Origin: Gemmatimonadaceae bacterium
GTDB taxonomy: Bacteria; Gemmatimonadota; Gemmatimonadetes; Gemmatimonadales; Gemmatimonadaceae
Reading direction: 5' to 3'
DNA length: 64,000 nucleotides
NCBI GenBank assembly: GCA_019752115.1
Contig: JAIEMN010000026.1
Location: forward strand, 1 to 64,000
The notes beneath the pieces are model-generated. The model was not told where the DNA came from and did not search any database. It saw only the letters and a list, made by a program, of their open reading frames with translations. Of this stretch, positions 1 through 64,000 are shown piece by piece; position 1 is the stretch's first letter; every line of letters begins with the position of its first letter. The position numbers were made by a program, and so were the translations under genes.

Positions 1-102
1 GGCGAGCACCTCAGATGTGCTACGCCGCGACCAGCCGGGGGAAGGCCTTTCTCATTTCAACTTGGATGTGATCAGTTACTCAGCCCGCACGCCGGCGAGC
101 GC

Positions 103-924
103 TCAGCGCCCCGACAGGAGACGATCCAAGAGCGACGCGGGCGCACTGAGCCGCCCCGCCTGCGCTTCGTCGAGCAGCGCATCAAGCCGCATCTGCACGC
201 GGCCGAGCATGGCGCGATAGCGCCGCTTGATGCCGCGCCAGGTGAGCCAGGTGCCGCCGGCGGCGAGCACGCTCAGGAGCCCCACGGTCGCCAGGGCGAA
301 CGTGGGCACGACGAGTGAGAACACGAGTGCCGGGACGGCTACCGCCACGACGAGCAGCCAGAGTAGCGCGCCGACGATCAGCACCGTCGTGCGCTCCATC
401 GAGCGGGCGCCCGAGAGGACGGCGTCGAAGCGCAGCACCGACTTGGTCGCATCGACGGGCGTGGCACTCACGACCAGCGAATCCACGCGCACCAGATCGA
501 AGCGGCGGCCGCCCACGCCCATGGCGCGAAAGATGTTGCCCAGCGGATCGCGGCGGGGCTCGAGCATCAACCGATCGCCGGTGCGGCGCACCGGCAGCAG
601 GAGTTCGCCACGCGGCATCACCGCCTCGAGCCGCGTCAGCAGCTCGCCCGGCGCACCGGGGACCACGCGCTGCGCTCCGACGAACGCCTCGCCCAGCGCG
701 TCGAGCATCGGGCCACGCTCCGGCGTGGTCATCGGCAGCTGCGCCCGCTCCTCGGCCATCGCCTGGCGCACGTGATGGACGTCGAGGCCGACCTCCTGCG
801 CGATCTCGAGCAGGCGCGCCTCGCTGATCGTGTCGCTCGGGTCACCCGGCGTGTTCGCCTGCAACTCGCTCGCGCGCGCCAACACGCGCTCGAGTGCCAC
901 ACGCGAAAGGGAATCGTCGGCCAT
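103..924 (-). CDS. Predicted membrane protein with N-terminal helical domain
   Basis: A 273-residue protein of unknown function. I chose the ATG at 924 because it begins a coherent protein (MADDSLSRVALERVL) and lies 2 nt after the stop of the upstream gene; the longer open frame upstream is a shadow of that gene. The first 65 residues look helical and soluble (SEARLLEIAQEVGLDVHHV), like a small DNA- or protein-binding module. Two strongly hydrophobic segments follow at about residues 183-235 (VLIVGALLWLLVVAVAVPAL, then TFALATVGLLSVLAAGG). The C-terminus is basic and helical and probably cytoplasmic. It is the last gene of a minus-strand cluster that includes a secreted protein and a zinc-ribbon protein, so a shared envelope role is possible. 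I do not recognise the family. Confidence 0.75.
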   Translation of the reverse strand: MADDSLSRVALERVLARASELQANTPGDPSDTISEARLLEIAQEVGLDVHHVRQAMAEERAQLPMTTPERGPMLDALGEAFVGAQRVVPGAPGELLTRLEAVMPRGELLLPVRRTGDRLMLEPRRDPLGNIFRAMGVGGRRFDLVRVDSLVVSATPVDATKSVLRFDAVLSGARSMERTTVLIVGALLWLLVVAVAVPALVFSLVVPTFALATVGLLSVLAAGGTWLTWRGIKRRYRAMLGRVQMRLDALLDEAQAGRLSAPASLLDRLLSGR

Positions 925-926
925 GC

Positions 927-2051
927 TCAAATACCGCCCAGAATCAGATCCAGTTGCTTGGCGAGCGCGTCGCGCAGCGCCGTCGGCAGAGAGAAGGTCT
1001 GCGCAAAGAGCGCGGCGGCATCGGCGTTCGCCGACACCCGCACCCCCACCTGCGTGAGATAATAGCGCTGATAGCCCGGGCGAAGCTCCGGCGCGACCCG
1101 CTCCAGCAGCATCGCCCCCGCCAGCACCTGGGCGAGGCTCGTGTAGCGCGCGGCGGCCCCGCTGCGCGTTTCGGCCGGCGTGACATTGTCGCTCACCACC
1201 GGCCCCACCATCGTGCCGGTGATCTCGTGGGCGAACACGTACAGCGCCTGCGCCGCATCCTCCGCACGGGCGGGGAAGGGCACGGCGATCATCGTGCGCG
1301 ATGGCGCGTTCGTGGTCGCGGCCGTGGTGGTCGTGCGCCCTTCGGCGCCAATGGGCAAGGAGAGCACGAGCTCCCCCTGCCGCTGCCCCGAGTTGGTCAA
1401 AAACCGCTCGAAGCGCGGCGCCTGCTGCTGCCACAGGCGATCCACCGCGTCCACCACATCGCGCCGTGCGGTCGCCACACGCGCCGCCTCGGCATCGAAC
1501 CAGCGCATCCGTTCGTCGGTGAGGGCAGCGAGGAAAAGGCGGAGCCACTCGCGATCACTGCCGGTGCGGAACACCGCGGCCAGCGGCACCAGCTCCTGCT
1601 GCGCCTCGCGCGACGGGGCGCGATTGAGATCGCCCTTCACCTGCCCGAACAGCTCGGCGCTGCGGCGCAGCGCGTCCCAGCTCGCGTACTCGAACGGCAC
1701 GAACTGCGCGCTGGTGTAGCCACCGCCTTTGCCCAGCCCCTCCACCAGCGCCGCCTGATTGCCGTCGAGCGCGCTGAGCACATTGGCCCGCCGTCGCACC
1801 GCGCTCACCGAGTCGCGATAGCCACGCAGGTACAGCGGTACGGTGGGCGCCTGCGCGCTGTCATTGCTCAGCAGCGCGAACCCATGCAGCCAGAGATCGA
1901 GGTGGGGGAGGGTGCGCACCGTCCAGCGCACCGTGCGTGGGGCCGTACCGACGACTTGCGCGAGCGCCGGGTGGGCCAGCACGGGGGTGAGCCCCAGCAG
2001 GAGGCTGAGGACGGCAGCACGAGAAGACAAAAGGGCACGCGATGATCGCAT
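927..2051 (-). CDS. Secreted protein of unknown function
   Basis: A 374-residue protein with a clear Sec signal peptide: basic start MRSSRALLSSR, hydrophobic core LSLLLGLTPVLA, and a likely cleavage near AHPALAQ. The ATG at 2051 is preferred over upstream in-frame starts because it puts the signal peptide at the N-terminus. The mature part is mostly helical with no familiar domain. There is one FAHE motif near residue 275, but no HExxH signature, so a metallopeptidase assignment is not justified. It precedes the membrane protein gene by 2 nt and follows the zinc-ribbon gene by 48 nt, suggesting co-transcription. Probably periplasmic. Confidence 0.75.
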   Translation of the reverse strand: MRSSRALLSSRAAVLSLLLGLTPVLAHPALAQVVGTAPRTVRWTVRTLPHLDLWLHGFALLSNDSAQAPTVPLYLRGYRDSVSAVRRRANVLSALDGNQAALVEGLGKGGGYTSAQFVPFEYASWDALRRSAELFGQVKGDLNRAPSREAQQELVPLAAVFRTGSDREWLRLFLAALTDERMRWFDAEAARVATARRDVVDAVDRLWQQQAPRFERFLTNSGQRQGELVLSLPIGAEGRTTTTAATTNAPSRTMIAVPFPARAEDAAQALYVFAHEITGTMVGPVVSDNVTPAETRSGAAARYTSLAQVLAGAMLLERVAPELRPGYQRYYLTQVGVRVSANADAAALFAQTFSLPTALRDALAKQLDLILGGI

Positions 2052-2099
2052 GCCCTCAATACACATGGAACCCGTTGGCGGATTCAACCGACGCGGTCG

Positions 2100-2702
2100 T
2101 TACGCCTCGTCTTTCCGGCCGCAGGTGACGCAATGCTTCCACCCCACCTCGAGCTCGGTGCTGCAGGCCGGGCACTGCTTCTTGGAGAGATCCATCCCGC
2201 AATGCGGGCAGTAGGTGATTTTCCGCCCCTGGGGCAGGCGGCTGTCGCAGTAGCGGCACGTCACCGCCACCGGCGTGATCACCCCGCTGGCAACCGAAAA
2301 GCCGCTGGGCATGGGAAACACCTCCACCGACACCGGCGTCGCCGAGCGGCTGGGCGTGATGCTGGTCGAGACCAGCTGGAGCTGCGTCGTGGCCCACGCG
2401 CGGACGAGCGAAATCGACGGCGAGGGGAGGAGCAGCGCCTTGCGCGCCGCCTCCTGCAGTGCCGCTTCCGTGGCCACGTAGCCCCGTTCCCCGGCGATCA
2501 GGCGCAGCATCGACGACTCGAACGCATCCGGACCGGCGTTCGCCATCTCCCGGCGCACCTCCCGGAAGGGAAGGAGGCGCTCCTCGAGGTCGGTCAGCGT
2601 GAACCCTTGGCTCAGCAGGTGCGGATACTGGGTCCGTACGGTGCGCGAGAGTCGGAACGCGAGCCGATCGAGGTCGTCCAGGGAGCGGGAAACGACGGTC
2701 AC
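2100..2702 (-). CDS. Protein with C-terminal double zinc ribbon
   Basis: A 200-residue cytosolic protein. The C-terminal third carries four Cys pairs: CRYC, CPHC, CPAC and CVTC, spaced as two zinc ribbons (a DZR or zinc-ribbon-like fold). The N-terminal 110 residues are helical, with no recognised domain. The start is a GTG at 2702 that overlaps the TGA of the small upstream gene (GTGA), a translational-coupling arrangement, so the two products are probably made together. Zinc ribbons of this kind usually mediate nucleic-acid or protein contacts; the partner is unknown. Confidence 0.75.
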   Translation of the reverse strand: MTVVSRSLDDLDRLAFRLSRTVRTQYPHLLSQGFTLTDLEERLLPFREVRREMANAGPDAFESSMLRLIAGERGYVATEAALQEAARKALLLPSPSISLVRAWATTQLQLVSTSITPSRSATPVSVEVFPMPSGFSVASGVITPVAVTCRYCDSRLPQGRKITYCPHCGMDLSKKQCPACSTELEVGWKHCVTCGRKDEA

Positions 2703-2878
2703 TTGTCGAGTTGCCCGAACTTCTTGTCGACGTCGTTGCCCATGGCCTCACGCGTCTTGCCGCCCACCTGATCGAGCAGGCGTTCGGCAATCGGCTTGTC
2801 GTTGACCTGGGCGTCTCCCCAGCCGTAGTGATAGCCGATCACTACGCCAAGGGCGAGCACGAGAATGAGCTTGAACAT
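2699..2878 (-). CDS. Small single-pass membrane protein (59 aa)
   Basis: A short open frame starting at the ATG at 2878 and reading MFKLILVLALGVVIGYHYGW, then a charged tail ending KKFGQLDK. Residues 2-17 form one transmembrane or uncleaved signal-anchor helix; the remaining 40 residues are polar. The TGA stop overlaps the GTG start of the zinc-ribbon gene, and the gene lies 36 nt after the RNase H-like gene, which together support it as real. No family is recognised. It may anchor or partner the zinc-ribbon protein. Confidence 0.6.
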   Translation of the reverse strand: MFKLILVLALGVVIGYHYGWGDAQVNDKPIAERLLDQVGGKTREAMGNDVDKKFGQLDK

Positions 2879-2914
2879 GGGCGTCGGGAAATGAGGGCCG
2901 GCGCCTTCGCCGGT

Positions 2915-3553
2915 CTACGTCTCTCGACGCGCAGTCGCAGGAGCCCGTAACGCCGGGGCTGGCACGAACCGTTCCGCCACTGGAAATGGTGACAACGCCT
3001 GCGTGCCGCCGCGGAGTTTTGCGCCGTTGGTGGCCCACCAGGTCTCGAATTGTGACGGAATGAGCCCGTCCGATGAGTCCTGGGCGGCGGCCGCCCGCGT
3101 GGCCAGATGATTGGCGTATTCGTTCTGCGGGTGCCCGGCGTGCCCCTTCACCCAGTTCCACTGGGTCTCGTGCATCGCGATGGCGTCCACGGCGGCCTGC
3201 CAGAGCTCCACGTTCTCCACCGGCCCTTCCTTGCGCCGCCACCCGCGCGCCATCCAGCCGCGCACCCAGCTGGTCATCCCGTCCACGATGTACCGCGAGT
3301 CGGTCGTGAACTGCACCGACAGGGCGTTCCCCTTCCGGCTCATCGCGCGATAGGTGTCGATCACCGACCGGAGCGCCATGCGGTTGTTCGTGGTATCCGG
3401 CTCGGCGGCCCACAGATCGAAGCGGGCCACGCTCCCATCGGCTTTGCGGAACTCGACCAGCGCGCCCAGGCCACCCGGCGTATCGCCCGACTTGCCGTTG
3501 CCCAGGCACGATTCGTCGGCGTACACCGCGACCAGCGGATACCGCGCACTCAC
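2915..3553 (-). CDS. rnhA: Ribonuclease HI-like protein with degenerate active site
   Basis: A 212-residue protein whose first 155 residues align by eye with E. coli RNase HI: YADESCLGN, TTNNRM, TTDSRYIVDG, NVELWQ and WVKGHAGHPQNE are all recognisable. RNase HI uses four acidic residues (D10, E48, D70, D134 in E. coli) to bind two metals and cut RNA in RNA-DNA hybrids. Here D13 and D85 keep the first and third, but E48 is alanine (NNRMAL, residue 60) and D134 is asparagine (EYANHL, residue 148). The catalytic-loop His138 is kept. E48 is normally essential, so activity is doubtful; it may bind hybrids or structured RNA instead. The C-terminal 55 residues are extra. The ATG overlaps the stop of the preceding small gene (ATGA). 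An active variant using other ligands cannot be excluded. Confidence 0.85.
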   Translation of the reverse strand: MSARYPLVAVYADESCLGNGKSGDTPGGLGALVEFRKADGSVARFDLWAAEPDTTNNRMALRSVIDTYRAMSRKGNALSVQFTTDSRYIVDGMTSWVRGWMARGWRRKEGPVENVELWQAAVDAIAMHETQWNWVKGHAGHPQNEYANHLATRAAAAQDSSDGLIPSQFETWWATNGAKLRGGTQALSPFPVAERFVPAPALRAPATARRET

Positions 3554-3765
3554 CGCACGGCCTCGATCGAATCGATCTCGCCGATCACGAGCTCGAGCCG
3601 GTGCCCGGTACTCGGGTGCCGCGCGATGATCACCTCACGCCCGCTCTCGACGCGCAGCCGTTCGGGAATCACGGTGTACTCCGTGCCCCGACGCATGATC
3701 GTGAGGCGCGCGCCGTCCACAATGGCGCGCTCGAGCAGGTCATACTGGGCGGTGGTGGGATGCAT
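3550..3765 (-). CDS. Small WYL-like beta-barrel protein
   Basis: A 71-residue protein whose TGA overlaps the ATG of the RNase H-like gene, so the two are probably translationally coupled. The pattern LLERAIVDGARLTIMRRG, then IPERLRV, GREVIIARH and ELVIGEIDSIEAV resembles a stand-alone WYL domain: a helix, a strand pair, a Px2L turn, and a final strand ending in an I-x-S-I motif. WYL domains are SH3-like ligand- or nucleic-acid-binding modules, usually attached to HTH regulators. There is no HTH here. The WYL assignment is inference from the pattern and needs a profile search. It is the first gene of the minus-strand cluster that runs to position 103. Confidence 0.65.
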   Translation of the reverse strand: MHPTTAQYDLLERAIVDGARLTIMRRGTEYTVIPERLRVESGREVIIARHPSTGHRLELVIGEIDSIEAVR

Positions 3766-3800
3766 GCCGAACTATAGTGGCCGAGATCCGAGTTCCGACA

Positions 3801-3994
3801 TCGGTCTACGGACCACTATGGAAGTGGGAGTCGGGATTTTTCTCGGAGGTGCGGGTCGGAGTGCCGGGGGCCGTCCACGCGCCGGTCACGACCGTTCGAA
3901 ACCGCGGAGCGAAGCAGGTCCTCTCAGGCGGCACTCCGACCCGCACCTCCGACCACGATCCCGACTCCCACTTCCATAGTCGTCCGTAGACCGA
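3801..3994. repeat. Long imperfect inverted repeat (66-nt arms)
   Basis: Left arm 3801-3866 and right arm 3929-3994 are reverse complements over 66 nt with about six mismatches clustered near the middle; the 62-nt spacer is GC-rich. The arms begin TCGGTCTACGGA and contain GAAGTGGGAGTCGGG and GGAGGTGCGGGTCGGAGTG. The element occupies almost the whole gap between the end of the M20 peptidase gene and the start of the WYL-like gene, both on the minus strand. Transcribed, it would form a very large hairpin and may act as a terminator or mRNA stabiliser. It contains no open frame and does not resemble the other palindrome families in the window. Confidence 0.85.
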
Positions 3995-4028
3995 CCTCCG
4001 ACACCACCGGAGCCTGCTCCCTCACCGC

Positions 4029-5195
4029 TCACATCGCCGCGGTCGATCCCCATCCCGAGCACACGCGCTCCAGCACCGCCGTTGCCTGCTCGATCTGCGC
4101 GATCTCGACCCACTCGGTGGCCGAGTGGGCGCGCGCGATGTCCCCGGGCCCGAAGCACAGTGCCGGAATGCCCGCCGCGGCAAAGAGCGCCGCATCGGTC
4201 CAGCACCAGAGGCCATCGAGCGCGTCTGGCAGCGCCTCGGCGCGCACCGCGTCGCGCATGGCCCGTACGAGCGGGGCGTCGGGCGCCAGATCGAGCGGTG
4301 GTTGGGCGCAGATGAGTTGCGCGCGGGCCTGCACCTCCGGGCGCTGCGCCTGTACCGCCGCGATGGCCGCCTCCACTTCACGCAGGGCATCCTCGCCGCG
4401 CTCGCCGGGAATGGTGCGTCGCTCGATGCGCAGGGTGCACCGCTCCGCGTAGGTGCTCCACCCGGTACCGCCCTGCACCATGGCGGCATGCAGGCTGGCC
4501 CGCCCGAGCAGCGGATGCGTGCGCGTGGCGAGGGTCGTGTGCTCAAAGGCATCGAGGGCGGCCGTGATGAGCGCCGCACCGCGATTGGCATCGGACCCCA
4601 CGTCGTACCGGCTGCCATGCGCGGCGCGCCCCTGCACGGTGACCTCGACCCACGCAAAGCCCTTGTGGGCCGGCACCACCGCGAGCCGCGTGGGCTCGGT
4701 GACGATCGCGCCGGTCGCGCGGAGGCCATTGGCGAGCAGCGCCCGCGTGCCGACGCTTTCGAACTCCTCGTCACACACCGCCGCGATGATGATCTCGCTG
4801 CGCAGCGCCTGTCGCGCAGCGGCCCGTGCGGCCGCCACGCACATCGCGGCGATGCCGCCCTTCATGTCGCTCGAGCCGCGCGCGTAGAGATCGCCACCGC
4901 GCCGCTCGGGGGTGAAGGGCGCGTGCGTCATCCCGTCCACGCCCACGACATCGAGGTGTCCGTTGAGTACGAGTGGCGACACGCCCACCGGGCCGATGCG
5001 CGCGAGCACATTCGGTCGCCCCGGCGCGGCGTCCTGCACGGACACGGCAAAGCCCCAGCCTTCGAGGACCTCGGCGAGAAAGTGCGCGCAGACCGACTCC
5101 CCGGGGGCATCGGGGACCAGGCGGGGATTGCGCGAATCCATCGCGCAGAGCGCTTCGGTGAGCGCGACAGGATCGAGCGGGAAGCGTGAGGGCAC
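4029..5195 (-). CDS. M20 family zinc peptidase/deacetylase (ArgE/DapE-like)
   Basis: A 388-residue protein of the M20 family, which includes acetylornithine deacetylase, succinyl-diaminopimelate desuccinylase and carboxypeptidases. Metal-binding motifs are in order: GHLDVV (His and Asp), RGSSDMKGG (bridging Asp), CDEEFESVG (catalytic Glu-Glu), TEPT, and a C-terminal GPGDIARAH with the last His ligand. The central dimerisation domain, with its RAAHGS motif, is present, so the enzyme appears complete. The start is GTG at 5195, 8 nt after the GHMP kinase gene, suggesting one operon. The exact substrate cannot be read from sequence; no arginine or lysine biosynthesis genes lie nearby, so catabolic deacylase or dipeptidase roles are as likely as ArgE. 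Confidence 0.9.
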   Translation of the reverse strand: MPSRFPLDPVALTEALCAMDSRNPRLVPDAPGESVCAHFLAEVLEGWGFAVSVQDAAPGRPNVLARIGPVGVSPLVLNGHLDVVGVDGMTHAPFTPERRGGDLYARGSSDMKGGIAAMCVAAARAAARQALRSEIIIAAVCDEEFESVGTRALLANGLRATGAIVTEPTRLAVVPAHKGFAWVEVTVQGRAAHGSRYDVGSDANRGAALITAALDAFEHTTLATRTHPLLGRASLHAAMVQGGTGWSTYAERCTLRIERRTIPGERGEDALREVEAAIAAVQAQRPEVQARAQLICAQPPLDLAPDAPLVRAMRDAVRAEALPDALDGLWCWTDAALFAAAGIPALCFGPGDIARAHSATEWVEIAQIEQATAVLERVCSGWGSTAAM

Positions 5196-5203
5196 GCTGC
5201 AGT

Positions 5204-6151
5204 CTACCGCGCGGCGCGCGCCGCCTCCACCCGGACGCCCGTACGCGCCACGCGCCAGGGCAGCACCTCACCGAGCCCAGCCACCGCGGCGTGCACGGCG
5301 GGAGCATTGTCCGCACTCGAGATCGCGAGCACACACCCGCCCCCGCTCGCACCAAGCGCCTTGAAGCCACTCGCGCCCGCCGCGCGCACGGCGGCTTCGA
5401 TCGCCTCGATGCGCGCCGTCGTGATCCGCGGATGCAGCGATTGCTGGTGCACCCAATGTTCGTCCACGAGGTCGGCGAGTGTGCTCACATCACCGGCGTG
5501 GAGTGCCGATCGCATGGCCCGCGCGAGGACCGCCATCCGATCGAGGGCGCTCACGACGCGCCGATCGCGCTGCGCATAGGCGTCGAGTACAGCGGTGATC
5601 GTCTCGGCCGAAATCCGCGACTCGCCACTGTAGATCACCGTCAGCCGCGATTCGAGCGCGTCGATGACGTGCTGGCTCAGCGGAATGGACTCGACCCGTG
5701 TGGACCCGTCGAAGGTGAGGCCCAGCGCCCCGCCGTAGGCGGCGGCGTAGTGGTCCTGTCGCCCACCGGCGATCCCGAGCATCTCCACTTCCACGGCGCG
5801 GCTCGATTCGGCGCAGGCCGATGGGTCGATCGCGCCGGCGCGCACGGCGGAAAGCGCCGCCGCCAGCGCGACACCGGCGGCCGACGATCCGCCGAGTCCA
5901 GCCCCCACAGGAAAGTCGTTGTGCAGCGTGGCCGACAGATCCGTGCGCCCGGCGCGGCTGAACGCCGCCCGCACGAGCGGGTCGGCGTCGGGCGGGAGTG
6001 GGCCCGCCACGACGCGCACCGTCGCGCGACGATCGATGGCGAGGTTACACACGAAACCGCCTCGCTCTTCGGGGTAGGGGGGGACATCGGTCCACCCTCC
6101 GCCGAAGTCGAGGCGGGTCGGTGCTGAGACCTCCAGCACGTGGGGTTCCAC
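5204..6151 (-). CDS. GHMP family sugar kinase
   Basis: A 315-residue GHMP kinase. The N-terminus carries the sugar-kinase substrate motif TRLDFGGGWTDVPPYPEERG, similar to that of D-glycero-D-manno-heptose 7-phosphate kinase (HddA) and fucokinase-type enzymes. The ATP-binding GHMP motif PVGAGLGGSSAAG is near residue 80, and the C-terminal motif is LGASGGGCVL. These support phosphorylation of a sugar or sugar phosphate, but the heptose assignment is only a lead because no other heptose pathway genes are adjacent. The start is GTG at 6151, 9 nt after the phasin-like gene, and the M20 peptidase gene follows 8 nt downstream, so the three are probably one transcript. Confidence 0.85.
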   Translation of the reverse strand: MEPHVLEVSAPTRLDFGGGWTDVPPYPEERGGFVCNLAIDRRATVRVVAGPLPPDADPLVRAAFSRAGRTDLSATLHNDFPVGAGLGGSSAAGVALAAALSAVRAGAIDPSACAESSRAVEVEMLGIAGGRQDHYAAAYGGALGLTFDGSTRVESIPLSQHVIDALESRLTVIYSGESRISAETITAVLDAYAQRDRRVVSALDRMAVLARAMRSALHAGDVSTLADLVDEHWVHQQSLHPRITTARIEAIEAAVRAAGASGFKALGASGGGCVLAISSADNAPAVHAAVAGLGEVLPWRVARTGVRVEAARAAR

Positions 6152-6160
6152 GTGCGGCCG

Positions 6161-7072
6161 TTACTTCTTCTTGGCCGGTGCCTTCTTGGCCGGAGCCTTG
6201 GCCGGAGCCGCCTTCGCGGGCGCCTTGGCCGGCGCCTTGGCGGCGGGCTTTGCCGCCGGCTTGGCGGGGGCGGCCTTGGCGGGCGCCTTGGCCGGGGCCG
6301 CCTTCGCGGCCGGCTTGGCGGCGGGGGCGGGCGCCTTGGCCGGAGCCTTGGCGGCCGATTTGGCCGCCGGTGCGGCCTTGGCTGGGGCCTTCGCGGGCGC
6401 CGCCGGCTTTTCGGCCTTGGCCGGCGCCTTGGCGGCGGGGGCTGCCTTCTCGGCCTTGGCCGGCGCGGCCTTCTCCGCCTTGGCCGGTGCCTTCGCCTCG
6501 GCCTTCACCTCAGGCTTGGGCTCGGCCTTCGGGGCCGCCGGCTTGGGCGCCGGCTTCGGGGGCAGTGGCGCGAAGGTGACCTTGTCGGACGGCTTCTGCG
6601 GTTCGATGCGCATGGCCGCGCGCGCTTCGAGCGCCGCTTCGGCCGCAGCCGCCGGAGCCGTGACCGCCTTGGGCATCTGCCCCAGCGGGACGGGCTTTGG
6701 CGGCGGCGCCTTGGGCTCCGGCTTCGGCAGCGCGCCGTGCTTGGCGATGTAGGCGGCCTCGGCCTGCTGGATGAGCGCGTCGGCTTCATCCTGGTTCATC
6801 TGGCCGCGGCGGACCATGTAGTTGATGAGGTCGCGCGCGCTTTCGATGACGAAGGCGCTCAGTCCGGCCGCCGCCCCCACCACATCGCGCATGGCGCCGG
6901 CCATCCGGCTGCCCGCCTCGAGACTGATCTCGTGGGCGCGCTGCGCCATTTCCGCGGCGGTGTCCCGCGCATCGGCAGCCCGGTGACCAGGGCCGCGCCG
7001 CGGCGCGGGACTCGCCGGAGGCGCATCACCTTCCGCGAGCGTTTCGTCGTCGACCTGCGGCATATCAGCCAT
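6161..7072 (-). CDS. Phasin/histone H1-like protein with Ala-Lys-Pro repeat tail
   Basis: A 303-residue protein. I chose the ATG at 7072 (MADMPQVDD) over an upstream in-frame start because the intervening residues look unnatural. Residues about 35-115 form amphipathic helices (AAEMAQRAHEISLEAGSRM, then RDLINYMVRRGQMNQDEA), resembling phasins, which coat polyhydroxyalkanoate granules. From residue 120 on, the chain is a low-complexity Ala/Lys/Pro repeat (KAPAKAAPA units) ending KKAPAKKK, as in PhaF, AlgP and bacterial histone H1-like proteins, which bind DNA non-specifically. A PhaF-like role linking granules to the nucleoid is the best guess. It is the first gene of the operon and has a good sigma-70 promoter upstream. 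Confidence 0.75.
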   Translation of the reverse strand: MADMPQVDDETLAEGDAPPASPAPRRGPGHRAADARDTAAEMAQRAHEISLEAGSRMAGAMRDVVGAAAGLSAFVIESARDLINYMVRRGQMNQDEADALIQQAEAAYIAKHGALPKPEPKAPPPKPVPLGQMPKAVTAPAAAAEAALEARAAMRIEPQKPSDKVTFAPLPPKPAPKPAAPKAEPKPEVKAEAKAPAKAEKAAPAKAEKAAPAAKAPAKAEKPAAPAKAPAKAAPAAKSAAKAPAKAPAPAAKPAAKAAPAKAPAKAAPAKPAAKPAAKAPAKAPAKAAPAKAPAKKAPAKKK

Positions 7073-7180
7073 GAGTGGAGCGCACTCCTTCCGCCAGACA
7101 CGAGGGAACAAGGTGGGTGGCCGAGGACGGCGCCAGAACGACGCGCCATGAGCAGGACCACGTGCACCGGAACGCGGGTA

Positions 7181-7208
7181 ACTATATGATTTTCAGTGAT
7201 CTATGCAA
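7181..7208 (-). promoter_or_regulatory. Sigma-70-type promoter for the phasin-like operon
   Basis: On the minus strand, a -35 hexamer TTGCAT (7208-7203) and a -10 hexamer TATAGT (7186-7181) are separated by 16 nt. The expected start of transcription is near 7173, giving a leader of about 100 nt before the ATG at 7072. Confidence 0.6.
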
Positions 7209-7242
7209 GGCGCAGCGACGTGATTTCGGAGGTCGGCGCACA

Positions 7243-7248
7243 TATAAT
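7243..7248 (+). promoter_or_regulatory. Possible -10 element for the CoA-transferase gene
   Basis: A perfect TATAAT lies about 100 nt upstream of the CoA-transferase start in a locally AT-rich patch. No good -35 match is seen 16-18 nt upstream, so the call rests on the -10 alone. Confidence 0.35.
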
Positions 7249-7346
7249 GCGCCATCGAGGGGGGCGCGCAGCTCCTGTCGGGGCCCTGTGTGATGCTGTC
7301 TGGCGTGTAGAAATTCGCGCGAGTATCGAGCCATTTAAGGAACAGT

Positions 7347-8498
7347 ATGCAGCCACTTCCGCTTGAAGGCCTCAAAGTGCTCGATCTGTCGCGCGTGCTC
7401 GCCGGCCCGCTCTGCACGATGATGCTCGGCGATCTCGGGGCGACCGTCATCAAGATCGAACGGCCCAAAACCGGCGACGATACCCGCGGTTGGGGCCCGC
7501 CGTTCGACGATCGGGGCGAATCGGCGTACTTCCTGAGCGTCAATCGCAACAAGGCGTCGGTCGCCGCGGACTTCCGGCAGCCAGAGGACCAGGCCCTGCT
7601 GCATGCGCTCGCCAGTGAGGCCGATCTGGTCGTGGAGAACTATCTGCCGGGGACACTCGAGCAATTTGGGCTTGATGCTGCATCGATGATGGCGCGATAT
7701 CCGCGCTTGCTCTGGTGTACCATCTCCGGTTTCGGCCCCGACAGTCGCCGGCCGGGCTACGATTTCGTCACCCAAGCCGAAAGTGGCTGGATGGCGATTA
7801 CCGGCGACCCGACCGGCGCGCCGATGAAGCATGGCGTGGCCCTGGTGGACGTCATTACCGGAAAGGACGCCGCGATCGGGCTCCTCGCCCTCCTGGTCGC
7901 CCGCGAGCGCGCCGCGGCGCCCCTGCCGGCGGCGCAGCGCCATCTGCACGTCACCCTGGCCGACAGTGCGCGGGCGGCGCTGGTGAACGTCGCGCAGAAC
8001 GCGCTGGTGAGTGGGCGCGATGCACGGCGATGGGGGAACGCGCACGCCAATCTCGTCCCCTATCAGCTCTTCGAGGCGGCCGACCGGCCGTTCGTGATCG
8101 CCGTGGGGGCCGACGGGCAGTGGCCGCCGGCCATGCGCGCACTGGCGCTCGACGTGCTGGCCGACGATCCCGACCTGCGCACCAATGCCGGTCGGTTGGC
8201 GCATCGCGCGCGCGTGGTGCAGGCCATCGCGGACCAGGTGCGCACCCAGCCGGCGACGTTCTGGATGACGCGCCTCGAAGCCGCCGGGGTCCCCTGTGGC
8301 GTGGTCCGCACCGTCCAGGAGTCGTTGGCGGAGCTCCCGGGCGATGTTTCGACCGCGGCACGCACCGGCGTGCCGCCGCTGTGGAATGGCCGTGTTCGCT
8401 TGGCGCCACCGCGAATGGATGAGCACGGCGTTTCAGTGCGGGCAAAACAGTGGAGTTTTGCCGATGACCTGCCGATACCACTCAGCGTAGACGTGTGA
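7347..8498 (+). CDS. Class III CoA-transferase (CaiB/BaiF family)
   Basis: A 383-residue family III acyl-CoA:carboxylate CoA-transferase, related to formyl-CoA transferase and CaiB. The N-terminus has the family signature LEGLKVLDLSRVLAGPLCT, followed by GDLGATVIKIERP and VNRNKASV. The catalytic aspartate that forms the acyl-anhydride with CoA is most likely D168 in HGVALVDVITGKDA. Length is typical of the short members. It stands alone on the plus strand between divergent and unrelated genes, so the substrate cannot be inferred. The ATG at 7347 is preceded by AAGGAACAGT, an acceptable ribosome-binding site. Confidence 0.9.
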   Translation: MQPLPLEGLKVLDLSRVLAGPLCTMMLGDLGATVIKIERPKTGDDTRGWGPPFDDRGESAYFLSVNRNKASVAADFRQPEDQALLHALASEADLVVENYLPGTLEQFGLDAASMMARYPRLLWCTISGFGPDSRRPGYDFVTQAESGWMAITGDPTGAPMKHGVALVDVITGKDAAIGLLALLVARERAAAPLPAAQRHLHVTLADSARAALVNVAQNALVSGRDARRWGNAHANLVPYQLFEAADRPFVIAVGADGQWPPAMRALALDVLADDPDLRTNAGRLAHRARVVQAIADQVRTQPATFWMTRLEAAGVPCGVVRTVQESLAELPGDVSTAARTGVPPLWNGRVRLAPPRMDEHGVSVRAKQWSFADDLPIPLSVDV

Positions 8499-8610
8499 CC
8501 ACGCCGCGTCCCCGTCGTCTTTCCGATGAGACGACCAGCCCGTTCCGGCGGACGGTTCCTCGGCAGGGGTGTCAATCCCGTCTGTGTGGCGTTATCCTAG
8601 CGCCGTGAAC

Positions 8611-9171
8611 ATGACGGAATCCGAAACTCCTCCGAACGAGATCGACTCCGACCAGGACGTCATCAGCCGAGTGCTCGCGGGCGACCGCGATGCCTTTGCG
8701 ACGCTGATCGGCCGATACAGTGATCCGCTGTATCGACATGCACTTGGCATGACGGGCTCGCCTGACGTCGCCGAGGACATTCTCCAGACGTCGTTCATCA
8801 AGGCCTATCACCATCTCGGTGAAGTCCGTGGACGATTCGACGCCTGGCTGTTCCGGATCGTGGCCAACGGGTGCAAGGACTGGCTGAAGAACATTCGGCG
8901 CACGCACCTGAGCTACGACGAAGACGATCAGCCATCCGGCTATGCGACGCCTGATGAAGATCTGGACCGTACCGAGTTACGGCAGGATCTCGACAGCGCG
9001 CTGGCACAGCTGGCCCCATCGCTCCGCGAAGCCTTCATCATGAAGCATGTGGAAGGGCGTTCGTACGAAGAGATGGCGGACCTCTTGGGGACCACTGTCG
9101 GGGCACTGAAAATGCGCGTGCATAGGGCACGTGAAGCACTTCAGGCTCTGCTCGAGGAGAAATACGCGTGA
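8611..9171 (+). CDS. ECF-type RNA polymerase sigma factor
   Basis: A 186-residue group 4 sigma factor. Region 2 spans residues about 18-85 (AFATLIGRYSDPLYRHALGM, then AEDILQTSFIKAYHHL and FDAWLFRIVANGC) and region 4 about 125-180 (LAPSLREAFIMKHVEGRSYE, then ADLLGTTVGALKMRVHRARE). The ATG at 8611 is chosen; an upstream in-frame ATG at 8569 would add 14 uncharacteristic residues. The stop overlaps the start of the next gene (TGATG), so the two are coupled, as is usual for a sigma and its anti-sigma. Confidence 0.92.
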   Translation: MTESETPPNEIDSDQDVISRVLAGDRDAFATLIGRYSDPLYRHALGMTGSPDVAEDILQTSFIKAYHHLGEVRGRFDAWLFRIVANGCKDWLKNIRRTHLSYDEDDQPSGYATPDEDLDRTELRQDLDSALAQLAPSLREAFIMKHVEGRSYEEMADLLGTTVGALKMRVHRAREALQALLEEKYA

Positions 9172-9491
9172 TGCTGAACCGACACGAAGCGCACGACGAC
9201 CTGACGCCGATTGGCCGCGACACGGCTCGCGAAGCCGCGCCAGTCCAGGATCGTCCCTTGGCCGACCGCGAGGTCCCGCTTCCGGGCACTGCGGCGGCTG
9301 ACGCGAATGCCAGCGTCATCAACCAGTGGCTGGACGGGGAAGCGAGCGAAGCCGAAGCGCGTCGTGCCGATGCCCCCGCCGTGGAGTTCTGGTCGAAGGT
9401 GGCGGGTGACGCCGAGCGCATGAAGCGGATGAAGACGCCCGCCCATGTAGCGGCCAACATCATGGCAGCGATTCCGGTGCGCGAACGCTAA
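9171..9491 (+). CDS. Putative anti-sigma factor (soluble)
   Basis: A 106-residue protein translated from the ATG at 9171 that overlaps the sigma stop codon by one base; a GTG three bases earlier is also possible. The segment INQWLDGEASEAEARRAD resembles the first helices of anti-sigma domains (the usual LDGEL/AEA pattern), but the zinc ligands H-x3-C-x2-C are absent, and there is no membrane segment. The function is inferred mainly from position after an ECF sigma gene. A strong terminator follows, so the pair forms a complete short operon. Confidence 0.7.
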   Translation: MLNRHEAHDDLTPIGRDTAREAAPVQDRPLADREVPLPGTAAADANASVINQWLDGEASEAEARRADAPAVEFWSKVAGDAERMKRMKTPAHVAANIMAAIPVRER

Positions 9492-9510
9492 GGCGGTTAC
9501 TGGATGAGCA

Positions 9511-9544
9511 AGCGGGCGTCGACTTCGTCGACGCCCGCTTTTTT
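9511..9544 (+). terminator. Rho-independent terminator of the sigma operon
   Basis: A perfect 13-bp stem (AGCGGGCGTCGAC at 9511-9523 paired with 9527-9539) with a TTC loop, followed by a run of six T (9539-9544). It lies 20 nt after the anti-sigma stop codon. Confidence 0.95.
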
Positions 9545-9554
9545 CATGGCCTAT

Positions 9555-9666
9555 GAGAAATCGGGGGGAAGAATTTCAGGGAGTCGGCGTCAGGACAGCA
9601 CGCTGATCGCTGTCCTGAACTCTTCCCCCTGACGTTCTCCCCCCTGAGCTCTCAGGGGTTGAGATC
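9555..9666. repeat. Palindromic element, family 2 copy 1
   Basis: An imperfect hairpin between two convergent genes (anti-sigma on plus, lpdA on minus). The tip is a perfect 9-bp stem (9591-9599 with 9609-9617). The outer arms carry degenerate TCAGGGGGAAG and AACCCCTGAG motifs. Its right arm closely matches the right arm of the element at 50800-50922, which defines a shared family. Likely a bidirectional terminator or a small repetitive element. Confidence 0.7.
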
Positions 9667-9687
9667 TCGCCCCCGGCACCAGGCCGT

Positions 9688-11106
9688 TTACATGTGAATC
9701 GCTCTGCCCAACGCCGACAGCGCCGCCTCTTTCACCGTTTCGCTCAGCGTCGGATGCGAGTGCACCGTGATCCCGATATCCTCCGCGCTCCCGCGGTACT
9801 CCATCGCCAGCACCACCTGCGCCAGGTTGTCGGCCACATGCGGGCCGATCATGTGGCAGCCAAGGATCTCGTCGGTGCTCTTGTCGACGACGAACTTCAC
9901 GAAGCCCTGCGTTTCGCCCATCGTGCGCGCGCGACCGTTGGCGCTGAAGGGGAACTTGCCGACCTTGTACGCACGGCCGCTCGCTTTCACTTCCTGCTCG
10001 GTGAGCCCCACCGTCGCGATCTCGGGCCACGTGTAGACCACGCCCGGCATCGTGCGGTAGTGCATGTGCACCGGCTTGCCGGCAATCACCTCGGCGGCAA
10101 TGACGCCTTCGTCTTCGGCCTTGTGCGCGAGGAGCTTGCCGCCGACGGCGTCACCGATGGCGAAGACATTCGGCAGGTTGGTGCGCATCTGATCGTTCAC
10201 GGCAATCTCGCCGCGAGCGCCCAGCTGCAGGCCGAGTGCGGCGGCGTCGATACCGCGCAGCGACGGCTTGCGCCCCACGCTCACGAGCACGTAGTCACCG
10301 CTGACGTGGCTCGCCGCGCCGTCCTTCTCGATGTGCAGCGTGACGCCATCGCCGCGCACCTCGGCGCCGGTGACCTTGGTGCCGACATGGATCTCGAGCC
10401 CCTGCTTGCGGAAGATCCGGTCGGCTTCCTTCACGATGTCGTCGTCGTTGCCCGGCAGAATCGTGGGCGCGTACTCGACCACCGTGACCTTGGCGCCCAG
10501 GCGACGCCACACCGAGCCGAGTTCGAGGCCGATCACGCCGCCGCCGACCACGATGAGATGCGTTGGCACCTCCGGGATCTGCAGCGCACCGACGTTCGAC
10601 AGCACGCGGCGTTCATCGAACGGCAGGAAGGGGAGCTGCACCGGCACCGAGCCGGTCGCGATGATGATGTGCCGACCCTGCCACGTGGTCATCGTGCCGT
10701 CAGCGGCGCGCACCTCCACGAGGTTGCCGGGCTTGAGCGTGCCTTCGCCGCGGGCCCAGGTGACCTTGTTCTTCTTGAAGAGGAACTCGATCCCCTTGGT
10801 GTTCTGCGCCACGACGTCCGTCTTGCGGGCCATCATGGCCGGCAGATCGATCGCGACGTCGCTCACCTTCACGCCATGTTCGGCGGCATGGAGCCGCAGC
10901 CACTCCACGTGTTCGGAGGACTGGAGGAGTGCCTTGGACGGGATGCAGCCGACGCTGACGCAGGTCCCACCCAGAGTGGGCTCGGCTTCGACGCAGGTGA
11001 CGGTGAGGCCGAGCTGCGCGGCGCGGATGGCAGCGACATAGCCGCCGGGGCCTCCGCCGATGACCACGACATCGGCGCTGTGCTGGGGAGAGTTCGGGGA
11101 GCTCAT
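9688..11106 (-). CDS. lpdA: Dihydrolipoyl dehydrogenase (E3)
   Basis: A 472-residue flavoprotein disulfide reductase that reoxidises dihydrolipoamide on E2 subunits of 2-oxoacid dehydrogenase complexes with NAD+. It has the FAD-binding VVVIGGGPGGYVAAIRAAQ, the redox disulfide C49/C54 in GGTCVSVGCIPSKALL, the NAD-binding VVGGGVIGLELGSVW, a second FAD motif VFAIGDAVGG, and the C-terminal catalytic HSHPTLSE His-Glu pair from the partner subunit. The length is typical. It lies downstream of sucB on the same strand, 483 nt away, so both probably serve the 2-oxoglutarate dehydrogenase complex, although the gap suggests separate transcription. sucA is not in the window. Confidence 0.97.
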   Translation of the reverse strand: MSSPNSPQHSADVVVIGGGPGGYVAAIRAAQLGLTVTCVEAEPTLGGTCVSVGCIPSKALLQSSEHVEWLRLHAAEHGVKVSDVAIDLPAMMARKTDVVAQNTKGIEFLFKKNKVTWARGEGTLKPGNLVEVRAADGTMTTWQGRHIIIATGSVPVQLPFLPFDERRVLSNVGALQIPEVPTHLIVVGGGVIGLELGSVWRRLGAKVTVVEYAPTILPGNDDDIVKEADRIFRKQGLEIHVGTKVTGAEVRGDGVTLHIEKDGAASHVSGDYVLVSVGRKPSLRGIDAAALGLQLGARGEIAVNDQMRTNLPNVFAIGDAVGGKLLAHKAEDEGVIAAEVIAGKPVHMHYRTMPGVVYTWPEIATVGLTEQEVKASGRAYKVGKFPFSANGRARTMGETQGFVKFVVDKSTDEILGCHMIGPHVADNLAQVVLAMEYRGSAEDIGITVHSHPTLSETVKEAALSALGRAIHM

Positions 11107-11485
11107 GCCGCAAGATACACAGCCGCCACGTCCGGTCGCGGGGGGCGCCGGGTGGTGTCACGGCCAGGTAACCGGCAAAGCACAAATTGCCGGACGTCTT
11201 GCCACGGTCGCGCTCGCTCACATATTTGCTGGCAGCTGGCCAGCATGATGGGGTCGTTACCTGTACGCGGTCGCCGCGTCCATAGGCTGACGGCACGATT
11301 CTCGCTGTGCCCTGCCATATCAGCCCCAACATCGTAGGCCACGGCCCCAACCCTCGCGTTGAAAACGTGGTCCTGCGAAGCCCGACGTCCCGCGCTCACG
11401 CGTAGGGGCGTCGTGGTGCATTTGGGAGAGTGGTTTGCGGGCTTTGGGGCGAACCGCAGGTGTGGGGCGCTCGAGGGGCACCGTT
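11107..11485. other. Intergenic region upstream of lpdA, no gene seen
   Basis: No convincing coding frame or RNA gene. It holds a short palindrome GCTGGCAGCTGGCCAGC near 11228-11244 and must contain the lpdA promoter, but I could not pick a hexamer pair with confidence. The remainder of the sucB-lpdA gap is occupied by the palindromic element at 11486-11566. Confidence 0.5.
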
Positions 11486-11566
11486 GGTCAGGGGCCAGGG
11501 GGAAGGACAGAGGGGGGAGTGCCACCACGGCACTCCCCCCTTGCTCCTTCCGCCTGACTTCTGACC
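11486..11566. repeat. Palindromic element, family 2 copy 2
   Basis: Left arm 11486-11523 and right arm 11529-11566 are reverse complements over 38 nt with about eight mismatches and a 5-nt loop (ACCAC). The top 12 bp (GGGGGGAGTGCC) are perfect. It ends 23 nt beyond the sucB stop codon and contains the same GTCAGG.GGAAGGA core seen in the other two family 2 elements. Probably a terminator for sucB. Confidence 0.8.
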
Positions 11567-11589
11567 TGCGATGCCAGACGAACGCTCTC

Positions 11590-12879
11590 TCAATAGACGA
11601 GCATCGCGGCGGGATCTTCCATCAGCTCCTTCACGCGGACCAGGAACAGCACGGCCTGCTGGCCGTCGATGATGCGGTGGTCGTAGCTGAGGGCGATGTA
11701 CATCATCGGGCGGATCTCCACCTTGCCCTCGATCGCCACGGGGCGATCCTGGATCTTGTGGAGGCCCAGGATGCCGACCTGGGGGTAGTTGATGATCGGC
11801 GTCGAGACGAGTGAGCCGAAGACGCCGCCGTTCGTGATCGTGAACGTGCCGCCGGTGAGGTCATCCATCGACAGCTTGCCATCGCGCGCCCGCTTGGCGA
11901 CGGCGCCGATGTCCTTGCCGATCTGCACGACGCTCTTCTGGTCGCAGTCCTTGATGTTCGGCACCACGAGCCCGGCGTCGCTGGCCACCGCGATGCCCAT
12001 GTTCACGTAGTGCTTGTAGACGATCGTCTCGCCGTCGATCTGCGCGTTCACCACCGGATACGCCTTGAGCGCGAGCGTCGCCGCTTTCGCGAAGAAGGGC
12101 ATGAACGACAGCTTGACGCCCTGTTCCTTCTCGACCCGATCCTTGAGGCGCTCGCGGAGCGCCGTGATCGCGGTCATGTCGATTTCGTTGAAGGTCGTCA
12201 GGTGCGCCGTGGCGTGCTGGGACTGCAGCAGATTCTCGGCAATCCGCTTGCGCCGGGTCGTCATCTTCTCCCGAGTCTCGCGCGGAGCGGATGGCGAGGG
12301 CGCGGAGGGAGCGGCGGCGGCTGGCGCCGCTCCTGTTTCTTTCGCGGAGGGGCTGGCTGGCGCGGCGCCCGCGGAGGCCGTGGGCGCGGACGCGGCCATC
12401 ACGTCGGCTTTGCTCACCACGCCGCCGCGGCCCGTGCCGGTCACATCGGCGGGGTTGATCCCGGACTCTGTCGCCAGGCGCGCAGCGGCGGGGGAGACCT
12501 TGGCCTCGCTCGCGGTCGGGGCCGCGACTGGCGCGGCAGCCGGCGCCGTGGCGTTCGCCGTGGCGTTCGCCGTGGCGTTCGCCGTGGCGTTCGCCGTGGC
12601 GTTCGCCGTGGCGTTCGCCGTGGCGGGCGCCGCAACGGCTGCGCCAGCGGCGCCGAGTTCACCGAGCGCTTCGCCAACGGCCACCACGTCGCCCTCGGCC
12701 TTGAGCCGCTTCACCAGCACGCCCCCTTCGAGCGCGGGCACTTCGACCGTGATCTTGTCCGTCTCGAGCTCCACGAGCGTATCACCCGTGGCGACCGTGT
12801 CGCCCTCTTTCTTGAGCCAACGGGAAACGGTGGCCTCAACGATCGATTCGCCAAGCGGCGGGACTTTGATGGACGACAT
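11590..12879 (-). CDS. sucB: 2-oxoglutarate dehydrogenase E2, dihydrolipoyl succinyltransferase
   Basis: A 429-residue E2 acyltransferase. Residues 1-80 form the lipoyl domain with Lys42 in ETDKITVEV as the lipoylation site. A linker of Ala/Thr/Asn repeats follows, then an E3-binding domain ([20 protein letters not shown]), a second Ala/Pro/Ser linker, and the catalytic domain with the active-site SYDHRIIDG near residue 400. The sequence FNEIDMTAI and the lone lipoyl domain favour the succinyl type over the pyruvate type. The ATG at 12879 ([13 protein letters not shown]) is the natural start; an upstream frame extension is spurious. The linker has expanded by a 12-bp tandem repeat. Confidence 0.93.
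12545..12625. repeat. 12-bp tandem repeat inside sucB linker
   Basis: Six perfect copies plus a partial copy of GCCGTGGCGTTC (plus-strand sequence), encoding repeated Ala-Asn-Ala-Thr on the minus strand between the lipoyl and E3-binding domains. The perfect identity indicates recent expansion or slippage. Each unit is four codons, so copy-number change keeps the frame and only alters linker length. Confidence 0.95.
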
Positions 12880-12957
12880 GAGCAACCTGCTGAAGTTGAA
12901 CCGGGAAGTGGGACCGCAATATACCCACGCGCGCCGTTCCACTAACGTAGATCCGGT

Positions 12958-14007
12958 ATGCGCGCCCTAACCTTCGCCGCCCACGGCGGCCCCGACCAGC
13001 TCCGGGTGGTGTCCGACGCCCCGACCCCGGGCGTCGACGCGCCCGATGCGGTGCGCGTCCGGATCATCGCCGCCGCTCTGAACCGTCTCGACCTGTGGGT
13101 GCTCGCCGGGATTCCCGGCTCGCGCATTGTGCCCGGCATGCCGCTCGGCTCGGACGGCGCCGGCGTCGTCGATGCCGTCGGGTCGGCCGTCACCAGCGTC
13201 AAGCCGGGCGACCGGGTGCTGCTCAATCCGGGCGTGGTCGATCGCCAGTGCCGCTGCGAGTACTGCCGCGACCAGGACCAGCCGCTCTGCCTCACCTACG
13301 GCATTCTCGGGGAGCACCGCCCGGGGACGATCGCCGAGTACGTCACCGTCCCCGAAGCCAACGTCCGTACTTTCCCCGAGACGATCAGCTGGGAGGCCGC
13401 CGCGGCCTTTCCGCTGGCGACGCTGACCGCCTGGCGGATGTTGCACACCCGGGCCCGCCTGCGTGCTGAAGATCAGGTGCTCATCTGGGGGATCGGCGGC
13501 GGTGTGGCCCTGGCGTCGCTGCAGATCGCCAGGCTCACCGGCGCCACGACCTGGGTCACCAGCGGCTCTACCGACAAGCTGGCCCGCGCGCAGGCGCTCG
13601 GCGCCGATCATGGCCTCGACCACCGCGAGCCCGATCTGGGGAAGCGCATTCGCGCCGCGACCGGGAAGCGCGGGGTCGATGTGGTGATCGACTCGGTGGG
13701 CGAAGCTACCTGGCCGCAGTCGCTCATCGCGCTCGGCCGACGCGGCCGCCTGGTGACCTGCGGGGGGACGAGTGGCCCCTTCGTGCAGGTCGATGTCCGC
13801 CGCATGTTCTGGAACCAGTGGACGCTGATGGGCTCCACCATGGGCAACGACGCCGAGTTCGATGCCATGACCGCACACTTCCGGGCCGGCGCCCTGCAGC
13901 CACCCGTCGACTCGGTGTGGCGTCTCGACGAAGCCGCCCGCGGCTACGCCCGTCTCGAATCGGGGCAGCAGTTCGGGAAGGTGGTCATCCGGGTGGCCGA
14001 CCCGTGA
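12958..14007 (+). CDS. Zinc-type alcohol dehydrogenase / quinone oxidoreductase family protein
   Basis: A 349-residue medium-chain dehydrogenase/reductase. It has the GroES-like N-terminal domain ([14 protein letters not shown], then [15 protein letters not shown]), four cysteines typical of the structural zinc lobe (C98, C100, C103, C111 in [14 protein letters not shown]), and a Rossmann nucleotide-binding segment ([18 protein letters not shown]). The residue that would be the first catalytic zinc ligand in ADHs is replaced by the LNRLD context, as in quinone oxidoreductase-like members, so the catalytic zinc may be absent. Substrate unknown. It diverges from sucB across a 78-bp promoter region and overlaps the next gene (GTGA). 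Confidence 0.88.
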
Positions 14008-14252
14008 CGGGACCGTCCGGCGGCTCGACCGGCGAAGCGGCGCGCTACACGGCCGAGGAAGAGCGCGCCCTGCGCGACGCGGTGCAGCGCGGGACGCTAC
14101 CCGACTGCCCGCGCTGTGCCGTGCCGATGACCCGACGCCCCATCGGCGGCGGATCCTTTGGCCTTGGGTATCATCGCCAGCGCGAGTGGCTGCTCTGTCC
14201 AAGCTGTAAACGCAGTGCCATCTTCGACGTGAAGCGGGGCACGCGCCTCTAG
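14004..14252 (+). CDS. Small zinc-ribbon protein
   Basis: An 82-residue protein starting at a GTG that overlaps the stop of the dehydrogenase gene by 4 nt. It has two cysteine pairs, CPRC near residue 34 and CPSC near residue 68, forming one zinc ribbon, with the hydrophobic WLLCPSCKRSAIFDV at the C-terminus. Short basic zinc-ribbon proteins of this type are common and mostly uncharacterised. The coupled start suggests co-expression with the dehydrogenase. Confidence 0.7.
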   Translation: MTGPSGGSTGEAARYTAEEERALRDAVQRGTLPDCPRCAVPMTRRPIGGGSFGLGYHRQREWLLCPSCKRSAIFDVKRGTRL

Positions 14253-14335
14253 GTCCGGTGGCAACCGGGCGCAACCGCCGGCAGGGACCCTCCGTATTGC
14301 GTCGGTGACGGCACTAGTTTCGTGCAGGTTCTCTG

Positions 14336-15247
14336 ATGTCTCCAATACCTCGCGCCTTGTTCCAGCAGACAGCGGTTCCCCTCGCGGATTCATTGCACCT
14401 CGCCACTGCGGCTACGCAGGCGGCGACCGGATCGCCGACCACCACGAGCACGTTCAGCGAACGGCTCCAGCAAAGCTTCTCGCTCCTCGGCGAGTTCGTG
14501 CCCGCGCTCTTCGGGGCGCTGGTGATTCTCTTCGCCGGCTATCTCGTCGCGAAGGTGGTGGAGAAGGGGACCGCGCGCCTCCTGCGTCGGATGCGCTTCA
14601 ATCAGCTGCTCGAGCGCGGCGGCGTGCTGCAGGCGGTGGAGCGGTCGGGGTCGCATCTGAATCCGGCCAAGGTGCTCGCGAACCTGCTCTTCTGGGTCGT
14701 GATGTTCGCCGTGCTGCTGATCGCGGCGAGCGCCATCGGGCTCGACTCGCTCGCGAATGTGTTCACCGAGCTCATGAGCTACATCCCGAGCGTGATCGCG
14801 GCCATCGTGATCATCATCCTCGGCATCGTGCTCGGCGGCTTTGTGGGCGGTCTCATCATGGCCTCGGCCGGTGGCCTGCATGGCGGCCCCTGGCTCGCCC
14901 GCACGGGTCGGGCGGGCGTGATCGTGCTGGCGGTGTTCATGGCGCTCCAGGAGCTGGGGATCGCCACCGATATCGTCACGACCGCGTTCGCCATCCTGTT
15001 CGGCGCGGTTGCCCTGGCGCTGGCGCTCTCTTTTGGCCTCGGCAACCGCGAGCTGGCCGCCGAGATCACCCGCGACTGGTACGAGCGGTATCAGGCCGAG
15101 CGCCGGGCGATCGACGCCGAGGCGGCGGCCGAGGAGGCCGAGGAGCTGGCCGAGGAGAACTCGGAAGACGCGGCGGACGCCGCCGACGAGGCCGAGGAAG
15201 CCGCCCGGGAGGCGGCGGTGGCGCAGGCGAAGGTGGCCGCCCGATAA
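14336..15247 (+). CDS. Mechanosensitive-channel-like protein with conserved TM helix repeats
   Basis: A 303-residue inner-membrane protein. Predicted helices: VPALFGALVILFAGYLVAKV, LLFWVVMFAVLLIAAS, MSYIPSVIAAIVIIILGIVL, TGRAGVIVLAVFMALQEL and VTTAFAILFGAVALALALSF. The pattern of Gly-containing helices followed by RLL-type turns matches the conserved TM helix repeat (CmpX/MscS-related) family. It lacks the MscS beta domain, so channel function is plausible but not assured. The C-terminal 45 residues form a highly charged Glu/Ala coiled coil. A large palindromic element follows 12 nt after the stop. Confidence 0.8.
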   Translation: MSPIPRALFQQTAVPLADSLHLATAATQAATGSPTTTSTFSERLQQSFSLLGEFVPALFGALVILFAGYLVAKVVEKGTARLLRRMRFNQLLERGGVLQAVERSGSHLNPAKVLANLLFWVVMFAVLLIAASAIGLDSLANVFTELMSYIPSVIAAIVIIILGIVLGGFVGGLIMASAGGLHGGPWLARTGRAGVIVLAVFMALQELGIATDIVTTAFAILFGAVALALALSFGLGNRELAAEITRDWYERYQAERRAIDAEAAAEEAEELAEENSEDAADAADEAEEAAREAAVAQAKVAAR

Positions 15248-15259
15248 GGCCCGCCCGAA

Positions 15260-15357
15260 CCGCCGTCAACCCACGACCCACGACCTGGAACCCGAAACCC
15301 GGAACCGATCAGTTCCGGGTTTCGGGTTTTTGGTCGTGGGTAATGGGTGAACGGCGG
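15260..15357. repeat. Loopless GATC-centred palindrome, family 1 copy 1
   Basis: The core is an 82-nt inverted repeat (15268-15308 against 15309-15349) with no spacer, centred on GATC, with a handful of mismatches; a further 7-bp pairing (CCGCCGT with ACGGCGG) extends it to 15260-15357. It begins 12 nt after the channel gene and ends 86 nt before gyrA. The repeating AACCCACGACC text is shared with the copy at 55656-55737. Likely a terminator or structured repetitive element. Confidence 0.85.
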
Positions 15358-15443
15358 TGCCGGCCTATGTGAATCCGGGCAAGCTCCCGGTTAAATTTCC
15401 CCGGCTGTAGTGCATTACGTCGGACCCCCTGCCAGAGCCGTAC

Positions 15444-17954
15444 ATGACCGCTCCCAACGCCCGCGAACGCATCCTGCCCCGTCTGATCGACGAGGAGATC
15501 AAGGAATCGTTCATCAACTACTCCATGAGCGTCATCGTCTCGCGCGCCCTCCCGGACGTGCGTGACGGTCTCAAGCCCGTGCATCGCCGCGTGCTGTACG
15601 CCATGAATGAGTTGGGGCTGCTCCCCGGCCGCCCGTACAAGAAGTCGGCGACGGTCGTCGGTGACGTGCTCGGCAAGTATCACCCACACGGCGACAGCAG
15701 CGTGTACGACGCGCTTGTCCGCATGGTGCAGGACTTCTCGCTGCGCTACCCGCTCGTCGATGGTCAGGGCAACTTCGGCTCGATGGACGGCGACGGCGCG
15801 GCCGCCTACCGCTACACCGAAGCGCGCCTGACGCGCATGGCGGTGGAGCTGCTCAACGACATCGACCAGAACACGGTCGACTTCGCGCCCAACTTCGACG
15901 ACCGGCTCGAAGAGCCGCGCGTGCTGCCGAGCGGCTTCCCGAACCTGCTGGTGAACGGGTCGTCGGGCATTGCCGTTGGCATGGCCACGAACATCCCGCC
16001 GCACAACCTCAAGGAAGTCGTGAGCGCCGTGGTCGCGCTCATCGACAACCCGGAGCTCGACGGGCCGGCGCTGCGCAAGTTCGTGAAGGGCCCGGACTTC
16101 CCGACCGGCGGCTACATCTACGGCCGCGCCGGCATCGCCGATTATCAGGATACCGGCCGTGGCCGCATCGTGATGCGCGCGCGCGCCGTGATCGAGGAGA
16201 AGGAATCGAGCGGCAAGTCGCAGATCGTCATCACCGAGGTCCCGTACCAGGTCAACAAGGCCAAGCTGGTGCAGGACATCGCCGAGCTGGTGCGTGAGCA
16301 GAAGCTCACCGGCATCAGCGCGCTGCGTGATGAGTCCGACCGCGACGGGATCCGCGTGGTGGTGGAGCTCAAGCGCGATGCGATTCCGCGCGTGGTGCTC
16401 AACCAGCTGTACAAGCACACCGCCATGCAGAGCACGTTCGGTGTGATCATGCTGGCGCTCGTGCCCGATCCGAACACGCGCCAGCTCGTGCCGAAGGTGC
16501 TCACGCTCAAGCAGTGCCTCGAGCACTACATCGAGCACCGCCACGAAGTGATCGTGCGCCGCACCCAGTTCCAGTTGGACAAGGCGCTGGAGCGCGAGCA
16601 CATCCTGGAAGGGTTGAAGATCGCCGTCGACAACATCGACGAGGTGATCAAGCTCATCCGCGCCGCCGAGGACACGCCCACCGCCAGCCTGCAGCTCCAG
16701 TCGCGCTTCGGGCTCTCCGAGCGGCAGGCGGAAGCGATCCTCAACATGCGCCTGGCCAAGCTCACCGGCCTCGAGCGTGACAAGCTGGAAGAAGAGCTCA
16801 AGGAAGTGCGCGCCGAGATCCTCAATCTGCGCAGCATCCTGGAGTCGAAGCCGCGTCGCATGGAGATCCTCAAGGGCGAGCTGCTCAAGGTCGCCGAGAC
16901 GTACGGCGATGCGCGCCGCACGGAGATCGTGAGCGACGAAGGCGAGTTCTCGATCGAAGACCTGATCGCCGAAGAGGAGATGGTCGTGACCATCTCGCAC
17001 GGCGGCTACATCAAGCGCACGCGCCTGTCGCTGTACAACAAGCAGGCGCGGGGCGGACGTGGGAAGGCGAGTGCGGACCTGAAGGAAAATGACTTCATGG
17101 AACGCTTCTACGTGGCGAGTACGCACACGTACATGCTCATCTTCACCAACGACGGCCGCTGCTTCTGGCTCAAGGTGCATGAACTGCCGGAGGCCGGGCG
17201 CAACACGCGCGGCAAGCCGATCGTGAACCTGATCAACGTCACCCCCGACACGCGCATTCGCGCCATCGTGGTGACCAAGGAGTTCAGCGATACCGAATTC
17301 CTGCTCTTCTGCACCAAGAACGGCACGGTGAAGAAGACGGCGCTGAGCCAGTACTCGAACCCGCGCAGCACGGGCATCAAGGCCATCAAGATCGAGGAAG
17401 ACGATGAGCTGATGGACGTGCAGATGACGAGCGGCAACAACGACGTGGTGCTCGCCACGCGGGACGGCCTCTCGGTCCGCTTCCATGAGAGCGATGTGCG
17501 CGAGATGGGACGCGACACCACCGGCGTGAAGGGCATCGAGCTCAAGATCAACGATGCCGTGGTCGGCATGGTGGTCATCAAGCGCGAAGCCACGCTGCTG
17601 GTCGTGACGGAGAAGGGGCTCGGCAAGTGCAGTGAGGTGAGCGAGTACCGCGTGCAGAAGCGTGGTGGCAAGGGGATCAAGACGCTCGATCTCACAGCCA
17701 AGACCGGCCATGTGGTCGCGCTCATGGAGGTCGTCCCCGAGGATGAGCTCATGCTCATGACGAAGGGCGGTATCGCGATCCGCACCAAGGTGAGCGAGAT
17801 TCGCGTGACCGGACGGATTGCGCAGGGCGTCAAGCTCGTGGCGCTCGATGATCAGGATGTGGTCTCGGCCGTCGCGCGCGTCATCCCTGAGGACAAGGAT
17901 GAAGGCGAGGGCGACGGCGCCGCTGACGCTCCCGAGGCGGGTGACGGCGAGTAA
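15444..17954 (+). CDS. gyrA: DNA gyrase subunit A
   Basis: An 836-residue GyrA, the DNA-breaking subunit that with GyrB introduces negative supercoils. The catalytic tyrosine is Y124 in [10 protein letters not shown]. The quinolone-determining region [17 protein letters not shown] has Ser85 and Asp89 at the positions of E. coli Ser83 and Asp87, the quinolone-sensitive state. The C-terminal beta-pinwheel carries the GyrA-box as QARGGRGK, close to the consensus QRRGGRG, so it is gyrase rather than topoisomerase IV. A short acidic tail ends the protein ([20 protein letters not shown]), as in regulated gyrases. gyrB is not in the window. Confidence 0.98.
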
Positions 17955-17985
17955 TTCGCCGTCGTCTGTCACAGTGACTGTACGG

Positions 17986-18011
17986 GGCGCGCGTCACCAT
18001 CGACGCGCGCC
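17986..18011 (+). terminator. Hairpin between gyrA and the GGDEF gene
   Basis: A perfect 10-bp stem, GGCGCGCGTC (17986-17995) with 18002-18011, with loop ACCATC. There is no T-run. A second 8-bp stem overlaps the gyrA stop codon (17943-17950 with 17956-17963). These may attenuate read-through into the regulator gene at 18030. Confidence 0.45.
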
Positions 18012-18029
18012 ACTTCTTGAGGAGTCGGA

Positions 18030-19505
18030 ATGGCGACGTCGCGCATCCTGGTAGCCGACGACGACGAAGCAGTACTCGAATCCGTGACCTGGTTGCTCCA
18101 GGAGAACGGATACGATGTCGTGCCTGCCCGCGGCGGAAATGCGTGCCTGGAGCAGTTGGAGAAGAAGGCGCCGGATCTCCTGCTGCTCGACATCCTCATG
18201 CCTGATGCGGACGGCTGCCAGCTGCTGGAGCGCATCAAGGGCGAAGAGCGCTGGCGCGATTTGCCGGTGCTCATGCTCTCGGCGCAGCCGCCCGAGGAAG
18301 CCTCCGTGCGCTCCCTGGGGCTCGGGGCGGCCGACTTCATTCGCAAGCCGTATCGCCCCAAGGAGCTGCTCGCCCGCGTGCAGGCGCAGCTGCGCATGGG
18401 GGCGCTGCTGCGCTCCACGCGTCTGGCGCTCGTGCGCACCGAAGAGGCGCTGCTGCGCGCCCAACAGGATGCCGACAGCCGCCGGAAGCTGGTGGACATC
18501 CTGCACGAGGTCACGGGCGACCTGTCGGTCACCGAGCTCTTTCATCTGCTGGTGCGGCGCGCGGCGCGTGCGCTCAACGTCTCGCACTGCTCCGTGGTCC
18601 TTGCGCAGCCCGGTGATCAGACCGCGACCGTCGTGGCGGCCTTTGAAGATCCGACGCTGCAGCACCTCACGGTGCAGCTGGAGCGCTATCCGGAACTCAA
18701 GGCGGCGCTCGAAAGTGGCCAGCCGATGCTGATCGAAGACGTCGATACACACGCGATCTATGACAACGTGCGCGGCCTGTGGGACGCCGAAGGGATCGAG
18801 ATGCAGATCCGCTCGGTGATCGCACTGCCGTTCTCCATCGACCGCGGCCAGTACGGGGTCTTCCTGGTGCGGCGTACGAAGGAGCAGGAACGCTTCGGTC
18901 CGGAGGATCTCGAGTTCGCCGAAGCGGTGCTGACGGCCGCCGTGGCGGTCATTCAGCGCGCGCAGCTCGTCGAAAGCACCATGGCCGACAACGCGCGCCT
19001 CGAACAGCTCGCCCAGACCGACCCGCTCACGCAGCTGCTCAACCGCCGTGCGCTCACCGAGCGCATCACGGCCGAGATGGAGCGGGCGCTCCGCTACGAC
19101 AGCACGCTGGCGCTGCTGATGATCGACCTCGATCACTTCAAGCGCATCAACGACACCTTTGGGCACCTCGTGGGTGACGACGTGCTCCGTGACGTGGCGC
19201 AGCTGCTCGCGCAGACCATCCGCGGCAGCGACATCGTAGCGCGCTACGGCGGCGAGGAGTTTCTGGTGCTGCTCCCCGAAACCGATGATGCCGGCGCCGA
19301 AAGCTTCGCCGAGCGCATTCGCGTGGCGGTCGAGACGCATCCGTTCGCGCGCGAGGCGCTGGCGGAGCCGCTCCGGCTCACCGCCTCGGTGGGGGTGGCG
19401 GTCTTCCCGGCCGCCCGCATCGAGAACGTCGAGGATCTCTTCCAGCGCGCCGACGCCGCGCTCTATCGCGCCAAGGCCGAAGGGCGGAACCGCGTCCGCA
19501 TGTAG
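18030..19505 (+). CDS. Response regulator with GAF and GGDEF domains (diguanylate cyclase)
   Basis: A 491-residue protein: receiver domain (residues 1-125, phosphoacceptor D54 in LLLLDILMP, conserved Lys in IRKPYRP), a GAF domain (about 155-310), and a GGDEF domain (about 325-490). The active-site motif is RYGGEEF (407-411 for GGEEF), a functional form, and an inhibitory I-site RGSD lies at 398-401, five residues upstream, so product inhibition by c-di-GMP is expected. It should make c-di-GMP from GTP when phosphorylated or when the GAF domain binds ligand. No partner kinase is adjacent. RBS GAGGAGT precedes the ATG. Confidence 0.95.
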   Translation: MATSRILVADDDEAVLESVTWLLQENGYDVVPARGGNACLEQLEKKAPDLLLLDILMPDADGCQLLERIKGEERWRDLPVLMLSAQPPEEASVRSLGLGAADFIRKPYRPKELLARVQAQLRMGALLRSTRLALVRTEEALLRAQQDADSRRKLVDILHEVTGDLSVTELFHLLVRRAARALNVSHCSVVLAQPGDQTATVVAAFEDPTLQHLTVQLERYPELKAALESGQPMLIEDVDTHAIYDNVRGLWDAEGIEMQIRSVIALPFSIDRGQYGVFLVRRTKEQERFGPEDLEFAEAVLTAAVAVIQRAQLVESTMADNARLEQLAQTDPLTQLLNRRALTERITAEMERALRYDSTLALLMIDLDHFKRINDTFGHLVGDDVLRDVAQLLAQTIRGSDIVARYGGEEFLVLLPETDDAGAESFAERIRVAVETHPFAREALAEPLRLTASVGVAVFPAARIENVEDLFQRADAALYRAKAEGRNRVRM

Positions 19506-19535
19506 TGGGGCGCGGGGCGCGCGGCCCCGAGCCGC

Positions 19536-20015
19536 TTACCGCCCCATCCGGGCCAGCTCGACCTTCACGCAGCGGTCCTGCACCACGTCAATGCCGGCCT
19601 TGGCGAGCGTCTCGGCGACCGCATCGTGGCGGATCCCGAGCTGCATCCAGACCACCTGCGGGGCCGCCGCCAGGATCTCGTCCAGGTGCCGGGGCACATC
19701 CGCCGGGCGCCGGAAGATCTGCACCATGTCGATCGGGCCCTCGATGGTGCGCAGGGATCGATGCACCGGCGCGCCCAAGATCACCTCGACCTCCGGATAG
19801 TAGACCGGGACCGGGACGATCTCGTAGCCCACGGCCTGCATCACTTCCGGCACGTAAAACGCGGGGCCGCCCACCTGCGCGGGCTTGATGCCGATCACCG
19901 CGACGCGCTGCACCCGTTCCAGCACGCGCGTCAGGGACGCGCTGCTCTCCAGCAGCCGTGACCGCCATGCGGCGGGGTCAGTCGTTAGCTTCCCGGTTAC
20001 CACTTCCCCACCCAT
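19536..20015 (-). CDS. CoA-binding domain protein (YccU-like)
   Basis: A 159-residue single-domain Rossmann protein of the CoA_binding_2 family. Motifs seen: RVAVIGIKPAQVGGPAFYVP, IVPVPVYYPEV, DMVQIFRRP, VVWMQLGI and a C-terminal DRCVKVE. Members bind CoA or acyl-CoA in succinyl-CoA-synthetase-like folds, but their roles are mostly unknown. The ATG at 20015 lies only 12 bp from the ATG of the divergent dehydrogenase gene; a GTG at 20003 is an alternative start. That leaves no room for separate upstream promoters, so at least one promoter must lie inside the neighbouring coding sequence. Confidence 0.85.
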   Translation of the reverse strand: MGGEVVTGKLTTDPAAWRSRLLESSASLTRVLERVQRVAVIGIKPAQVGGPAFYVPEVMQAVGYEIVPVPVYYPEVEVILGAPVHRSLRTIEGPIDMVQIFRRPADVPRHLDEILAAAPQVVWMQLGIRHDAVAETLAKAGIDVVQDRCVKVELARMGR

Positions 20016-20027
20016 CTGGAGTCCCCG

Positions 20028-21179
20028 ATGCGTCTGCTCGTACTCGGCGCCGGGCTGCAAGGCACGGCGTGCGCGTTCGATTTGCTTCGTGAATCGTCGG
20101 TCACGCAGGTGCTGCTCGCCGACATGAACGTTTCGGTCCTGCCCGCCTTTCTGCACGGCGACCACAGCCACGGACCGCACGGTGCACGACTGGTGCCGAT
20201 CACGCTCGATGTGCGTGATGACGCCGCCGTGCGTGCCGCGTTTGCCCGCTGTGATGCCGTGCTCAGCGCCATTCCGTACTACTTCAACGGCCGTCTCGCG
20301 CAGCTCGCGGTTGAGGCCGGTGTGCATTTCACCGACCTCGGCGGCAACACCGAGATTGTCCAACAGCAGAAGCGGTTGCATGACGCCGCCGTGGCCAAGG
20401 GGATCAGCATCGTCCCCGACACCGGCCTCGCGCCGGGCATGGTCAATATCATCGCCCAGCACGGCATCACCTGCTTCGATACCGTCACCCGCGTCCAACT
20501 GTTTGTTGGTGGGCTGCCGCAGGTCCCGGAACCGCCCCTCGGGTATCAGATCGCGTACTCGATCGAGGGCATGGTGGACTATTACACCACGCCGTCGCTG
20601 GTGGTACGCGACGGCCAGCCCCGCACGGTCGACGCCTTGTCCGAAGTGGAAACGGTGCCCTTCGACGCGCCCATTGGCGATCTCGAAGCGTTCCACACGG
20701 CGGGCGGACTCTCCACGATGGTCTACCGCTACGCCGGTGAAATTCCCTTCATGGAGTACAAGACGCTGCGCTATCCGGGGCACGCCGCGATCATGCGCAG
20801 CATTCGCGATCTCGGATTGCTCGACCGCACCGAGGTGTCGGTGAAGGGGCAGGCGGTGTCACCGCGCGACGTGTTCGTGAAGGTCGCCGGTGATCATCTG
20901 CGCAAGGGCAAGCCCGATCTGGTGGCGCTGCGCGTGGTGGTGCAGGGGGTAAAGGATGGCGTCGCCGGGACGCGGACGTGGGAGGTCGTGGATCGCTACG
21001 ACACCGCGCATGGCCTCTCGGCCATGATGCGGACCACGGGCTTCACGCTGTCGATCACGGGCCAGTTGCAGGCCGGCGGCCAGATCGCGCCGGGCGTGCA
21101 CACGCCCGATGAGTGCGTGCCGGCCCAGGCGTACTTCGACAAGCTGGCGGCGCGCGGCATCACCGTGCGCGAACGCTAG
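20028..21179 (+). CDS. Saccharopine dehydrogenase-like NADP-binding enzyme
   Basis: A 383-residue protein of the saccharopine dehydrogenase/lysine 6-dehydrogenase superfamily. The dinucleotide-binding motif [18 protein letters not shown] is at the N-terminus; [20 protein letters not shown] and [13 protein letters not shown] are characteristic family segments. Related enzymes oxidise lysine at C6 or cleave saccharopine; the exact substrate is not determined by sequence alone. GGAG (20017-20020) gives a good ribosome-binding site 8 nt before the ATG. Its TAG stop overlaps by 4 nt with the stop of the convergent chemoreceptor gene. Confidence 0.85.
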
Positions 21180-22903
21180 ACCCGGAACTCGCTCACCAGC
21201 TGACGGACCCGGACACTCGCCGTTTGGAGCATCTCGGCGGTCGCGCTCACTTCTTCCGCGGCCGCTGAGGTCTCTTCGGTACTGGCGGCGACCTCTTCGG
21301 CCGCGGCGGCATGACCTTCGGCGGTATCACGGGCCGAGGTGAGCGAGCGTTGCACCACGGCGAGCGACTGTCGGTTCGCATCGACCGCCCCATTCACGCG
21401 GGACGCGGCGCCTTCGACCTGGGCCACGGCGTGTTCGATGCGCGACAGCGCCGTGCCCACCGCTTCGGCCACCGTCTCGACGTCGCGCAGGCGACCGGCC
21501 CCCGAATCCACGGCCGTGGACGCGCTCGCAATGCGCGCGCGCAGCCGCTTCACGTTCTCGGTGACTTCACCGGCGGCATGCGCGCTTTGTTCGGCGAGCG
21601 CGCGCACTTCCTGCGCGACCACCGCAAAGCCGCGCCCCGAGGCACCGGCGCGGGCGGCCTCGATGGACGCGTTGAGCGCGAGCAGGTTGGTCTGAGTCGC
21701 GATCTCGGAAATGACGTTCACGAAATCGTCGATCACGCCCGTGGCATCCCGCAGGGCGCCCATCTCATCGCGCGTGTGCGTCGCCGCTTCACGGGCGCCA
21801 AGCAGCGTATCCACGGCGATCTGGACCTGATCGCGCGCGTGATTGGTCGTGCTCCGGATTTCGCGCCCCACGCGATCGGTTTCATCGGCCGCTTCGCCGA
21901 TCGTGGCGCCCGCTTCGGCGAGGATCTTGACCGTATCACTCGCGTAGTTGAGCGCCGTGAGCTGCACGCTGGCGCCGTGTGAGATCTCCATCACGGCGGC
22001 GGTGACATGCTGCGTGGAGGCGGCAGCCGATGACGACGAGGCGCGCAATTCGCTGGCGGCGACGGTGACGTGATCGGCCTCGACCTTCACGCGGGAGAGG
22101 AGCCCACGCAGGCGCTCACGCGCCTGCTGCATGGCCTCGATGAGCTCGGCGTACTCGCGCGCCACCGCGCTGTCGGGCGTCAGCGACGGGGCGGGGTCGC
22201 GCAGGTCGCCGGCGCCGATCGCCTTCATACCATCGCGCAGGCGGGCCAGGGGTTCGGTGACGGCCCGGGCGGTGGTGAGGCCAAAGAAGGCCGCCACGCC
22301 AAAGGCGAGCGCCACCACCACGGCCAGCACCGCCTCGGTGTCATGCAGCTGTTCCGCCATGCGGTCCATCGACGCCGACGCCCGGTCGCGGGCTTCGCGG
22401 CGCAGTACGCGCAGTTCGTTCTCCACCGTCTGCATGTCGCTGACGGTGGCCGCGAGCACCCGCTCCGCTTCCGGCTCGCGTCCCACACTCTGCCAGGCAC
22501 GGGTGACGGCGAGGCGAACTTCGAGCTCCGCCTGCAGCCGCCCCACCGCTTCCAGTCGGCGGCGTTCCTCGAACGACAGATCGGCGCGCTTGAGCGCGTC
22601 GCGCCGCAGTGCCTCGGCTTCACGCACGAGTGCCTGGTAGCGCGCTTCGTCTTCGCTGCGCCGCGTGGAGACCGACCGCAGCCCGGCCACCAGCTCGCGC
22701 AGCACGGTGGTCGTGGTGCGCTCGATGAACTCCGAGCGTTCGGCGAGTCCGCGGACGGTGGCGTCGGTGTCACGATTGGTGCGCGTCAGGCCGTACCAGC
22801 CCAGAAGCCCCGCCACGAGGAGCAACGTGGTGGACATGCCAAAGCCCACCGCGAGCCGCGCGGTGATGGTGTCGAGGCGGAGCAGGGCGAGCAGGCGCCG
22901 CAT
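21176..22903 (-). CDS. Methyl-accepting chemotaxis protein
   Basis: A 575-residue chemoreceptor. The first transmembrane helix is near residues 18-40 ([20 protein letters not shown]), a helical periplasmic sensor domain of about 150 residues follows, a second helix at about 190-210 ([18 protein letters not shown]), a HAMP linker ([20 protein letters not shown]), and a long cytoplasmic coiled coil whose hairpin tip is [17 protein letters not shown], the kinase-control region. The ATG at 22903 overlaps the stop of the solute-binding gene (TGATG), implying coupled synthesis. This makes the binding lipoprotein a likely ligand-presenting partner. No che genes are in the window. Confidence 0.95.
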
Positions 22904-24039
22904 CACGGTGTTCCCTCGGCGAGCGGCGCAACGCGGGCGACAAAGAGGCGCCGCGCCTGCACATCGTGATTGCGGCGGAAGCCGATCGGGCCGCCGGCGC
23001 CATCGATGGACGGCGCATCCCCGCCCACTTTTTCGAGGGCCAACCGCAGCGCGGTGCGCGTGCGGGCCCCCCGCGTGGCCGTGCGGCCGATGACCAGCGC
23101 GGCGTCGTAGGCCTGGGCCGCGAAGTAGTCAGGATCGGTGTGGTAGCGCTCGCGGTACCGGGCGAGGAAGCGCTCGGCTTCAGCGCCCGTTGCCTGGGCG
23201 GCGCTGAAGAAGGTCACGTAGTGGGCGCCTTCGGCATCCGCGGCCTGCTTGATCGCTTCGGTGCCATCGCCGCCCACGAAGGGGATCGTCACGTTGAGTT
23301 CGCGCAGCGCTTGGATCAGCGCCAGCGCGTCGTCCGCGTCGCCCGGAAAGAGCACGACATCGGGGCGCACCTTGGCGAGCAGGGCGGCGTAGGCGTCCCA
23401 CTCGACCGCGCCGGTGAGATACGGTTCGCGCAGGATGATCTGCCCGCCGGGGGCAAAGGCCCGGGCAAAGGTCTCGGTCCAGTCGCGGCCGTAGGAGTCA
23501 TTGCGGTAGATCACCGCGGCGCGGCGTGCGCTCAGCGAGTCGAGGACCCAGCTGGCGGCGAATCGCGCCACGTCGGCATCACTCGGGGCAATGCGGAAGA
23601 ACCACGGGCTGACGCCAGTGAGGCGCGGCGAGGTGGCGGTGGGGGACAGAATCACGACGCCGTCGGCGCCCTGATGCTCGGCGTCGGCGTAGACCGGCAC
23701 GGTCTCCAGGGTGTTGCCACTCTCCGGGTGGCCGATCACGGCGAGGACGGCGGGGTCGGCGCTCAGCTGCTGGGCGACCTGCACGGCCGACTTGGCGTCG
23801 GGGGCCGGGGCGCGCAGGCGGAACGTCGCCCCTTCGGCCTTGAGCTGCTCGATGGCCAGCTCGACGCCCTGGGTGATGCTGGTGTAGCCGGGGGTCCCGG
23901 GGACGGCGCCGATGCCGATCCCGACCGGGACGCCGGTGGTGCGCGTGGCGTTCTGGCAGGCGGCGGCGAGGGTCAGCGCCAGGAGGGCGCCGCCGCGGCG
24001 GGCGCGCTCTAGCCGAGTCCGGTGCGGATGGTGGATCAC
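22903..24039 (-). CDS. Periplasmic-binding-protein-like lipoprotein (Leu/Ile/Val type)
   Basis: A 378-residue receptor-family ligand-binding protein (Peripla_BP_6 type). A basic start, hydrophobic core and Cys at LTLAAAC suggest a lipoprotein signal; the lipobox is slightly atypical because Leu is at -4. The mature protein shows the two-lobe pattern: [45 protein letters not shown] and [15 protein letters not shown]. Such proteins usually serve ABC transporters for branched-chain amino acids or amides, but no permease is here; instead the gene is coupled to a chemoreceptor. I infer a chemotaxis ligand sensor. Confidence 0.87.
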
Positions 24040-24337
24040 GTTTCACAGACGACTTGCCGATGCTTCCCGAAACGTCATGTCACCGTGCGAGTTCGGTCTG
24101 GTCCGATCCCGAAAAATTGGACCGGATTCGGACTGAGAAACCGGTGAAAAATGCGTTGAGGGGTTACTGCGACCACAAAAGTCAGGCAAACCCTTGGAAG
24201 TCGTCGGGCTTTGCTTGCGAGGTCCTGAAACGCCGGTTTAGCTTCGCTTTGCTACTCCCCACTCCCCCCGTTCATGCGTGTTCCGGTTCCCGATACCGGC
24301 ACTGCCGTGGGCGGTACCCACTCACTCAGGAACCGGC
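24040..24337. other. Divergent intergenic region before the cytochrome oxidase operon
   Basis: About 300 nt with no coding frame. It must hold promoters for the solute-binding gene (minus) and ctaC (plus). A weak -35/-10 pair TTGCGA and TTTAGC, 16 nt apart, lies about 100 nt before ctaC. A partly palindromic segment around GGTCCGAT...TTGGACC is near 24105. AGGAA precedes the ctaC ATG at a normal distance. Confidence 0.4.
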
Positions 24338-25666
24338 ATGGTTGGCACGTTCCGCCCGCGGCGATGGGCAAGCGCCGCGCTGCTGGGCGCACTCGTCCTC
24401 GGACTCGCGGCTTGTGGCGGCGAGTATCCGAATTCGACGTTCTCGCACAACACCGATTTCAACACCGCGACGGACGCGCTTTGGGACAAGCTTTTGTTCT
24501 GGGGCACGATCGTGTTCGTGGGCGTCGAAGTCGCGTTGGTTTATACGATCTTCCGTTTCCGCCGTCGCCCCGGCGGGGCCACGCCCAAGCAGGTGCATGG
24601 CAATACGGTCCTTGAGATCACGTGGACGGCCATTCCGGCGGTCATCCTGATCTTCATCGCGATTCCCACCGTCCGCACGATTTTCAAGACGCAGGCGAAA
24701 GCCGCGCCGGACGCGCTGCAGGTCGAAGTCATCGGCCATCAGTGGTGGTGGGAGTTCCGCTATCCGCAGTACGGCATCACGACGGCCAACGAGCTGTATC
24801 TGCCGACGGGCAAGACGGCCAGCTTCCAGCTCAAGACGGTGGACGTGCTGCACTCCTTCTGGATTCCCCAGATGGGCGGTAAGCGCGACCTGATCTCGAA
24901 CCGGACGAACTATCTCTGGTTCACGCCGAACGCCGACCTGCCGACCTCGGCGTGGAACGGTTTCTGCGCCGAGTTCTGCGGTCCGTCGCACGCGAACATG
25001 CGCTTCCGCGTGTTCACGGTGACGCCGGCGGAGTTCGAGCAGTGGGCGGCGCATCAGAAGCAGGCCGCGATCTTCCCGGCGGCGGTGGCCGCGCCGGCGA
25101 CGTCGACCGCCGCGGTGGCCCCGGTGCCGAGCGGCGCTGGCGCCGCGCCGGTACTGCTCGCCTCGCTGCAGCAGAACGCGCCGGCGGCTCCCGCCGCCGA
25201 TTCGACCAAGCCGGCGCCGGCTGAGGTGCCCGTGTGGGTCTTCCCGCGCGAGAAGCTCGAGAAGGAGTTCAAGCACGTCATTCCGACGGCGCCCATCACG
25301 ACCGCGATCCGCTTCGATGAAGGGCTGCTGGCCAAGGGCGACGCGACGCGCGGCAAGGACATCTACAGCAAAAGCACCTGCATCGGCTGTCATGCCATCA
25401 AGGGCAATCCGATGAGCGCGGGCATCGTGGGGCCGAACCTGACGCACATCGGCACGCGCTACACGATCGCCGGCGGCCTCTATCCGAATGACGCGAAGCA
25501 TCTCGCGTACTGGATCAAGAGCGCGCCGCACATGAAGCCCGGCAGCCTGATGCCCACGATGGGCAAGGGCCTGACGGACCCCGTGCGCAAGAACGTCGTG
25601 AATGTGGGCGGTCTCACCGACGCCGACATCGCCGATATCGTCGCCTACCTGCAGGCCCTCAAGTAA
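24338..25666 (+). CDS. ctaC: Cytochrome c oxidase subunit II, caa3 type with fused cytochrome c
   Basis: A 442-residue subunit II. A lipoprotein signal ends at LGLAACGG (C26). Two transmembrane helices (about residues 52-73 and 94-112) precede the CuA domain, with ligands H172, C210, E212, C214, H218 and M221 and the electron-entry motif HQWWWEF. A linker of Ala/Pro leads to a C-terminal class I cytochrome c domain with CIGCH (C348, C351, H352) and a Met in SLMPTMGKG as the likely distal ligand. The fusion identifies a caa3 oxidase, which takes electrons from a small cytochrome c and reduces oxygen. The ATG at 24338 is used, since it places the lipobox correctly. First gene of ctaCDEF. Confidence 0.97.
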   Translation: MVGTFRPRRWASAALLGALVLGLAACGGEYPNSTFSHNTDFNTATDALWDKLLFWGTIVFVGVEVALVYTIFRFRRRPGGATPKQVHGNTVLEITWTAIPAVILIFIAIPTVRTIFKTQAKAAPDALQVEVIGHQWWWEFRYPQYGITTANELYLPTGKTASFQLKTVDVLHSFWIPQMGGKRDLISNRTNYLWFTPNADLPTSAWNGFCAEFCGPSHANMRFRVFTVTPAEFEQWAAHQKQAAIFPAAVAAPATSTAAVAPVPSGAGAAPVLLASLQQNAPAAPAADSTKPAPAEVPVWVFPREKLEKEFKHVIPTAPITTAIRFDEGLLAKGDATRGKDIYSKSTCIGCHAIKGNPMSAGIVGPNLTHIGTRYTIAGGLYPNDAKHLAYWIKSAPHMKPGSLMPTMGKGLTDPVRKNVVNVGGLTDADIADIVAYLQALK

Positions 25667-25689
25667 CCGTCACCGACTGACACGACACG

Positions 25690-27573
25690 ATGGCAACCAT
25701 CGCTGCCGCGCCCCCGTACACCCAGACCAAGACCGCCCCGTCGAACACGGGGATCTGGTCGTGGCTCACCACGGTGGACCACAAGCGCATCGGGGCGCTC
25801 TACCTGATTTCCGGGCTGTTCTTCTTCGTCTTCGGTGGCCTCGAGGCCGCCGTCATCCGTGCCCAGCTGGCCACGCCGAACGGCAAGATCGTGTCGGCCG
25901 AGATGTACAACCAGCTGTTCACGATGCACGGCACGACGATGATCTTCCTCGCCGTCATGCCCCTCTCGGCGGCGTTCTTCAATTTCCTCATCCCACTCCA
26001 GATCGGCGCCCGTGACGTCGCCTTCCCGCGACTCAACGCGTTCTCGTACTGGGTGTACCTGCTCGGCGGCATCTTCATCACGGTGCCGATCTTCTTCTCG
26101 ATGGCGCCGGACGGTGGGTGGTTCGGCTACGCCCCGCTGAGCACGAAGGCCTTCTCGCCGCAGCACAACATGGATTTCTGGGTGCTCGGCCTCCAGATCC
26201 TGGGTATCTCGTCGCTCGCGGCCGGCTTCAACTTCATCACCACGATCATCAACATGCGGGCCCCCGGCATGTCGCTCATGCGCATGCCGATCTTCACGTG
26301 GATGTCGTTCGTGGTGCAGTTCCTCGTGGTGCTGGCCTTCCCGGTCATCACGATCGCGCTCGTGTTCCTCCAGTTCGACCGCTTCTTCGGCACGAACTTC
26401 TATACGATCGCCAAGGGCGCCGACCCGCTGCTCTGGCAGCACCTGTTCTGGGTGTTCGGCCATCCCGAGGTGTACATCCTGATCCTGCCGGCCTTCGGAC
26501 TCGTCTCCGAAGTGCTGCCGACGTTCTCGCGCAAGCCGCTCTTCGGCTACCCGGTGATGGTGTACTCGGGCATCCTGATCGGCTTCCTCGGCTTCGGCGT
26601 GTGGGCGCACCACATGTTCTCGGTCGGCATGGGCCCGATCGCCGACTCGGTGTTCTCGCTGGCCACGATGCTCATCGCCATTCCGACGGGCGTGAAGATC
26701 TTCAACTGGCTGGCGACGATGTGGGGCGGTCAGATCCGCTTCACGACGGCCATGAAGTTCGCGGTCGGCCTGGTGGGCATGTTCACGATCGGCGGCATCT
26801 CGGGCGTGATGCACTCCTCGCCGCCGGCCGACCTGCAGCAGACGGACACGTACTTCATCGTGGCGCACTTCCACTACGTGCTCTTCGGTGGCTCGGTGTT
26901 CGGCCTGTTCGCCGGCATGTACTACTACTTCCCGAAGGTCACGGGCCGCTTCCTCGACGAGAAGCTCGGCAACTGGCACTTCTGGATCTCGCTGATCGGT
27001 ATGAACCTCACGTTCTTCCCGATGCACTTCAGCGGGCTCCTCGGCATGCCGCGTCGCTACTACCAGTACGATGCGGGGCAGGGCCTCGAGCTGTTCAACA
27101 TGATCTCCACGGTCGGCACGGGGATCCTGATGGTCGGCACGCTCTTCGGCCTGATCAACGTCATGAAGAGCTGGAAGGGGGGGCCGCCGGCGTCGAGCAA
27201 CCCGTGGGGTGCGGCCACGCTCGAGTGGACGATCCCCTCGCCGCCGCCTGACTACAACTTCGCCGAGCTGCCGCAGGTGAAGAGCCGCTATCCGCTCTGG
27301 AACATGAAGGATGGCGCGGAGCTGGTGCACGAAACGACGGCCGCGGAAGAAGCGGGCAAGCGCATCCCGACGGCCGAGGAGCTCGGCATCGTGATGCCGA
27401 ACCCGTCGATCCAGCCGCTCATCGTGGCCTTCGGCATCATCGTGATGTTTGGCGGCCTGTTGTTCATGGATTCGAGCTGGAAGACGGCGACCGCCGTGAT
27501 GCTGGTCGGCGCGGTCATCTGGATCGGCTCGCTCTACAACTGGCTGCTCACGCCCCTCGAGGATCACCACTAA
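25690..27573 (+). CDS. ctaD: Cytochrome c oxidase subunit I
   Basis: A 627-residue catalytic subunit that carries the low-spin haem and the haem-copper centre. Recognisable motifs: TVDHKRIGALYLISG at the start, MFTMHGTTMIFL with a haem ligand His, WVFGHPEVYILILP containing the CuB His and the His-Tyr cross-link, WAHHMFSVG with the CuB His pair, and VAHFHYVLFGG with the haem ligands. The glutamate in GHPEVYI marks an A1-type proton-pumping D-channel. The usual 12 helices appear present, plus C-terminal helices at LIVAFGIIVMFGGLLFM and AVMLVGAVIWIGSLYNW. Located 23 nt after ctaC. Confidence 0.98.
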   Translation: MATIAAAPPYTQTKTAPSNTGIWSWLTTVDHKRIGALYLISGLFFFVFGGLEAAVIRAQLATPNGKIVSAEMYNQLFTMHGTTMIFLAVMPLSAAFFNFLIPLQIGARDVAFPRLNAFSYWVYLLGGIFITVPIFFSMAPDGGWFGYAPLSTKAFSPQHNMDFWVLGLQILGISSLAAGFNFITTIINMRAPGMSLMRMPIFTWMSFVVQFLVVLAFPVITIALVFLQFDRFFGTNFYTIAKGADPLLWQHLFWVFGHPEVYILILPAFGLVSEVLPTFSRKPLFGYPVMVYSGILIGFLGFGVWAHHMFSVGMGPIADSVFSLATMLIAIPTGVKIFNWLATMWGGQIRFTTAMKFAVGLVGMFTIGGISGVMHSSPPADLQQTDTYFIVAHFHYVLFGGSVFGLFAGMYYYFPKVTGRFLDEKLGNWHFWISLIGMNLTFFPMHFSGLLGMPRRYYQYDAGQGLELFNMISTVGTGILMVGTLFGLINVMKSWKGGPPASSNPWGAATLEWTIPSPPPDYNFAELPQVKSRYPLWNMKDGAELVHETTAAEEAGKRIPTAEELGIVMPNPSIQPLIVAFGIIVMFGGLLFMDSSWKTATAVMLVGAVIWIGSLYNWLLTPLEDHH

Positions 27574-27574
27574 G

Positions 27575-28264
27575 ATGACCGCCACCACTGCTCCCGCCGC
27601 CCACGGCGACGGCCACGCACACGCCGGCGGCCATCACACGTCGCTCGGGCTCGACAACCGCAAGATCGCCATTTGGACCTTCATCGGGTCCGAGTGCATG
27701 CTCTTCGCGTCGCTGATCTCCACGTACCTCATCTACAAGGGTCGCAGCCCCGAGGGGCCGTATCCGCACGAGGCGTGGACCAATCCGGCCACCGGCCAGG
27801 TGTTCAAGCCCATCCTGAACATCCCGGTCACGTCCGCCTCGACGTTCGTGCTGCTCATGTCGTCGTTCGCCATGGTGATGGCGCTCGCCGCGGTGCAGAA
27901 CGCCGACAAGCCGAAGCACACGGCTTGGGATCGCATCCGTGAGTCGTCGAAGCTCTGGCTCTGGGCCACGGCGATCCTCGGCACGACGTTCCTCGGCTTC
28001 CAGGCCTACGAGTTCACGTCGTTCATCCACGAAGGGCTCACGATCCGCACGAACCTGTTCGGCTCGAGCTTCTTCACGCTGACCGGCTTCCATGGCGCGC
28101 ACGTGACCGCCGGTGTGCTCTGGCTGCTCACGCTGCTGGCGATCGACTACAAGCGCGGTCTCAAGCCGTCGGACGCGTTGCTCGTCGACATCGCCGCGCT
28201 GTACTGGCACTTCGTCGACGTCGTGTGGATCGCGATCTTCACGCTCGTTTACCTGATTCAGTGA
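27575..28264 (+). CDS. ctaE: Cytochrome c oxidase subunit III
   Basis: A 229-residue membrane protein of the haem-copper oxidase subunit III family, starting one base after ctaD. The N-terminus is His-rich (HGDGHAHAGGHH), then IAIWTFIGSECMLFASLIST, a stretch of five helices, FQAYEFTS, GSSFFTLTGFHGAHVTAG with the family His residues, and ALYWHFVDVVWIAIFTLVYL at the end. Subunit III stabilises subunit I and feeds the D-channel. It is clearly the third gene of the ctaCDEF operon. Confidence 0.97.
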   Translation: MTATTAPAAHGDGHAHAGGHHTSLGLDNRKIAIWTFIGSECMLFASLISTYLIYKGRSPEGPYPHEAWTNPATGQVFKPILNIPVTSASTFVLLMSSFAMVMALAAVQNADKPKHTAWDRIRESSKLWLWATAILGTTFLGFQAYEFTSFIHEGLTIRTNLFGSSFFTLTGFHGAHVTAGVLWLLTLLAIDYKRGLKPSDALLVDIAALYWHFVDVVWIAIFTLVYLIQ

Positions 28265-28271
28265 GGCGATG

Positions 28272-28613
28272 ATGGCTGACCACGCACACGCACACGCCCA
28301 CGCCCACGAAGAGCATCACCCGGACTTCTCGACGTACTGGAAGATCGCGGTGATCCTCACGGTCATCACGATCGTCGAAGTCGCGGCCTACTACATCCCG
28401 TCGTTCGTCGCCAGCGCGGCGTTCGTCCCGAGTCTGCTGATCATGTCGGCGGTGAAGTTCTACATCGTCGTCATGTACTACATGCACCTCAAGTACGACA
28501 ACAAGCTGTTCCGGGCGCTCTTCACCGGCCCGTTGATTGTGGCCGCGCTGACGCTGATCGGGTTGATGTTCCTGTTCTCGAAGTTGGTGCTGCGGTTGGG
28601 CGTCATCTCGTAA
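28272..28613 (+). CDS. ctaF: Cytochrome c oxidase subunit IV (prokaryotic type)
   Basis: A 113-residue protein with three transmembrane helices: WKIAVILTVITIVEVAAYY, VPSLLIMSAVKFYIVVMYYM and FTGPLIVAALTLIGLMFLFS. MYYMHLKYD is the hallmark of the COX4_pro family. The N-terminus is a short His-rich stretch (HAHAHAHAHEEHH) that could buffer metal. Two adjacent ATGs occur (28269 and 28272); I prefer the second because it is better spaced from GAGG at 28263. The stop is followed after 0 nt by a perfect 84-bp palindrome. Confidence 0.9.
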   Translation: MADHAHAHAHAHEEHHPDFSTYWKIAVILTVITIVEVAAYYIPSFVASAAFVPSLLIMSAVKFYIVVMYYMHLKYDNKLFRALFTGPLIVAALTLIGLMFLFSKLVLRLGVIS

Positions 28614-28697
28614 ACCCGTGAACCCCAAACCCAAGAACCCCAAACTCCAAACTGATCAGTTTGGAGTTTGGGGTTCTTGGGTTTGGGGTTCACGGGT
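28614..28697. repeat. Perfect 84-bp palindrome, family 1 copy 2
   Basis: Every base of the left half (28614-28655) pairs with the right half (28656-28697), with no spacer, centred on TGATCA. The text is CCCGTGAACCCCAAACCC followed by further AACCCCAAACT units. It begins at the base after the ctaF stop codon and ends 18 nt before ctaG. As RNA it would form an extreme hairpin, presumably ending or attenuating transcription of ctaCDEF; as DNA it could extrude a cruciform. Confidence 0.97.
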
Positions 28698-28715
28698 CTT
28701 TCGCTAGCTTTCAGC

Positions 28716-29627
28716 ATGCTCCACCCCGTCGCCCGCCTCGCGCTTTCTGACTTCTCCGTGCACCCGAGCACCGCGATTGGCATCGCGGCCTTTGCCGGCG
28801 TGTACCTGTGGCGTGCGAAGCAGGGGCCCTCGGCGGCGGATCGCTTTCCGGCGGGCGTGACCGCGGAGACCGCGACCGCGGCGCAACTCGACCTGGCGGC
28901 GGCGCCGGCGGGGCCGACGCCGCTGCAGCAGCTGGCGTTCTTCACGGCGCTCGCGCTGCTCTTTTTCACGCTGAACGGGCCGCTCCACGACCTGAGCGAC
29001 TTCTACCTGTTCAGCGCGCACATGGTGCAGCACCTGATCCTCACGCTGGTGGTGCCGCCGCTGATGATTGCCGGCACGCCGGGGTGGATGCTGCGGCCGC
29101 TGCTGCGCGTCGCGCTCCTCGGGCGTCTGGCCAAGAAGCACACCGGCATTGTGGCGTGCTTCGTGTGGTTCAATCTCGTGCTCGCGTTCTGGCATCTGCC
29201 GCCCAACTACAACCTCGCGCTGGCGAACCATCCGGTGCACATCGTGCAGCACCTGATGTTCATCGCCGTGAGCGTGCTGATGTGGTGGCCGCTGATGTCG
29301 CCGCTCCCCGAGCTGCCACGCGCGGCGTACCCGGCGCAGATGCTCTACTGCTTCCTGATGGTCATTCCGATGTCGATCATCTCGATCTACATCGCCATGA
29401 CCGATACGCTGCTCTATCCGGCGTACGCGACGGCGCCGCGCCTCCTCGGCATCACGCCGATGCAGGACCAGCAGTACGGCGGGTTGATCATGTGGATCCC
29501 CGGCGGTGTCTTCTTCTACGCGGTGATGACGGTGGTGTTCTTCAAGTGGTCCAAGCGCGGGGAAGACAGCGAAGCGAGCGCGCAGGTCGGGTGGGTGGCG
29601 CCGACCAACGCCGAGACGGCGCACTGA
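28716..29627 (+). CDS. ctaG: Cytochrome c oxidase assembly factor, CtaG/caa3 type
   Basis: A 303-residue membrane protein of the caa3_CtaG family, which helps insert copper into caa3 oxidases. Motifs: FFTALALLFFTLNGPLHDLS, FSAHMVQHLILTLVVPPLMI with the conserved HMxQH pattern, FWHLPPNY, and HIVQHLMFI. About seven transmembrane helices. I use the ATG at 28716, since the longer frame runs back through the palindrome. Placement directly after ctaCDEF supports the role. The stop overlaps the next ATG (TGATG). Confidence 0.93.
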   Translation: MLHPVARLALSDFSVHPSTAIGIAAFAGVYLWRAKQGPSAADRFPAGVTAETATAAQLDLAAAPAGPTPLQQLAFFTALALLFFTLNGPLHDLSDFYLFSAHMVQHLILTLVVPPLMIAGTPGWMLRPLLRVALLGRLAKKHTGIVACFVWFNLVLAFWHLPPNYNLALANHPVHIVQHLMFIAVSVLMWWPLMSPLPELPRAAYPAQMLYCFLMVIPMSIISIYIAMTDTLLYPAYATAPRLLGITPMQDQQYGGLIMWIPGGVFFYAVMTVVFFKWSKRGEDSEASAQVGWVAPTNAETAH

Positions 29628-30043
29628 TGCCGCCGCGCCGTCCTCGGAGCGAGCCGCCACGTCGCCCGCGTGGCGAGTCACCTCGCCCGTCATCGGGATC
29701 GCCAGCCCGATCGTCCTCGCGGGCGCCCGCGGGTGGCGCCGATCGGGTGCACCGCGTGTTCGAAGTGCCGGCGAAGGCCGTGTACGCGGCGGTCAACGAT
29801 CCCTCGCGACGGAACTGGGCGCCAGAGCCGGGCTTCCGCGTCGTGAGCGCGCTCGCGCCACGGTTCGTCCGGTTCGATCTACCCAGCGGTGGGCAGGTCA
29901 GCCTCGCGATCGAACGCCAGGGAAATGCGCGCTGCGCGGTGGCGATCGAGTTCAGCGGGGTCGCCGATGCGCACCAGGCCGCCGCGCAATGGCGCGACGG
30001 CCTGGCCGCTCTCGCAGAAATGCTCGACTACGACTGGGACTGA
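29627..30043 (+). CDS. Small SRPBCC (START-like) domain protein
   Basis: A 138-residue protein whose ATG overlaps the ctaG stop. Residues 1-38 are a basic Pro/Arg/Ser tail (PPRRPRSEPPRRPRGESPRP), which is low in complexity. Residues 40-138 match the SRPBCC ligand-binding fold: HRVFEVPAKAVYAAVNDPSR at the start and QWRDGLAALAEMLDYDW for the C-terminal helix. Related domains bind lipids, polyketides or Hsp90-type partners; the ligand here is unknown. Coupling to ctaG could indicate a membrane or haem-related role, but that is inference. Confidence 0.72.
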   Translation: MPPRRPRSEPPRRPRGESPRPSSGSPARSSSRAPAGGADRVHRVFEVPAKAVYAAVNDPSRRNWAPEPGFRVVSALAPRFVRFDLPSGGQVSLAIERQGNARCAVAIEFSGVADAHQAAAQWRDGLAALAEMLDYDWD

Positions 30044-30053
30044 GCGCGCGCTC

Positions 30054-30545
30054 CTACTCCTGCGCGCCGGCCAGCACTGCGCTGACGCGACTCGGCAGCG
30101 CCGGGTGCTGCCGCCACATGTAGAGGCCCATGGCGGCCGACGCGATCAGGTTGGCCACGAAAACCTGTGCCCAGGTCAGGGTGCCGAACCCTTCGGCGAG
30201 GACCGACGTCCACCCGACCCAGCCCACTTCGAAGGCCACAAAGAGGCCGGCGAAGCCGATGAAGGCCGACGGTACGCGCTCCGCGTGGTTCACCACCCAC
30301 GAGAAGAGCAGGCCGATGCCGCAGAAGAGGGTGAAGTGAAACACGGTGTAGAGCAGGAAGGCGCCGGCGCGGCTGGGCAGGTCTCCCTGCAGGAAGAGCG
30401 TGCCGAGCGAACCGCCGAGCATCACCGGGGTGTCGAAGATGTGTCCTTCGACCGCGTCGAGGATGCCGAACCACGCCGCGATGGCGGTGGCGCCGATCAG
30501 GCCGGCAGAAATCCCTTCCCGTACGACTGCGTTGTTCGAGGCCAT
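30054..30545 (-). CDS. Four-helix inner-membrane protein of unknown function
   Basis: A 163-residue protein with four hydrophobic segments: GISAGLIGATAIAAWFGILD, AFLLYTVFHFTLFCGIGLLF, FIGFAGLFVAFEVGWVGW and VFVANLIASAAMGLYMW. No family is recognised. The ATG at 30545 has a strong ribosome-binding site AGGAGGG 9 nt upstream, which decides the start. It converges with the SRPBCC gene and diverges from the lipoprotein gene; a 15-bp inverted repeat lies in the divergent region. Confidence 0.8.
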   Translation of the reverse strand: MASNNAVVREGISAGLIGATAIAAWFGILDAVEGHIFDTPVMLGGSLGTLFLQGDLPSRAGAFLLYTVFHFTLFCGIGLLFSWVVNHAERVPSAFIGFAGLFVAFEVGWVGWTSVLAEGFGTLTWAQVFVANLIASAAMGLYMWRQHPALPSRVSAVLAGAQE

Positions 30546-30606
30546 CAGTCCAATCCCTCCTCGTTCGGGTGCGCGAGGTTGCCCCTCGACAAACCTCGCT
30601 GACGCT

Positions 30607-30621
30607 GTCACTCTGAGTGAC
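30607..30621. promoter_or_regulatory. Operator-like inverted repeat GTCACT-CTG-AGTGAC
   Basis: A perfect 6-bp inverted repeat with a 3-bp spacer lies between the divergent membrane-protein and lipoprotein genes (30546-30670). The size fits a dimeric regulator site. No T-run follows, so a terminator is unlikely. The regulator is unknown. Confidence 0.45.
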
Positions 30622-30670
30622 CGTGAGGCAGCCCACCCCGTTGATGTACCACCTGCCAGGTGAACCCGCC

Positions 30671-31255
30671 ATGAATTCGACCCCCCACGTCCGTAACGGT
30701 TCACTTGTACTGGCGGTCTGGATTGCCGGTCTGGCGGCCTGTGGCGGGACGCCGAAGGATCAGGCCTCACCTGCCGGCAACAAGCAGGCCGCCAAGGGCC
30801 CCGCCTGCACCAGCCCCGATACCACCCCGGTCTCCCTGGCCGTGCTCGAGTACATCAAGACGGCCTCCCCGCTGCCCCAGCGCTATCTCTCCGCCTACGG
30901 CACCGACTCGGCCGTCCCCGAGGACGGCTTCAAGGTGCTGCAGGCCAAGGGCCCGACCTACTTCTGGAACGGCGACCCCAAGGCGCAGGCGCAGGTGAAG
31001 ACCAAGCTGGCCGATGTCGGGCCGTACACCACCATGCTGGTGATCTACCGCGGCAAGACCGAGACCGACAACGGCAACACGGTGACGGTGAACCTCCGCG
31101 GGCACTACGTGGGCGGCGATCATGACGGCAAGAGCTCGCCCGATCGTGCGATCGAGGTGAAGTGTGACTCGACCGGCTGGCGGCTCACGGCGCCCCAGAA
31201 GCCCACCCCGGCGCCCGCGCCGGTCCCCGCGCCAACGCCCGCCAAGCAGCCGTGA
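30671..31255 (+). CDS. Predicted lipoprotein of unknown function
   Basis: A 194-residue protein with a lipoprotein signal ending IAGLAACGG. The mature part (about residues 30-180) contains VSLAVLEYIKTASPLPQRYL and YTTMLVIYRGKTETDNGNT, with no recognised domain. The C-terminus is a proline-alanine tail (PTPAPAPVPAPTPAKQP), possibly a periplasm- or wall-spanning linker. The ATG at 30671 is used because it sits correctly before the signal. The stop overlaps the GTG of the following NagX-like gene. Confidence 0.8.
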   Translation: MNSTPHVRNGSLVLAVWIAGLAACGGTPKDQASPAGNKQAAKGPACTSPDTTPVSLAVLEYIKTASPLPQRYLSAYGTDSAVPEDGFKVLQAKGPTYFWNGDPKAQAQVKTKLADVGPYTTMLVIYRGKTETDNGNTVTVNLRGHYVGGDHDGKSSPDRAIEVKCDSTGWRLTAPQKPTPAPAPVPAPTPAKQP

Positions 31256-32463
31256 GCGCGCGCGCCGAGCGGCTCATCTCGCTGGATGTCTTCCGCGGCA
31301 TGACCGTCGCGGGGATGCTGCTCGTCAACAACCCGGGAACGTGGTCCGCGATCTATCCGCCGCTCGAGCACGCCGAGTGGAACGGGTGGACGCCCACGGA
31401 TCTGATCTTCCCGTTCTTTCTGTTCATTGTCGGGATCACCACCGAGCTGTCGCTGCGCGCGCGACGGGCGCGCGGCGACGATGAATCGGCGATCCTGCGT
31501 CAGATCCTCAAGCGCGGCGCGCTGATCTTCCTGTTCGGCTTCCTGCTGTCGGGCTTCCCGTTCTTTACGTGGCCGCCCAATCTGCCGGGCGCTGGCCTGG
31601 GTGAGCGCGTGATGGATCGCCTCGAGCATTGGCGCGTGATGGGCGTCCTGCAGCGCATCGGTGTGGCGTATCTGCTCGGTGGGCTGCTCACCTGGCGGAC
31701 TACGCTCCGCCAGCAGGTCGTCATCGTGGCCGCGTTGCTCTTCGGCTACTGGGCGCTGCAGACCCTCGTGCCGGTGCCGGACACCGGCATCCCCGGGCGC
31801 TTCGTGCTCGACAAGCCCGAGCAGTTGCTGAGCGCCTGGCTCGATCGCGCCGTCTTCGGGGTCAATCACCTGTGGAGCGGTTCGAAGACCTGGGACCCGG
31901 AAGGACTGCTGAGCACGATCCCGGCGGTGGGGACGATGATGCTCGGCACGTTCTCGGGGAAATGGATCGCGCGACAGACGCAGCCGCTCACGGATCGGCT
32001 CGCGGGGTTGTTTGCGGCCGGTGCGATCGCGATGATGCTCGGACTGATGTGGAACTGGGTGTTTCCGATCAACAAGAGCATCTGGACGAGCTCCTACGTG
32101 CTCTTCACGGCCGGTATGGGCGCGGTGTCGCTCGCGACGTGCATGTGGATCATCGATGTCATGCAGTGGCGGCGGTGGACCTTTCCGTTCGTCGTGTACG
32201 GCACGAACCCGATGCTGGCGTTCCTGGGCTCCGGGCTGATGGCGCGGTGCATCGCGTCGATCTGGACCTGGGAAACGGCGCCGGGCGCCCAGCCGGGCCT
32301 GCCGGGCACCCGGATCTCTGCGCAGACATTCGTGTTCAAGACGGTCTATGCGTCATGGCTTCCGCCGCGGGAAGCCTCGCTGGCCTATGCGGTCTGCTTC
32401 GTGCTGCTCTGGTTCCTGATTCTCTGGGCCGCCTGGAAGCGCGGGTACGTTCTCAAGGTGTGA
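31252..32463 (+). CDS. NagX/HGSNAT-like membrane acyltransferase (DUF5009)
   Basis: A 403-residue protein with about ten transmembrane helices, resembling heparan-alpha-glucosaminide N-acetyltransferase and bacterial NagX. Family motifs: RLISLDVFRGMTVAGMLLVN, PTDLIFPFFLFIVGITTELS, RVMGVLQRIGVAYLLGGLL and a C-terminal FPFVVYGTNPMLAF. In heparan acetyltransferases these transfer acetyl groups across the membrane to amino sugars; in NagX a transport or processing role for chitin sugars is proposed. Start GTG overlaps the lipoprotein stop by 4 nt. The TGA overlaps the next ATG. Confidence 0.88.
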   Translation: MSARAERLISLDVFRGMTVAGMLLVNNPGTWSAIYPPLEHAEWNGWTPTDLIFPFFLFIVGITTELSLRARRARGDDESAILRQILKRGALIFLFGFLLSGFPFFTWPPNLPGAGLGERVMDRLEHWRVMGVLQRIGVAYLLGGLLTWRTTLRQQVVIVAALLFGYWALQTLVPVPDTGIPGRFVLDKPEQLLSAWLDRAVFGVNHLWSGSKTWDPEGLLSTIPAVGTMMLGTFSGKWIARQTQPLTDRLAGLFAAGAIAMMLGLMWNWVFPINKSIWTSSYVLFTAGMGAVSLATCMWIIDVMQWRRWTFPFVVYGTNPMLAFLGSGLMARCIASIWTWETAPGAQPGLPGTRISAQTFVFKTVYASWLPPREASLAYAVCFVLLWFLILWAAWKRGYVLKV

Positions 32464-34082
32464 TGCCTCTGTTGCTCTCTGTTCGACGCGTGATTCGCGT
32501 GGTGACCGGTACGCTGCTGGCCGTCGGGACCACGCTCGTGGTGCCGACGGCGGTCCGGGCCGCGCCCGCCGCCCAGCAGCAAAGCAAGAAGCGTCAGCCC
32601 AAGCGACCCGCCGTCACCAAGAAGCGCCCCGCCACGCGCGCCTCGCGCGGGACCACCCGACGGACACGCACGCCGGTGGTCCCGGTCCTGCGCTACACCA
32701 CGCCGCGTGGCGCCGCGGCGCTGAGCGCCGATCTCGCGACGCTGCTGACCAGCCGGACGCGCACCGGCGAATGGGGCGCGATGGTCATCAGCATCTCGCG
32801 CGGCGATACGCTCTTTGCGCACCAGCCCGACCAGCAGATCGTGCCGGCCAGTACGATGAAGCTGTTCACGTCGGCCATCGCGCTCGATCGCCTGGGACCG
32901 GAGCATGCCTTCAGCACTGACGTGCTGCGTGAGGGGAGCTTCGATCCCGTCACCGGCACGCTGCGCGGCAATCTCATTCTGCGGGGGGATGGCGATCCGT
33001 CGCTCTCGCCGCGCTTCATCCGCGGCGGGCCCGACGCGCCGATGACGATGCTCGCGCAGTTCACGGCCGGCGCCGGGATCAAGCGCGTCATGGGCGATCT
33101 CATTGCCGATGCGAGTGCGTTCGAATCCCGTCGCATCCCCGAAGGCTGGCTCACTCGCTACGCCGGCGCCGGCTACGCGGCCCCGTTCTCGGCGCTCTCG
33201 CTGGACGAGAACATCGTCATCGTGGGGGTCAGCAGCGCCGGCGGGTCGGCCAAGGTGTTCCTCGAACCGGCCACCACCGGGCTCTCGATCACGAACACCG
33301 TGCGCGTGGTGGCCGGCGGCGGCTCGCGCATCAGTGCGCGGCGCGTGGGCGATGATCGGGTGGTGGTGTCCGGCACGATCGGCGCGCGCGCCGGGACGGT
33401 GCGCTATCAGCTGGTGGTGGGCGATCCGGTGACGTTCACCGGTGGCGCGTTCCGCTCGGCGCTCGAGGCGCAGGGGGTCCGTATTGAGGGGCAGCTCAAG
33501 GTGGGCCGCACCCCCGATGGGGCCACGCTGGTGACCAGCCTGCCGTCGCCTCCGCTTGCCAAGCTCATCTCGGTGATGAACCGCGAAAGCATCAACCACC
33601 TCGCCGAGATGCTCTTCCGCAACGCCCCGCGCGGTGTTGAGCGCAAGGGGATCGGCTCGGCGGAGACGGGCAACGCCACGTTGCAGGAGTTCCTCACGCG
33701 TCAGGTTGGCGCGCGCGGGGATGCCGTGGTCGCCAGTGATGGCAGTGGCCTGTCGGTGCTCGATCGCGTCACGCCGCGCGCCATGGTCCAGCTCCTCGAC
33801 CACGCGCACCACGCCAGCTGGGGCAGCGCCTTCCATGCCTCCCTGCCGGTGGCGGGGGAATCGGAGCTGCTGCGCAATCGCATGCGCGCCACGCCGGCGC
33901 AGGGGAACCTGCATGCGAAAACCGGCACGACCAATGACGTCATTGGTCTTGCCGGTTACGTCACCGCCGAGAACGGCGAGATTCTGGCCTTCGCCTTCCT
34001 GTACAACGGCCGCGATCGCTGGGCGGCGCGGGAGACGATCGATGCGATGGGGCCGACGTTGGCGGCGTTTAGTCGGGATTGA
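32463..34082 (+). CDS. dacB: D-alanyl-D-alanine carboxypeptidase/endopeptidase (PBP4, DacB)
   Basis: A 539-residue peptidoglycan DD-peptidase. A signal peptide (about residues 1-33) is followed by an unusual Lys/Arg-rich stretch (41-70). Catalytic motifs: STMK (S130, K133), a region matching the second motif as SDGSGLS, and KTG at 486-488 in HAKTGTT. The segment between the first and second motifs holds the PBP4-type insertions. It should trim or open peptide cross-links in the periplasm. The ATG overlaps the NagX stop (TGATG), and a 15-bp tandem repeat fills the gap after the stop. Confidence 0.93.
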   Translation: MPLLLSVRRVIRVVTGTLLAVGTTLVVPTAVRAAPAAQQQSKKRQPKRPAVTKKRPATRASRGTTRRTRTPVVPVLRYTTPRGAAALSADLATLLTSRTRTGEWGAMVISISRGDTLFAHQPDQQIVPASTMKLFTSAIALDRLGPEHAFSTDVLREGSFDPVTGTLRGNLILRGDGDPSLSPRFIRGGPDAPMTMLAQFTAGAGIKRVMGDLIADASAFESRRIPEGWLTRYAGAGYAAPFSALSLDENIVIVGVSSAGGSAKVFLEPATTGLSITNTVRVVAGGGSRISARRVGDDRVVVSGTIGARAGTVRYQLVVGDPVTFTGGAFRSALEAQGVRIEGQLKVGRTPDGATLVTSLPSPPLAKLISVMNRESINHLAEMLFRNAPRGVERKGIGSAETGNATLQEFLTRQVGARGDAVVASDGSGLSVLDRVTPRAMVQLLDHAHHASWGSAFHASLPVAGESELLRNRMRATPAQGNLHAKTGTTNDVIGLAGYVTAENGEILAFAFLYNGRDRWAARETIDAMGPTLAAFSRD

Positions 34083-34086
34083 ACGG

Positions 34087-34142
34087 CGTACGGCGGAAAG
34101 ACGAACTGCGGGAAGACATACGGCGGGAAGACGTACGACGGT
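34087..34142. repeat. 15-bp tandem repeat, non-coding copy
   Basis: About 3.7 units of the type CGTACGGCGGGAAGA between the convergent ends of dacB and the first Big2 lipoprotein gene, filling almost all of the 63-bp gap. The unit is the same as that repeated within coding sequence at 52301-52428 and 60196-60294. Confidence 0.88.
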
Positions 34143-34145
34143 CTT

Positions 34146-37100
34146 TTAGCGCTTCCGGTGCTCGCGGGCACCGCCGCTTGGGAGCGCGCCGCGTACCAGC
34201 TTCGCACCGCTGCGCGGATTGAGGCTGGCCACGCCGGCGCTGAGACCGGCGCGCATCGCCATCACGGACGTGCCTGACGTCGCGGTGGCGAGCGTGCTGT
34301 TGTAGCCCACCGCGAAGCCCGCGCTGGCATCGCTCGCGCCGGAGACGCTCCAGAACAGGTCCGTGGTGCCGGTCGTCATGCTCGTCCAGCTGCTGCCGGT
34401 GTAGCGCAGGATCGTACCCTGCTCACCGGTGGCGTAGAGATCGCTGCTCGACGGCCCCCAGATCGACGTGAGGATGCGCGTGCTGCCGGTGTTCACGCTG
34501 GTCCAGCTCGTGCCGCTGGCCGACGAGAAGGCGAGCCCCGCGCTGCCGGTGTTGTTGGCGCCCACCGAGAGGTAGAAGCCACCGCCGGCGTACACGCCCG
34601 CCAGCGTGCCCGTGGTGGAAACGTTCGACGGAATCCAGGTGCCCGCGGAGAAGCGGAGGGCGGCGCCATTTTCGCCGGTCGCCATGATGTCGTTGGCCGA
34701 GCTGCCGTGGATCGCCCACAGCGAGTTGCCGGCCGAGGCGACCGTCTGCCAGATCGAGCCGTTCCAGCGGACCACTTCACCGGCCGAGGTCACCGCAAAC
34801 ACGTTCGTGCTGCTCGAGCCCCAGAGGCCGTACACGCTGGCCGAGCTCGGGAAGCTCATGCTGCTCCAGCTGCTGCCGTTCCAGCGCAGCATGGTGCCGT
34901 TGTCGCCGCCCGCGAAGGCTTCGCTGGCCGACGGGGACCAGACCGCATTGAGCGTGGCGGTCGTGGGCGTGGCGACGCGCGCCCACGCGCTGCCGGTCCA
35001 CCGATACGTCGTACCGAACTCGCCCACCGCCCAGGCGCTCGCGGCCGACGACGTCCAGACGTCGATGAGATCGGGCGCGAGGTTCACCGTTTCCCACGCG
35101 CCAGCCTGCCGCATCACGCTGCCGCGCTGCCCGCTCGTCCAGAGCACGCCGCTGGCATCGAGTGTCGCAGCAAAGAGGCGCGGCGCATAGGGCGTGCTCA
35201 CCGTCGACAGCGTCGTGCCGCTGTACTGCAGCAGCCCCACGTCGCTGGCGATGTAGCTCGTGCCCGAGTTCGGGTTCGTCACGATGCCGTAGAAGTCCGA
35301 CGTCTCGGAGACGGTCGCCTTGGTCCAGGAGCTCCCGGTGAAACGGAGGATCGTGCCGAACGTGCCGACGGCCGTGACGTCTGACGTTGAGGTCCCGCTC
35401 ACGCCATACAGCGTTTCCGAGGTGACAGGGGTGTAGCGTGACCACGCCCCGCTGTAGCGAAGCATCTCGCCGGCACTGCCTACCGCGTAGGCGATTCCAC
35501 TCACGGACCACACCGCATTCAGCGTCTGCGTGGAGCCGGTCGTCGTGAGCGCCCAGCTGCCACCGGACAGGCGGAGCGCCGTCCCGTTCGCGCCCACCGC
35601 AAAGCCGCTGGACGCAGTCTCGAGCCACACGCTGTTCAACGTCGCGGTGGTCCCCGTGTTCACCGCGCTCCAGCTCGTGCCGTCGAAGCGGATCATCTTG
35701 CCATTGGTTCCGACCGCGACCGCGGCGCTGCCACTGGCGGCGCTGACCGACAGGAACTGCGTGCCATACGCGCTGCCGGCCGCCGCGAGCTGCCAGCTCG
35801 TGCCGTTGTAGCGGAAGACATCACCGATCGAGTTCACGGCGAACGCCGTGCTGTTGTCCACCGCGTCGAGGGAGACGACGTCTTCATAGAGCGCGCCGCC
35901 GAGGCGCGTGGTGGACCAGCTCGACGCCATGCGGAGCGGCCCCGACGACACCGTGATGGCCGCGCTGGCCTTCTTGGTGGTGTCGGCGACCGAGGTCACC
36001 GTAATGGTCGCCGCGCCGTTCGCGATCGCCGACACGACGCCGGCAAAGTTCACACTGGCTACGCTCGGGTTGCTGCTGCGGAAGGTCACCGCGGTGGACA
36101 AGCCGCCCTGCGCCGTGACGGACGGCGTGAGCTGCACCGTGGCGCCCGGCGCCACGGTGGCGGTCGCCGGCGACACACTCACGGCCGTCACCTGCGGCGC
36201 CACGGTAATCGCGGCGCTCGCCTTGGCGTTCGGGTCGGCCACCGAGGTGGCCGTGATCGACGTGTTGCCGAAGCCCACGCCGGTCACCACACCACTGCCG
36301 TTCACCGTGGCGATCGTCGGATCGGCCGACGTCCAGGTCACGGCGTTCGATACGCCCACCGGCACCGACACGGTGGCGGCAAAGGTCTTCGTTTCGTTGA
36401 GCCCCAGCGTGAACGCGGTGGGGGAGAGCGTCACCGACGGCGAGGTCCGCACCGTGATCAGCGAGGTCGCCGTGCGCGTCGAGTCACCAACCGCCCGCGC
36501 CGTGATCAGCGCCGTCCCGGCCGCCACACCCGTCACGCTGCCCGACGCGCTGACGGTCGCGATCGCCGGATTGCTCGACGTCCACGTCACCTGATTGGAC
36601 ATGCCGGGATCGGCGGTCACGGTGGCCGTGAGCGCGCGCGATTCACCGGGGAACACGCTCAGCGCCGTGGGCTGCACATCGATGTCGCGCACCACCGGCA
36701 CGATGCTCACCACCGCCGAGCCCTGTCGCGTGGTGTCGCCGGCGGCCAGCGCCGTGATCGTCGCCGAGCCCTGCGAGACGCCCGTCACCATGCCGTTCGA
36801 CGCGACGATCGCCACCGACGGATTCGACGAGCGCCAGATCACCGCGCTGTTGCCGTTGGGCGGATTGTTCACCGTGGCGATGAACGTCTTGGTTTCACCG
36901 GTCGCCATGGAGGCGGTGGCCGGCGTCACGACCACCGCGCGGACCGCGGTGACCTGAATCGTGGCCGAGTCGCGGGCCCGCGGATCGGCAACCGACACCG
37001 CGCGCACCTTGGTCGTGCCCACGCTCACACCCGTCACCTGACCGTTGCTCGCCACCGTGGCGACGCTCGGATTGTCCGTGGTCCACGTCAGCGCCGGGCT

Positions 37101-37835
37101 TTCACCGGCGTTCACATCCACCGTGGCCTGCAGCAGTGCCGTTTCGAAAGCCGGCACGCTGAGCGTCGTTGGCGACAGCTTGACCGAGCGCGGAGCGGCG
37201 ACGTTCACCGTGGCCGACGCGGTCAGTCGCGCATCGCCCACCACCGTGACGCGCACCGCCGTCGTCCCCACCGTAATGCCCGTGACCGTGCCACTCGCCG
37301 ACACCGACGCGATCGCCGGACTGTCGGTGGTCCAGCGCACTTCGGGCTTGGCGGTGCCGTCGGCGTCGATCGTCGGCACGAAGGCATACGTATCGCCCAG
37401 GCGCACCTGCACACTGCTCGGCGTCAGGGTGATGGCGCGCGCCGCGCTCACCGTGACGGGAATGTCGAGATAGATCGGGCCGCTCGCCGCGCGGATGCTC
37501 GTGCGACCCGGCGCGCGCGCGGTGATGACGGCGATACCGCCGGAGCCGGACACGTCGGCCACGGTGATGTCGTTGCTCGACCAGGTGACCGTGGGGCCCG
37601 AGAGGTACGCGCCCTTGGCGTCCTTCACCTGCAGCGTGACCTGCGCCGACGCCCCGATCGAAAAGAGATCGACCGACGTGACCGAGGCGATGATCTGCGT
37701 CGCCGTGCCGGGGGCGGACTTGTCGCCCGGGCCGGTCGTATCGGCGGGGGCGCAACCGGCGAGACCGGTCAGCAACACAGCGCCCGCGAGGATCACGCGG
37801 GCGCGAAGAGGGGCAAAGGCAGACGAGTCGAGCAT
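34146..37835 (-). CDS. Big2-domain surface lipoprotein with 14 propeller-like repeats (long paralog)
   Basis: A 1229-residue lipoprotein; the lipobox is LAGC (LLTGLAGCAPADT). Residues about 45-660 contain seven bacterial Ig-like (Big2) domains, each with a W-x-S/T-x-N/D-P-x-hydrophobic-A-x-V core such as WTTDNPSVATV. The rest holds 14 repeats of about 40 residues with a pattern like VW...AVG..G...R..G..W (for example AVGEFGTTYRWTGSAW). Fourteen blades would fit two seven-bladed propellers. It is probably a cell-surface adhesion or sensing protein. A shorter paralog lies just upstream (38107-41004) with the same order of 14 repeats. Confidence 0.85.
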   Translation of the reverse strand: MLDSSAFAPLRARVILAGAVLLTGLAGCAPADTTGPGDKSAPGTATQIIASVTSVDLFSIGASAQVTLQVKDAKGAYLSGPTVTWSSNDITVADVSGSGGIAVITARAPGRTSIRAASGPIYLDIPVTVSAARAITLTPSSVQVRLGDTYAFVPTIDADGTAKPEVRWTTDSPAIASVSASGTVTGITVGTTAVRVTVVGDARLTASATVNVAAPRSVKLSPTTLSVPAFETALLQATVDVNAGESPALTWTTDNPSVATVASNGQVTGVSVGTTKVRAVSVADPRARDSATIQVTAVRAVVVTPATASMATGETKTFIATVNNPPNGNSAVIWRSSNPSVAIVASNGMVTGVSQGSATITALAAGDTTRQGSAVVSIVPVVRDIDVQPTALSVFPGESRALTATVTADPGMSNQVTWTSSNPAIATVSASGSVTGVAAGTALITARAVGDSTRTATSLITVRTSPSVTLSPTAFTLGLNETKTFAATVSVPVGVSNAVTWTSADPTIATVNGSGVVTGVGFGNTSITATSVADPNAKASAAITVAPQVTAVSVSPATATVAPGATVQLTPSVTAQGGLSTAVTFRSSNPSVASVNFAGVVSAIANGAATITVTSVADTTKKASAAITVSSGPLRMASSWSTTRLGGALYEDVVSLDAVDNSTAFAVNSIGDVFRYNGTSWQLAAAGSAYGTQFLSVSAASGSAAVAVGTNGKMIRFDGTSWSAVNTGTTATLNSVWLETASSGFAVGANGTALRLSGGSWALTTTGSTQTLNAVWSVSGIAYAVGSAGEMLRYSGAWSRYTPVTSETLYGVSGTSTSDVTAVGTFGTILRFTGSSWTKATVSETSDFYGIVTNPNSGTSYIASDVGLLQYSGTTLSTVSTPYAPRLFAATLDASGVLWTSGQRGSVMRQAGAWETVNLAPDLIDVWTSSAASAWAVGEFGTTYRWTGSAWARVATPTTATLNAVWSPSASEAFAGGDNGTMLRWNGSSWSSMSFPSSASVYGLWGSSSTNVFAVTSAGEVVRWNGSIWQTVASAGNSLWAIHGSSANDIMATGENGAALRFSAGTWIPSNVSTTGTLAGVYAGGGFYLSVGANNTGSAGLAFSSASGTSWTSVNTGSTRILTSIWGPSSSDLYATGEQGTILRYTGSSWTSMTTGTTDLFWSVSGASDASAGFAVGYNSTLATATSGTSVMAMRAGLSAGVASLNPRSGAKLVRGALPSGGAREHRKR

Positions 37836-38061
37836 GGTGCGGCGCGTACCGGTAAGGTCTGAGCGCTCGCGACCACATCATCCGACCACGGTGCCGGCGG
37901 ACCCGCTGCGCCCAACGTCTTCCATCCAGCCCGAAGACGACTGACGCACACCAGTGGCACGGGTTGTAGCGATTTTCGGCCGGATTGTCACACGGCCGGC
38001 ACAATTGTTCCGTTACGGGCGTCGGCGCCGTGACGGACCGCACGGTTCAGCTCGATTGGTG

Positions 38062-38090
38062 CCGGTGGCGGGGGGGAGCCCCGCCACCGG
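38062..38090 (-). terminator. Hairpin after the second Big2 lipoprotein gene
   Basis: A perfect 12-bp GC-rich stem (CCGGTGGCGGGG at 38062-38073 with 38079-38090), loop GGGAG, 17 nt past the stop codon at 38107 on the minus strand. No T-run; terminator role inferred. Confidence 0.5.
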
Positions 38091-38106
38091 CCGCGATGGC
38101 GTCGCG

Positions 38107-41004
38107 CTACCGCCGATCCTTGCGCGCGGCGCCGGTGGGAAGGGCGCCGCGCACGGCCCGGGTGCCTGCGCGCGGCTCGAGCGAGCCACCCACGACGGCC
38201 GGGCCGGCGCGCAGCGCGCTCCCCCCCGATCCGGCGAGCACCGTGCTGTTGTAGCCCACGGCGAAGGCGCCGCCCACCGCCGACGGCGCCGACGAAATGC
38301 TCCAGAGCAGATCGGTCGTGCCCGTGTTCACCGCCGTCCACGTGTTGCCGTTGTAGCGCAGCAGCGTGCCCTGATCGCCGGTGGCGTAGAGGTCGAAGAG
38401 GCTCGGCCCCCAGATGCTGGTGAGAATGCGCGTCGAGCCGACCTGCAGCGAACTCCACGCGGTGCCGTTGTAGTTGAACGCGGTGCCGACGGTGCCCGCG
38501 CCATTCGCGCCCACGGCGTAGATGTCGCTCGCCGACGTCATCCACACGCCAGCCTGCGTGCCGGTGGCGGGGGCCGTGAGCGTGGTCCAGCTGGTGCCGT
38601 TGAAGCGCTGCACCAGCCCGTTCTCACCGGCCACGATGACCTGCGTGGGGGAGACGCCAAAGATCGTCCACAGCGGCTGCGGCGCATTCGCCGCGAGCTG
38701 CCACGTCACGCCGTTGTAGCGCAGCACTTCACCAGCCGAGGTGACCGCCCAGACATCGCTGTTGCTGGTGCCCCAGAGGTTGTAGATGCTCGCGGTGGTG
38801 GGCACGGTCATCAGCGTCCACGCCGTGCCGTTGAAGCGCAGGATCGTGCCGTTGTCGCCGCCGGCAAACGCTTCGTTCGCATTGGGCGACCACACCGCTT
38901 CGAGCGTGACCGTGGTCGGGACATTCTGACGCGTCCACGCGGTGCCGTTCCACCGGTAGACGGTCCCGAACTCACCCACCGCATAGGCGCTCGTTGGCGT
39001 GGACGTCCAGACATCGAGCAGGTCGGGCGCCATGTTGTTCGTGCTCCACGTTCCCGCGCCGCGCATGACGATGCCGCGCTGCCCACCCGTCCAGACGTTG
39101 CCGCTGGCGTCCATCTCCACGCTGTACATGCGCGGCGCATACGGTGTGCTCACCATCGACGTCGTCGCGCCATCGAGCTGCGCCACACCGCCGTCGCCCA
39201 CGAGATAGCGACGTCCGCCATTCGCGGCGCTGCCGTCGATCCCATAGAACGCGCCGGAGAACCCGCCGGCCGACAGCGTGCTCCAGGTGGTGCCGTCGAA
39301 CTTGAGCAGCGTGCCCGCCGCGCCGGCCGCCACGACGTCCGTAGCACTGAGACCGTGCACGGCGTACAGCGTTTCGAGCGTCGGCAACGCGACCTTGCTC
39401 CAGGTGCCGCTCTTGCGGAGCATCTCGCCATTGGCGCCCACCGCGTACACCACGCCACTCCCCGACCACACGCTGTTGAGCGAGGCCGTGGAGCCCGCCG
39501 CTTCCGTGCTCCACGTGTTCCCCGAGAGGCGCAGCACGGTGCCGTTATCGCCCACCGCATACGCCGTGGTGGCGTCTTCGACCCACACGCCGTAGAGCGC
39601 GCGCGTCGTGCCCGACGCCATGGCGTTCCAGGTCGTGCCGTTCCAGCGGACGACCACCCCATTCGAGCCAACGGCGATCACGTTCGTGGCAGTCGTGCCA
39701 TGCACCGCGTAGAACGTCGTGCCCAGGCTGGCGCCGGTGGCACTCGGCGCCCACGCGGTGCCGTTCCAGCGATAGAGGTCGCCCACCGAATTCACCGCAA
39801 AGGCGTTCGTGGCATCGATCGGGGCAATCGCCACCACATCTTCGTAGAGCGCGCCACCCAGGCGGCTTGGCGTCCACGTGGCGGCCAGACGCGGCACCAC
39901 GTTCACCGTGAGCGTATCACGCTTGGTGTTGTCGGCCTGCGAGGTCGCGGTGATGAGCGTGGACCCGCTCGCGACACCCGTCAGCACGCCGCTCGCGTTG
40001 ATGGTCGCCGCAGCCGCATTGCTCGAGGTCCAGTTCACATTCGCGTTGACGCCCGGGTCGGCGGTCACGACGGCGTTGAGCGTCAGGCTCGTGCCCGGAT
40101 TCACGCTCACGTTGCGCTGCGTGATGGAGACGGCAATGGTGCGCGCCGGGACCGTAATCGCGCTGGTCGCGCGCTTGGTGGTGTCGGCGGTGGAGAGCGC
40201 GGTAATGGTGGCGGTGCCCAGCGTGACGGCCGTGACGACGCCGGTGCCGCTCACGGTGGCCACGGCCGGATTGCTGGTGCGCCAGGTGAGCGTATTCACG
40301 GCGCCGGCATCGGCGTTCACGGTAGCGGTGATCTGCTGCGTGTTGCCGATGAAGACCGAGGCGGTGGTGGGCGTGACGGTCACCGAACGCACGACTGGAA
40401 CGATGTTCACGGTTGCCGTCGCGGTCAGCGTTGTGTCGCCGATGCTCACCGCGGTGATTGTGGCCGTCCCCAGCGCGACGCCGGTGACCACGCCGCTGCT
40501 GGCGTTCACCGTCGCAACCGTCGCTGTGCTCGTGCGCCAGGTAACGGCGGTGGGGAAGCCCGGCTCGCCGGAAACGCTCGCCGCCAGCGTGGCGGTCTGC
40601 CCCGAACCGAGCGAGACGGTAGCGGGCGAGACGCTGATCGTGCGACGCGCCTGCACCGTGATGAGCGCGGTGCCCGAGAAGGCGGCGTTGAACGTGGAGG
40701 TTGCGCGAATCACCGCGGTACCGGCGGCGACCGCCGTCACGGTGCCACTCGCGGAGACGCTCGCCACCGCGGGCGACTCACTCGTCCAGGTCACACCGGT
40801 TGAGGCCCCGTTGATCGCATCGACGAGCGCACTCAACGATTGGCTATCACCCACTCGCAGCGTGGCCGCCGCCGGCGTGACCGACACGCCGCGCACCTGC
40901 GGCGGATTCGGTGGTGGCGCCGTCGAATCGCCACCACCGCCGCACCCCGACAAGAGCAACACACCGGCAAGCGTGAGACGCGAACGGAGCGAGGCAATGC
41001 GCAT
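38107..41004 (-). CDS. Big2-domain surface lipoprotein with 14 propeller-like repeats (short paralog)
   Basis: A 965-residue lipoprotein with lipobox LLLSGCGGGG. It has four Big2 domains (cores WTSESPAVASV, WRTSTATVATV, WRTSNPAVATV, WTSSNAAAATI), then 14 propeller-like repeats that match the long paralog blade for blade: the first begins RLGGALYEDVV in both, the seventh has GNVWTGGQRG against GVLWTSGQRG, and both end with a GG/SAGFAVGYNST motif and an R-G-ALP tail. The pair arose by duplication, and the Big2 stalk differs in length by three domains. 270 nt separate the two genes. Likely surface exposed; ligand unknown. Confidence 0.85.
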   Translation of the reverse strand: MRIASLRSRLTLAGVLLLSGCGGGGDSTAPPPNPPQVRGVSVTPAAATLRVGDSQSLSALVDAINGASTGVTWTSESPAVASVSASGTVTAVAAGTAVIRATSTFNAAFSGTALITVQARRTISVSPATVSLGSGQTATLAASVSGEPGFPTAVTWRTSTATVATVNASSGVVTGVALGTATITAVSIGDTTLTATATVNIVPVVRSVTVTPTTASVFIGNTQQITATVNADAGAVNTLTWRTSNPAVATVSGTGVVTAVTLGTATITALSTADTTKRATSAITVPARTIAVSITQRNVSVNPGTSLTLNAVVTADPGVNANVNWTSSNAAAATINASGVLTGVASGSTLITATSQADNTKRDTLTVNVVPRLAATWTPSRLGGALYEDVVAIAPIDATNAFAVNSVGDLYRWNGTAWAPSATGASLGTTFYAVHGTTATNVIAVGSNGVVVRWNGTTWNAMASGTTRALYGVWVEDATTAYAVGDNGTVLRLSGNTWSTEAAGSTASLNSVWSGSGVVYAVGANGEMLRKSGTWSKVALPTLETLYAVHGLSATDVVAAGAAGTLLKFDGTTWSTLSAGGFSGAFYGIDGSAANGGRRYLVGDGGVAQLDGATTSMVSTPYAPRMYSVEMDASGNVWTGGQRGIVMRGAGTWSTNNMAPDLLDVWTSTPTSAYAVGEFGTVYRWNGTAWTRQNVPTTVTLEAVWSPNANEAFAGGDNGTILRFNGTAWTLMTVPTTASIYNLWGTSNSDVWAVTSAGEVLRYNGVTWQLAANAPQPLWTIFGVSPTQVIVAGENGLVQRFNGTSWTTLTAPATGTQAGVWMTSASDIYAVGANGAGTVGTAFNYNGTAWSSLQVGSTRILTSIWGPSLFDLYATGDQGTLLRYNGNTWTAVNTGTTDLLWSISSAPSAVGGAFAVGYNSTVLAGSGGSALRAGPAVVGGSLEPRAGTRAVRGALPTGAARKDRR

Positions 41005-41027
41005 GGGCCGAATCGGGTGCGGGTGAA

Positions 41028-41081
41028 CCGTGGGCCCGAAGGCCCACGGGAGAGCAGCCGCCCGGCGGTCCAGCGCCGGGC
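41028..41081 (-). terminator. Paired hairpins after the AspA fusion gene
   Basis: Two stems just beyond the stop at 41085: 8 bp GCCCGGCG/CGCCGGGC (41060-41067 with 41074-41081) and 9 bp CCGTGGGCC/GGCCCACGG (41028-41036 with 41041-41049). There is no T-run. Confidence 0.5.
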
Positions 41082-41084
41082 CTG

Positions 41085-43007
41085 CTACAACTCTACCGCT
41101 GGAGCCGCCGAGCGCGAGACTGCAGAAAATTCCTGCGTGACGTTCCGTGGCGCCGTCATGGCCGCCGGATTGAGAATGGCGTCCAACTGCTCCCGGGTGA
41201 GGAGCCCACGTTCCAAAACCAGATCAAAGACGCCCCGTCCACTCGCGAGCGCCGTTCGGGCAATGTCGGTCGCTTCTTGATAGCCAATCACCGGCACCAG
41301 GGCTGTCACGATGCCGATCGAGTGCTCCACGAAGTGACGCATGCGGTCGGCGTTGGCTGTGATACCGGTCACACAGCGCTCGCGCAGCACGGCACAGGCG
41401 TTCCGAAGCATGTCGATGCTCCGGAGCAGCCGGTACGCGATAACCGGCTCGAAGGCGTTGAGCTGCAGCTGCCCCGCCTCGGCGGCCATCGTGACGGTGA
41501 CGTCCCCGCCGATGACATCGAAGCAGACCTGATTCACCACTTCGGGAATGACCGGGTTCACCTTCCCCGGCATGATCGACGAGCCGGGCTGCATCGCCGG
41601 CAGATTGATCTCGCCGAAGCCGGCGCGCGGTCCCGACGAAAGTAGTCGGAGATCGTTGCAGATCTTGGAGAGCTTGGTGGCCGTGCGCTTGAGGACGCCG
41701 GAGAGCTGCACGAACCCGCCGGTGTCGCTCGTGGCCTCGACCAGATCGGGCGCGGTCACGACCGGTACTTCGGCGATCTCCGCGAGCTTCTTGCAGGCGA
41801 GCTCAGCGTAGCCCGGCGGGGCATTGATGCCGGTCCCGATCGCGGTGGCGCCCAGATTGATCTCGCGGATGAGCCCCTGTGCTTCGGCCACCCGATCGAC
41901 ATCCTCACGGAGCGTGTGCGCAAACGCCATGAACTCCTGGCCGAGCGTCATGGGCACGGCATCCTGCATCTGCGTGCGCCCCATCTTGAGCAGCGGCGCG
42001 AACTCGGTGCCCTTCACTTCGAAGGCATCGGCAAGGCGCGCCAGCTCGCGGCGATACACGCTCAGGCTCTTGTGGAGCGCGATGCGCACGGCCGTGGGAT
42101 ACACGTCGTTGGTGCTCTGCGACAGGTTCACATGATCGTTGGGGCCGATCACGTCGTAGGTGCCGCGCGGCTGATTGAGCAGCTCGAGGGCGCGGTTCGC
42201 GATCACCTCGTTGGCGTTCATGTTGGTGGACGTGCCGGCACCGCCCTGAATGACATCCACCAGGAAATGCTCGTGATGCCGGCCGGCGCGGATTTCGCGC
42301 GCGGCGCGCACGATCACATCGGTCTTTTCGGCATCGAGGAGTCCGCATTCCTGGTTCGTCAGCGCCGCGGCTTCCTTCACGCACGCCAGCGATTCGATGA
42401 GCACCGGGAACTCGCGCAGCGGGATGCCGGTGATCGGGAAGTTCTCGAGGGCGCGCAGCGTCTGCACGCCGTAGAGCGCTTCGTAGGGGACCTCGCGGTC
42501 GCCCAGGAGGTCGTGTTCGACGCGCGTGCGATGGCCGCCGAAGCCGAGCGTGCGGCCACGCCCCACGAGCGTGGCGTCGGCGCGCTTGAGCCGGGCGGAG
42601 ATGGAGCGGGCGGCACGCCCCACGAGCACGGCATAGAGCTGCGGCGCCTCGCGCGTGATGTCATCGAGCTGCTGCTTGCTCATGAGCATCGCCACGCCGG
42701 GCATGATGGCCCGCGCGGTGGTGCCGTGCACGGTGTCGTCGAGCAGCAGCCCTTCGCCGACGGCCTCGCCGGGCCCGAGGGTCACGAGGCGCGTGGTGCG
42801 GCCATCGCCCGACTTTTCGATCGCGACGGCGCCGGTGATCAGGATGGCGAGCCGCTGCCGTTCGTCGCCTTCCACGAAGATGGTTTCGTCAACGGCGAGC
42901 GTGTGCGGGGTGACGTGGCGGGAGAGCTTCCAGAGGTGCGCGTCGGTGAGCCCATCGAGGAACGAGGTCGCGCGCAGCAGATCGGCGATTTCGGCCGGAG
43001 TGGTCAT
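41085..43007 (-). CDS. aspA: Aspartate ammonia-lyase fused to an N-terminal CRP-like domain
   Basis: A 640-residue fusion. Residues about 1-140 match a cyclic-nucleotide-binding-like fold (LDGLTDAHLWKLSRHVTPHT, VGEGLLLDDTVHGTTARAI). Residues about 165-630 are a full aspartase/fumarase-family lyase: LGDREVPYEALYGVQTLRAL, TSTNMNANEV, NDHVNLSQSTND, and the catalytic loop GSSIMPGKVNP at 475-485. The lyase should convert L-aspartate to fumarate and ammonia. In the CRP-like part the key Glu (GEG) is present, but the Arg-Ser pair that contacts the cAMP phosphate is replaced by His-Gly, so the ligand may differ. The domain is probably allosteric. The gene diverges from glycosylasparaginase, an aspartate-releasing enzyme. 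Confidence 0.93.
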   Translation of the reverse strand: MTTPAEIADLLRATSFLDGLTDAHLWKLSRHVTPHTLAVDETIFVEGDERQRLAILITGAVAIEKSGDGRTTRLVTLGPGEAVGEGLLLDDTVHGTTARAIMPGVAMLMSKQQLDDITREAPQLYAVLVGRAARSISARLKRADATLVGRGRTLGFGGHRTRVEHDLLGDREVPYEALYGVQTLRALENFPITGIPLREFPVLIESLACVKEAAALTNQECGLLDAEKTDVIVRAAREIRAGRHHEHFLVDVIQGGAGTSTNMNANEVIANRALELLNQPRGTYDVIGPNDHVNLSQSTNDVYPTAVRIALHKSLSVYRRELARLADAFEVKGTEFAPLLKMGRTQMQDAVPMTLGQEFMAFAHTLREDVDRVAEAQGLIREINLGATAIGTGINAPPGYAELACKKLAEIAEVPVVTAPDLVEATSDTGGFVQLSGVLKRTATKLSKICNDLRLLSSGPRAGFGEINLPAMQPGSSIMPGKVNPVIPEVVNQVCFDVIGGDVTVTMAAEAGQLQLNAFEPVIAYRLLRSIDMLRNACAVLRERCVTGITANADRMRHFVEHSIGIVTALVPVIGYQEATDIARTALASGRGVFDLVLERGLLTREQLDAILNPAAMTAPRNVTQEFSAVSRSAAPAVEL

Positions 43008-43095
43008 GGCGGGGAGAAACAGGTGGGAACAGCGTGTTCGGATATCTGACGGATGACGTCAGTCAGCGCCACACGGGTCTGGGTACCCGGCTGCG

Positions 43096-43166
43096 GCCAT
43101 TCGGTGCGCGGCCTTTCGATGCGGGCCAATCGGTGCGGGCCAATCCGTGCGGGCCAATCGGTGCGG
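43096..43166. repeat. 14-bp tandem array in the aspA-glycosylasparaginase divergent region
   Basis: Five consecutive units close to GCCAATCGGTGCGG (first unit 15 bp, the rest 14 bp). It sits about 90 bp upstream of aspA. It could be an array of protein-binding sites or a minisatellite. Nothing else in the window shares the unit. Confidence 0.85.
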
Positions 43167-43169
43167 GCC

Positions 43170-43285
43170 GTCGGGGCGACCGCGGCCTCCGAGCGCCAGT
43201 CTCCGGGGTTCGGCAACGCCTCGGCTTCGCCGTTGGCGTTCCGAAGCCCGGAGACCTGGCGCTCGGATTCCGCGGCCGCCCCGAC
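43170..43285. repeat. Family 3 palindrome P1 (type a)
   Basis: Arms of 51 nt (43170-43220 and 43235-43285) with a 14-nt loop TCGGCTTCGCCGTT. The tip has the family core: GTTCGGCAACGCC on one arm against GGCGTTCCGAAGCC on the other, giving one fixed mismatch and one bulge found in all four copies. The outer arms (CCGAGCGCCAG with CTGGCGCTCGG) are specific to this copy. Confidence 0.92.
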
Positions 43286-43315
43286 AGCTGGCCGGGTGGT
43301 GCGCGAGGGCGGCCC

Positions 43316-43434
43316 CGCGTGGCGGCGTGTGTCGCGGAGGCGCCGGGTGTCCCGGCTTCGGAACGCCGACGGCGCAGCCAAGGCGTTGCCGAACCCGGGA
43401 TCACCGGCGTCTCCGCGACATGCGCCGCCACGCG
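43316..43434. repeat. Family 3 palindrome P2 (type b, inverted relative to P1)
   Basis: Arms of about 52 nt (43316-43367 and 43382-43434) with a 14-nt loop GACGGCGCAGCCAA. The bulged core arm is on the right, so the element is inverted relative to P1. Outer arms GCGTGGCGGCG and CGCCGCCACGC differ from P1 but pair with each other. The remaining sequence up to the ATG at 43542 is GC-rich with no gene. Confidence 0.92.
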
Positions 43435-43541
43435 CCCGCGCAGGTGCCCGCCACGCGCGCGCACCAACGCCCACCCTCGTGCGCGCCCGCTGGCCAAACG
43501 GACGCGAGCGGCGGACATTCAGGCGTCCTCAACCCGAACCC

Positions 43542-44597
43542 ATGCCACTGTCTCGTCGCGACTTCATTGAGCGCTCTTCGGCGCTGGCCGCGGCCGGCTT
43601 CCTGCCGCGCCTCCCCGATCACCTGTTCGACCCCGCCGGCGAACCGCTGGAGCCCCCCGGTACGACCCCCGGCTTCCGGGCGCGGCCCTGCGTGGTGTCG
43701 TCGGCGAACGGCATCCGGGGAGTGAAGGTCGCCTACGACAAGATCATGGCCGGCGAGGATCCGCTCGATGCCGCGATTGCCGGCGTCAACATTCAGGAGC
43801 TCGACCCCGACGATCAATCGGTGGGGCTTGGCGGCTTCCCGAATGAAGAGGGGGTCGTGCAGCTCGATGCGTCGTGCATGCACGGGCCGACCAAGCGGGC
43901 CGGTTCGGTGGCGGCGATCGAAGACATCGCCACGCCCTCGCTCGTGGCCAAGGCGGTCATGGACTACACCGACCACGTCATGATCGTCGGCGCCGGCGCC
44001 AAGAAGTTCGCCAAGGCGATGGGCTTCAAGGAGACGAATCTCCTCACCGAAAAGACCCGCCAGGACTGGATGCGCTGGAAGGCACGGCTCAATCCGAACG
44101 ACTTCTGGCTCGACCACGACGAGGACATCAAGATCAAGTTCTCGACGGGGACGATCAACATGAACGCGGTGGACGCCAAGGGTGACCTGGGCTCGGTGAC
44201 GACGACCAGCGGCATGGCGTGGAAGATCCCGGGGCGCATCGGCGACTCGCCGATCTGCGGGGCGGGGCAGTACTGCGACAACCTCGTGGGCGCGGCGGGG
44301 AGCACGGGGCGCGGCGAGGCGAATATCAAGGCCTGCTCGTCGTTCCTGATCGTCGAGTTCATGCGCCAGGGGATGGGGCCGCAGGAGGCCTGCCTCAAGG
44401 TGCTCGAGCGCGTCGTGGCCACGACCGAGGCGCGGCTCTTGAATGCGCAGGGGCGGCCGAAGTTCGATCTCGAGTTCTACGCCATCACCAAGGACGGTCG
44501 CTTCGGCGGGGCCACCATGTTCTCGGGCGGCCGCTTCGCCGTCTGCGACTCGGCTGGCGCACGCCTCGTGGACGCGGCCTACCTGTACAAGCGGTGA
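43542..44597 (+). CDS. Tat-exported N4-(beta-N-acetylglucosaminyl)-L-asparaginase
   Basis: A 351-residue glycosylasparaginase of the Ntn-hydrolase family. It starts with a twin-arginine signal (SRRDFIERSSALAAAGF). The expected autocatalytic Thr nucleophile is T204 in STGTINMNAVDAKG, aligned with the HDTIG motif of known enzymes; the usual His-Asp before it is Thr-Gly here. Downstream TTTSGMAWKIPGRIGDSPI supplies Thr, Arg232 and Asp235 of the substrate site. The enzyme cleaves GlcNAc-asparagine, the remnant of N-glycoprotein breakdown, to aspartate and an aminosugar. It diverges from the aspartase fusion gene, which would use that aspartate, though the two may act in different compartments. 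Two pairs of palindromes bracket the gene. Confidence 0.9.
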   Translation: MPLSRRDFIERSSALAAAGFLPRLPDHLFDPAGEPLEPPGTTPGFRARPCVVSSANGIRGVKVAYDKIMAGEDPLDAAIAGVNIQELDPDDQSVGLGGFPNEEGVVQLDASCMHGPTKRAGSVAAIEDIATPSLVAKAVMDYTDHVMIVGAGAKKFAKAMGFKETNLLTEKTRQDWMRWKARLNPNDFWLDHDEDIKIKFSTGTINMNAVDAKGDLGSVTTTSGMAWKIPGRIGDSPICGAGQYCDNLVGAAGSTGRGEANIKACSSFLIVEFMRQGMGPQEACLKVLERVVATTEARLLNAQGRPKFDLEFYAITKDGRFGGATMFSGGRFAVCDSAGARLVDAAYLYKR

Positions 44598-44614
44598 CCT
44601 GAGAGGTCGTGCCG

Positions 44615-44740
44615 GGGGGGCGCCGGCCCGCGTCTCGCCCGCGCACTGGTCTCCGGGGTTGGGAAACGCCGCCGGCTGCGCCTTGGCGTTCCCAAGCCCG
44701 GAGACCCAGCGCGCAGCCGAGACACGGGCCGGCGCCCCGG
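44615..44740. repeat. Family 3 palindrome P3 (type a)
   Basis: Arms of 56 nt (44615-44670 and 44685-44740) with a 14-nt loop GCCGGCTGCGCCTT. The core matches P1 (GGTCTCCGGGGTT on the left, AAGCCCGGAGACC on the right) in the same orientation. The outer arms CGCCGGCCCG and CGGGCCGGCG are specific to this copy. It begins 17 nt after the glycosylasparaginase stop. Confidence 0.92.
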
Positions 44741-44887
44741 GCTGCGCTCGGGCGCCGCGGGACTGCGGTCGGCGACGCGCCCTTTGGGCGCTCGCCTGGG
44801 GAGCGGGGCGCGCGGCGATGGCCGACGTGCTTGAGGGTGGCCCTGCCTGCGCTGGGGTCTGAACAGCGGGTACGCGGGGGTGCCTGG

Positions 44888-45008
44888 GGGTGTGGCGACG
44901 GTGTGTCGTCCGAGCGCTGGGTGTCCGGGCTTGGGAGCGCGGCGCGCAGCGCCCGCGCTTCCCAACCCCGGATCACCAGCGTTCGGACGACACGCCGCCG
45001 CCACACCC
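44888..45008. repeat. Family 3 palindrome P4 (type b)
   Basis: Arms of 53-54 nt (44888-44940 and 44955-45008) with a 14-nt loop GGCGCGCAGCGCCC. The core (GGTGTCCGGGCTT and AACCCCGGATCACC) matches P2 in the same orientation. The outer arms GTGTCGTCCGA and TCGGACGACAC are specific to this copy. It ends 64 nt before leuS. Between P3 and P4 (44741-44887) I see only GC-rich non-coding sequence. Confidence 0.92.
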
Positions 45009-45072
45009 ACGCGCCAAACTCCAAGCCCACGCAAGCGGCAAAACGAAGGCAACGGGCGATTAAGTTAGAGGG

Positions 45073-47505
45073 ATGTCCGAGACCGAACTCCCGACTCCGT
45101 ATACGCCCGCGACCGTCGAGCCCAAGTGGCAGGCCGCGTGGGACGCCCGTGGCACCAATGCCGCCAAGCTCGATGATCCCGCGCGGCCGTTCTATGCGCT
45201 GATGATGTTCCCGTATCCGAGCGCCGAAGGGCTGCATGTCGGGAACCTCTTTGCCTTTACGGGCAGCGACATCTCCGCGCGCTACCACCGGCTCATCGGA
45301 CACGACGTCTTCCAGCCGCTCGGCTTCGACGCGTTCGGGATTCACTCGGAGAACTACGCGCTCAAGATCGGCGCGCATCCGATGGAGCTCACGCCCAAGA
45401 ACGTTGCGAACTTCACGCGACAGCTCTCGCGCGCCGGCTTCATGGTGGACTGGCGGCAGAAGGTCGACACGTCGCGCCCCGACTACTACAAGTGGACGCA
45501 GTGGGTCTTCCTGCAGCTCCACAAGCAGGGGCTCGCGTACAAGAAGGCCGCGGCGGTGAACTGGTGCCCCACCGACAAGACCGTGCTGGCCAACGAGCAG
45601 GTCGAGAACGGGCTGTGCGAGCGGTGCGGCACGGCGGTGGAGCAGCGCTTCCTCGAGCAGTGGTTCTTCCGTATCAGCGCCTACGCCGAGCGGCTGCTCA
45701 ACAATCTCGATTGGCTCGACTGGTCGGCGATCACCAAGCAGGCGCAGCGCAACTGGATTGGCCGCTCGGAAGGCGCCGAGCTGACGTTCGACATTCAGGG
45801 GCACAGCGACCGCGTCACCGTGTTCACGACGCGCGCCGATACGATCTTTGGCGCCACGTACCTGGTGCTGGCGCCCGAGCATCCGCTGGTGGCGTCGCTG
45901 ACCACGGATGCACAGCGCGATGCCGTCGCGGCGTATGTCGAGAGCACGAAGAAGCAGGATCTCGTGTCGCGAAAGAGCACGCGCGAGAAGACCGGTGTCT
46001 TTACCGGCGCCTACGCGGTGAACCCGGCGACCAAGCAGCCCATTCCGATCTGGATTGCCGACTACGTCCTCATGGAGTACGGCACCGGCGCCATCATGGC
46101 CGTGCCGGGGCACGACGAGCGCGACTTCGAGTTCGCGCAGGTGTTCCACCTGCCCATCGTACGCGTCGTGGCGGCGCCCGACCAGCAGGCCGATACGCCG
46201 CTGGGCGATGCCGCCTTTACCGATGACGAAGACGGCCGCCTGGTGAACTCCGCGCAGTTCGACGGACTCGCGGTGCAGGACGGCAAGCGCACGGTGACCG
46301 CGTGGCTCGCCGAGCAGGGGCATGGCAAGGCGGTGGTGAACTATCGCCTGCATGACTGGTGCATCTCGCGGCAGCGCTACTGGGGGCCGCCGATCCCGAT
46401 CATCTACTGCGACAGCTGCGGTGCGGTGCCGGTGCCGGAGCAGGACCTGCCGGTCGAGCTGCCGAACATCCCCGACTTCAAGCCCGACGACTCCGGCATC
46501 TCGCCGCTCGCGCGTCACGAGGAGTGGTATCGCGTGCCGTGCCCCACGTGCGGCAAGTCGGCGCGTCGCGAAACCGATGTGAGCGACACGTTCCTCGACA
46601 GCGCGTGGTACTTCCTGCGCTATCCGAGCGCGACGCGCAGTGATGTACCGTTTGATGCCGCGCGCACGAAGACATGGCTGCCGGTGAATTCGTACATCGG
46701 TGGCAATGAGCATGCGGTGCTGCATCTGCTCTACTCGCGCTTCATCACGATGGTGATGAAGGACGCGGGGCACATCGACTTCGAGGAGCCGTTCACGCGC
46801 TTCCGCGCGCATGGCATGATCATTCGCGAAGGCGCGAAGATGTCGAAGTCCAAGGGCAACGTCATCAATCCCGACCAGTACATGGAGGAGTGGGGGGCCG
46901 ACGCCTTCCGCATGTACCTCATGTTCCTCGGGCCGTACGAGGAAGGTGGTGACTTCCGCGATCAGGGGATCAGTGGCGTGCGTCGCTTCCTCGACCGCCT
47001 GTGGGCGTCGGTGCGCGATGCCACGACGGAGGGCGCGCCCGATCCCGACGTGATGCGCAAGCTGCACCGCACCATCAAGAAGGTCGGCGAAGATACGGCG
47101 AACCTGGGCTACAACACGGCCATCGCGGCCATGATGGAGTACATGAACGCCGTGCGTCGCGGTGAGCGCGTCCCACACCGCGCCGAAGTCGAGCCGCTCG
47201 TGCCCATGGTCGCGCCCTATGCGCCCCATCTGGCCGAGGAGTGCTGGGAAACGCTCGGCCACACCGCCAGTGTCTTCGACGCCGGCTGGCCGAGCTACGA
47301 TCCGGCCATGCTCGTGGACGACGAAGTGGACATTGTGGTGCAGGTGAACGGGAAGGTGCGCGGCAAGGTGCGCGCGGCCGCCGATGCCACGCAGGAGGCG
47401 GTGCTGGCGCTGGCGCTGGCCGACGCCGCGATTGCGAAGTTCGTGACAGATACGCCAAAGAAGGTCATCTTCGTCCCGAAGCGTTTGCTCAATATCGTGG
47501 TGTAA
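45073..47505 (+). CDS. leuS: Leucyl-tRNA synthetase
   Basis: An 810-residue class Ia synthetase that charges tRNA-Leu. The HIGH motif appears as HVGN at 55-58 in PSAEGLHVGNLF, and KMSKS at 589-593. The CP1 editing domain is present (VFTTRADTIFGATYLVLAPE, with the threonine-rich region). A zinc-type cysteine cluster is in NGLCERCGT, and a second pair in CDSCGAVP. The C-terminal anticodon-binding and end domains are complete (DIVVQVNGKVRGKV). The length is slightly shorter than the E. coli enzyme but normal. No T-box-like leader is apparent; the upstream region is filled by palindrome P4. Confidence 0.98.
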   Translation: MSETELPTPYTPATVEPKWQAAWDARGTNAAKLDDPARPFYALMMFPYPSAEGLHVGNLFAFTGSDISARYHRLIGHDVFQPLGFDAFGIHSENYALKIGAHPMELTPKNVANFTRQLSRAGFMVDWRQKVDTSRPDYYKWTQWVFLQLHKQGLAYKKAAAVNWCPTDKTVLANEQVENGLCERCGTAVEQRFLEQWFFRISAYAERLLNNLDWLDWSAITKQAQRNWIGRSEGAELTFDIQGHSDRVTVFTTRADTIFGATYLVLAPEHPLVASLTTDAQRDAVAAYVESTKKQDLVSRKSTREKTGVFTGAYAVNPATKQPIPIWIADYVLMEYGTGAIMAVPGHDERDFEFAQVFHLPIVRVVAAPDQQADTPLGDAAFTDDEDGRLVNSAQFDGLAVQDGKRTVTAWLAEQGHGKAVVNYRLHDWCISRQRYWGPPIPIIYCDSCGAVPVPEQDLPVELPNIPDFKPDDSGISPLARHEEWYRVPCPTCGKSARRETDVSDTFLDSAWYFLRYPSATRSDVPFDAARTKTWLPVNSYIGGNEHAVLHLLYSRFITMVMKDAGHIDFEEPFTRFRAHGMIIREGAKMSKSKGNVINPDQYMEEWGADAFRMYLMFLGPYEEGGDFRDQGISGVRRFLDRLWASVRDATTEGAPDPDVMRKLHRTIKKVGEDTANLGYNTAIAAMMEYMNAVRRGERVPHRAEVEPLVPMVAPYAPHLAEECWETLGHTASVFDAGWPSYDPAMLVDDEVDIVVQVNGKVRGKVRAAADATQEAVLALALADAAIAKFVTDTPKKVIFVPKRLLNIVV

Positions 47506-47535
47506 TCACCGCACACTCCCCCCAATGGGAATGAC

Positions 47536-49467
47536 ATGAACCTGCTGCTGGCCATCGCGCTCGTCAGTCTGACGCTGCAGTTTGCGACGACGGCGGTGGT
47601 GTTGACCCTGGGCTCGACGCCGCGATGGCGTCGGGTCCGGTGGTTCGCGGCGGTGTCGTTTACCGCGGCGTGTTACGCCTTGGTGGACCTGCTCGCGTCG
47701 TCGGTGCTGCGCGAGGGCTCGTACATCTGGGCCACCCGGGCCAATCTGTTCAACGGCACGCTGAACGCCGTGAGCTGGTTGGTCTACTCGCACGTGGGCG
47801 AAGACGGCACGTGGGCGTCGCTGCCGCGCTGGGTGCAGCGGTGGGCCATCGGTGGCGTGGTCGCCGCCGCGTTTCTGGCGGCCACGGGCATCTTCGTGGT
47901 GAAGCCCGAACCCATGATCCTCGAGCTTCCGCGCTTTGGCATCACCTACCAAAGCGGTGAGCTGACGACGTTCGGCAGCGTGGTCACGATCGTCCCGTTC
48001 GTGTTCTTCCTCTTGAGCGTGGCCGGTTATTGGCGCCGCTGGCGCGAAGGCGAGCCGGGATCCGGTGGCATTCTGATCGGTTTTGCACTGCTCTTCGCCG
48101 CGGTGGCGGAGGAGATCGCCGTGGCGGCAGGGTGGATCGAGTTCGTCTACCTCGCCGATATCGGGTATGTCTGTGCCGTGGCGCCGGTCACGATTCAGTT
48201 GCTCCGGCGCTTTCGCGACGACGCCCTCGAACTCGATACGCTCTCGCAGCAGCTGGCCAGTGAAGTCGATCGCCGCACCGAAGAGCGCGATGCGGCGCGC
48301 GTGGCGATGGTGGAGCAGCAGCGCCTCGCCGCGCTCGGTCGTCTCGCCGCCGGTGTCGGGCACGAGATCAACAACCCGCTCCAGTACTTGCGCTTCAATC
48401 TCGACGAATTGCAGGCGCAGTTCGCGCCCGCGCCCGAGAGCGAGGCGGGCGCCGCGCTGGCCCATGCGTACGACGGCGTGGAGCGCATCCGCCAAGTGGT
48501 GGAAGGGCTGCGTACCTACGCACGCCCGAGTGATGCCGATCGGGCCGTGCTGGATGTCCGCGATCTGGTGAATGCGGCGCTCCGCGTGGCCGCCCCGCAG
48601 CTCCGCCAGGGGGTGGCCGTCGAAACGCGATTCGGGAAGGCGCCGCTGGTGCGTGGCAACGAAGGGCGGCTGGTGCAGGTGATTCTCAATCCGTTGGTGA
48701 ACGGGGCGCAGGCCATGTTGCAGGCCTACGCGAGCGGCAACACGCGCGGCCATACGCGACTCATCGTGAGTACGCGCACCACCCTCGAGGGCGACGCCGA
48801 GATCGAGATTCTCGACGAAGGCCCGGGCTTTCCGTCGGCGGTGCGTACCCGCCTGGGGGAACCCTACGTCACGACGCGCGCGGAGCACGGCGGAACCGGG
48901 CTCGGGCTGTTTGTCTCCCGCGGCATCGTGGAGGCGCATGGCGGGTCGATGCACTTTGCGAATCGCGCCACCGGCGGCGCGATGGTGCGAATCATGTTGC
49001 CTGCCGCGCGTGATGTGGATGCCGGCGGCCTGCCTTCCGCTGTACCGCCCAGCGCTGGTGCAACCCCGGGCGATGCCCCGCGCGACCCGGCGGCCGCTGC
49101 GCCGCGCGTGTTGCTGGTGGAAGACGATCCGGCCGCGCTGCGTGCGCTCGTGCGCGGGTTGCAGGCCGAAGGGTTCACCGTGCACGGTGCCGGTGGCGCC
49201 GAGGAGGCGCTCGCGTGGCTGGCGTCGGAACCGGTGGATCTGGTGATCACGGACCTCATGATGCCCGGTGTCTCCGGCCCCGAGTTCGCGCGGCGCCTCG
49301 CGACCGCGCATCCGGCGCTGCGGGAGCGACTGGTGGTGCTCACCGGGGGCGCCTCGAGTGCGGAAGCGGAGGCCTTTGTGGCCGACCCCACCCTGCTCGT
49401 GCTCGAGAAGCCCATTCGCCGCGACGAGCTCGCGCGGCAGATCCGCGCGCGCCTGCCCCGCCCCTGA
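47536..49467 (+). CDS. Hybrid sensor histidine kinase with C-terminal receiver
   Basis: A 643-residue protein. The N-terminal 230 residues contain about seven hydrophobic helices (for example ATTAVVLTLGSTPRWRRV, FVFFLLSVAGYWRRW), resembling a 7TM sensor module. A coiled coil leads to the HisKA domain, with the phosphorylated His276 in AGVGHEINNPL, followed by an ATPase domain (NPLVNGAQAMLQAY, DEGPGFP, GGTGLGLFVSRGIVEAHGG). A receiver domain at about 525-640 has D573 in VITDLMMPG and the conserved Lys in LEKPI. A phosphorelay to another protein is expected. It lies 30 nt after leuS but probably has its own promoter. Confidence 0.93.
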   Translation: MNLLLAIALVSLTLQFATTAVVLTLGSTPRWRRVRWFAAVSFTAACYALVDLLASSVLREGSYIWATRANLFNGTLNAVSWLVYSHVGEDGTWASLPRWVQRWAIGGVVAAAFLAATGIFVVKPEPMILELPRFGITYQSGELTTFGSVVTIVPFVFFLLSVAGYWRRWREGEPGSGGILIGFALLFAAVAEEIAVAAGWIEFVYLADIGYVCAVAPVTIQLLRRFRDDALELDTLSQQLASEVDRRTEERDAARVAMVEQQRLAALGRLAAGVGHEINNPLQYLRFNLDELQAQFAPAPESEAGAALAHAYDGVERIRQVVEGLRTYARPSDADRAVLDVRDLVNAALRVAAPQLRQGVAVETRFGKAPLVRGNEGRLVQVILNPLVNGAQAMLQAYASGNTRGHTRLIVSTRTTLEGDAEIEILDEGPGFPSAVRTRLGEPYVTTRAEHGGTGLGLFVSRGIVEAHGGSMHFANRATGGAMVRIMLPAARDVDAGGLPSAVPPSAGATPGDAPRDPAAAAPRVLLVEDDPAALRALVRGLQAEGFTVHGAGGAEEALAWLASEPVDLVITDLMMPGVSGPEFARRLATAHPALRERLVVLTGGASSAEAEAFVADPTLLVLEKPIRRDELARQIRARLPRP

Positions 49468-49541
49468 GCGAGGCCGAGGAAACCCTTCGCCGGTGGTGGC
49501 GTGTCCGACGGGACAACGAACCACCTGCTGCGAGGATTTCC

Positions 49542-50750
49542 ATGGTGCTCTTTCCGTTGCGGGCATACGCCCGCCCAATCTCTGCTGGACTCGTGCTGTC
49601 CGCGGTCGCCGCGTCCGCGCTGGTGACCCCGTGCCGCGCCGTGGCGCAGGACGCCACCGCGCGCATTCGCCTGGCGCCGCAGATCGCCGTCCGCCGCATG
49701 GCGCCACCGGGCGATCGTGCCGTGCTCGGCATTCTCATGGCCACCGGCTCGCGCGCGGACACCGCTGGTGTGCGCGTCGAAGAGGTGGACGCGAACGGTC
49801 CCGCCGCCAAAGCGGGGCTCAAGGCCGGTGACGTCATCACCGAGATCAATGGGACGTCGCTCCGGTTGAGCCGCGAAGACGCCGAGGATCTCGCCGTGGG
49901 CGGCCTGGCTCAGCGCCGTCTGCAGCGCGCGCTCGGCACCGTGAAGCCGGGTGACGAGATCACGCTGCTCGTGCGCTCGGGCACGACCGCGCCGCGCAAG
50001 CTTGCGGTGAAGACCATCTCGCAGGCGGAGCTGGATCGGGCCGTGGCGGCGCGGGCTCCGGGTGAACCTCTGGTGATGGAGCGCCGCGCCGGCGAGCGTC
50101 AGGCGGACGAGCGCGGGAGCGCCGAACGCGGTATGGTGGGGCTGACGGTGGGCGCGGCGGGCAATGCGCGCGACACGCTCGGGCTGTTCATCAGCAGCGT
50201 GGTCACCGGCGGACCCGCCGAGAAGGCCGGGATCGTGGAAGGCGAACGGGTGGCGGCGGTGAACGGCGTGGACGTGCGCGTCGCGCGCGAGGATGTGGAC
50301 GATGCGCCCGCGGTGTCGGCGCGCGTCAACCGCTTTGTGCGCGAGGTGCAGCAGGCGGCCCCGGGCAAGACGCTGACGCTGCGCGTCTATGGCAATGGCC
50401 GCTATCGGGACGTCGCCGTCACGGCGGCCAAGGCGAGCGACCTGCCGCGCACCGGCTTCAGCATCTCCGTGGGCGATGGCGCGATGCAGATCCTGACCCC
50501 GCGGGCCCCGTCGGCGCCCCGGGCGCCGCAGCCGCCGCGGGTGTTCGAGTTCGATCGCGATGGCGACATCGGGCGGCTGCGCTTCGACGGCCAGGAGATG
50601 CGGATCGACCTCGACCGGCTGCGCGACAGCATCGAGGAGATGCGCCGGGGGATCGAACGGGGGCTGGAGCGCGGCCTGGAGGGCGGGCTCAGGAGTTTTG
50701 ACCTGCGGGAGGTGCCGGCGAGGGGGCGGAGGGTGGTGGTAATTCTGTAG
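49542..50750 (+). CDS. Secreted protein with two PDZ domains
   Basis: A 402-residue protein. The ATG at 49542 starts a Sec signal peptide (AYARPISAGLVLSAVAASAL). Two PDZ domains follow: about residues 60-160 (GILMATGSRADTAGVRVEEV, AAKAGLKAGDVITEINGTS) and about 195-300 (GLTVGAAGNARDTLGLFISS, AEKAGIVEGERVAAVNGVDV). No protease triad is seen, so it is a non-catalytic scaffold or substrate-recognition protein. The C-terminus has a charged helix (DLDRLRDSIEEMRRGIERGL) suggesting oligomerisation. It is followed by a large palindrome. Confidence 0.85.
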   Translation: MVLFPLRAYARPISAGLVLSAVAASALVTPCRAVAQDATARIRLAPQIAVRRMAPPGDRAVLGILMATGSRADTAGVRVEEVDANGPAAKAGLKAGDVITEINGTSLRLSREDAEDLAVGGLAQRRLQRALGTVKPGDEITLLVRSGTTAPRKLAVKTISQAELDRAVAARAPGEPLVMERRAGERQADERGSAERGMVGLTVGAAGNARDTLGLFISSVVTGGPAEKAGIVEGERVAAVNGVDVRVAREDVDDAPAVSARVNRFVREVQQAAPGKTLTLRVYGNGRYRDVAVTAAKASDLPRTGFSISVGDGAMQILTPRAPSAPRAPQPPRVFEFDRDGDIGRLRFDGQEMRIDLDRLRDSIEEMRRGIERGLERGLEGGLRSFDLREVPARGRRVVVIL

Positions 50751-50799
50751 TATGGAAAGGGGAATGGTAGTCTGACCTCTTGGAGGTCGGACGTGAGTG

Positions 50800-50922
50800 G
50801 TGAGGAACCCCTCAGGGGTCAGGGGGGAGGGATACAGGGGGGAGGCATCAGGACTGCCGTGGGGGCAGTCCTGATGCCTTCCCCCTGATGTTCTTCCGCC
50901 TGACGCCTGAGGGGTTGCTCAC
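50800..50922. repeat. Palindromic element, family 2 copy 3
   Basis: Arms of 59 nt (50800-50858 and 50864-50922) with loop GTGGG and about eight mismatches. The stem tip GGCATCAGGACTGCC pairs perfectly. It carries the family core AACCCCTCAGG and TCAGGGGGAAG; the right arm closely matches the element at 9555-9666. A short hairpin GACCTC-TTG-GAGGTC lies just before it at 50774-50788. The rest of the 330-nt gap up to 51081 has no gene; a TACAAT at 50980-50985 could be a -10 for the efflux operon but no -35 is clear. Confidence 0.9.
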
Positions 50923-51080
50923 ATCTCATCCCTCACACGGTTCGTCCCACCTGTACCAACGCTGGGCCATTCGCAGGCGTACAATCAGACGTAGCTTCCA
51001 AGGTTTCACCCCTCTCGGACGCCCCCTCCGCCCGCCGTGGCGCGTGGGGTGTCTTTTTCGCCCCGCCGTTCGCCAAGCGA

Positions 51081-52472
51081 ATGCCAGTCAACCAGTTGCC
51101 GATGCGCCGCGCGCACCGGCTCACGATACAGTCCGCGGTCGCCGGTGCCTCGCTCACGCTCCTCACGCTCGGTGCGTGCAAGGAGCCGCCGCGCCCGCAG
51201 CGTCCCCCCGCCGTCGTCACCGTCAAGCCGGCCGCGAAAGGCCCGCTGCCGTACGTCGTGCTCGCGAACGGGCAGGTCGAAGCCAACAAGACCGTTGCGG
51301 TGCAGTCGCTCGTCTCCGGGCAGATCACCAAGGTCAACTTCAGCGAAGGCGACGAGGTCAAGCAGGGGCAGGTGCTCTTCCAGATCGACCCGCGTCCCTT
51401 CCAGGCGACGCTCGATCAGCAGCTCGGCACCCTCGCTCGCGATGAAGCCAACCTCGCCCGCTCCCGCGCCGACTCGGCGCGCTTCGCCGGGCTCGCAAAG
51501 GATGGCTACATCACCAAGCAGCAGCTCGATCAGGCGTTCGCCGAAGCGTCCGCGCTCGGCGCGACGGTGGCGGCCGACAAGGCGCTCATCAGCCGCGCGC
51601 GCTTCGATCTCGAGAACACCACGGTGCGCGCGCCCATCGCCGGTCGCACGGGGCAGATCAACTTCCGCCTCGGTGCGCTGGTGCGCGCGTCCACCGATCA
51701 GCTGGTCACGATCAACGAGCTGCGTCCGGTGCTGGTGCGCTTCCCGGTGCAGGAGCGCGACTTCGAAGAACTCCGCAAGCGCGCCGGGGTGGACAAGCCG
51801 TTGCCGGTCAAGATCACGCGCAACGGCGACACGGTGAACGTCATCACCGCGACGCTCGCGTTCGTGGACAACCAGATCGATCGCGCGAGTGGCTCGGTGC
51901 TGCTCAAGGCGCGAGTGCCGAATGAAGATCGGGCGCTTTGGCCCGGGCAGTTCGTGAACGTCGCGCTGGAACTCGCCGTGGAGCAGGATGCGATCACGCT
52001 GCCGTCCGAGGCCGTGATTCAGTCGGGGACGAACACGTTCGTGTACCTCATGCAGGACGGCACCGCCGTGCGGACGCCGGTGAAGGTCGGCCGCCAGTTC
52101 GGCGAGATGGTGAAGATCGACAGCGGCCTGGTGGGCGGCGAGTCGGTCATCGTGGAAGGACAGCAGAAGCTGCGCGACGGCGCGAAGGTGCAGCTGCGTT
52201 CGGCCGTGGCCGGTGGTGGCCGCGGTGGACGGGGCGGGCGCGGTGGGCGTGGCGGGCGGAATGGGGCGGGTGGGTCGGCGGCGGCGGGGCCGGGTGCCGT
52301 GGACAGCGGGAAGACGGACGGCGGGAAGAGCGGAAGCCCGAACGGCGGAAGCCCGAACGGCGGGAGCTCGAACGGCGGGAGCTCGAACGGCGGAAGCTCG
52401 AACGGCGGGAGCTCGAACGGCGGGAATGCTGGTGGGCGGTCGGGTGGGCGTCGCGGAGGGGGGACTCCATGA
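51081..52472 (+). CDS. RND efflux membrane-fusion lipoprotein (HlyD/MdtA-type)
   Basis: A 463-residue periplasmic adaptor. Lipobox LTLGAC, then the HlyD-like pattern: VEANKTVAVQSLVSGQITKV for the first lipoyl half, EGDEVKQGQVLFQID, a coiled-coil hairpin (TLARDEANLARSRADSARFA), APIAGRTGQINFRLGALVRA for the second lipoyl half, then beta-barrel and membrane-proximal domains. Residues about 375-463 form a Gly/Arg and Gly/Ser/Asn low-complexity tail not typical of MdtA, encoded partly by a 15-bp tandem repeat. The TGA overlaps the ATG of the RND permease gene (ATGA), so the pair is a coupled operon. Confidence 0.93.
   Translation: MPVNQLPMRRAHRLTIQSAVAGASLTLLTLGACKEPPRPQRPPAVVTVKPAAKGPLPYVVLANGQVEANKTVAVQSLVSGQITKVNFSEGDEVKQGQVLFQIDPRPFQATLDQQLGTLARDEANLARSRADSARFAGLAKDGYITKQQLDQAFAEASALGATVAADKALISRARFDLENTTVRAPIAGRTGQINFRLGALVRASTDQLVTINELRPVLVRFPVQERDFEELRKRAGVDKPLPVKITRNGDTVNVITATLAFVDNQIDRASGSVLLKARVPNEDRALWPGQFVNVALELAVEQDAITLPSEAVIQSGTNTFVYLMQDGTAVRTPVKVGRQFGEMVKIDSGLVGGESVIVEGQQKLRDGAKVQLRSAVAGGGRGGRGGRGGRGGRNGAGGSAAAGPGAVDSGKTDGGKSGSPNGGSPNGGSSNGGSSNGGSSNGGSSNGGNAGGRSGGRRGGGTP
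52301..52428. repeat. 15-bp tandem repeat in the MdtA-like gene
   Basis: About eight units near CGAACGGCGGGAGCT (one interruption near 52331-52338), read as Asn-Gly-Gly-Ser-Ser. They encode residues about 407-449 of the fusion protein. The same unit occurs at 34087-34142 and, inverted, at 60196-60294. Confidence 0.93.
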
Positions 52473-55400
52473 GTGATGTGGTGAAGCCGGGCGCCGAGGC
52501 GGAGTCCGGCGTCAATCTCAGCGAGATCTGGATTCGTCGGCCGGTCATGACCACGCTGGTCATGATCGGCATTCTCGTGTTCGGTTTCGTGGCCTACCGC
52601 AGTCTGGCGGTGAGCGACCTGCCCACGATCGACTATCCCACGATCACGGTGTCGGCCGGTCTGCCGGGCGCGAGTCCGGAAGTCATGGCCACGTCGGTGG
52701 CGACGCCGCTCGAGCAGCAGTTCTCCACGATCTCCGGCATCGACAACATCACGTCGTCGAGCTCGCAGGGGAGCACGAACGTCACCATCCAGTTCAATCT
52801 GGACCGTGACATCGACAAGGCCGCGGCCGACGTGCAGTCGGCGATCTCCAAGACGCTGCGCCAGCTGCCGCAGGGGATCAATCCGCCGTCGTACAACAAG
52901 GCGAACGCGGCCGACACGCCGATCATGATGTATTCGCTCAACTCCGACGTGCTCTCGCGCACGGAGCTGAACGAATTTGCCGAAACCTTCATCGGGCAGC
53001 GCCTCAGCACCGTCAGCGGTGTCGCGCAGGTGCAGGTGTTCGGGTCGGCCAAGTTCGCGGTGCGCGTTCAGCTCGATCCGGCGGCGCTCCAGCAGCGCGG
53101 CATCGGCATCGACGAAGTGCAGCAGGCCATCAATCAGGGCAACTCCAATCAGCCGGCTGGCGTGCTCATGGGCGCCAACCAGTCGTTCACGCTGCAGGCG
53201 AGTGGCCAGCTCAAGAACGCGGCGGAATTCCGTCAGCTCGTGGTGGCCTACCGCAACGGCAGCCCGGTGCGTCTCGGCGACCTGGGGAACGTCTTCGACG
53301 GCCTGCAGCAGATGCGCGGCATGTCGGAGCTCAACGGTCGGTCGAACATCTCGCTGTCGATCATCCGGCAGCCCGGCGTGAACACCGTGGCCACCGCGAA
53401 TGGCGTGAAGGCCGAGATGGAAAAGCTGCTCCCGCAGCTGCCGCCCAGTGTGCAGGTCGAAACGATCTTCGATCGCTCGGTCAGCATCCAGCACTCGGTG
53501 GAGGATGTGCAGTTCACGCTGCTCCTCACCGTCGCGCTCGTCGTGCTGGTGATCTTCCTGTTCCTGCGGAATGCCCGCGCCACCATCATCCCGTCGCTCG
53601 CGCTGCCGTTCTCGATCGTCGGCACGTTCTGCGTGATGTGGATGCTGGATTACTCGCTCGACAATCTGTCGCTCATGGCGCTCACGCTGGCCGTGGGCTT
53701 CGTGGTGGACGACGCGATCGTGATGCTCGAGAACATCGTGCGTCACATGGAAATGGGGAAGAAGCCGCTACAGGCGGCGCTCGACGGCTCCAAGGAGATC
53801 AGCTTCACGATTCTCTCCATGACGCTGTCGCTGGTGGCGGTGTTCATCCCGCTGCTGTTCATGCCGGGATTGGTCGGGCGCCTCTTCCGCGAGTTCGCGG
53901 TGACGATCGGCGTGTCGATCCTGGTGTCGGGCTTCGTCTCGCTGACGCTCACGCCGATGCTGGCCGCGCGCTTCCTCAAGGGCGGGGAAGGCCACGCCCA
54001 CGATGAGGGGACAGGCTCGTGGCGCTCGGTGGAGCGGCTCTATCAGGCCTCCGAGCGCGGCTATGTGCGCTCGCTCGGCTGGGTCATGCGGCACCGTGGC
54101 CTCACCATGACCTTCAGCGCCTTCATGGCCGTGCTGACGGTCGCGCTGTTCATGTACATCCCCAAGGGCTTCATTCCGTCGGAAGACACCGGTCGCCTCC
54201 AGGGCTCGGTGGAAGGCCCCGAAGGCATTGGTTACGACGCGCTGGCCGCCAAGGTGCGCGAGGTGGGCAAGATCATTCAGGCGAACCCGAACGTGGAGTT
54301 CGCGCTGATGTCGGTGGGTGGCGGTGGTGGATTTGGCGGCAATAACTCCGGCCGCATCCAGATCACCCTCAAGGACAGCAAGAAGTTCAAGCGCCCGCAC
54401 GTCGATCAGATCATGCGCGAGCTCACGCGCGCGACCTCGCAGGTGCCGGGCGTGCAGGTGTTCTTCCGCAATCCGCCGCCGATCAACATCGGTGGCCGTC
54501 GCGGCAACAGCGCCTACTCGGTCTCACTGCAGGGCGCCGATATCGCGGAACTCTATACCTCCGCACGCGCCCTCGAACAGCGCATGCGCGAGCTGCCGGA
54601 GCTCGAAAACATCTCGAGCGATCTGCAGGTCGGCAATCCGCAGGTGGCGGTCACGATCGATCGCGAACGCGCGTCCGCCCTTGGTGTCACCGCCGCGCAG
54701 CTCGAGGCCGCGCTCTACAACTCGTATGGGCAGCGGCAGGTCTCCACGATCTACACGCAGACGAACCAGTACCAGGTCATTCTGGAGCTCCTGCCGGAGT
54801 TCCAGAAGGATCCGGCGGCCCTAAGCCAGCTGTACGTGCGCTCCAATACGGGGCAGCTGGTGAACCTCGGCTCCGTCGCCACCTTCACGAAGGGCGTCGG
54901 CCCGCAGTCGGTGCAGCACAACGGGCAGCAGCCGGCCGTGTCGATCTCGTTCAACACGCGCCCCAACGTGGCCCTCGGCTCGGCGGTTGACGCGGTGCAG
55001 CGTGAAGCGGCCAACGTGCTCCCCAGCGGCGTCACGGCGGTGCTGAGTGGTGATACGCAGGCCTTCGCGCAGGCACAGAGTGGCCTGCTCGCGCTGCTGG
55101 TCGTCGCGATCTTCGTGATCTACATGGTGCTCGGCATCCTGTACGAAAGCTTCATTCACCCGATCACGATTCTCTCGGGTTTGCCGTTCGCGGCGGTGGG
55201 CGCGCTCATCACGCTCATGCTCTTCGGCAAGGACCTGAGCGTGTACGCCTACGTCGGCGTGATCATGCTCATCGGCCTCGTGAAGAAGAACGCGATCATG
55301 ATGATCGACTTCGCCGTGGAAGCCGAGCGCAAGGACGGCATGGCGCCGGCCGACGCGATCGTGGAAGCGGCGCGCGTGCGCTTCCGCCCGATCATGATGA

Positions 55401-55648
55401 CCACGATGGCCGCGCTCATGGGGACGCTCCCCATCGCGGTCGGCTACGGCGCCGGTGGCGAATCCCGCCAGCCCCTCGGCCTCGCGGTGGTGGGTGGTCT
55501 CGCGTTCTCGCAGCTCATCACGCTCTACGTGACGCCGGTCGTGTACACGCTGCTCGATCGCCTGGCGAACCGGAAGCGCGACCGCGCCGCCGCCAAGGCG
55601 ACGTCTGCGGTTGGTGGGATGGAGCCGGTGCCGGTCGCGGGTGATTAA
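52469..55648 (+). CDS. RND efflux pump inner-membrane transporter (HAE1/MdtB-like)
   Basis: A 1059-residue RND permease. The ATG at 52469 overlaps the adaptor stop; the open frame extends far upstream only because the adaptor gene is open in that frame. First helix RPVMTTLVMIGILVFGFVAY, two large periplasmic loops, proton-relay Asp pair in GFVVDDAIVMLENI, and a duplicated half (VYAYVGVIMLIGLVKKNAIM). DLPTIDYPTITVSAGLPGAS is typical of the MdtB/MdtC subgroup. It exports hydrophobic or amphipathic compounds using the proton gradient. A glycine-rich loop GGGGGFGGNN in the second porter domain is unusual. No outer-membrane channel gene is adjacent; the TolC gene at 61368 could serve. Confidence 0.96.
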   Translation: MSDVVKPGAEAESGVNLSEIWIRRPVMTTLVMIGILVFGFVAYRSLAVSDLPTIDYPTITVSAGLPGASPEVMATSVATPLEQQFSTISGIDNITSSSSQGSTNVTIQFNLDRDIDKAAADVQSAISKTLRQLPQGINPPSYNKANAADTPIMMYSLNSDVLSRTELNEFAETFIGQRLSTVSGVAQVQVFGSAKFAVRVQLDPAALQQRGIGIDEVQQAINQGNSNQPAGVLMGANQSFTLQASGQLKNAAEFRQLVVAYRNGSPVRLGDLGNVFDGLQQMRGMSELNGRSNISLSIIRQPGVNTVATANGVKAEMEKLLPQLPPSVQVETIFDRSVSIQHSVEDVQFTLLLTVALVVLVIFLFLRNARATIIPSLALPFSIVGTFCVMWMLDYSLDNLSLMALTLAVGFVVDDAIVMLENIVRHMEMGKKPLQAALDGSKEISFTILSMTLSLVAVFIPLLFMPGLVGRLFREFAVTIGVSILVSGFVSLTLTPMLAARFLKGGEGHAHDEGTGSWRSVERLYQASERGYVRSLGWVMRHRGLTMTFSAFMAVLTVALFMYIPKGFIPSEDTGRLQGSVEGPEGIGYDALAAKVREVGKIIQANPNVEFALMSVGGGGGFGGNNSGRIQITLKDSKKFKRPHVDQIMRELTRATSQVPGVQVFFRNPPPINIGGRRGNSAYSVSLQGADIAELYTSARALEQRMRELPELENISSDLQVGNPQVAVTIDRERASALGVTAAQLEAALYNSYGQRQVSTIYTQTNQYQVILELLPEFQKDPAALSQLYVRSNTGQLVNLGSVATFTKGVGPQSVQHNGQQPAVSISFNTRPNVALGSAVDAVQREAANVLPSGVTAVLSGDTQAFAQAQSGLLALLVVAIFVIYMVLGILYESFIHPITILSGLPFAAVGALITLMLFGKDLSVYAYVGVIMLIGLVKKNAIMMIDFAVEAERKDGMAPADAIVEAARVRFRPIMMTTMAALMGTLPIAVGYGAGGESRQPLGLAVVGGLAFSQLITLYVTPVVYTLLDRLANRKRDRAAAKATSAVGGMEPVPVAGD

Positions 55649-55655
55649 AGGCAGT

Positions 55656-55737
55656 AACCCAAAACCCACGACCAAAAGCCCGAAACCCTGAACTGATCAG
55701 TTCAGGGTTTCGCGTTCTTGGTCGTGGGTCGTGGGTT
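55656..55737. repeat. Loopless TGATCA-centred palindrome, family 1 copy 3
   Basis: Two 41-nt halves (55656-55696 and 55697-55737) pair with about five mismatches and no spacer, centred on ACTGATCAGT. It fills the gap between the convergent efflux and response-regulator genes, beginning 7 nt after one stop and ending 2 nt before the other, so it probably terminates transcription in both directions. ACCCACGACC text is shared with the copy at 15260. Confidence 0.93.
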
Positions 55738-55739
55738 CG

Positions 55740-56189
55740 CTAGGACTGCGACACCGGCCCCAGCGCCTTCGCGATCGCCTCGTACAACTGCTCGGGCGTG
55801 AACGGCTTCTGCAAGTACCCATCAATCGGCTGGCTGCCGATCAGTTTGCGCGCGTCTTTCCAATCGTGGCCGCTGATGGCGATGATCGGTTGCTTGCTAT
55901 TGAGTGCGCGGACGGCCGTGAGAAACGCCGCACCGTCCATGTGGGGCATGGAGAGATCCACGAGCATCAGCGTGAACATGGTCGGGTTCGCGACATAGAG
56001 CGCGAGGCCATCGCTGCCATGCTCCGCTTCGACCACGCGGAAGCCACGGCGTCGCAACAGCACCGAGGTCACGGCGCGTACGCCTTCCTCGTCGTCGACC
56101 AGCAGGACGGTGCCGCTGTCAACCGCAGCGACGCCCCCGGCGGGAGATTGGCGGGTGCCAAGTGCAGCACCCGGGAATGCATTGGTCAT
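55740..56189 (-). CDS. Single-domain response regulator
   Basis: A 149-residue protein consisting of a receiver domain after a 26-residue flexible N-terminus. The acidic pocket is DDEE (residues 32-35), the phosphoacceptor is D78 in LMLVDLSMP, the switch Ser is in IIAISG, and the conserved Lys in LQKPF. There is no output domain, so it acts as a CheY- or Spo0F-like relay. The ATG at 56189 is preferred over upstream in-frame starts because those add unnatural sequence. The partner kinase may be the hybrid kinase at 47536, but this is only a guess. Confidence 0.88.
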   Translation of the reverse strand: MTNAFPGAALGTRQSPAGGVAAVDSGTVLLVDDEEGVRAVTSVLLRRRGFRVVEAEHGSDGLALYVANPTMFTLMLVDLSMPHMDGAAFLTAVRALNSKQPIIAISGHDWKDARKLIGSQPIDGYLQKPFTPEQLYEAIAKALGPVSQS

Positions 56190-56336
56190 GGTACTCCATC
56201 GGTACCCTTCAGTACGTCCCGGTCGCTCAGGCGAACCGGACGTGGTCGGGGCCCGACATCGAGCCCCGCCAATCACACTAATGCACAACGAGTCCGAACC
56301 GTTGGAGCGCAGCCAACTGGCTGCACGCCATCGGGA

Positions 56337-58475
56337 TTAAAACTCGATCTGCGTGCCCAGTTCCACAACCCGGTTCGGCGGAATACAGAAGAACTCCGTG
56401 GCCGAACGGGCGTTGCGGGCCATGATGGCGAAAATGACCTTCCGCCAGCGAGAGAGGGCGACCTTGTCGGTCGCGCGGGTCGGCGTCGGAATCAGACGTT
56501 CTCGACCGAGGAAATACGACGTCTCCATGGGCTTGCAGCGGATGCCCATCTGGTCCACGACTTCGAGCACCTGCGGCACATTCGGCGTCTGCATGAAGCC
56601 GTAGCTGGCGATCACGCGCCAGAACCCGTGACCCAGGGGCATGACACGGACGCGCTCGCCTGCGCTCGTCTCGGGGACATCGGCCGTCTTCACCGAGACC
56701 AGCAGCACGCGTTCGTGCAGCACCTTGTTGTGCTTGAGATGGTGCAGGAGGACCGGCGGCACCCCCTCATCGCTGCCGGTCATGAAGATCGCCGTGCCGG
56801 GCACGCGATGGACCTGCGACTTCTCGACCCCCTCAAGGAAGAGCTGGATGGGCATCGTGCCTTCGGCGAGGCGCTGGTTGAGCAGAATGCGCCCGCGCTT
56901 CCAGGTCATCATCAGCACGAACAGTGAAATCCCGAGCGCGAGCGGGACCCACCCGCCGTGCTGGAGCTTCACCAGATTCGCGGCCAGGAACGCCAGATCG
57001 AAGGACATGAAGAACGCCGTGAGCGACATGACCTTCCACGATTCCCAGCGGAACCGGAGCTTCGCCACCACGTCGAAGAGCAGCGTGGTGATGAACATCG
57101 TGCCCGTCACCGCGATGCCGTAGGCCGCGCCCAGGTTCGAGGTGTTCTGGAAGGCGATCACGATGAGCAGGCACCCCACCGCGATGAACCAGTTCACTTC
57201 GGGGATGTAGATCTGCCCTTCTTCGGTCTTGCTCGTGTGGCGGATCTCGAGGCGCGGGATGTAGCCCAGCTGGATCCCCTGGCGGGTGATCGAGAACGCG
57301 CCGGAGATGAGCGCCTGCGAGGCCACGATCGCCGCCATGGTGGCAATCACGAGCAGCGGCAGCTGCAGCGCCTTGGGGGCCAGCAGGAAGAACGGATTCT
57401 CGGCGGCCTCCGGGCTCCGCAGCAGCAGCGCGCCCTGGCCGAAGTAGTTGATAAGCAGCGCCGGGAAGACGAGCCCCAGCCATGCCACGCGGATGGGACG
57501 GCGGCCGAAGTGGCCCATGTCGGCGTAGAGCGCCTCGCCGCCGGTCACCACGAGCACGACCGAGCCGAGCACCAGGAAGGCCAGCACGCCGTGCGCCTTG
57601 GCGAACACCACCGCATACATCGGATTCACCGCCGCCAGAATCGACGGGTCATGGCGGATCTCGAAGAGCCCGAGCAGGCCGATCGTGGTGAACCACACGA
57701 GCATGATCGGTCCGAACGCCATCCCCACGCGATCGGTCCCCAGTCGCTGCACCGCAAAAAGCGCGGCGAGGATGATCACCGTGAGCGGCACGATGTAGTG
57801 CGAGAGCGAGGGCGTCGCGATCTCGAGCCCTTCCATGGCGCCAAGGACGCTCATGGCGGGCGTGATGATGCCGTCGCCGTAGAGCAGGGCCGTGCCGAAG
57901 AGCGCGAGCGCTACGAGCAGCTTGCCGCGTGCCTGCGGCGCGTCGGGGGAGCGGCGCGGGAAGATCAGCGCCAGCAGGGCGAAGGTGCCGCCCTCGCCGC
58001 GATTGTCGGCGCGGAGGATGAAGCTGACGTACTTGACCGTGACGACGAGCGTGAGCGCCCACACGATCAGCGACAACACCCCGAACACGTTCTCGCGCGT
58101 GGGCGCGAGATGGTACATGGGGCTGAAGCACTCCTTGAGGGCGTACAGCGGGCTCGTGCCGATGTCGCCGTATACCACGCCGAGCGCGGTGAGCGTCAGC
58201 AGCGCGAGGCGGCGGCCGGTGGGGTGCTGGTCGTGATGATGCCCCGCGCGCGGCTGCTGCTGCACGGGAAACATCGACGTCTGCGCACGCAGCACGTCGC
58301 CCGGCACGGCGTTCGCCGCGTTGACGGGGCCGGGCTCGGCGGTGGGGCCACTCGGGTGCCGAAGCTCCCGAGCGGCGCCTTGAGACGGCTCGTCGCCGGG
58401 CTGTTCGCCGGCGCTATCCTGAGCGGCCGCCGCCGAGTCCTGCGCGGCAGCCGAAGAAGTCTGGTCGTTTGGCAT
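56337..58475 (-). CDS. kup: Low-affinity potassium uptake protein Kup
   Basis: A 712-residue KUP/HAK/KT potassium transporter. The signature LGVVYGDIGTSPLYALKE is at the start of the membrane domain. About 12 helices follow, including GDGIITPAMSVLGAMEGLE and GALLLRSPEAAENPFF, then a cytoplasmic C-terminal domain ending FCIPPNRVVELGTQIEF. The N-terminus has an extra segment of about 80 residues rich in Ala, Gln, Pro and Asp with a HHH patch, not seen in E. coli Kup (622 aa). A later start at the internal MFPVQQQ is possible. It is probably separate from the export operon 78 bp upstream. Confidence 0.96.
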   Translation of the reverse strand: MPNDQTSSAAAQDSAAAAQDSAGEQPGDEPSQGAARELRHPSGPTAEPGPVNAANAVPGDVLRAQTSMFPVQQQPRAGHHHDQHPTGRRLALLTLTALGVVYGDIGTSPLYALKECFSPMYHLAPTRENVFGVLSLIVWALTLVVTVKYVSFILRADNRGEGGTFALLALIFPRRSPDAPQARGKLLVALALFGTALLYGDGIITPAMSVLGAMEGLEIATPSLSHYIVPLTVIILAALFAVQRLGTDRVGMAFGPIMLVWFTTIGLLGLFEIRHDPSILAAVNPMYAVVFAKAHGVLAFLVLGSVVLVVTGGEALYADMGHFGRRPIRVAWLGLVFPALLINYFGQGALLLRSPEAAENPFFLLAPKALQLPLLVIATMAAIVASQALISGAFSITRQGIQLGYIPRLEIRHTSKTEEGQIYIPEVNWFIAVGCLLIVIAFQNTSNLGAAYGIAVTGTMFITTLLFDVVAKLRFRWESWKVMSLTAFFMSFDLAFLAANLVKLQHGGWVPLALGISLFVLMMTWKRGRILLNQRLAEGTMPIQLFLEGVEKSQVHRVPGTAIFMTGSDEGVPPVLLHHLKHNKVLHERVLLVSVKTADVPETSAGERVRVMPLGHGFWRVIASYGFMQTPNVPQVLEVVDQMGIRCKPMETSYFLGRERLIPTPTRATDKVALSRWRKVIFAIMARNARSATEFFCIPPNRVVELGTQIEF

Positions 58476-58553
58476 GATCAGGTACGGAAACCTGAAATGT
58501 AGAACCGGGACCAGTTGAAGAGGGAGGGCGGCCGATCCCCCGGCGCCACGGGG

Positions 58554-59777
<1,224 letters not shown>

Positions 59778-59779
59778 CG

Positions 59780-61366
59780 CTAGCGCCCCCCACCCGGCGG
59801 CCGCGCGCCGCCACCACCACCACCACCACCACCGCCGCCGCCACGCGCGCCACCGGCCGCACCGCCACCCCCCGGCGCGCTCATGCCCGGCATGCCGCCG
59901 CCGGTCATGCTGCGGAACCGATCGTTCTGCTGGTCACGCTTCTGCTGGAGCATCCCGACGTTGAGCGTCGCGACCTTGTCGCCTTCCTGCAGCCCGCTCA
60001 GCACTTCGGAGTAGTCGTAGTTGGAGGCGCCCAAGCGCACGATGCGCGGCCCGAACTTCCCCGCCGCATCCTGCACGAACACCAGCGCCGTACGCGGCCG
60101 AATAGGCGACCCGCCCGGCGACCCCCCCGCCATCCCCGCCCCCATCGTGCCCCCACCGCCACCGCGACGGCCGCCCCCGCCCGCCGAGCCATCCGCCGTT
60201 GGTCTTCCCGCCGTTTGTCTTCCCGCCGTTCGACTTCCCGCCGTTCCCGAAGTCCCAGCTCCCGCAGTTCCAGCTTCCGCAGTCCGGGCTTCCGCAGCCC
60301 CCGCCGCCTCCACTCCGCGCGCCTGCGCCGCATCCGACCCGCGCCCCGCGCCCCCGCCGTTCCCGCCCCCCGCCCGCATCGCCGCCTGCTGCGCCTGCAC
60401 GGACGCCGTCACCGAGTCCGGGTTCAGTCCCACCACCGCCGCCGCCGTCGCCGCTTCGCGCACCGTGCGCACCGCGTCATTCGTCACCGCCAGGACGCCC
60501 TCGCGACGATCCACCAGCATCGACACCTCGCCGTTCATCCCCGGCTTCAGGTAGCCCTCGCTGTTGTCGAGCGAAATGATCACCGGGAACATCGTGACGC
60601 TCTGCTGCACGACGGCCTGTGGTTCGATCTTCTCCACGAGCCCCTGGAATGGGCGATCCGGATAGGCGTCTACGGTGACGCGCGCCGACTGCCCCGCGCG
60701 CACGCTGCCGATATCTGTTTCGTTCACCAGCGCGCGCATGCGCACACGCGTGAGGTTGGCCATCTTGAGCAGCGTCGTGCCGCCCGTGACCGAGCCCGTG
60801 GCCGACGCGATGACCTGACCGAGCGACACCGGCTTGTCGATGATCGTGCCATCGACGGGGGCCACCACGGTGGCGTCTTCGAGGCGCTGCTTGGCGAGAT
60901 CCACGTTGGTGGTGGCACGTACGATCGCGCCCTGCGCCTGCGTGAGCTGCAGCTGCGCGCTTTCGTACTCCGGCGTGGTGATGATGCGCGTCTTGTACAG
61001 CTCGTCCGACCGCTTCTTGTTGGCCTGCGCCACCTCGAGCTGCGCCTTCGCGCTGTTGAGGTCGGCCATCGCCTGATCGTACTGATTCTTCACGTCGCGC
61101 GTATCGACCTGCACGAGCAAATCGCCGGCCTTCACCATCGTCCCCGTCTCGACGGGGATCTTCACGATCTGCCCCGACGCCTTCGACTTCACTTCGATGA
61201 CGTTGATCGGCTCCACCGCGCCGGTCGCCTGCGCGTCCACCACAATCGTGCGCTTGGCCACGACATCGGTGCCCACCGGCGCCACGGCCTCCTTCTTCTT
61301 GGCACACGCCGACAGCGCAAGCGAAACGCCTGCCGCCAACGCCAGTCCACCGTGGCCAATCCGCAT
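59780..61366 (-). CDS. HlyD/MacA-like membrane-fusion lipoprotein
   Basis: A 528-residue adaptor. The ATG at 61366 begins one base after the TolC stop. Lipobox LALSACAKK; lipoyl half IVKIPVETGTMVKAGDLLVQ; coiled coil (QYDQAMADLNSAKAQLEVAQ); second lipoyl half APVDGTIIDKPVSLGQVIAS; and membrane-proximal domain. It differs from standard MacA by a long insertion of Gly/Ala/Thr/Arg at about residues 340-425, containing the 15-bp repeat, and by a Gly-rich tail at 500-528. These low-complexity segments are unlikely to disturb the core fold. It should bridge the permease and TolC. Confidence 0.92.
   Translation of the reverse strand: MRIGHGGLALAAGVSLALSACAKKKEAVAPVGTDVVAKRTIVVDAQATGAVEPINVIEVKSKASGQIVKIPVETGTMVKAGDLLVQVDTRDVKNQYDQAMADLNSAKAQLEVAQANKKRSDELYKTRIITTPEYESAQLQLTQAQGAIVRATTNVDLAKQRLEDATVVAPVDGTIIDKPVSLGQVIASATGSVTGGTTLLKMANLTRVRMRALVNETDIGSVRAGQSARVTVDAYPDRPFQGLVEKIEPQAVVQQSVTMFPVIISLDNSEGYLKPGMNGEVSMLVDRREGVLAVTNDAVRTVREAATAAAVVGLNPDSVTASVQAQQAAMRAGGGNGGGAGRGSDAAQARGVEAAGAAEARTAEAGTAGAGTSGTAGSRTAGRQTAGRPTADGSAGGGGRRGGGGGTMGAGMAGGSPGGSPIRPRTALVFVQDAAGKFGPRIVRLGASNYDYSEVLSGLQEGDKVATLNVGMLQQKRDQQNDRFRSMTGGGMPGMSAPGGGGAAGGARGGGGGGGGGGGGARPPGGGR
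60196..60294. repeat. 15-bp tandem repeat in the MacA-like gene
   Basis: About six units; on the minus strand the consensus is CGAACGGCGGGAAGA, read as Thr-Ala-Gly-Arg-X. Relative to the repeat at 52301-52428 the frame is shifted by one base. One unit is interrupted near 60241-60264. Confidence 0.9.
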
Positions 61367-61367
61367 C

Positions 61368-62714
61368 TTAGAACTCCTTGCCAATCAGAGAGGACAGCTG
61401 CGCGCGGGCGATACGCCCGTCGAAGCGCGCCTGAATGAGCGCCTGACGCGCCTGGTTGAGCGTCGTCTGGCTCGTGAGCAGATCGAGCAGCGTGCTCGCC
61501 CCGAGCGCGTAGCGCTGCTGCTGCACGCGGAGATCTTCTTCCGCCGCCGCGATCGCCGCGAGCTGCACCTGCACGCGCGCCTGTGCATTCGCCAGCGCCC
61601 GCAGCTGCGTGGTGAGATTTGCGCGCGCCGCCAGCTTGGCATCGCGCAGCTGCGCTTCGGCGTTGTGCAGCGCCACGTCGGCCTGCACCGTGGCTTGCTC
61701 GCGCACGAACTGGTTGAAGAGCGGATACGAGAAGTTGAACGTCATGTTCTGACGGTTCGGGTCGTTGCCGCCAAGCAGGAACAGGTTGCCGCTCGAGAAC
61801 TGCTTCGAGCTCTGTGTATAGGAGTAGTTGTAGGTGAGGCTAAGCGTTGGGAGATACTGCGCGCGCTGCGACTTCTTGCTCGCCTTCGCCGACGCCACGT
61901 TCGCCTCCGCCACCATCACCGCCGGCCCCTGCGACACCAGCGATTCCAGCTCGGCTTCGGTGGGCATCGTGAAGGGCGCATCGACCGTATCCGACGGGCT
62001 CGCCGTGACGGTGGTGGTGGACCCCACCACGCGCGTCAGCGCCGCGTTCGCCACGCGCAGATCGTTCTGCGAGGTGAGCACCGCCAGCCGCGCATTGCCC
62101 ACCTGAATGGCCGAGCGGAGCGAGTCCGACTTGGTGGCGACGCCGGCGGCCACGCGGGCGGTGGACGCCTTGAGCTGCTGCTCGGCCTGCTCCAGCTGCG
62201 CGCGGGCCGCCGCTTCCGATTCGCGCGCGGCGAGCGCCGCGTAGAACTGCTGCTTGGCCTGCAGCGCGGCATCAAAGCGGGCCTGCGTGAACGTGGCGTC
62301 GGCCACATCGGTCGTGGCGCGCGCGCGGCGCAGGTCCTCCCACCGCTGCATGCCGTCGAAGAGCACGAGGTTGGTGGAGAGACCGTTGTTGTAGTTCCAC
62401 GGGTTGCCGGTGAGCGGCACCAGCTGCCCCTGGAAGAACTGCACACCCTGGGTGCGGGCGCTCGATGCCGTCAGGTTGAGCGACGGGATATAGGCGCCGA
62501 TCGCGGATCGCCGCGCCGCGCCGGCGTTCCGTTCGAGGCCGCGGGCGTTCACGACGCCGGGCGCGTTCCGCTGCGCCTGGGCGATCGCCTCGGTGAGCGT
62601 GATCGGCCGGGCGTTGTCGTCGGGCAGCGTCATGGGGGTCTGTGCGCCAAGCGGGGCGGCCACCAGGACCGCCCCGAAAACGACTGCACGACCCGCCTGC
62701 ATCAAAGCGGTCAC
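61368..62714 (-). CDS. TolC family outer-membrane efflux protein
   Basis: A 448-residue outer-membrane channel. Signal peptide VTALMQAGRAVVFGAVLVAA ending APLGAQ. Two TolC-like halves: ITLTEAIAQAQRNAPGVVNA with YIPSLNLTASSART, and KSQRAQYLPTLSLTYNYSYT with LFNQFVREQATVQADVALHN. The GTG at 62714 is chosen because it overlaps the previous stop (TAGTG) and has AGGGGA about 8 nt upstream; ATG at 62702 is an alternative. It is the exit duct for the adaptor-permease pair and perhaps for the RND pump. Confidence 0.92.
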   Translation of the reverse strand: MTALMQAGRAVVFGAVLVAAPLGAQTPMTLPDDNARPITLTEAIAQAQRNAPGVVNARGLERNAGAARRSAIGAYIPSLNLTASSARTQGVQFFQGQLVPLTGNPWNYNNGLSTNLVLFDGMQRWEDLRRARATTDVADATFTQARFDAALQAKQQFYAALAARESEAAARAQLEQAEQQLKASTARVAAGVATKSDSLRSAIQVGNARLAVLTSQNDLRVANAALTRVVGSTTTVTASPSDTVDAPFTMPTEAELESLVSQGPAVMVAEANVASAKASKKSQRAQYLPTLSLTYNYSYTQSSKQFSSGNLFLLGGNDPNRQNMTFNFSYPLFNQFVREQATVQADVALHNAEAQLRDAKLAARANLTTQLRALANAQARVQVQLAAIAAAEEDLRVQQQRYALGASTLLDLLTSQTTLNQARQALIQARFDGRIARAQLSSLIGKEF

Positions 62715-63106
62715 TAGGGTTCCCCTCGCGCCTTTGCCGCACTGTCGGTGGCGCGTTGCTGACGCTCGATGAGACGGCGGAAGGCCGCCTGCTGGGTGCT
62801 GTCGAGCGTGTTCATCATGAGGACGCGCGCACTGTCGCGCGTCGAGTCGAGGGCGGGCTTGACTGGCGCCATGATCGCACTCGAACGCGACCGGCGCCAT
62901 GCCCACACGGAATCAAAGACGGCCCGCTGTTCCGGGCGCAGCTGCAGTTCGTGGTCGAGCGTCTCCACCACGCTGGGCTGTTCGAACCACATCCGGGTGG
63001 CGGGCTTCACCATGGCCCGGTCCGACGCATACCCGACCGCGCCCCCGAACATGAAGGCGCCGACCAGATAGGCCATCGCAAGCGATTTGGGGCGGGGGGT
63101 GCTCAC
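62714..63106 (-). CDS. CpxP/Spy-like periplasmic protein with membrane anchor
   Basis: A 130-residue protein with one N-terminal membrane segment (LAMAYLVGAFMFGGAVGYA) and a helical periplasmic part. The pattern LQLRPEQRAVFDSVWAWRRS and LDSTQQAAFRRLIERQQ resembles the LTxxQ-containing helices of Spy, CpxP and ZraP proteins, which sense misfolded proteins or metals. It starts at GTG 63106, 9 nt after the anti-sigma gene, and overlaps the TolC gene. Its place between the anti-sigma factor and export genes supports an envelope-stress role. Confidence 0.78.
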   Translation of the reverse strand: MSTPRPKSLAMAYLVGAFMFGGAVGYASDRAMVKPATRMWFEQPSVVETLDHELQLRPEQRAVFDSVWAWRRSRSSAIMAPVKPALDSTRDSARVLMMNTLDSTQQAAFRRLIERQQRATDSAAKARGEP

Positions 63107-63115
63107 GGCAGGGGC

Positions 63116-63556
63116 CTAGTAGTCCAGCGGGTTCAGGTAGCGCTCGGGGGCGTCCGGGGCCAGGTGCGGGCGGGCCCGCGACAGGGTGGCCTCATCGACC
63201 GGGAGCGGCATCGTGCTTTCAACGGCGGCGCGCGCCGCCAGCTCGCGTGCCCGGGCGCTGGCCGCCTGATCGCGCACGAAGCTCACGCCCGTGGCCAGCA
63301 GCGCCAGCGTGGCCGCGATCAGTCCGGCTGTCCGCCAGTCCGCCGGGCGCAGCTCGGCAAAGCCGCTCCACCAGCTCGGGCGCAGGACGGTGTCCTGCAT
63401 CGCCGTGGCGAGGCGCTGCATGATCCGCTGCTCCATCCCCTGCCAATAGGCATCGTCGGCGGGGGCGGCGTAGCGCTCGGCGAGGAGCGCCGTGGTGGTG
63501 GGATCCGCATCCGGCGTGGGGCCTACAGCCCGGCCGGCGTCGTTCCGCGTGGTCAT
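63116..63556 (-). CDS. Membrane-anchored anti-sigma factor
   Basis: A 146-residue protein. The N-terminal 70 residues are cytosolic (RYAAPADDAYWQGMEQRIMQ), followed by one transmembrane helix (TAGLIAATLALLATGVSFV) and a short periplasmic tail. No zinc-binding motif is visible. The ATG overlaps the sigma stop (ATGA), and this, with the topology, supports an anti-sigma factor that would release the sigma factor upon an envelope signal. Confidence 0.8.
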   Translation of the reverse strand: MTTRNDAGRAVGPTPDADPTTTALLAERYAAPADDAYWQGMEQRIMQRLATAMQDTVLRPSWWSGFAELRPADWRTAGLIAATLALLATGVSFVRDQAASARARELAARAAVESTMPLPVDEATLSRARPHLAPDAPERYLNPLDY

Positions 63557-64000
63557 TTCTCACTCCGAAGGTTGCTCAGCTGGCGCCGCAGGTGCGCCCG
63601 AGCGTGGTGCAGGTCCGAACGGGCCGTCCCCTCGGGAATCCCGAGCAGCTGGCCGATTTCGGCGTGCTTATACCCCTCAACGTCGTGCAGGACGATGACC
63701 GCCCGCTGCCGCTCGCCAAGGGTGTCCAGCGCGCGCGTCAGTCGCGCGCGCAGTTCATCCGATTCCGCCGGATCGCGGTGCGGAGACGACAGCGTCTCCG
63801 GCAGCTCATCCGCATCGCGCACCTTGCGCCGCCGCGCGATGTCCAACGCCGCATTCGCGACAATGCGATGCAGCCATGCTCCGAACGCCTGTTCCGGGCG
63901 GAAGCGCTCGAGCGCCCGGAACGCGTGCAGAAACCCTTCCTGCACCGCATCCTCGGCGTCGTCGTGCGACAGCACGATGGCCCGCGCCACGGCGTACGCC
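63553..64000 (-). CDS. ECF-type sigma factor (5' end beyond window)
   Basis: Partial: the open frame runs off the right edge, so the start is not in view; 149 codons including the stop are visible. Region 2 (DAEDAVQEGFLHAFRALERF, AFGAWLHRIVANAALDIARR) and region 4 (LDTLGERQRAVIVLHDVEGY, IGQLLGIPEGTARSDLHHAR) are clear. It is the first gene of the six-gene operon sigma, anti-sigma, CpxP/Spy-like, TolC, MacA-like, MacB-type permease, whose spacings are all overlaps or 9 nt at most. Confidence 0.9.
   Translation of the reverse strand, partial: AYAVARAIVLSHDDAEDAVQEGFLHAFRALERFRPEQAFGAWLHRIVANAALDIARRRKVRDADELPETLSSPHRDPAESDELRARLTRALDTLGERQRAVIVLHDVEGYKHAEIGQLLGIPEGTARSDLHHARAHLRRQLSNLRSEK

Follow-up and report, generated by a model that had tools for sequence, protein, structure and literature searches.

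The window examined here, a stretch of 64,000 nucleotides, corresponds to contig C26 in the 5.17-Mb draft genome (97% complete) of a Gemmatimonadaceae bacterium, and it carries four long palindromes, P1 to P4, that stand as two facing pairs on either side of an asparaginase gene (Table 1). They belong to a family of twenty hairpins (family 3) dispersed over the genome, mostly in facing pairs. On balance, a facing pair together with its spacer seems to represent a single copy of a REPIN-like DNA element that is small and non-autonomous and would have been dispersed by transposition. No description of these elements was found in the open-access literature.

The Four Palindromes of the Window

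A preliminary description of this DNA had reported four palindromes in the order a-b, gene, a-b, and both the palindromes and their order hold up. Folded individually, P1 to P4 reach -108.6, -109.6, -109.2 and -113.2 kcal/mol, respectively, relative to means of -58 to -69 kcal/mol for shuffled sequences (z from -10.2 to -13.7; none of 200 shuffles as stable), and the strand bearing the characteristic G.G mismatch is the plus strand in P1 and P3 and the minus strand in P2 and P4. Within the window, the conserved core is confined to these four, as two further matches with three mismatches are at chance level. Every hairpin had also been given a 14-nt loop, which must be revised on two counts: the tip is not open, since it folds into a short helix closed by a 3-nt loop, and it is not constant, that of P4 being 2 nt shorter. 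The long tip is a sub-type marker common to P1–P4; a shorter tip is found in other family members outside the window. Given this common tip, one of the two pairs, which lie 1.2 kb apart, may perhaps have been derived from the other by a local hop.

Table 1. Family members in the genome and the features of the window (position in nt; for pairs outside the window, the two covariance-model matches).
Feature	Contig	Position	Strand or order	Remarks
P1	C26	43167–43288	+	Pair C26a, first hairpin; plus strand has the G.G mismatch; model match 43177–43279 +, E 9e-17
Conserved core of P1	C26	43203–43251	+	CCGGG-G.G mismatch-TTCGG-bulge-tip-CCGAA-G-CCCGG
P2	C26	43316–43434	-	Facing second hairpin of pair C26a; model match 43323–43426 -, E 4e-17
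Facing pair C26a (P1/P2)	C26	43167–43434	(+,-)	P1, 27-nt spacer, P2; divergent gap between lyase and asparaginase genes; covariance model 43177/43323
Isoaspartyl peptidase / asparaginase-2 family gene	C26	43542–44597	+	PF01112, E 2e-60; outside the element
P3	C26	44615–44740	+	Pair C26b, first hairpin; 18 nt past the asparaginase stop codon; model match 44627–44729 +, E 1e-16
P4	C26	44888–45008	-	Facing second hairpin of pair C26b, 65 nt upstream of leuS; model match 44897–44998 -, E 2e-17
Facing pair C26b (P3/P4)	C26	44615–45008	(+,-)	P3, 147-nt spacer, P4; tandem gap asparaginase-leuS; covariance model 44627/44897
Facing pair	C15	34702/34982	(+,-)	Covariance model
Facing pair	C38	15495/15707	(+,-)	Covariance model
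Facing pair	C19	218466/218824	(+,-)	Covariance model
Facing pair	C19	249756/249932	(+,-)	Covariance model
Facing pair	C69	90/425	(+,-)	Covariance model
Facing pair	C7	79101/79417	(+,-)	Covariance model
Facing pair	C76	12055/12587	(+,-)	Covariance model
Single member	C63	5878		Covariance model
Single member	C2	152068		Covariance model

A Family of Twenty

As the preliminary description had proposed, a covariance model (R1) was built and run against the genome; it was derived from 13 copies (alignment A3) that followed from a pattern search, and with it the core was seen to recur in 20 members (E from 1e-20 to 3e-13). Eighteen of these form nine facing pairs and two are single, giving 11 sites in all. 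Every one of the nine pairs has the order (+,-), for which the chance probability, with four possible orders, is 0.25^9 = 4e-6. The two tips of a pair resemble each other far more closely than tips from different pairs do (0.905 and 0.698, respectively; permutation p 5e-5), which shows that the inverted pair descends as a unit; the outer arms show the same tendency weakly (0.612 within vs. 0.531 between; p 7e-4). The motif TTTGGTGCG, allowing at most one mismatch, stands at 8 of 20 outer feet and at none of the 20 inner feet, against a background of 0.4% (binomial 5e-15). Directly before P1, at 43110–43165, there are three tandem 14-nt units (GGTGCGGGCCAATC) containing the GGTGCG part of this outer-foot motif.

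The spacers are in part related between sites, with 39 nt at 85% identity shared by pairs on C19 and C76, and 27 nt at 89% shared by those on C38 and C69. A small HTH_37 gene (XRE-like, antitoxin-like) lies in the spacer of the longest pair (C76, about 12150–12580) and is the only gene identified inside any pair; the remaining spacers, at 43–267 nt between model matches, leave room for no more than a small gene.

Outside this genome, the same model found no family member in the 40 closest relatives (24 of the same genus, 16 of the same order). None was found in 394 other Gemmatimonadota genomes either (395 searched, 138 genera), where the best 10 candidates per genome were scored under stricter filters, such that single degenerate copies could be missed. 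Plasmid and phage records held no family match, and a scan of IMG/VR with the core gave 19 short matches, all scoring at chance with the model. The family thus appears to be limited to this bacterium's lineage.

Hairpin Structure and Covariation

The hairpins are 100–126 nt long, with about 43–52 pairs in the cleanly bounded copies. From the tip outwards, a short tip helix is followed by a one-base bulge in the 5' arm (A or C), five base pairs of the form TTSGG/CCSAA, and the G.G mismatch, beyond which lie a helix of about 8 bp of the TCTCCSGG type, in most copies a 3'-arm bulge, and finally the extended outer stem. The conserved core sits at the tip, and the hairpin feet are G/C runs. The mismatched opposition is kept in all 20 copies, as G.G in 19 and as T.G in one; the mismatch and bulge first noted in the arms of P1–P4 recur throughout the family.

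The suggestion that the outer arms are constrained by structure is likewise borne out. In alignment A3, 24 of 35 stem pairs have changed on both sides with pairing kept, one-sided changes occupy only a few cells, and the 87 double-change cells exceed every one of 500 shuffles, for which the figure is 34.7; the covariation score of 0.449 drops to about 0.1 or less when the partner is slid by one to three columns. G.U pairs account for just 9 of 522 (~1.7%) in 11 cleanly bounded hairpins. An RNA helix evolving under selection usually goes through G.U intermediates, and the near-absence of such pairs, combined with covariation, therefore argues for pairing at the level of DNA rather than RNA. This speaks for Watson-Crick pairing either in a folded DNA that is read or through template switching that copies one arm to the other. 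Template switching alone should repair the mismatch and the bulge, yet both survive in every copy, which suggests that these irregularities are recognized by some factor. More broadly, a near-absence of G.U intermediates is an easy and widely applicable way to distinguish hairpins maintained at the level of DNA from those under RNA selection.

The Asparaginase Gene as a Resident

With its symmetric a-b, gene, a-b layout, the window had been read as a cassette with the enzyme as cargo, an interpretation that is now hardly credible. The gene order lyase(-)/asparaginase(+)/leuS(+), in which the lyase is cNMP-binding/fumarase-like, is conserved without these elements across the 29 other genus genomes searched (genes matched in order, on one contig where the assembly allowed), and the cassette is refuted by this synteny. 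The gaps beside the asparaginase gene are short in several genus relatives, measuring, for example, 97 and 58 nt in relative G044 vs. 514 and 490 nt here; the short gap before leuS in G044 has no palindrome, and family-3 elements are absent from the locus in all relatives. Since gene order is conserved and the gaps are short in several relatives, each side of the resident gene carries its own inserted pair. Other pairs adjoin unrelated genes, namely queA-tgt, aroB-sigma factor, gcvP-gcvH, lon, and priA (a rough gene caller miscalled some genes, such as queA, and the key neighbors were verified by HMM). The asparaginase gene is, to judge from synteny, an ordinary old resident.

Empty Sites and Palindromes Across the Genus

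A search for empty sites, also proposed at the outset, was successful at two loci. The queA-tgt gap measures 27–92 nt and lacks a palindrome in 11 relatives vs. ~620 nt with the pair here, and the gcvP-gcvH gap measures 86–98 nt in six relatives vs. ~440 nt here. These short gaps are the empty sites expected for an inserted element.

In several other relatives, the same gaps hold different giant palindromes of unrelated sequence, up to about 500–600 nt, such as one of 512 nt at the asparaginase-leuS gap (G016) and one of 490 nt at queA-tgt (G001). Near-perfect palindromes of about 450–510 nt stand in these two gaps in relatives (L048, L143, L149, L150, and L152); several of them are built of ~20-nt repeated words, and different lineages have unrelated ones at any given gap. 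One homologous set of eight such palindromes has 11 of 51 pairs covarying, with G.U intermediates. In 320 kb of the present genome, inverted repeats with arms of at least 18 nt number 29 vs. 5 in a mirror control, and most are intergenic. Their bias to gene 3' ends is not consistent, with 7 convergent, 12 tandem, and 3 divergent gaps here and 3, 14, and 4, respectively, in relatives. Family 3 is thus one instance of a wider palindrome habit in the genus, and the orthologous gaps of ~30 sequenced Gemmatimonas species, either empty or filled by different giant palindromes, provide a natural series for the origin and persistence of palindromes.

Further structures were observed along the way. A second palindrome family, found in the window at 15259–15358, 28614–28697, and 55656–55737 and also at L209 (C69:18830–18909), has AAACCC-like words, a TGATCA-type tip, and arms of 27–41 nt that are up to 100% paired, and is intergenic. 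A third, G-rich type (CAGGGGGGAG words) lies in the window at about 11478–11580 and 50801–50920 and resembles the asparaginase-leuS gap palindromes of several other genus genomes. Another inverted repeat of the window, at 3801–3994, whose 37-nt arms (97%) are separated by 120 nt, lies between two genes and does not belong to family 3. Finally, the queA-tgt gap of relative G042 (L155), the site of a family-3 pair in this genome, holds two tandem direct copies of a ~250-nt structured element.

A Proposed Mobile Element Read as Folded DNA

The favored reading, a REPIN-like mobile element, can be stated as a sequence of steps. In single-stranded DNA, such as the lagging-strand template, each end of the element would fold into its 100–126 nt hairpin, and a protein would read one strand of it through the conserved G.G mismatch, two bulges, one close to the tip and the other on the 3' side, and the motif just outside the foot. 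The pair would then be moved or copied into intergenic gaps, and the window would hold two such insertions, P1-P2 and P3-P4, flanking a resident gene. The mobilizer is presumably an enzyme that is encoded by the host and distinct from the Y1/REP transposases. The suggested check for TnpA_REP came out negative, with no match to PF01797 or NF047646 in the genome while the controls were positive, although in an assembly that is 97% complete such a gene could be missing.

The lack of a Y1/REP transposase gene, or of any other candidate mobilizer, counts against mobility, as does that of a target-site duplication or exact junction. No duplication is visible in the flanks read, where the element ends are not exactly defined, and exact junctions are not definable because the nearest relatives are only ~84% identical and their intergenic DNA is not alignable. 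The strong divergence of the arms is also at odds with a recent burst, yet no relative carries the family, and the unrelated palindromes that fill gaps in the genus mean that a general palindrome-forming process could operate. If the elements do move, they would form a REPIN-like system that lacks a REP transposase, and the large hairpins folded from single strands must be recognized by some different enzyme; with 20 naturally occurring variants, a constant mismatch and bulge, and a foot motif, the family is a defined substrate for finding it. It is possible, though we put it forward only tentatively, that the elements represent a new class of mobile DNA without a known transposase, comprising facing 100–126 nt hairpins read as folded single strands via fixed unpaired bases and with arms evolving by coupled Watson-Crick change, and that Gemmatimonas gaps acquire unrelated giant palindromes species after species.

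Alternative Explanations

Mutational upkeep could account for much of the hairpin arms. Template switching, which has been proposed to create and homogenize hairpin arms (PMC8794818), would copy arm to arm in gaps that tolerate palindromes, so that arms drift yet stay complementary; the many double-change cells, the scarcity of one-sided changes and G.U intermediates, and the unrelated near-perfect palindromes in the same gaps of relatives all agree with it. As a full explanation it is nonetheless rather unlikely, for it should erase the very mismatch and bulge that are kept, and it accounts neither for a single core shared by 11 distant sites nor for the uniform (+,-) order or the outer motif. 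Template switching could well operate on the arms alongside REPIN-like mobility.

Two readings place the function in RNA. A facing pair might be a bidirectional 3'-end device that stops transcription or protects mRNA ends from either side, as transcripts entering from left or right meet an identical strand in the facing order, a stop codon stands within ~45 nt of the start of at least 7 of the 11 sites, three sites have convergent genes around them, and bacterial intergenic stem-loops concentrate at gene 3' ends (PMC1590033). That proximity to stop codons is also expected for insertion into gaps of 40–100 nt, however, and pair C26a is flanked by gene starts on both sides, T tracts are absent (zero terminator-like sites in 42900–45200), palindromes show no consistent bias to gene 3' ends, G.U pairs are rare, and the family is missing at the same genes in all relatives, several of which have no hairpin there at all; we consider such a device improbable. 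A structured non-coding RNA family, which the preliminary description had raised as an alternative, would fit the strong covariation and the conserved bulge and mismatch, but the near-absence of G.U in the covarying stems and the inverted pairing of the hairpins, along with the lack of any Rfam match in the window, make it very improbable indeed.

Comparison with Known Systems

A relation to IS200/IS605 ends was set aside because no Y1 HUH transposase TnpA was found in the genome. Integron attC sites are likewise long, sequence-variable hairpins that are read strand-specifically through unpaired bases; unlike them, the present hairpins have their conserved part at the tip rather than the base and carry no R'' (RYYYAAC) or R' (GTTRRRY) boxes at their feet. 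The genome does encode an integron integrase (C69:33383–34327; TIGR02249, E 3e-113), and no recognizable attC array was found on that contig with the attC consensus. As intI, which passes its own family cut-off in 18 of the 30 genus genomes, is common to relatives without the hairpin family, attC was rejected as well. Like MITEs and foldback elements, the pairs have inverted terminal structures, a short spacer, and no transposase gene inside, whereas each terminus here is a near-perfect palindrome with fixed irregularities, and no target-site duplication is seen at the inexactly defined ends. CGTC-tagged REPs and TIRtrons (PMC3733652) are palindromic repeats in which facing dimers predominate and whose CGTC type is without an identified dedicated transposase; the CGTC REPs have stems of only 8–9 bp, and the present family does not carry CGTC as a regular tag.

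The closest comparison is with REPINs and the REP doublets mobilized by RAYT. In REPINs, the facing doublet is the replicating unit and singlets are remnants (PMC3116915), and E. coli TnpA_REP needs the conserved REP bulge and acts on one strand only (PMC8266576). The family is not a REPIN by membership: its hairpins, with ~43–52 pairs, are at least some three times as long as the 20–40 nt of a REP, the outer flank has GTAG in 1 of 20 copies and CGTC in 6 of 20 in place of a GTAG tag, the foot motif being TTTGGTGCG, no RAYT gene was found in the genome, and the arms of the 20 copies are almost unrelated between sites. The REPIN-like part of the preliminary description largely survives: it holds for the repeated family, the inverted doublets, and the constraint on pairing, and fails for hairpin length, the GTAG tag, and the REP transposase gene. 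What the two systems share are inverted hairpin doublets as the unit of descent, occasional singlets, a conserved strand-specific mismatch or bulge in the stem, a motif at the 5' foot, intergenic location, and compensatory changes in the arms.
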